This document shows positions 1 to 22,805 of a stretch of DNA of 22,805 nucleotides, piece by piece (within the stretch, counting starts at the first letter, position 1; each line of letters opens with the position of its first letter). The position numbers were made by a program, and so were the translations under genes. The stretch is taken from the IMG/VR virus record IMGVR_UViG_3300027704_000173, positions 1 through 22,805 of that record, one strand, 5' to 3'. The notes below the pieces were generated by a model that had not been told where the DNA came from, ran no database searches, and saw only the letters and a list, made by a program, of their open reading frames with translations. The stretch comes from a virus.

Positions 1-9
1 GAGTTATAC

Positions 10-810
10 ATGAGCAATAAAAAACTTTGTAAAAATAGAAGCTGTAATATAGAGTTTGATATTGAATTTTTAGCAAAAAACACAAAAGATTCAACATTTC
101 GCAAATGTAAGGAATATGCCAAAACAAAGTTTGCGGAAAGGCTTTTTTGCTCAAAAAAATGTCAAGTAAAAGAGCTGGGACTTACAAAGCTTAATGAGTC
201 TATGCGTAAATGGGACAAAGCAGATACTATTTGTGTTATTTGCCAAAAAGAAAAGCCTTTAAAATATTCAAAATGCAAAACAAAAATAAGATGGACAGAT
301 AGTTATAAGGCTCAAACCTGTGGAAATAAAATTTGTGATTATTTAAGATTTGTAAGCAAAGATGACGACTTTGGCTATAAACATAATGAAGTAAATTTAT
401 TGTATAAAAAGTTGCAAAATAATTTTGAATTTGAAAAATTTAAAAACATTAGATTAAAACTAGCAAATATAAGATGTAGAAAAAGGGCAAAAGAATTTGG
501 TTTTAATTTAACAATAAAATATCTTTTTAATATATTTCCAAATGACATGATGTGTCCTGTTTATAATGTGCCAATGTTATTTGAATCGAATTTTAGTAAT
601 GCTTTTAAAGCATCAGTTGATAGGAAGGATTCTAGTAAAGGTTATATAAAGGGTAATATTATTTGGGTATCTAACAAAGCAAATATATATAAAAATGCAA
701 TGGATTTTTATGATGTAAAAAAAATATATCAATTTATGACTAAACTAAATCTTGAAAATAAATACCCAGAATTATTAGATTTAAAACCAATAGTTGTTTT
801 ATTAGATTAG
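10..810 (+). CDS. HNH-type endonuclease with two N-terminal zinc knuckles
   Basis: Predicted 266-residue DNA-cutting protein. The C-terminal third resembles a common phage HNH family: a CPV motif at C182 followed by DRKDSSKGYIKGNI from D204 and an NKAN motif. Relatives typically read CPVxG...SLDRIDxSKGYxxGNV...RANxxKN. Upstream there are two Cys4 sets that could bind zinc: C7, C12, C47, C51 and C75, C78, C104, C109. The protein is lysine-rich and very A+T-rich. HNH proteins near terminase genes are known to assist cos cleavage and packaging in some phages, and others are free-standing homing endonucleases; here it is about 1.4 kb from the terminase, so both remain possible. The first canonical HNH histidine is not obvious, so activity is uncertain. 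A GAG at the window edge sits 6 nt before the ATG; because the window begins here an upstream start cannot be excluded. Confidence 0.65.
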   Translation: MSNKKLCKNRSCNIEFDIEFLAKNTKDSTFRKCKEYAKTKFAERLFCSKKCQVKELGLTKLNESMRKWDKADTICVICQKEKPLKYSKCKTKIRWTDSYKAQTCGNKICDYLRFVSKDDDFGYKHNEVNLLYKKLQNNFEFEKFKNIRLKLANIRCRKRAKEFGFNLTIKYLFNIFPNDMMCPVYNVPMLFESNFSNAFKASVDRKDSSKGYIKGNIIWVSNKANIYKNAMDFYDVKKIYQFMTKLNLENKYPELLDLKPIVVLLD

Positions 811-841
811 ATTTTATAACTATCAAACCTGAGAGAATAAT

Positions 842-985
842 ATGAATGGAAAAGGGAGTAAACCAAGACCAATGGATATAGATAAAGAAGAATTCAACAA
901 ACAATTTGACGCCATATTTGGCAAGAAAAAAGGAGACAAAAAGGATGCCAATAAAGCTAAGACCAAGCGTAAAGACGCTGAATAG
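842..985 (+). CDS. Phage microprotein (GKGSKPRP family), 47 aa
   Basis: A 47-residue basic protein starting MNGKGSKPRP and containing FDAIFGKKK, then a lysine-rich tail. The pattern GKGSxPRP...F...(W/F)D.IFGKK recurs in many phage microproteins I recall, always of unknown function. GAGAG at 831-835 lies 6 nt before the ATG and supports the start. Its 3-prime end overlaps the next gene by 41 nt in a different frame, so the two are probably translated together. No enzyme motif is visible. Family recognition is from memory of the motif, not a search. Confidence 0.7.
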   Translation: MNGKGSKPRPMDIDKEEFNKQFDAIFGKKKGDKKDANKAKTKRKDAE

Positions 986-1127
986 AACAACTAACAAATA
1001 TGTAACAGAACACCACTATCTAAAGTCTATGAGTGTTAATGCGTTAAATGAATATATTGATGCAACTAACAGCAAGCCCAAGATAGTCCAGAAGTGTAGG
1101 AATGAATTAACTAGGAGAAACAAATGA
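945..1127 (+). CDS. Conserved small phage protein (LRPSVKT...NELTRR), 60 aa
   Basis: A 60-residue basic protein. The start was set at the ATG at 945 because AGGAG at 931-935 precedes it by 9 nt; an upstream in-frame ATG at 906 would only add 13 residues lying inside the preceding gene and has no ribosome binding site. The pattern of KLRPSVKT near the N-terminus, a central EHHYLKSMSVNALNEYI and a C-terminal KPKIVQKCRNELTRR resembles small phage and cyanophage proteins of unknown function. It overlaps the upstream microprotein by 41 nt and its stop overlaps the next start as ATGA. It is probably a short helical protein; no catalytic motif is seen. Confidence 0.7.
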   Translation: MPIKLRPSVKTLNRTTNKYVTEHHYLKSMSVNALNEYIDATNSKPKIVQKCRNELTRRNK

Positions 1128-1345
1128 ATGATCCAGTAAACAAACCACCGCATTACAATAAAGGTGGCGTTGAATGTATTGACTACATCAAACAACAATT
1201 AGGCAGCAGAGGATTTCAGGCATATCTGGAAGGCAATGCTATTAAGTATATGCACCGCCATAAATATAAAGGCGAAAACATACAAGACCTTGAGAAGTCC
1301 ATTTGGTATAGTCATAAGTTGATAGAACACATTGAAAATTTATAA
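1124..1345 (+). CDS. DUF3310 family protein
   Basis: A 73-residue protein that matches the DUF3310 pattern: N-terminal VNKPPHYNKGGVECIDYI, a central GNAIKYMHRHKYKGENIQDLEKSIWY and a helical C-terminus. This family is widespread in phages, often annotated vaguely as nucleotide-kinase-like, and its biochemical role is not settled. The length fits the family. AGGAGA at 1113-1118 gives a strong ribosome binding site, and the start overlaps the previous stop as ATGA, implying coupled translation. In other phages it is usually among replication or nucleotide-metabolism genes, so its place just ahead of the packaging module is mildly unusual. Confidence 0.85.
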   Translation: MNDPVNKPPHYNKGGVECIDYIKQQLGSRGFQAYLEGNAIKYMHRHKYKGENIQDLEKSIWYSHKLIEHIENL

Positions 1346-1354
1346 ACATCAAAC

Positions 1355-1510
1355 ATGAAAATTAATAAAGACAGACTAAAAGAAAAGATTAAACAGGGTA
1401 AGAGTTCCAGAGTTGTAGCAATGCAGTTTGGTGTTAGCCCTTCAACAATTAGGCGTAAGGCTGCTGAGATAGGCATGAAGTTTAATTGTAAAACAACGTG
1501 GGGTAAGTAA
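1355..1510 (+). CDS. Small helix-turn-helix protein, 51 aa
   Basis: A 51-residue basic protein starting MKINKDRLKEKI. Residues 9-40 fit a homeodomain-like helix-turn-helix: KEKIKQGKSSRVVAMQFGVS is the first helix and turn, and SPSTIRRKAAEIGMKF the recognition helix, similar to resolvase or transposase DNA-binding domains. It has nothing else, so it is a bare DNA-binding unit. The stop overlaps the next ATG as TAATG, so it is cotranscribed and probably coupled with the 1510 gene. There is no strong ribosome binding site upstream. It could be a late regulator or a packaging-site accessory; neither is shown. Confidence 0.65.
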   Translation: MKINKDRLKEKIKQGKSSRVVAMQFGVSPSTIRRKAAEIGMKFNCKTTWGK

Positions 1511-2109
1511 TGACTGTAACAATACAAATCAAATCTAATCAAAAGGAATTGCAAAAAAAGATGGGATTGTTTAAGCGCAAACATCTACCGCAAGCAACAG
1601 CAGATGCTATAAACAATATAGGGGTTAAGGTTGTTAATGCTGAGAGGTCACAAATACAAAAGAGATTAGATAGACCAACACCATTCACCATTAAGTCAGT
1701 TGATATGCCAACTAAGTTCAGGGCTAAGCGTAATGACTTAGCAGCGTTAGTATTAATAAAACCTATTGCTCAGAAATATCTGAAGTATGTATTTCAAGGC
1801 GGTATTGAAAGAGCTGCTAAGTCAAAAATATTTGCACCAGTTACATCTGCTGGAGGTGAAAGAACTAACAAGTATGGTAATTTGATGGGACTCAAAGGCA
1901 ACAAATTAGATGGAAGAAAAGATTTATTTGTTAAGCAAAATGCGCTGTATAAAAGAGAGGGAGACAATGGCTTGAAGCTGTTGGCAGTTGCAAAAAATTA
2001 TATTAAACATACCAAGTTATTAGACTTCTGGAAGATAGGCTTTGGAGTTATCAAGAAAAATTATGACAAAGAATTAAGCAAGCAGATTAACAAGGCAATG
2101 AAAAGATGA
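1510..2109 (+). CDS. Putative tail-completion protein (lambda Z-like)
   Basis: A 199-residue basic protein. Residues about 26-65 (QATADAINNIGVKVVNAE, then RLDRPTPFTIKSV) and the later LKYVFQGGIERAAKS and NKYGNLM segments resemble a family of phage proteins often annotated as hypothetical or minor tail Z-like, which complete the tail near the terminator protein. In lambda, Z lies next to U, after the capsid genes; here the gene sits upstream of the terminase, about 7.6 kb from the U-like gene. The start is supported by GGGG shortly upstream and by TAATG overlap with the helix-turn-helix gene. Recognition is by motif pattern only, so a different virion role is possible. Confidence 0.5.
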   Translation: MTVTIQIKSNQKELQKKMGLFKRKHLPQATADAINNIGVKVVNAERSQIQKRLDRPTPFTIKSVDMPTKFRAKRNDLAALVLIKPIAQKYLKYVFQGGIERAAKSKIFAPVTSAGGERTNKYGNLMGLKGNKLDGRKDLFVKQNALYKREGDNGLKLLAVAKNYIKHTKLLDFWKIGFGVIKKNYDKELSKQINKAMKR

Positions 2110-2131
2110 TAACTATTTATAAAGCCTGTAC

Positions 2132-2146
2132 CTACAACGTTTGTAG
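2132..2146 (+). repeat. Perfect inverted repeat (6-bp stem, 3-nt loop)
   Basis: CTACAA, CGT, TTGTAG. The stem lies 23 nt after the stop of the preceding gene. No T-run follows, so it is not a standard rho-independent terminator. It could be a protein-binding site in the packaging region or an mRNA processing hairpin. Confidence 0.5.
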
Positions 2147-2178
2147 CTTATGTTAAACCTATATAAAAACACTAGGTT

Positions 2179-2204
2179 CTTCTACAGCCCTAAAAGGCTC
2201 GAAG
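2179..2204 (+). repeat. Interrupted stem-loop upstream of terminase
   Basis: CTTC pairs with GAAG and AGCC with GGCT around a CTAAAA loop, with a small internal loop (TAC against C). A T-rich stretch follows after about 8 nt, too far for a confident terminator. It may be a weak terminator or part of the packaging site. Confidence 0.35.
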
Positions 2205-2258
2205 GTTGCGATTTTGTTATTTTTTTAGATACAGCCAAACTGAATCAAACTTATTTGG

Positions 2259-2786
2259 ATGCTTATGGCTACTCAAGTTGAATTGGCTGAGCATTTGGGA
2301 ATGTCCCCCCAAAGTGTTTCAGAATTAGTTAAAAAGGGCGTTTTTAGTATCAAACGCGGTAGATCACCGGTAGATATAGATGTTTGTAGAATTGAGTATA
2401 TAAACCACCTGAGAAAAAGCGGATCGCACTTTAAAAAGTCCGGCTCAAGTGGTGACATGGTAGAAGAATCAACAAGGCTTAAAAAGTTTCAAGCCGATAA
2501 AGCAGAGCTAGAGGTGAATCAATTGGAAGGAAATTTAATACCAGCAGAATTAGTCAGAACTACTTGGGGTGATTTTGTTGGAAACGCAAAGGCTAAGTTG
2601 CTAAACATACCAACTAACCTAGCACACCAAGTATTAGCAGCCCAAGACTTTAACGAAGCTGAGCAATTAATTAAAAATAACATACATGAAGTATTAGAGG
2701 AGCTATCTCAAGATGGACTACCAAGAGAATATTCAGAAAGTTCTGAGCCAAGTGCAGAGCCTATGGAAACCACCAACAAATCTTAA
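2259..2786 (+). CDS. Terminase small subunit (Nu1-like)
   Basis: A 175-residue protein expected to bind the packaging site and recruit the large terminase. An N-terminal winged helix-turn-helix is visible at about residues 4-50: TQVELAEHLGMSPQSVSELV, then KRGRSPVDIDVCRIEYINHLR. The middle (about 65-90) is a charged helix, STRLKKFQADKAELEVNQLEG, that probably dimerises, as in Nu1-like proteins (lambda Nu1 is 181 aa). The C-terminal part likely contacts the large subunit. The start is ambiguous: the ATG at 2259 lacks a ribosome binding site, while the ATG at 2265 has GGA 5 nt upstream; the difference is two residues. Its end overlaps the large subunit gene by 74 nt, as small and large terminase genes often do. 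Confidence 0.8.
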   Translation: MLMATQVELAEHLGMSPQSVSELVKKGVFSIKRGRSPVDIDVCRIEYINHLRKSGSHFKKSGSSGDMVEESTRLKKFQADKAELEVNQLEGNLIPAELVRTTWGDFVGNAKAKLLNIPTNLAHQVLAAQDFNEAEQLIKNNIHEVLEELSQDGLPREYSESSEPSAEPMETTNKS

Positions 2787-4548
2787 AATATCAGAATGGG
2801 CTGATACCTATAGATTTCTATCACCAGAATCATCTGCAATAAGCGGAAGGTATAGAACAGACTATGCGCCATATCAAAAAGAAATTATGGATGTGTTTAA
2901 TGATCCAAACATAGAACGAATTATTTGGATGAAGTCTGCACAGGTTGGCGCAACTGAGATATTAAACAATGTAGTTGGTTATTACATACATCAACAACCA
3001 AGCCCAATTTTAATAATGCAGCCTTCTCTGGCTATGGCGCAGGCTTATAGTAAAGAAAAGCTATCAAACATGATAAGAGATACGCCAGTTTTGAGAGATA
3101 GAATAAATGATCCTAAGTCCAAAGATAGTTCTAATACTGTTTTATCTAAAAAATTTACAGGCGGAACAACACTTAATATTACAGGCAGTAATAGTGCAGC
3201 TTCATTAGCCAGCAGAAGTGTGCGTATACTCTGTATTGATGAAGTAGACAGAATGGAAAAATCAGTAGGGGCAGAGGGTGATCCAGTTCTTTTAGCGTCA
3301 AAGAGAACCCAGACTTTTTATAACCGCAAAATATATCTTTGCAGCACACCTACAGTTAAAGGCTTATCAAGAATAGAAACAGCCTTTGAAGAATCAGATA
3401 TGCGTTATTACTATGTACCATGCCCAGAGTGCAATCATAAACAAACCTTAAAATGGTCAAATGTTGTATGGGAGGATAATAAACCAGAAACAGCAATTTA
3501 CACTTGCGAAAATGGATGTGTTATTGATGAGTCCAAAAAATATTGGATGCTTAAAAATGGAGAATGGAAGGCAACAAGGGAAACAAAGAAAATTGCTGGA
3601 TTCCATTTAAGTGAGCTTTACTCTGTTTTTAGTTCTTGGGGTGATATGGCTGAAAACTTCTTAGAAGCCAAGAAGCAACCAGAGATGCTTAAAACATTTA
3701 TTAACACATCTTTAGGAGAGACGTGGCAACCTGAACCAGAAGAAGCAATAGCGCCAGAAGGGTTAATGGCTAAAAGAGAGGGCTATGATGCAAATACAAT
3801 ACCTGATGAAGCCCTTATATTAACGTGTGGGGTAGATATCCAGAAAAATCGTGCTGAGTGTCAGGTGGTAGCTTTTTCCCATAATTACGAAATGTGGGTC
3901 GTTGAGTACAAGGTTATCTATGGAAGTACAGGCGAGCCTAATGTGTGGAATGATTTAGACGCATACTTATCATCAACCTTTAAAACGCTATCTGGCAGAA
4001 TGATGAAAATAGCTTGTACTACTATTGATTCAGGGTTTCAAACTCAAATGGTTTATGCCTTTACTAGAAATAAAAAAGGAAGAAGAATATTTGCTATTAA
4101 AGGTCAATCACAAAGCGGAAAGACTGTTGTTGGAAAGCCTAGCAAAGTTGGTAAGGAGGACAATACGCTTTATCCGGTTGGCTCTGATACAGCTAAAGAA
4201 GTTATTTATTCAAGGCTTGCTTCAGAATATGGCTACTCAACCTTGCATTTTCCTTCAACAGTAGATGAAGAATATTTTAAAATGCTAACTGCTGAGCAGA
4301 GATTTGTTAAATTTGTAAAAGGTAGAAAGACTTTATTTTGGAAACAGATTAGAGAGCGCAATGAAAGTCTTGACACGATTTGTTATTCACTTGCAGCAGC
4401 TTACATATTGAACCCTAACTGGGATGCTATAGAGGAGAGATTGCTTACAGGTCAAAGCCAAACAATACCAGTTGATGAAAATAGTCCATTGATTAGGCAG
4501 AGACCTAGCCGGAACACTAACTTTGCTAACAGTTGGAAAGATTTATAA
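2713..4548 (+). CDS. Terminase large subunit (gpA family)
   Basis: A 611-residue packaging motor and nuclease of the lambda gpA type (lambda gpA is 641 aa). The ATPase half shows a Walker A-like KSAQVGATE at K74-E82, which corresponds to KSARVGYS in lambda, and a Walker B ILCIDEVDRM with D176/E177. A Cys4 zinc knuckle follows (C237, C240, C265, C269). The nuclease half has candidate metal-binding acids in CGVDIQKNR (D375), TTIDSG (D439) and NESLDTICYSLAAAY (D554). GAGGAG at 2697-2702, 10 nt upstream, supports the start, and the 74-nt overlap with the small subunit suggests coupled translation. This type generally packages cos-ended genomes, which supports a cos site nearby. Confidence 0.95.
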   Translation: MDYQENIQKVLSQVQSLWKPPTNLKISEWADTYRFLSPESSAISGRYRTDYAPYQKEIMDVFNDPNIERIIWMKSAQVGATEILNNVVGYYIHQQPSPILIMQPSLAMAQAYSKEKLSNMIRDTPVLRDRINDPKSKDSSNTVLSKKFTGGTTLNITGSNSAASLASRSVRILCIDEVDRMEKSVGAEGDPVLLASKRTQTFYNRKIYLCSTPTVKGLSRIETAFEESDMRYYYVPCPECNHKQTLKWSNVVWEDNKPETAIYTCENGCVIDESKKYWMLKNGEWKATRETKKIAGFHLSELYSVFSSWGDMAENFLEAKKQPEMLKTFINTSLGETWQPEPEEAIAPEGLMAKREGYDANTIPDEALILTCGVDIQKNRAECQVVAFSHNYEMWVVEYKVIYGSTGEPNVWNDLDAYLSSTFKTLSGRMMKIACTTIDSGFQTQMVYAFTRNKKGRRIFAIKGQSQSGKTVVGKPSKVGKEDNTLYPVGSDTAKEVIYSRLASEYGYSTLHFPSTVDEEYFKMLTAEQRFVKFVKGRKTLFWKQIRERNESLDTICYSLAAAYILNPNWDAIEERLLTGQSQTIPVDENSPLIRQRPSRNTNFANSWKDL

Positions 4549-4565
4549 TTATCATACCCAAAGTA

Positions 4566-4597
4566 TTGACTTTTAAATTTTGGCTCATAACTTAAAT
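4566..4597 (+). promoter_or_regulatory. Weak candidate promoter before head genes
   Basis: TTGACT at 4566-4571 is a good -35 match. The -10 is poor: CATAAC at 4586-4591 (14-nt spacer) or TTAAAT at 4592-4597 (20-nt spacer). It lies in the 83-nt gap after the large terminase. The spacing is non-ideal, so it is only a possibility. Confidence 0.25.
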
Positions 4598-4620
4598 ATT
4601 AGATATATCTTTTAACATTT

Positions 4621-4624
4621 GAGG
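4621..4624 (+). promoter_or_regulatory. GAGG ribosome binding site selecting a TTG start
   Basis: GAGG lies 7 nt before TTG at 4632. The nearest in-frame ATG is far inside the conserved region, so this site decides that the next gene starts with TTG. Confidence 0.6.
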
Positions 4625-4631
4625 TTTTTCT

Positions 4632-5192
4632 TTGAGCAACGCGTTTAATTCTGCAAATTACCCTAATGAAGTTGAACCCTTTTTACAAAAGGGCGATTAT
4701 TGGGCATGGAAAAGAACTGATCTTTCCAATGATTACCCAGTATCTTTATATTCTTTAAAATACAAATTTCATTTAATTAGTGGCTCTACTGCTGCTTCAT
4801 TTATTGTTAATGCAACTGAGTCTAATAATGAATATTTATTTGCATTAGCAAGCACTTCTTCACAAACAGCAGGAGATTACAAATGGACAGCCATTGTTAC
4901 TAATGCTGCTTCAGTTTCAGCTATTGTTAATGAAGGATATGTAACTATCGTTGATGATGGTCTTAGGTCGCATGTAAAGATTGTTTTAGATTCTATAGAA
5001 GCAGTTGTTGAAGGACGTGCAAACATGGATCAGTCAAGTATGAGCATTGCAGGCAGATCGCTTTCCAGAATGTCTATAGACGAGCTTTTAACATTTAGAG
5101 ACAGATATAAAGTTGAATGGCTAAAGGAAGTAAAGCTGGCAAGGGTTAAAAATGGCAATCCTTCTGGTAACACTATTGGGGTGCAGTTCTAA
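4632..5192 (+). CDS. gpW-like head-tail joining protein with extra N-terminal domain
   Basis: A 186-residue protein. The last 70 residues (LDSIEAVVEGRA, SSMSIAGRSLSRMSIDELL, then FRDRYKVEWLKEVKLA and a short basic/aromatic end) match the phage gpW-like pattern of helix, GRSL turn, then helix. gpW-like proteins plug the portal so the tail can attach. Lambda W is only 68 residues; here about 115 residues are added in front. That part is rich in T, S, Y, V and looks like a beta-sandwich (KYKFHLISGSTAASFIV, GDYKWTAIVT), possibly an Ig-like domain. The start is TTG with GAGG 7 nt upstream. Its stop overlaps the portal start as TAATG. The order gpA, W, B is that of lambda. Confidence 0.65.
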   Translation: MSNAFNSANYPNEVEPFLQKGDYWAWKRTDLSNDYPVSLYSLKYKFHLISGSTAASFIVNATESNNEYLFALASTSSQTAGDYKWTAIVTNAASVSAIVNEGYVTIVDDGLRSHVKIVLDSIEAVVEGRANMDQSSMSIAGRSLSRMSIDELLTFRDRYKVEWLKEVKLARVKNGNPSGNTIGVQF

Positions 5193-6673
5193 TGGCATGG
5201 TATAACAATATTTTAAGAAGAAGAAAGCAAGAAAAAACAATCAGCTTAAAACAACGAACCTTTCAGGGCGCTAATACAGGGCGTTTATTTGCAGACTTTT
5301 CATCTACTTCAGCAAGTGCTGATTCAGATATTCAACCTAATATAAGAATATTAAGAGCAAGAGCCAGAGAGCTGGCTAGAAATGACTCATACGTTTCAAG
5401 ATATTTAAACTTAATGATTTCAAACGTGGTTGGAAAGTCAGGAATTAGAATAAGCTCTAAAGCTAGAGATGATAATGGCACTTTAGACATGAACGCCAAT
5501 AAGCAAATTGAAACAGCATTTAAACAATGGTGTAAAAAAGGCGTTTGCGTTTCTAATGGCAGAATGAGTTTTTTGGATGCTCAAAAACTATTTGTAGAAA
5601 CTCTTTATAGGGATGGCGAAGTATTAATACAGCACATCCAAACAAATACAAACAAATTTGGTTACATGATCCGCTTCTATGAAGCAGACCATTTGGACGA
5701 AGAATATAATGACACCGCTTCTAATGGCAACAAGATAAAAATGGGCGTAGAAGTCAATGACTTTGATAAACCTGTTGCATATTATTTATTTAAAGATCAT
5801 CCATACGACACTTTATATTCAAACGTAAGAAAACATATTAGAGTACCGGCAGATGAACTGTTACATATTTTCTTATGTAATAGACCAGAGCAGACTAGGG
5901 GCGTATCACCTATATCAACAGCAATGGCTAATATAAAAATGTTAGGCGGATATTTGGAAGCCGAGGTCGTTGCAGCAAGAGTTGGTTCAAGTAAGATGGG
6001 GTTCTTTACTAGCCCAGATGGTAACAGTTATGTTGGTGATGGTGAGGAAGGCGGATATGCTCCAGTTATGAACGCCACCCCCGGAACGTTTGAACAACTA
6101 CCAGCAGGCATGGACTTTAAAAGCTTTGATCCCAATCACCCTTCAAGTGCATTTGAATCTTTTACTAAATCAGTTTTAAGATCAATATCCTCTGGTTTAA
6201 ATATTTCTTACCATTCTTTATCTAATGATTTATCAAGCGTAAATTATTCTTCAATCCGACAGGGAGCTTTGGAGGACAGAGCAGCCTACCAAATATCACA
6301 ACAACTAATGATAGATCACATGGTAGAGCCAATATTTAAAAAATGGCTTGAAATGTCTATATCAACCGGAGCAATTAACTTGCCCATAGCTAAATTTGAT
6401 AAATTCTTTGATGCAACTAATTACATTGCTAGAGAATGGTCTTGGATTGACCCTCTTAAAGAAATACAGGCTTCAGTTGTAGGCTTACAAAATGGCATTA
6501 CTACATATTCTGATATTGCAGCTTCTCAGGGCAGGGATGCAGAAGAACTAATGGAAATGCACCAAAAAGAAAAAGAACTTATGGCTCAGTATGGAGTTAC
6601 TAGTGCTTATCAACCTTTCGGCAATAAAGCACCAGTTCCAGCCGAGATAGAAGGTGAAGATGATGAAAGTTAG
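5192..6673 (+). CDS. Portal protein (lambda gpB family)
   Basis: A 493-residue portal, the dodecameric ring at the head vertex through which DNA enters and leaves (lambda gpB is 533 aa). Matching landmarks are RARARELARNDSYVSRYLNL near the N-terminus, then FMISNVVGKSGI-type segment, DGEVLIQHI, IRFYEADHLDEEYN, IRVPADELLHIFLCNRPEQT with RGVSPISTAM, and SSVNYSSIRQGALEDR in the C-terminal half. These are characteristic of the lambda-type portal family. Start and previous stop overlap (TAATG), consistent with coupled translation with the gpW-like gene. The acidic C-terminus (EIEGEDDES) is typical. No truncation is apparent. Confidence 0.92.
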   Translation: MAWYNNILRRRKQEKTISLKQRTFQGANTGRLFADFSSTSASADSDIQPNIRILRARARELARNDSYVSRYLNLMISNVVGKSGIRISSKARDDNGTLDMNANKQIETAFKQWCKKGVCVSNGRMSFLDAQKLFVETLYRDGEVLIQHIQTNTNKFGYMIRFYEADHLDEEYNDTASNGNKIKMGVEVNDFDKPVAYYLFKDHPYDTLYSNVRKHIRVPADELLHIFLCNRPEQTRGVSPISTAMANIKMLGGYLEAEVVAARVGSSKMGFFTSPDGNSYVGDGEEGGYAPVMNATPGTFEQLPAGMDFKSFDPNHPSSAFESFTKSVLRSISSGLNISYHSLSNDLSSVNYSSIRQGALEDRAAYQISQQLMIDHMVEPIFKKWLEMSISTGAINLPIAKFDKFFDATNYIAREWSWIDPLKEIQASVVGLQNGITTYSDIAASQGRDAEELMEMHQKEKELMAQYGVTSAYQPFGNKAPVPAEIEGEDDES

Positions 6674-6739
6674 GGCGTATGGGAAACAATTACCTAATTG
6701 TGGGGTTACTCAATTAACTGGTGGGAGAGGGTAACACTT

Positions 6740-8755
6740 ATGCCAAATGATTTAATAACAACTAGCGAGGAAAATGAAATGGATGATATTAATATTGAAA
6801 ACACCATTTCTGAAACTGATGAAGTTGAAACAACTGAAATAGATGAAGTGCAAACTGAATCTGAAGAAGTCGTAGAAACTGAACCAGAAGAAATGGCTGT
6901 TGAAGTTGAAGGTGATGAAGATAGGTCTAGTTCTAGTGAGATTGCTTACAGAACAATGGATTTGTCCAGAGCTTCTTATATAGATGAAGAAAAGCGAACT
7001 GTAAGGGTTGGAGTCAGCTCAGAACAAGGCGTGGAACGTTCATTTGGATTAGAGGTTTTAGATCACAGCAGACAATCTATAGATATGGATTTTATGGAAT
7101 CTGGAAGAAGTCCTTTATTGCTTGAACATGATATGTCTCAAGTTATAGGCAAGGTGGAAAGTTTTGAAATTGATGAAACAGCAAAAAGGACAACTGCTGT
7201 ACTTCGCTTTGGGAGAAGTGAACTAGCTTCAGAAATATTCAATGATATCGTCGATGGAATAAGACAGAACATTTCGGTCGGCTATAGAATTAATAAAATG
7301 GAACGTATGACAGACGAAAAAAATGGTGAGCATTATAGGGCTATGAGCTGGACTCCAATGGAGGTTAGCAGCGTGGCAATTGGTGCGGATAATTCATTTC
7401 AAGTAGGCGTTGGACGTTCTAAAGATAAAAAAGAATTAAATTTTAAGGAAATTAAAATGGAAACAGAAAATAAAATAGATACAAACGCTATCAGAAGTGA
7501 AGCGACTGAATCTGCTAAAGCAGAAATGCAAAAAAATGTGAGAGAAATTCAAGCATTAGGTAAGCACCACAACCAAAGAGATTTGGCTGATAGTGCTATT
7601 CAAAGTGGACAAACTGTTGAACAGTTTAGAGGATCATTATTAGACACAATTTCTAATGATAAGCCTTTAGAAGTTGCGCCAGCGGTTCTAGGTCTAAACG
7701 AGAATGAAAGAAGTGAATACTCTTTAATCAAAGCAATCAACGCTAGTTCTACTGGTGATTGGTCTAAAGCTGGTTATGAAAGAGAGCTTTCAGAAGAAAT
7801 TGCTCAAAGAACTGGTAGAGAAGCTAGAGGTTTTTACATGCCTTCAGATCTTAACTGGGGACAAAGAGACCAAAAAGTTACACCAAATAGTGCCGGTGGA
7901 TTTTTAGTTGGTACAGATCATCTTGCAGACCAGTTTATTTCAGCTTTATACGCTAAATTAAGCATTGGTGAGCTTGGCGCGAGAGTTATGACAGGACTTA
8001 AAGGGAATGTTTCGATTCCTAAGTTATCAGCTCAAACAACTAATACAGCCTTCGTAGCTGAAGGGGCTGCACCAACTGAAGGCGCGGCAGTATTCGAGCA
8101 AGTGACTATGACACCAAAAACTTTGGCTTCATTTGTAGATTGTTCTAGAAAACTTATGCTTCAGTCTGATCCTTCAGTTGAAGCAGTATTAAGAAATGAC
8201 ATCATTTCTCAGTTTGCTAGAAAAATTGACCAAGTTGCTATTCAAGGTGGGGCTACAAATGAGCCATCTGGAATTATACCTAACGTTGCTTCTGGTAATG
8301 TTGTTGCTATGGGAACTAATGGTTTAGCTGTTACTTATGCAAAAATTGTTGAACTAATCAAAGCAGTAGACACGTCTAACGCTATGGGTGGTAATCCAGC
8401 ATTTTTAACTAATCCGAAAGTTGTTGCTGCTCTTAGAACTATCTCTAAGCAAGCTGGCGGAGCTGAAGGTAACTTCATAATGGAAGCTGTTAATTCAATT
8501 CTAGGTTATGACGTATCTTCAACTACTTTAGTACCAAGCAACCTTGTAAAAGGTAACTCTGGCGCTAATTGTTCAGCTGCTATATTTGGAGATTTCTCTA
8601 ACGTCATGCTTGGCTTCTGGTCTGGTGTTGATGTTGTAGTTGATACTTCTTCTCTATCTACATCTGGTGGAACACGTCTTGCGTTCTTCCAAGACTTAGA
8701 CGTTGGTCTAAGACATGATGACGGATTTGGGGTTATTAAAGACATATTAGCTTAA
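6740..8755 (+). CDS. Prohead protease-major capsid protein fusion
   Basis: A 671-residue polyprotein. Residues about 9-68 are a strongly acidic leader (Asp/Glu/Thr-rich). Residues about 70-235 are an S78-type prohead protease: candidate His130 (LLEHDMSQVIG), Ser179 (NISVGYRI) and Glu208 (WTPMEVSS). Residues 240 to about 363 are a charged, helical delta/scaffold-like region, and about 364-671 an HK97-fold capsid (PNSAGGFLVG, VAEGAAPTEGAA, FVDCSRKLMLQSDP, AIQGGATNEPSGI, DLDVGLRHDDGFGV). The protease would cleave itself and the delta region away during maturation. The ATG at 6740 was chosen because AGAGGGT lies 8 nt upstream; the ATG at 6779, with AGCGAGG 8 nt upstream, is an alternative. Protease-capsid fusions are known but less common than separate genes. 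Confidence 0.9.
   Translation: MPNDLITTSEENEMDDINIENTISETDEVETTEIDEVQTESEEVVETEPEEMAVEVEGDEDRSSSSEIAYRTMDLSRASYIDEEKRTVRVGVSSEQGVERSFGLEVLDHSRQSIDMDFMESGRSPLLLEHDMSQVIGKVESFEIDETAKRTTAVLRFGRSELASEIFNDIVDGIRQNISVGYRINKMERMTDEKNGEHYRAMSWTPMEVSSVAIGADNSFQVGVGRSKDKKELNFKEIKMETENKIDTNAIRSEATESAKAEMQKNVREIQALGKHHNQRDLADSAIQSGQTVEQFRGSLLDTISNDKPLEVAPAVLGLNENERSEYSLIKAINASSTGDWSKAGYERELSEEIAQRTGREARGFYMPSDLNWGQRDQKVTPNSAGGFLVGTDHLADQFISALYAKLSIGELGARVMTGLKGNVSIPKLSAQTTNTAFVAEGAAPTEGAAVFEQVTMTPKTLASFVDCSRKLMLQSDPSVEAVLRNDIISQFARKIDQVAIQGGATNEPSGIIPNVASGNVVAMGTNGLAVTYAKIVELIKAVDTSNAMGGNPAFLTNPKVVAALRTISKQAGGAEGNFIMEAVNSILGYDVSSTTLVPSNLVKGNSGANCSAAIFGDFSNVMLGFWSGVDVVVDTSSLSTSGGTRLAFFQDLDVGLRHDDGFGVIKDILA
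7445..7450 (+). promoter_or_regulatory. Internal ribosome binding site inside the fusion gene
   Basis: AAGGAA sits 6 nt before an in-frame ATG at 7457, exactly at the boundary between the protease and the scaffold/capsid part. Sequence and spacing are better than at most gene starts in this window. Confidence 0.5.
7457..8755 (+). CDS. Nested capsid precursor from internal start (predicted)
   Basis: Translation from the internal ATG (Met240 of the fusion) would give a 432-residue protein made of the delta/scaffold-like region and the full HK97-type capsid without the protease. It has a good ribosome binding site 6 nt upstream. Its length is close to that of a stand-alone HK97-type capsid precursor (HK97 gp5 is 385 aa with a 102-residue delta domain). 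This would let the phage make many capsid subunits and few protease copies, as lambda does for scaffold Nu3 nested in the protease gene C. The alternative is that the Met is only an internal residue and the fusion alone is made. Confidence 0.45.
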   Translation: METENKIDTNAIRSEATESAKAEMQKNVREIQALGKHHNQRDLADSAIQSGQTVEQFRGSLLDTISNDKPLEVAPAVLGLNENERSEYSLIKAINASSTGDWSKAGYERELSEEIAQRTGREARGFYMPSDLNWGQRDQKVTPNSAGGFLVGTDHLADQFISALYAKLSIGELGARVMTGLKGNVSIPKLSAQTTNTAFVAEGAAPTEGAAVFEQVTMTPKTLASFVDCSRKLMLQSDPSVEAVLRNDIISQFARKIDQVAIQGGATNEPSGIIPNVASGNVVAMGTNGLAVTYAKIVELIKAVDTSNAMGGNPAFLTNPKVVAALRTISKQAGGAEGNFIMEAVNSILGYDVSSTTLVPSNLVKGNSGANCSAAIFGDFSNVMLGFWSGVDVVVDTSSLSTSGGTRLAFFQDLDVGLRHDDGFGVIKDILA

Positions 8756-8771
8756 CTAGTATTGTTGTTCT

Positions 8772-8799
8772 GGGTGACCTTAATTGGTCACCCCTTTTT
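8772..8799 (+). terminator. Rho-independent terminator after capsid gene
   Basis: A perfect 8-bp GC-rich stem, GGGTGACC at 8772-8779 and GGTCACCC at 8786-8793, with a TTAATT loop and CTTTTT directly after. It lies 16 nt after the capsid stop and ends 11 nt before the next start. It probably reduces transcription into the connector and tail genes, leaving capsid mRNA in excess. It is the only clear terminator in the window. Confidence 0.9.
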
Positions 8800-8810
8800 A
8801 GGAAAAAATT

Positions 8811-8999
8811 ATGGAAATTAGAATTTTAAAAACGACACACGTTAGAGGTGTTACCAGATACGAAGGTGATGTAGTAGATGTAACTACTGCTGAAGCCAAA
8901 CAATTTATTACAAGTCATTGTGCAGAGGATGTAAGCCACAAAGACAAACCTTTAGATAATAAATCAGTTAAATCTCCAAAAAAGAGATCAGATAAGTAG
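8811..8999 (+). CDS. Small head-region protein, 62 aa
   Basis: A 62-residue protein with a short beta-rich first half (MEIRILKTTHVRGVTRYEGD, VVDVTTAEAKQFITSHCAED) and a lysine-rich disordered tail. The first half resembles the small phage fold of V-x-G-x-V-V-x-V-x-E-x-x-A-x-x-L-x-x-x-A, found in many small proteins between capsid and connector genes, function unknown. AGGA at 8800-8803 gives a ribosome binding site 7 nt from the ATG. It is the first gene after the terminator, so it depends on read-through or on an unseen promoter. Confidence 0.65.
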   Translation: MEIRILKTTHVRGVTRYEGDVVDVTTAEAKQFITSHCAEDVSHKDKPLDNKSVKSPKKRSDK

Positions 9000-9001
9000 T
9001 C

Positions 9002-9403
9002 ATGCCTTTAGAAAGTAGCAGAGATTTTAATAGTTATGTAAACCCCCAGATTGGAGGGGTAACTGCTACCTTTTTTGAAGTCCAGAACTCTTTGTGGGAT
9101 CAAAGATTAGGTTTGATTGATACTTGGTTTGATATTGACTCTGGAAACTCTACTAATATTAATATTATTATTGACCAAGATTATTTCTCCATTGAAGGCA
9201 GATCAATTGCAGTTGAAGGCTATCAACCGAAAGCTTTTGTAAAGGCTTCAGACGTTCCTTATATATCTATTGATGATAAGTTAACAGTCAACGCAATCAC
9301 TACAAACAATGGCTCTACATTAACCCCAGCTACAGATTTTGTGGTTGTTAATGCTCAGCCTGATAATGTTGGAATGGTTGAGCTTGTTCTGGCAATTCAA
9401 TAA
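9002..9403 (+). CDS. Head-tail connector-like protein, copy 1
   Basis: A 133-residue protein, beta-rich by composition. It sits between the capsid and the gpU-like terminator, where lambda encodes FII, the head-tail joining protein, so a connector role is likely by position. Its C-terminal 80 residues (NINIIIDQDY, then VEGYQPKAFVKASDVP, KLTVNAIT, TPATDFVVVNAQPDN) align with the next gene product, showing that the two are paralogues. It follows the previous stop after 2 nt, with only a weak ribosome binding site, so coupled translation is likely. Direct family assignment by sequence alone was not possible; gpFII-like is an inference. Confidence 0.6.
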   Translation: MPLESSRDFNSYVNPQIGGVTATFFEVQNSLWDQRLGLIDTWFDIDSGNSTNINIIIDQDYFSIEGRSIAVEGYQPKAFVKASDVPYISIDDKLTVNAITTNNGSTLTPATDFVVVNAQPDNVGMVELVLAIQ

Positions 9404-9405
9404 TC

Positions 9406-9762
9406 ATGTCTCAATATTTAATGGAAACTGAATCAGATATGGCGTCATATTTAGATATAAATTTTGGGCATGGTGTGCAGGCGATTTATACCAATAGCGG
9501 AAACGCACAAACAACTATAAACATTATTTTAAATAATGAATATGTCGAGCAAGACGGATTGGAAGTTTCTATAGAAGCAACTAAGCCGGTTGCATATTGC
9601 AGATCAATAGACGTGCCGAGTATTGCGCATGGAAACACCTTACAAGTTTCAGCTATTAAAGATGTTGAGGGCAATATTTTAAGTCCAGCAGCTAATTTTA
9701 CTGTTGTAAATATACAAAGTGACAGAACTGGCTTTAGTGCTTTGGAGCTTCAGAAAATCTAA
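9406..9762 (+). CDS. Head-tail connector-like protein, copy 2
   Basis: A 118-residue paralogue of the gene immediately upstream: TINIILNNEY, VSIEATKPVAYCRSIDVP, TLQVSAI, SPAANFTVVNIQSDR line up with the copy-1 segments in the same order and spacing. The N-termini differ (this one starts MSQYLMETESDMASYLD). It begins 2 nt after the previous stop and its own stop overlaps the gpU-like start as TAATG. Divergence is large, so the duplication is old; the two may occupy different rings or a mixed one at the connector. A gpFII-like role is inferred from position. Confidence 0.6.
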   Translation: MSQYLMETESDMASYLDINFGHGVQAIYTNSGNAQTTINIILNNEYVEQDGLEVSIEATKPVAYCRSIDVPSIAHGNTLQVSAIKDVEGNILSPAANFTVVNIQSDRTGFSALELQKI

Positions 9763-10208
9763 TGGCAAAGCATGTAAGAACTCAAATAAGAGAGCAAATA
9801 GCAACTACTCTTAATAATTTAACAACTACTGGGAATAGAGTTTATGAATCAAGGGTTTATCCATTAGCTACAGGCGGAACGCCGGCTTTATTGGTTTACA
9901 CCAAGTCAGAGGACTCAATGCCAGAGGTTATAGGAACTAACAGATTATCAAGCAGAAATTTAACTGTTGCTGTTGAAATTTACGTTAAAGCTACTAGTAA
10001 TTTTGATGACACTATAGACACATCAGCCAAAGAGGTAGAAATAGCAATTGCAGCAGACCCTACTTTAAATGGATTGGCTAAAGATTGTTATCTGGAATCA
10101 ACTGAGATTGATTTTAATGCAGAAGGTGAAACGCCTTTGGCATACGCAACATTGAATTTTTTAACTAACTATTACGTCAAAGAGCAAGCTCCAGACGTTG
10201 CAGTTTAA
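9762..10208 (+). CDS. Tail terminator protein (lambda gpU-like)
   Basis: A 148-residue protein expected to cap the tail tube as a hexamer and join it to the head (lambda U is 131 aa). The N-terminal HVRTQIREQIATTLNNL helix, a central RVYPLATGGTPALLVYTKSE, the NLTVAVEIYVKA strand and the LNFLTNYYV end fit the gpU-like pattern. It starts on a TAATG overlap with the connector copy 2 and lies just before the tail tube gene, as U does relative to V in lambda. No missing region is apparent. Confidence 0.8.
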   Translation: MAKHVRTQIREQIATTLNNLTTTGNRVYESRVYPLATGGTPALLVYTKSEDSMPEVIGTNRLSSRNLTVAVEIYVKATSNFDDTIDTSAKEVEIAIAADPTLNGLAKDCYLESTEIDFNAEGETPLAYATLNFLTNYYVKEQAPDVAV

Positions 10209-10220
10209 CGAGGGAATATT

Positions 10221-10361
10221 ATGAAAATGATTAGTCCAAATGGCATAGATTCTATTGATGCACCAGAACACAAAGTGGCGTATCTAAAAGAAAAGGGTTG
10301 GAAAGAAGAAGCAGCCCCAATTAAATCTTCTTCAAAACAAAGTAAAAAAAACGAGGAATAA
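10221..10361 (+). CDS. Small conserved-looking protein, 46 aa
   Basis: A 46-residue charged protein, MKMISPNGIDSI, then APEHKVAYLKEKGWKEE and a lysine/serine-rich tail. AGGGA at 10211-10215, 5 nt upstream, is a strong ribosome binding site. The motif of an NG turn, a D/E-rich stretch and a GW near a short helix recalls small phage proteins found near the tail tube gene. It sits between the gpU-like and tube genes, and its end carries the GAGGAA ribosome binding site for the tube gene, so reading it may be coupled. Function unknown. Confidence 0.6.
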   Translation: MKMISPNGIDSIDAPEHKVAYLKEKGWKEEAAPIKSSSKQSKKNEE

Positions 10362-10364
10362 ATT

Positions 10365-10754
10365 ATGGCAACTCACGCAGGGAAAGAAGGTTTGGTTAAA
10401 GTTGGGAGCGCACAAATTGCTGAAGTGAAATCATACTCTATAGAAGAATCGGCAGATACGCTTGAAACTACAAAAATGGGAGATGCTGCAAGAACATATT
10501 TGCCAAGTCTAACAAGTTTTAGCGGAAGTGTAGATTGCTTCTGGGATGAGACTGATTCAAACGGACAGGTAGCATTGGCAGTAGGAGCATCAGTAACTTT
10601 AGTATTTTATCCAGAGGGCGCAGCGTCAGGTGACACTTATTATAGTGGTACAGCATTGGTAACGGGTAAAACTATTACTGGCTCATTTGATGGAATGGTT
10701 GAAGCATCTATATCAGTTCAGGGAACTGGTGCTTTAAGTACAGCAACAGTATAA
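10365..10754 (+). CDS. Major tail tube protein
   Basis: A 129-residue protein that would stack as hexameric rings to form the tail tube. It shows the tube-protein pattern of THAGKEGLVKVGSAQIAEVK, YSIEESADTLETTKMGD, SFSGSVDCFWDETDSNGQ, and a C-terminal SFDGMVEASISVQGTGAL. The length and composition (few charged residues, rich in S, T, G, V) fit short tail tube proteins of siphoviruses; lambda V is longer (246 aa) because of an extra Ig domain that is absent here. GAGGAA lies 6 nt upstream. The position, after the gpU-like gene and before the chaperone and tape measure, agrees. Confidence 0.85.
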   Translation: MATHAGKEGLVKVGSAQIAEVKSYSIEESADTLETTKMGDAARTYLPSLTSFSGSVDCFWDETDSNGQVALAVGASVTLVFYPEGAASGDTYYSGTALVTGKTITGSFDGMVEASISVQGTGALSTATV

Positions 10755-10756
10755 GT

Positions 10757-11092
10757 ATGAAAATAATTGATAAGGCTAAAGCCCATTTTGATGGGTTGGA
10801 AATAAAAGAGATAGAGATTCCTGAATGGAGTGATGGAGATGAAATTCTAAAGGTATATGCAAAGCCATTAACATTAGCAGAAATGTCTAAATTGCAAAGA
10901 TTTGCAAAAGATGATGATGTTGCGTTGATGGCATATTGCTTAATACATAAAGCCTTAGATTCTGATGGTGAAAAAGTATTTGATCTATCAGATAAAAACG
11001 CATTAATGAACAATGTTGATAAGGACGTTTTAGCAAGGGTAGCAACTGAAATAATGTCTAGCCCAACTTATGAGCAGCAAGCAAAAAAGTAG
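10757..11092 (+). CDS. Tail assembly chaperone, short product (gpG-like)
   Basis: A 111-residue acidic, helical protein placed between tube and tape measure, the invariant site of tail chaperones. Residues 22-60 (IPEWSDGDEILKVYAKP, LTLAEMSKLQRFAKDDD) and the VALMAYCLIHKALDSDGEKV segment match the usual short chaperone pattern. It ends EQQAKK at a TAG stop that is immediately preceded by a slippery heptamer, so a fraction of ribosomes should shift and make the longer GT form. It starts 2 nt after the tube gene stop with no strong ribosome binding site. Confidence 0.9.
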   Translation: MKIIDKAKAHFDGLEIKEIEIPEWSDGDEILKVYAKPLTLAEMSKLQRFAKDDDVALMAYCLIHKALDSDGEKVFDLSDKNALMNNVDKDVLARVATEIMSSPTYEQQAKK

Positions 11093-11244
11093 CAGAGGAT
11101 AAGGACTTATTTGCTAGGTATTATTTAGCTGAATTACTGCATTGCACAGTAGTTGAACTAGAAGAAAAGCTAACCTTATCCGAATTTACTGGATGGATGG
11201 CGTATTTAGAAGAAAAAAACAGGCAAATGAAAAATGGCAACTGA
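10757..11244 (+). CDS. Tail assembly chaperone, long frameshift product (gpGT-like)
   Basis: After a -1 shift at 11083-11089, reading continues for 51 residues from the GTA at 11089 to the TGA at 11242-11244: VAEDKDLFARYYLAELLHC, then EEKLTLSEFTGWMAYLEEKN. The product is 162 residues. This extension is typical of T-like domains, with a helical start and an aromatic-rich end, and is too long to be open by chance together with the heptamer. In lambda the gpG and gpGT pair, made at a fixed ratio, bind the tape measure during tail assembly. The T frame ends 11 nt inside the tape measure gene. The shift itself is inferred. Confidence 0.85.
11083..11089 (+). promoter_or_regulatory. Programmed -1 frameshift site A AAA AAG
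   Basis: The heptamer AAAAAAG lies in the right phase (codons AAA AAG preceded by A) and is followed at once by the TAG stop at 11090-11092. It is the classic bacterial -1 slippery sequence, as in dnaX. A hairpin can form just downstream at 11099-11110 (ATAAG, CTTAT), at the usual spacing, with an outer TAGCA/TGCTA stem at 11090-11094 and 11112-11116. Confidence 0.85.
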
Positions 11245-12748
11245 TTATAAATTAAGAATTTCAGCAAAGGATAATACTAAGAAGGGATTTGCTGGCGTAG
11301 ATAAGAACATTAGTAAAACTCAGGGAGCTATGAAGAAGCTGGCTGGTGCATTTGCTGGTGTTTTTGCGGTTAGAGCCATTGTTCAGTTTGGAGCTGAAAC
11401 TTTAGAGGTTGCTGATAATATCGGCAAAACAGCAGATGCTATTGGGGTTACAACTGGATTCTTACAAAAATACCAATTTGCAGCCCAACAATCTGGCGTA
11501 GAGACTGAGCAGTTTAATAAAGCGCTCAAATTTTTCTCTAAGGGAGTTGGTGAAGCCACAATGGGAACTGGTTTGGCTAAGCAGGCGTTTGAGGAAATGG
11601 GGATATCCTTAAAAGACTCAAGCGGTGAAACTAAAAAGTCTGAAGCTTTATTTAAAGAATTTTTTGTTAGTCTGGATTCTATACAAGAGCCATTCAAAAG
11701 AAATGCTTTATTAGCTCAAGTCTTTGGTGCAAAGGTTGGTATAACAATGGCTAACCTAGTTAAAGGCGGTTCTGATGCCATGAATGATCTGGCTGAGTCT
11801 GCAACAGGTGTCATTACAGAAGAATCTATAAGAAAAGCGGAAGCTTTCAACGACACTATGAACAGGCTTAAAAGGCAGGTATTACTTCCATTACAAGAAG
11901 CGTTTATTAGCACTTCAACCGCTATATTAAATTTCGCAGAAACAATGGGCTTAATAAGTCCTGATTTATTTACTAAAGATTTAGGTCAACTTAATGATAT
12001 GCTAATTGAACAACAGGGCATATATAAAGAAAATACAAGACTCCTTGGTGAATTTGGGAAAATTGCAGCAACGCAATACAAGCCGAGGGCAGATAATGCA
12101 GCAGCTGAAATTATATTGCTGGAAGAAGCAATAGCAAAAAGAGAAAAGCAGATAGAAATACAAAAAAAACTAAATGCTCAATTAACAAACCCAGCTCCAT
12201 TAGCAGAATTTAAAAAAAATATTAAAGAAAATATAACTGTAGTTCAACAGTTTGCAAATACTGTTGAGGGTCAACTTACATCAGCTTTTAAAAATTTCTT
12301 CGACTTTGCAAATACTGAATTTTTAAACTTTAAAGAGCTTGCAACGTCTATAGCGCAAGCGGTAATAAACGAATTAATCAATGTGTTTATAGTAAAAAAA
12401 TTAGTTGGCATGGCTACAACTGCTATCGGTGATATAGGTAGTGTATTTAATGGTGATTTTGGTAATGCGGTAGATGCAATGTCTGATTTTGAAGGCGGTG
12501 GATATACAGGCGGAGGAGTCAGGGCAGGTGGAATGGATGGAAAGGGTGGCTTTATGGCTATGGTTCATCCTAATGAAACTGTTATAGACCACACCAAAGG
12601 ACAAAGAACAGGTGGTGCAACAGTTAATTTTAATATTAATGCAGTAGATGCAGCTGGCTTTGACCAATTACTGCAATCAAGAAAAGGATTAATAACATCA
12701 ATAATAAACAACGCCATGAATAATCAAGGCAAAATGGGAGTTGTATAA
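11234..12748 (+). CDS. Tail tape measure protein
   Basis: A 504-residue protein following the GT chaperone, in the right place for a tape measure. It has an N-terminal helical part with a hydrophobic stretch (MKKLAGAFAGVFAVRAIVQF), a long alpha-helical, Gln/Glu/Lys-rich middle, a second hydrophobic region (ELINVFIVKKLVGMATTAI) and a Gly-rich C-terminus ending with FMAMVHPNETVIDH and INAVDAAGFDQLLQSR, a common tape-measure tail end. Length sets the tube length; at about 0.15 nm per residue this gives roughly 75 nm, a short tail compared with lambda (853 aa). The start is the ATG at 11234, overlapping the chaperone frame by 11 nt. Confidence 0.9.
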   Translation: MATDYKLRISAKDNTKKGFAGVDKNISKTQGAMKKLAGAFAGVFAVRAIVQFGAETLEVADNIGKTADAIGVTTGFLQKYQFAAQQSGVETEQFNKALKFFSKGVGEATMGTGLAKQAFEEMGISLKDSSGETKKSEALFKEFFVSLDSIQEPFKRNALLAQVFGAKVGITMANLVKGGSDAMNDLAESATGVITEESIRKAEAFNDTMNRLKRQVLLPLQEAFISTSTAILNFAETMGLISPDLFTKDLGQLNDMLIEQQGIYKENTRLLGEFGKIAATQYKPRADNAAAEIILLEEAIAKREKQIEIQKKLNAQLTNPAPLAEFKKNIKENITVVQQFANTVEGQLTSAFKNFFDFANTEFLNFKELATSIAQAVINELINVFIVKKLVGMATTAIGDIGSVFNGDFGNAVDAMSDFEGGGYTGGGVRAGGMDGKGGFMAMVHPNETVIDHTKGQRTGGATVNFNINAVDAAGFDQLLQSRKGLITSIINNAMNNQGKMGVV

Positions 12749-13350
12749 TGTCTGGTCTATACCCAACAACAATAGGTTTTAAATCTTTACAGTTCCAAGA
12801 CAATAGACCAACGATACTTAACCAAACTTTGTCAGGTAAAAAATCTGCAAGACTGATTGGCGGACAATATTTTAGCTTTACAGTTCAAATGCCACCAATG
12901 ACTCAAGAAAATGGGCAAGCATATTTTGCATTTTTACAAAAACAAAAAGGAAGTTTTGAGGATTTCACAATTGCAGCACCGCTGGACAATCTGGGGGCTG
13001 CTAAAGCAGAAACGGATATATTAGCTAATGGCGCGCAAGCTATTGGTGATGGCTCTATAGCCTTGGATGGGTTTACAGCAAATCAATCTGGAGCTTTAAA
13101 AGCTGGTGATCTTATTAAGTTTACAGGTCATACAAAAGTTTATATGGTGCAAGCAGATATAGATGCTAATTCATCTGGTCAATTAACAGTTTTAATATCG
13201 CCCAGTTTGGTAACAGCTATAGCAAACAATTCAGCAGTTGTAGTTAATAAACCACAATTTACAGTATATCTATCAAGCGGTGAGATTATATATTCTACAG
13301 ATTCTTCTGGTTTTTATTCAATATCGTTTGATGTCAGAGAGTCGATCTAA
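12748..13350 (+). CDS. Distal tail protein
   Basis: A 200-residue protein just after the tape measure. The first part (YPTTIGFKSLQFQDNRPT, then SGKKSARLIGGQYFSFTVQM, and MTQENGQAYFAFLQKQKGSF) matches a phage family of distal tail/tail-tip proteins. Residues about 70-165 form a separate insert-like domain with AGDLIKFTGHTKVYMVQADI and a SGQLTVLISPSLVTAI segment, after which the core resumes at PQFTVYLSSGEI. This fold would form the ring that joins the tube to the tip complex (position of lambda M). It starts on a TAATG overlap with the tape measure stop and ends on a TAATG overlap with the next gene. Confidence 0.7.
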   Translation: MSGLYPTTIGFKSLQFQDNRPTILNQTLSGKKSARLIGGQYFSFTVQMPPMTQENGQAYFAFLQKQKGSFEDFTIAAPLDNLGAAKAETDILANGAQAIGDGSIALDGFTANQSGALKAGDLIKFTGHTKVYMVQADIDANSSGQLTVLISPSLVTAIANNSAVVVNKPQFTVYLSSGEIIYSTDSSGFYSISFDVRESI

Positions 13351-13898
13351 TGCCAAGAACCTTATCAACAGCTTTACAAGCGCAAGTTTCTGCACCTACA
13401 ACTAAGACAGCATTTTTAGTAGAACTACAATTATCATCAACGATTAGATTAACTGATTGGTATTCAAACGTTACATTTAATTCTGAAGCTTATGAAGCCG
13501 GTGGAAGTTTTCTTAGTGTTGATTCAATAACTGAAACAGGTCAATTACAAGTGGATGAGATTAGCATGGGTTTTTCTAACGTAACAGATCAGGTAAGGGC
13601 ATTAGTTCAAGATGGATCATTTACAGACAAAATAGTTGAAATACATTTAGCCTATTTTAATGAAAATGAATCAATAGTTGGCGCAATAAATTACTTTACT
13701 GGAAAAATCAGAAGTGTCTCTATTTCTGAAACTGTAAGCAGTTCAAATTTATCGCTAAAAGTTGCCTCTCATTGGAGTAACTGGAACTTAACGAAGGGGA
13801 GGCATTTCAGCGAGGAGAGCCAAGAGGGTTTTAGCGCAGGCGATAAAGGAATGGAGTTTGCCACACAAACTAAAAATGACGTTAGGTGGGGAAGCTAA
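13350..13898 (+). CDS. Tail tip/hub assembly protein (lambda L-like position)
   Basis: A 182-residue protein with MPRTLSTALQAQVSAPTTKT, then FNSEAYEAGGSFLSVDSI, a central EISMGFSNVTDQVRALV, and a C-terminal FSAGDKGMEFATQTKNDVRWG. This matches a common phage family (often annotated as DUF2163-like or tail assembly) found between the distal tail and J-type genes. In lambda the corresponding position is L, part of the tip. No iron-sulfur cysteines are seen, unlike lambda L, so the lambda comparison is by position only. TAATG overlap upstream; the next gene begins directly after its stop. Confidence 0.7.
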   Translation: MPRTLSTALQAQVSAPTTKTAFLVELQLSSTIRLTDWYSNVTFNSEAYEAGGSFLSVDSITETGQLQVDEISMGFSNVTDQVRALVQDGSFTDKIVEIHLAYFNENESIVGAINYFTGKIRSVSISETVSSSNLSLKVASHWSNWNLTKGRHFSEESQEGFSAGDKGMEFATQTKNDVRWGS

Positions 13899-16800
13899 AT
13901 GGGTAATTTCTTTGCAGCAATTGGGTCTTTTATAGCAAAAGTTATTCTGAGTGATGGCTTTCAGATAGCCATGACAGTCCTAACTCTTGGCGTTGGTGTC
14001 AAAGGGTATATGCAAGCAAAAGACATGCTGGCAAAAGGGCAAGATATCATGGCTAACAAGATTGCTGCTGGTGGCAAAATTCCTGTTATATATGGAACTA
14101 GAAGGGTTGGTGCGCAAATAGTTTATATGGACACTGCTGGAAATTCATCAACTCATTTATATGTTGTTTATGCCTTATCAGTTGGTGAGTGCGAAGAAAT
14201 AATGGGCAACACTATTGAACTTAGTGGTAACTCCTTAAGAGACTCTAAGCAATTTAGAAATGGTGGTTACATAGGCTCAGATAAAATATCATCCGGCTCT
14301 GGCTCATTGTGTACTGCTAATCAAAACTCAGGATCAGTTGATTTAACAGGCGGTACTTTCGGTACTAATCCGGCACTTGGCGGTTATAGGTATGTAATGA
14401 ATTTACATCATGGCGCAGCTTCGCAAGCAGCAGACCCAATGCTAAGAGCTTCCATTGGTGGCAAATGGACTACAGCACATAAATTAAATGGAGTTGCTTA
14501 CATTGCAGCTTCGTACATCTATGATTCTAAAGGACAGTTTCGCGGAGTCCCACAATTAACAGTACAGGTAAAGGGTAGAAAAGTATTTGATCCCAGAGAT
14601 AACTCAACTGACTGGAGTTCAAACCCAGCTTTGTGCTTCCTTGATCTGATTCAAAACGACCAATATGGAAAAGGCTTAGCAACTTCCCAAATAAACATGG
14701 CTACATTTAGCGCAGCAGCTAACAAAGCTGATACTTTAGTTAATAGCCCATATTTTAACGGATCAGCAAAAGCCCTTGCATGGTCTGGCTCTAGCGGTGA
14801 CAACTTTATAAAAGTTCTTGGCGGTTCAGCCAATTTAACATGGTGGCAAAATAAAGTTGGCGAGTTAATAGATATATATGACACCAATGGAAATGGGGTT
14901 ATAGATGGGCTAGAAATAACAGCCTTGCAAAGGGATGAATTTTTTGATGAGAATCCTGAATACATTGTTTTTTTTGATGGAACTTTAGGTAATAATTATT
15001 CAAGCCAGTCTGGAAGCTCTTTAATAAAATCTAAAAGGTTTCATTGCAACGCTTACATTGATTGCAACAAAACAGTTATGGAAAACTCTAAAGAACTTTT
15101 ATCTAACATGCGTGGGATATTTAATTATGTTGATGGGAAATATGAGTTACAAATAGAAGATACTGGATCATCAACATTTAGTATTAATGATAATCATATT
15201 ATTTCTGATTCCGGCATTTCAGTTGATTACGGAAACAAAGATAAAAAAGCAAACAAGGTAGTAGTTGAGTTTTTTAATGCCAATAAAAGATATGAGATGG
15301 ATACCGCTACTGTTTACCATGAAGCCACAACTGATTCTAATGATTACACTAGTGATGATGGCGGTGAAGTTCTTGAGCTAAAGGTTGAATTTCCACATAC
15401 AACTTCTGCATATATAGCATATAACCATGCTAAAACGATTCTTGTCAGAAGCAGACACCAAACAGCTATACAGTTCTTAGGAACGCCAGAAATGTATAAA
15501 TTAAACGTTGGAGATATTACAAATCTCACCTACGCACCGTTAGGATTTAGCGGAAAAATATTTAGAGTTGAAGCCTTACAGCTTCAGCCAAGTGGGTTAG
15601 TTGCTGTTTCAATGCTTGAATATTTTGACGTCTACACTTGGACAGTACCACCTCAAGAAGCAGTAGAAGCGTTAGCAAATGTTCCTAGTGCTTATGCTGT
15701 AAAAGCTCCAACCAGTTTAGCCTTTACAGATACAGATGATTCAAATACTGGCAGACCTTTTTTAGCATGGGCTTTACCTTCTGATTATCCTTATTATCAA
15801 TGGAGGATTAACGTTAAAGATGCAGCTGGTAACCAGCAAATAAATAGAATTGTTGATGTTAATAATTGTGATCTTAACTTCTTGCCAGTAGATGCTAATT
15901 ATGTTGCTAGTGTCACCGCTTTAAATACTACAGGTGTTGAATCATCCGCAGCAACATTGACCTTTACTATTGGGGATGCTCCTACAGGCACGCCAGACAT
16001 AAAAGATTCAGCAATTGTTACAAATAAACTTGGAAATGGAGCTGTAACTAATGTAAAAGTTAATGACTTATCTGCTGCAAAAATAAATACAGGTGAGCTA
16101 AATTTAGGAACTGCAAATGGCATGGCTGTTAAGCAAGGGAAGTCAGGATATACCGATAATTCCACAACCGGTTTATGGTTAGGAAATGATGGAGGTACTA
16201 CTAAATTAAACATAGGTTCAGCAAGTAAATATTTAAGATTTGATGGAACTAACCTATTAGTTGCCGGAGACATTTCAGCTTCTACTGGAACTATATCAAC
16301 AAGCATTGCAATCGGCTCTGGTAACAATATATTTAAAGCTGATGCTAATGGTATATATCTGGGCAACGCTAGTTTTGGATCAGCCCCATTTAAAGTTGCA
16401 ATGAATGGAGGTTTGGTTGCTACTAGCGCAACAATTACAGGAACGCTAACAGCTAATAATATTAATACATCAATGTTTCAATATGTTGGCGGTAATTTAA
16501 TAATTAAAGATGATGCGATAACAAGAGCTAAGATTGTTGATGATGCTATTAATAATGCGCTTATTGCTACTGATGCTGTAAACCAAGACAGTATTGCAGC
16601 AAACTCAATAACAGCAGTAAAAATTGTTGCCAGAGCTATTGATGCGTCAAGAATAACAGCAGGCACTTTAACCTCTGCTTCTGGTGTATTTGGAGTTATA
16701 TCTGCAAATAACATTACTACCGGAACTTTAAATGCAACCAACGTTGCAGTTACTAATTTAAATGCCAGCAATATTACGACTGGTGATTTAAATGCAAATA

Positions 16801-17492
16801 GAATAAAAATTGATGATGTCACTATTGATACAGATGGTAATGGAAATTTAATTATTAAAAGCGCTGGCGTTGATACAAACCAACTTGCTAATGGTGCAGT
16901 AGAAACTGCAAAAATTGGTGATGCCCAGATAACTACTGCAAAAATTGGTGATGCTCAAATAACTAATGCAAAAATAGATAATTTAAATGCTACTAAAATT
17001 ACTGCTGGCTCATTAGATTCAGCAAGAATAAATGTAGATACTTTGGCTGTTAAGAAGTTTGCAAATGTAAGTTCAACAATAGTTTCGCAAACTGGCAGCA
17101 GTTTTCCATTAGAGGTTTTTGGAAGTGTATTCCAAAGAGCAAGCACTAATTTCACTACAGAAACACAATCAACAGGAACATATTTAGCTCTGGCAATTGG
17201 CAGCGTTAGAAATGGAGCAAAATACAGAGCGATATTATCTGGAGTTTATGGAGATTGTTCTGGTGGATTTCTTGAATACAGCATTAATGGATCAAACTAT
17301 GTGCAAGCAGCAGGCGGTATTCAATCAATAGCATTTGGAACAGGTACTTTTAGAACTTATGTAATTGTCTATAGCGGATCAATATCTGGCATGTCCTCTA
17401 GTCAAAGCACTGTTTCATGGCGTTTAAGATGGACTGGACAACTTAGAAGCACCTATCAATCACTATATGTATTTATAGATAACACTCAGTAA
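13899..17492 (+). CDS. Tail tip attachment protein (gpJ-like)
   Basis: A 1197-residue host-recognition and tip protein (lambda J is 1132). Order: a hydrophobic N-terminus (about residues 3-45, AKVILSDGFQIAMTVLTLGV), then the J-type start IPVIYGTRRVGAQIVYMDT near residue 62, a hub region to about 590 with an internal EF-hand-like segment (D328-E339), a fibronectin-III-like domain about 603-690, and a repetitive C-terminus rich in ITAGTL, LNASNIT and AKIGDAQI motifs typical of the J C-terminal shaft, ending in a short receptor-like domain of about 110 residues. The N-terminal hydrophobic part may replace the separate lambda I protein; no separate K-like gene (NlpC/P60 and JAMM) is found upstream. 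A single lysozyme domain is not evident. Confidence 0.88.
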   Translation: MGNFFAAIGSFIAKVILSDGFQIAMTVLTLGVGVKGYMQAKDMLAKGQDIMANKIAAGGKIPVIYGTRRVGAQIVYMDTAGNSSTHLYVVYALSVGECEEIMGNTIELSGNSLRDSKQFRNGGYIGSDKISSGSGSLCTANQNSGSVDLTGGTFGTNPALGGYRYVMNLHHGAASQAADPMLRASIGGKWTTAHKLNGVAYIAASYIYDSKGQFRGVPQLTVQVKGRKVFDPRDNSTDWSSNPALCFLDLIQNDQYGKGLATSQINMATFSAAANKADTLVNSPYFNGSAKALAWSGSSGDNFIKVLGGSANLTWWQNKVGELIDIYDTNGNGVIDGLEITALQRDEFFDENPEYIVFFDGTLGNNYSSQSGSSLIKSKRFHCNAYIDCNKTVMENSKELLSNMRGIFNYVDGKYELQIEDTGSSTFSINDNHIISDSGISVDYGNKDKKANKVVVEFFNANKRYEMDTATVYHEATTDSNDYTSDDGGEVLELKVEFPHTTSAYIAYNHAKTILVRSRHQTAIQFLGTPEMYKLNVGDITNLTYAPLGFSGKIFRVEALQLQPSGLVAVSMLEYFDVYTWTVPPQEAVEALANVPSAYAVKAPTSLAFTDTDDSNTGRPFLAWALPSDYPYYQWRINVKDAAGNQQINRIVDVNNCDLNFLPVDANYVASVTALNTTGVESSAATLTFTIGDAPTGTPDIKDSAIVTNKLGNGAVTNVKVNDLSAAKINTGELNLGTANGMAVKQGKSGYTDNSTTGLWLGNDGGTTKLNIGSASKYLRFDGTNLLVAGDISASTGTISTSIAIGSGNNIFKADANGIYLGNASFGSAPFKVAMNGGLVATSATITGTLTANNINTSMFQYVGGNLIIKDDAITRAKIVDDAINNALIATDAVNQDSIAANSITAVKIVARAIDASRITAGTLTSASGVFGVISANNITTGTLNATNVAVTNLNASNITTGDLNANRIKIDDVTIDTDGNGNLIIKSAGVDTNQLANGAVETAKIGDAQITTAKIGDAQITNAKIDNLNATKITAGSLDSARINVDTLAVKKFANVSSTIVSQTGSSFPLEVFGSVFQRASTNFTTETQSTGTYLALAIGSVRNGAKYRAILSGVYGDCSGGFLEYSINGSNYVQAAGGIQSIAFGTGTFRTYVIVYSGSISGMSSSQSTVSWRLRWTGQLRSTYQSLYVFIDNTQ
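14880..14915 (+). other. EF-hand-like calcium loop in tip protein
   Basis: Residues D328-E339 of the tip protein read DTNGNGVIDGLE, a perfect EF-hand loop (D1, N3, N5, G6, I8, D9, E12), flanked by predicted helices TWWQNKVGELIDIY before and ITALQRDEFFDEN after. It suggests Ca binding by an inserted segment of the hub. Confidence 0.7.
16905..16964 (+). repeat. 30-nt tandem repeat, two copies, in tip gene
   Basis: Two 30-nt units, 16905-16934 and 16935-16964, differ at two positions, with a partial third copy at 16965. They encode TAKIGDAQIT twice. The repeat lies in the C-terminal shaft of the tip protein and could change copy number by slippage. Confidence 0.8.
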
Positions 17493-17493
17493 T

Positions 17494-17862
17494 ATGGCAG
17501 ATTTTACAATATATAAAACTAACTCTGGAATAATAGAATCTAGCGGATCAACAAATGTATCTATAGATTTTATCAATTTAGAAAATGACCAATCAATAAT
17601 AGAAGGAATATATGAAGTCGAACAATATAAAATTATTGATGGTTCTGCTGTAGAGCAAACTGTAGATTTCTGGGGTGAAGTTAGATTAAAAAGAAACTTC
17701 CTATTATCTGAATCAGATTGGACACAAATGCAAGATTCAGCTTTAACAGATGTTAAAAAATTAGAATGGACAAGCTACAGGCAGTCTTTACGAGATTTGC
17801 CGGATAGCAATGCAAGTGCCTTAACAATTGACAATATAATTTTCCCTAACAAACCTGTTTGA
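17494..17862 (+). CDS. Fibre-associated tail assembly chaperone
   Basis: A 122-residue protein. The C-terminal half, LKRNFLLSESDWTQMQDSAL, then KLEWTSYRQSLRDLP, is a typical phage tail assembly chaperone motif (RNxLLxxSDW, EWxxYRQxLRDLP), usually encoded beside a tail fibre gene and thought to help the fibre fold or attach. The N-terminal half is beta-rich and not recognised. It begins 1 nt after the tip gene stop and is upstream of the large fibre gene, which fits. It is distinct from the G/GT chaperones. Confidence 0.75.
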   Translation: MADFTIYKTNSGIIESSGSTNVSIDFINLENDQSIIEGIYEVEQYKIIDGSAVEQTVDFWGEVRLKRNFLLSESDWTQMQDSALTDVKKLEWTSYRQSLRDLPDSNASALTIDNIIFPNKPV

Positions 17863-17948
17863 TGAATAGTAAAACAAACCATAATTCAACAGCTAGAGGA
17901 TTTATAAATATCAAATCTAGGTATAAAATTAATAAAAACAGGAATTAA
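17862..17948 (+). CDS. Possible 28-aa reading frame (low confidence)
   Basis: A 28-codon frame, MNSKTNHNSTARGFINIKSR and a lysine/asparagine-rich end, that fills the 88-nt gap before the fibre gene; its ATG overlaps the preceding TGA as TGATG. No clear ribosome binding site and no recognised family. It may be chance in A+T-rich DNA; the gap also carries AGGA at 17939-17942, the ribosome binding site of the fibre gene. Confidence 0.2.
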   Translation: MNSKTNHNSTARGFINIKSRYKINKNRN

Positions 17949-17950
17949 AA

Positions 17951-20900
17951 ATGGCGCAACATGATTACTCACTAATTAACCAGTCTGGGGCTAACTTTAG
18001 GGCTGATCTAAATAATGCTTTAGCAGCTATAGTTTCAAATAATAGCGGTGGCTCAGAGCCTTCAACTAAATTTGCTTATGAGTTTTGGGTAGATGAAACT
18101 TCTGGCAAAATGAAACTTAGAAATTCAGCAAATAATGCATGGATCACTATGCCATTTAATATTGGTGTTAATAATTCAGTTGATATTAATGTTGGTACTG
18201 TTAATGGTCTTACTAGCTTTAGTTTTAATAGCGGTGCAACAGTAACTTCTATTTTAGATGAGGATAATTTTAATTCTAACTCAGCTACAGCACTGGCAAC
18301 CCAGCAGTCAATTAAAAGCTATGTTGATAGCCAAGTAGATACAGTTGATTCATTAAGTGAGATTCTTGCTATTGGTAATTCCTCTGGTGGAACTAATATT
18401 AATTTAACAACAACCGATAGAGTCCAATTTAGAGACTCAGCTATATATGTGTTTTCTTCAACTGATGGAACTTTAGATTTAAAAGCAGATGGAGAAATTC
18501 AATTATCAGCTCCATACATTGATTTAGCTGCTGCTAATGTAAATGTAGACGGAACTATAGATGCTGTTGGCGTTGAGTTTAATACTTTATCTGGAACTGG
18601 ATCAGTAACAATTACTGATATTGTTGATGAAGATAATATGGGCAGCAATAGCCCAACAAAATTAGCAACGCAACAGTCAATTAAAAGCTATGTTGATAGC
18701 CAAGTAACAGCCCAGGATTTAGATATAACTGATGGCTCTAATACAATTGGTATTGATCTGGATTCAGAAACTTTAAGTTTATTAGGCGGAACTGGCGTTA
18801 GCTCAAGTGCTTCAGGTAATGGAGTTACCTTTGCTATTGGTCAGCCAGTAGGTACTGGCAATAATGTAGTCTTTAATCAAGTAACTGCATCAGTAGTTGG
18901 CAATGCTTCAAGTGCAACTGTATTGCAAAACGCCAGAACAATATCTGGAATCAGCTTTAATGGTGGAGCAAACATTACATTAAACACCTCTACCATTACT
19001 GAGAATACTAATCTTTATTATACGCAAGCCAGATTTGATACCGCCTTTGCAGGTAAATCTACAACTAACCTAGCTGAAGGCAATAAACTATTTTTTACTA
19101 ATGAAAGGGTGGACGATAGGGTTGCAGCATTAATCCAAAATGGAACTGGCATTAGCTGGTCTTATAATGATGGCTCTGGAACTTTAACGCCAACAATAAC
19201 ATTATCCCCATTTAACACCGGTCAGCTTTCTGAAAGTGGTAATCTTTACTACACTGCTGCTAGAGCTAACTCTGCAATTGATTCTAGAGTTAATAAATCT
19301 TTTGTTGATAGTCTTGGTATTGCAGCAACTACAGCAGTTACTTTATTAAACGCTAGAACTATTAGTTTAAGCGGTGATGTAGTCGGCTCAGTTGCATTTA
19401 ATGGCGCTGGTAATGTCAGCATATCAACTGTTATTCAAGCCAATTCAGTAGCCTTAACGACTGATACAACCGGCGATTATATTAAAACAATTACCGGAAC
19501 TAATAATAAGATCACTGTATCTGGTTCTGGAACTGAAGGCAGAGATGTCACTTTAACCTTACCCAATGATGTCCAGATAGCGAATAATTTAACTGTTGCA
19601 AATAACCTCAGCGTTAATGGAACGCTTACGACTTTAAATACTACAAACCTTGCTATTGAGGATAATCTATTTGAGTTAAATGCAGGACTAACAGGAACGC
19701 CAGTTAATGACTCTGGTATGTTTATTAATCGCGGCAACCAAAACAACGCTGTATTTATTTGGGATGAATCAGCAGACAAATTTACATTAGGATTAACAAC
19801 AGCTTCCGGAACTGCAACAGGTAATATATCGCTTTCAGCTTTAGGAACTTTAGTAGCAAATATAGAAGGGCAGTTAGTCGGTAATGTTACTGGGCAAGTG
19901 TCATCTATTTCAAACTTTACAACAGCAAATTTAACTGAAAATACTAATCTTTATTTTACAAACTCTAGGGCTAACTCAGCTATAGACTCTAAAGTAAATA
20001 AAGCTTTTATTGATAACTTATCAGTTGTTGCTTCTTCTGCTTCTGGAAATGCAGGAAGTGCAACTGTACTTGCTACAGCCAGAACAATAGGGGGCGTTGC
20101 TTTTAATGGATCAGCAAATATAGTCCCTACCACATTTAATGCAGGTACTTTTTCATCTACCTTAGATGTTTTAGGAGTTACTAAATTAAAAGTTGGCGGA
20201 GTTGCTAAATTAACAACTAGGGCTGCTGGTATATTAGTTGGCGGAGAGGTTGAAGCTAATACCTTGGATATAACTGGAGTTGCTTCTATTGATGGCAATA
20301 CTACAATTGGCGGAACTCTTGGGGTTACAGGTGCAGCTACTTTTAATTCAAGCATAACAATACCTGATTATGTTATCCATGCTGGTGACAGCAATACTAA
20401 GTTTGGTTTTTATACTGGGGATGCTTTTGAAGTAGTTACAGGGAATGTTTCTAGGCTTAAAGTTAATAATGGCGAAGTAAATATTAATGACACTGGGATT
20501 GACATGAATTTCAGAGTTGAATCAGATGGCAACGCTAATATGCTGTTTGTAGATGGTGGTACTAATAGGGTTGGAATTGGAACAAGTAGTCCTTCTACTA
20601 AACTACATGTCAAATCTACAAGCGACAACATCGTTGCAACTCAAGTAAGCACAAACAGTGTAAATGCTTTGTTCCAAAGTATTGAAAGTGCTTCATTGGC
20701 ACAAATAGGAACTACAGGATCTCATGCTTTTACATTTTTTACAGCCAATCAAGAACGAGCAAGAATTGATGCCTCAGGAAACTTGTTGGTGGGTAATACA
20801 GATTCAACTCCATACGATAGAACTTCAGGCAATGCCATATCTTTAGGTGATGGTTTAATTTCATCTGCTCAAAGTGGTGGTAATGCTGCAATATTTAATC

Positions 20901-22786
20901 GTATGACAAATGACGGCAGTGTTGTAGGTTTTAGAAAAGCTGGTTCAGCAGTTGGAAGTATTGGTACGCAAGGTGGTGATTTAAATATTGGAACTGCTGC
21001 TTGTGGAATTGCTTTTGTTGATGGAGTTCCAGCAATTTACCCTTGGAATACTAGTAGCAATGCAACAAGAGATGCTGCAATAGATTTAGGTGATTCAGGA
21101 GCTAGATTCAAAGACCTGTACCTTTCAGGACAAACACAAATTACAGGTGGAGCTGTATCTGCACCGAGTTATTCATTTATTGGTGATACTGATACTGGTA
21201 TAAGCAGACCAACAACCAATGCACTTAATTTTGTTACTGCTGGAAGTGAAAGAGTCCGTGTTGATGCGAATGGAAAAATTCATATTAACGAATCTGTAGG
21301 TCGTGCCCAACTTAATTTATCTTTAGGAAATGTTACTGGTGTTGGACAATTTGCATCATCACAACTAAACCTATCTAACCCTACTAATGTTAATTCTATT
21401 TCACAAATAACCTTTGGATATGATGCGACTGGTAGAGATAATGCCGCGGCTTATATGGGCTATTTAAGTACAGTCGCCACAACAAATGGTAAGGGTGCTT
21501 TAGTATTTGGTACAAGAGATGACGGTAATGATACTCAGCCAACTGAGAGGATGCGTGTTACTTCTGCTGGAAACGTGGGAATTGGAACAAGTAGTCCTGC
21601 ATACATTACAGAAATTGCAAAATCTCAAGCAGGTGGTGTAGGAGCAACATTATATCTACACAATACAGCAGACAATTCTGGGGTAGGTCATGCTGCTGAA
21701 ATAAGATTTAATTTAAGAAACGCAGAAGCCACTACTAGAAATGCTGCTATACAAGCTATAGCTGAAGGCACTTATGGAACAAGTCCAGCTTTGACCTTTT
21801 TAACGTCATCGGGTGATAATGGCTCCGCTACAGAAAGAGTCAGAATAACAAGTGCTGGGTTTCTTGGAATTGGACTCACTAATCCTGCTAGAGCATTATC
21901 AACAAAATCTTCAAGTGTGACAGTTGGTACTTTTGAAAGCACGTCAGCCAGTGGGTCTCTTATTAGTTTTGTTGACCCAAACACGACTAATGATGTAACT
22001 GTTAGGGTGGGTTCTCAAGCAAATGCTCTAGTCCTTCAAACTGGTGGCGTTGAGCGAGTCCGTATACTAGCTGATGGAAAAACTGGAATTGGAACTGCAT
22101 CTCCTGCAACATTACTACATTTAAAAGCAGCAAGTGGTGAGGCAGAGTTGAGATTAGAGGCTGCTAATAATTCAGAAGCTAGACTTAGATTTGGTGATGC
22201 AACAGATAATGATGCAGCTTATGTAGGGTATAGCAGAAGCGGTGGGTTTATGAATTTTAGTGCTTTAAATACTGATGGCGTACATATGAGAATTGCAAGT
22301 AATGGTACTACATTGTTTGGTGTTACAGCAGAGCCAAGTGGTTCAGTTGGTGGTTCAGGCTTTATCAAAGACAGTGTAGGTAGAATGAATTTAATATTGG
22401 CTACAACAAATGCAGGTAATGTTGATGTAGCAAACTTTAGAAATCCAAATGGTACTGTAGGCAAAATTAATACAAATGGTTCGTCAACAGTATATAACAC
22501 ATCTTCAGATGCAAGACTTAAAGATGTTACAGGCTCTGCAAGAGGCTTGGAGGTTATCAACGAACTTAACCCAGTATCTTATAACTGGAAAGTAGATGGC
22601 AAAGCTGATGAAGGTCTTATAGCACAAGAAGTGTTAGACATAGTGCCTAACGCTGTAACAGGCTCTGATGAAGAACAATATTATATGGATTACAGTAAAT
22701 TAGTAGTCCACTTAGTTGCAGGAATGAAAGAACAACAAACATTAATAGAAAGCCTAACAGCAAGATTAGAGAAACTAGAGGGATAA
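17951..22786 (+). CDS. Large tail fibre with C-terminal S74 self-cleaving chaperone
   Basis: A 1611-residue fibre expected to trimerise and bind the cell surface. The N-terminus (QHDYSLINQSGANFRADLNN, then EFWVDETSGKMKLRNSANNA) is the attachment domain of a family I recall from marine phages. Beta-repeats follow: LATQQSIKSYVDSQV twice, NLYYT or NLYFT with RANSAID several times, a nucleotide-binding-free helix-rich segment, then five ERxRI/RV...GNxGIG units from about residue 935 onward. The C-terminus carries the peptidase S74 intramolecular chaperone: SDARLKDV at S1519-K1524, NELNPVSYNW, GLIAQEV, and a coiled-coil end. In relatives the chaperone cuts itself off before this Ser after folding, which would release about 93 residues. 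AGGA lies upstream of the ATG. Confidence 0.92.
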   Translation: MAQHDYSLINQSGANFRADLNNALAAIVSNNSGGSEPSTKFAYEFWVDETSGKMKLRNSANNAWITMPFNIGVNNSVDINVGTVNGLTSFSFNSGATVTSILDEDNFNSNSATALATQQSIKSYVDSQVDTVDSLSEILAIGNSSGGTNINLTTTDRVQFRDSAIYVFSSTDGTLDLKADGEIQLSAPYIDLAAANVNVDGTIDAVGVEFNTLSGTGSVTITDIVDEDNMGSNSPTKLATQQSIKSYVDSQVTAQDLDITDGSNTIGIDLDSETLSLLGGTGVSSSASGNGVTFAIGQPVGTGNNVVFNQVTASVVGNASSATVLQNARTISGISFNGGANITLNTSTITENTNLYYTQARFDTAFAGKSTTNLAEGNKLFFTNERVDDRVAALIQNGTGISWSYNDGSGTLTPTITLSPFNTGQLSESGNLYYTAARANSAIDSRVNKSFVDSLGIAATTAVTLLNARTISLSGDVVGSVAFNGAGNVSISTVIQANSVALTTDTTGDYIKTITGTNNKITVSGSGTEGRDVTLTLPNDVQIANNLTVANNLSVNGTLTTLNTTNLAIEDNLFELNAGLTGTPVNDSGMFINRGNQNNAVFIWDESADKFTLGLTTASGTATGNISLSALGTLVANIEGQLVGNVTGQVSSISNFTTANLTENTNLYFTNSRANSAIDSKVNKAFIDNLSVVASSASGNAGSATVLATARTIGGVAFNGSANIVPTTFNAGTFSSTLDVLGVTKLKVGGVAKLTTRAAGILVGGEVEANTLDITGVASIDGNTTIGGTLGVTGAATFNSSITIPDYVIHAGDSNTKFGFYTGDAFEVVTGNVSRLKVNNGEVNINDTGIDMNFRVESDGNANMLFVDGGTNRVGIGTSSPSTKLHVKSTSDNIVATQVSTNSVNALFQSIESASLAQIGTTGSHAFTFFTANQERARIDASGNLLVGNTDSTPYDRTSGNAISLGDGLISSAQSGGNAAIFNRMTNDGSVVGFRKAGSAVGSIGTQGGDLNIGTAACGIAFVDGVPAIYPWNTSSNATRDAAIDLGDSGARFKDLYLSGQTQITGGAVSAPSYSFIGDTDTGISRPTTNALNFVTAGSERVRVDANGKIHINESVGRAQLNLSLGNVTGVGQFASSQLNLSNPTNVNSISQITFGYDATGRDNAAAYMGYLSTVATTNGKGALVFGTRDDGNDTQPTERMRVTSAGNVGIGTSSPAYITEIAKSQAGGVGATLYLHNTADNSGVGHAAEIRFNLRNAEATTRNAAIQAIAEGTYGTSPALTFLTSSGDNGSATERVRITSAGFLGIGLTNPARALSTKSSSVTVGTFESTSASGSLISFVDPNTTNDVTVRVGSQANALVLQTGGVERVRILADGKTGIGTASPATLLHLKAASGEAELRLEAANNSEARLRFGDATDNDAAYVGYSRSGGFMNFSALNTDGVHMRIASNGTTLFGVTAEPSGSVGGSGFIKDSVGRMNLILATTNAGNVDVANFRNPNGTVGKINTNGSSTVYNTSSDARLKDVTGSARGLEVINELNPVSYNWKVDGKADEGLIAQEVLDIVPNAVTGSDEEQYYMDYSKLVVHLVAGMKEQQTLIESLTARLEKLEG
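18305..18337 (+). repeat. Direct repeat in fibre gene, copy 1
   Basis: 33 nt identical to 18674-18706 and 369 nt (123 codons) apart, in the same frame; both encode QSIKSYVDSQV. The surrounding protein (DEDNFNSNSATALATQQSI and DEDNMGSNSPTKLATQQSI) also matches, so this is a duplicated domain boundary. Confidence 0.85.
18674..18706 (+). repeat. Direct repeat in fibre gene, copy 2
   Basis: Second copy of the 33-nt repeat at 18305-18337. The protein diverges on either side, so exact DNA identity suggests recent conversion or recombination here. Confidence 0.85.
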
Positions 22787-22787
22787 C

Positions 22788-22805
22788 ATGGCATACACAT
22801 TAGTA
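22788..22805 (+). CDS. Start of next gene (cut by window end)
   Basis: An ATG 1 nt after the fibre stop begins MAYTLV before the window ends. GAGGG in the fibre's last codons (around 22778-22782) is a suitable ribosome binding site. Too short to name; a further fibre or lysis-region gene would be expected. Confidence 0.45.

Follow-up and report, generated by a model that had tools for sequence, protein, structure and literature searches.

How can a phage make many capsid subunits and few proteases when both are encoded by a single gene? Fusions of a prohead protease to the major capsid protein raise this problem of stoichiometry, and with it a problem of space. A T=7 head such as the HK97 prohead contains 415 capsid subunits and only ~60 proteases, while D3 has 540 capsid subunits and ~90 proteases (PMC12749128). 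With these copy numbers as analogy, the argument of an earlier, sequence-only reading of our locus, that a need for many capsids and few proteases would favor separate synthesis of the capsid part, is plausible. We therefore ask whether a conserved internal start could answer the problem.

The window, i.e., the whole stretch of 22.8 kb that was analyzed (IMG/VR record IMGVR_UViG_3300027704_000173), comes from a marine phage and contains a tailed-phage head module. Terminase (2713-4548), a head-tail joining protein (4632-5192) and a lambda-family portal (5192-6673) are followed by a protease-delta-capsid fusion gene on the plus strand (6740-8755), after which come small head-tail genes. The fusion ORF encodes 671 aa from the ATG at 6740, with the Shine-Dalgarno (SD)-like motif GAGAGGG upstream; residues are counted here from 6737, which gives a full product of 672 aa. 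TTG at 6698 and ATG at 6779 are alternative first starts, and the choice between the two ATGs is ambiguous, as the one at 6779 also has an SD (GAGGA). Directly 3' of the gene, a pattern match points to an intrinsic-terminator-like hairpin (8772-8793, plus strand; GGGTGACCTTAATTGGTCACCC, then CTTTTT). A terminator is annotated at the equivalent place after the fusion gene in the Mano and Mica records.

The claim that protease and capsid share one frame was confirmed by matches to Pfam Peptidase_S78 and Phage_capsid, to NCBIfam and to phrog_617. The protease domain (6977-7414, plus strand; residues 81-226) is of the S78/HK97 type. Its match to PF04586 (Peptidase_S78) is narrow (22.1 bits, cut-off 21) and TIGR01543 stays below its cut-off (28.1 versus 59 bits), and the assignment to S78 combines the Pfam match with conserved His and Ser. 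His131 (7127-7129), Ser180 (7274-7276) and Glu209 (7361-7363) are invariant in 31 homologues, and judging from this conservation they are likely the catalytic residues. The capsid part matches PF05065 (Phage_capsid) with an E-value of 1.6e-35, and a Foldseek search found the R4C capsid (8gta) as closest structure (E 1.2e-19). The protease-capsid fusion family phrog_617 was matched over nearly the full length (E 3.4e-124; residues 82-683, profile positions 8-624 of 626). The NCBIfam model for prohead protease/major capsid fusions, NF045541, matched the N-terminal part only, with 151.6 bits against a cut-off of 525, and the gene was therefore filed under phrog_617 only.

An AlphaFold2 model built from a 31-sequence alignment gave a confident protease domain (residues 81-226), a low-confidence linker (residues 227-256), helices at residues 249-359, a second loose stretch (375-398) and an HK97 fold from about residue 400 to 672. 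On the DNA, the disordered linker (pLDDT < 50) spans 7415-7504, the delta-like scaffold region 7457-7894 and the HK97-fold capsid domain (about residues 387-672) 7895-8752, all on the plus strand. The end of the delta region was inferred by alignment with R4C, whose capsid protein becomes ordered at residue 362 of 629, and removal of this region at maturation is expected. Hence, an HK97 fold lies C-terminal to a helical scaffold region, as in capsid proteins with a delta domain.

Within the first linker lies a candidate internal start. The SD AAGGAA (7445-7450, plus strand; duplex −6.1 kcal/mol) and the 6-nt spacer ATTAAA precede an ATG (7457-7459) that encodes Met241, in frame with the ORF that begins at 6698 (TTG) or 6740 (ATG) and ends at 8755. 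Both elements of the sequence-only reading hold here: the 6-nt distance between AAGGAA and the ATG, and the position at the domain boundary, with Met241 in the low-confidence stretch between protease and helices. The nested ORF (7457-8755, plus strand) encodes 432 aa starting with METENKIDTN, a delta plus capsid precursor with the layout of HK97 gp5, and on its own it scores 131.7 bits against TIGR01554 (HK97 capsid). A comparable SD precedes 5 of the 131 internal in-frame ATGs of the window; taken alone, the motif is therefore weak evidence. It becomes strong evidence because it is conserved among relatives.

Loss of the Met and of AAGGAA from related genes had been named as the observation that would speak against an internal start, and the relatives show the opposite. 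Met and SD are both present in every one of the 23 close relatives with coverage of the site. The AGGA of L016-L019 has moved by one base, so that it falls in a different codon phase and the encoded residues change (FKDIKM to FRKIKM). Named phages at 30-43% identity have a different linker peptide but retain the Met, with GGAGG, AAGGAG, GAGG or similar 5-9 nt upstream. Met and an SD-type motif are kept in VP882, phiHAP-1, CRP-406, CRP-811, CRP-821, CRP-831, RcRhea and R4C (the nested Met is residue 190 in RcRhea and residue 189 in R4C), and in ep3 and PT1 both are displaced by a few codons.

A wider comparison covered 64 representative homologues with pairwise identities below 80%. These were handled as independent although they are related, and hence the P values of this comparison are nominal. 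In each of the 64, an ATG follows no more than 60 codons after the end of the protease. The SD of the first Met after the protease had a median of −6.3 kcal/mol, versus −2.2 at 929 other internal Mets (Mann-Whitney P=6e-29), and it was the strongest of its gene in 38 of the 64 genes where 4.3 were expected. When the best Met within 40 codons of the protease was considered, 55 of 64 reached −4 kcal/mol or better. The observed SD also exceeded the mean of synonymous re-encodings of the upstream codons in 59 of 64 genes (P=5e-11), in a test that used the best-scoring linker Met and thereby slightly favors the observed value in the minority with two Mets.

Nucleotide-level selection at the conserved SD and start codon is further indicated by the silent sites. 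The strongest synonymous constraint in the gene lies at 7415-7483 (plus strand), from codon −14 to codon +8 relative to the nested ATG. Synonymous change in these 23 codons was 0.26 of expectation among 12 close relatives, the minimum over 622 windows (permutation P=5e-5), although the bounds of the stretch were fixed after a first look. The sole similar dip coincides with the true 5' start (bins 0.19-0.57), which serves as internal positive control. Other causes of the constraint were considered and rejected: there is no promoter-like match over 7415-7483, no overlapping ORF in another frame is listed at the site, and RNA structure does not fit because no part of the message is less structured than the nested site. 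When the window gene is ranked for absence of structure, the 61-nt nested site falls at the 99.8th percentile; over the 64 genes the median is the 96.8th. The primary start is more structured than the nested one (−6.8 versus −2.1) and has an SD of −7.9 against −6.1. The primary SD is thus at least as strong, and SD strength alone does not predict an excess of capsid; the ratio of long to short product cannot be read from the sequence.

Conservation of Met and SD might also be mimicked by selection on the protein, for instance on a linker peptide or a protease cleavage site. Close relatives indeed share ELNFKEIKM-like peptides, and 51 of 61 SDs share one codon phase, so that frequent Lys-Glu codons may carry part of the signal. 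Yet the 5-mer before the Met takes 55 forms in 61 genes, and silent re-encoding weakens the SD in most genes. As a whole explanation, protein-level constraint is excluded by the synonymous constraint together with the SD excess over re-encodings, and we give it hardly any credence. It is also very improbable that the SD-like stretch acts as a programmed translational pause that aids folding without any initiation. Its place between two folded domains would suit such a pause, but a pause requires no Met, no spacing of 5-9 nt and no unstructured surroundings of the ATG, all of which are conserved, and a split relative starts translation at the equivalent site.

The split relatives bear on another alternative as well. 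The homologous protease of Faecalibacterium phage FP_Epona has its own stop codon (...VGVGR...NKNSI-stop), after which come AGGAGG and the ATG of a capsid gene that stands apart; the protease and capsid genes of Cellulophaga phage phi39:1 overlap as TAATG. The nested start lies where the capsid genes of both phages begin. Possibly, then, the capsid gene was once separate and became fused to the protease gene when the stop codon between them was lost; its SD and ATG would be remnants, and the full-length fusion alone would be used and cut by its own protease. The split relatives, whose capsid genes begin at the equivalent place, agree with this. However, a relic would be expected to decay, whereas silent-site constraint in this gene peaks here, and the SD persists both in the shifted codon phase of L016-L019 and in the homologues with 30-43% identity. 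Space also argues against it. With all 415 subunits in the full-length form, protein would fill ~63% of the prohead interior in the window phage and >100% in CRP-821, where 536 residues of the fusion precede the nested Met; with an assumed 60 fusions the fill would be about 30-37%. These are rough estimates that assume an inner radius of 20 nm and T=7. Overall, we consider a relic unlikely.

We conclude, with a probability of roughly 0.87, that the nested site is a functional internal start that yields a 432-aa scaffold plus capsid precursor, with the 672-aa fusion as a minor co-assembling subunit. This conclusion builds on the position of the site, the conservation of Met and SD, the synonymous constraint, the lack of local structure and the split relatives. 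From these we infer initiation at the nested ATG, the short form as majority product, co-assembly and cleavage. Ribosomes entering at 6740 or nearby would produce the protease-delta-capsid fusion of about 670 aa, and those entering at the internal SD and ATG (7445-7459) would produce a 432-aa precursor of delta and capsid, the counterpart of HK97 gp5. Since both forms share the delta and capsid domains, they could co-assemble in one procapsid. Through the minority fusion, the protease would enter the procapsid attached to a capsid subunit; it would then remove delta as well as its own domain, and mature capsid subunits of about 286 aa would remain. In line with this, the solved mature-shell model of R4C, a phrog_617 member with 415 capsid copies, contains only residues 362-629 of 629. 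The proposal of independent capsid synthesis is supported by conservation and silent-site constraint, with one refinement: the predicted product is a delta-scaffold plus capsid precursor and not the mature capsid protein.

The pattern is not uniform across the family. The three Synechococcus phages (3/3) keep the Met but lack the SD, and Mano, Mica and M29 have a weak SD before the Met. A host habit of initiation without SD offers only a partial explanation for the cyanophages, as an SD of −4 or better precedes 43% of the gene starts of S-LBS1. The very divergent fusion of a Helicobacter prophage (1426-3174 of its record; 23% identity) has in-frame ATGs at residues 183 and 193 with strong SDs (−8.7 and −8.5). 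An extra N-terminal domain, phrog_2859, precedes the protease in CRP-406, CRP-821 and S-CBS3, and the same motif is visible in CRP-811. Near the protease start there are additional in-frame ATGs with an SD, at Met136 in CRP-406 and at Met211 and Met324 in CRP-821. Judging from these motifs, some genes may have three nested starts.

Protease-capsid fusions have been described before (PMC8508860, PMC6536676), and nested starts of protease and scaffold are already known from lambda C/Nu3. Searches of the open literature did not turn up a family-conserved nested start that gives a whole capsid precursor; an earlier mention may exist in Effantin 2010 (Gifsy-2) or Duda 2013 (HK97 protease). Slightly better than even, in our judgment, are the odds of a broader picture: a dual-start rule across phrog_617, an independent origin of the same arrangement in ClpP-type fusions such as that of MD8, and a mosaic procapsid in which initiation sets protease dose and packaging. 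In such a procapsid, a minority of the capsid subunits would carry a covalently tethered protease on their own N terminus. A conserved internal start would answer the stoichiometry and space problem of fusion genes and offer a simple genetic handle on protease dose and packaging. It would also imply that the capsid precursor of phrog_617 phages is mis-stated in databases.

Among known systems, the named phrog_617 fusions (VP882, phiHAP-1, ep3, R4C and the CRP phages) form the family of the window gene. They are annotated as a single major capsid protein, and annotation of a nested start is absent from the phrog_617 phage records examined. A tripartite protease-scaffold-capsid gene is reportedly also present in Salmonella phage Gifsy-2. 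In Pseudomonas phage MD8, gp5 carries protease, scaffold and capsid on one ORF, but with a ClpP-type protease and a Mu gpT-like capsid it belongs to a separate lineage; the section consulted is silent on an internal start (PMC8508860). All 15 representatives of the MD8 gp5 family have a Met with GAGGAA, AAGGAG or similar just after the protease. Because a synonymous constraint scan of this family was unremarkable (not significant, rank 80 of 733), its nested capsid start is a suggestive candidate only.

In lambda, the C gene encodes protease and scaffold, and the scaffold Nu3 starts in frame downstream of the protease domain. The resemblance noted in the sequence-only reading is apt as a mechanism, since in both cases an in-frame nested start after the protease domain would give a protease-free partner. 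The proteins differ, however. The protease here is of the S78/HK97 type and the nested product comprises scaffold plus the whole major capsid protein, whereas lambda encodes its capsid protein E in a separate gene (for the roles of C and Nu3, see PMC3224144). HK97 (gp4 and gp5) and D3 likewise have an S78-type protease and a delta domain N-terminal to the HK97 fold, and the nested product shares the layout of gp5. In contrast to the two separate genes of HK97 and D3, the window phage appears to use one gene with two starts, and hence its protease would also be a capsid fusion.
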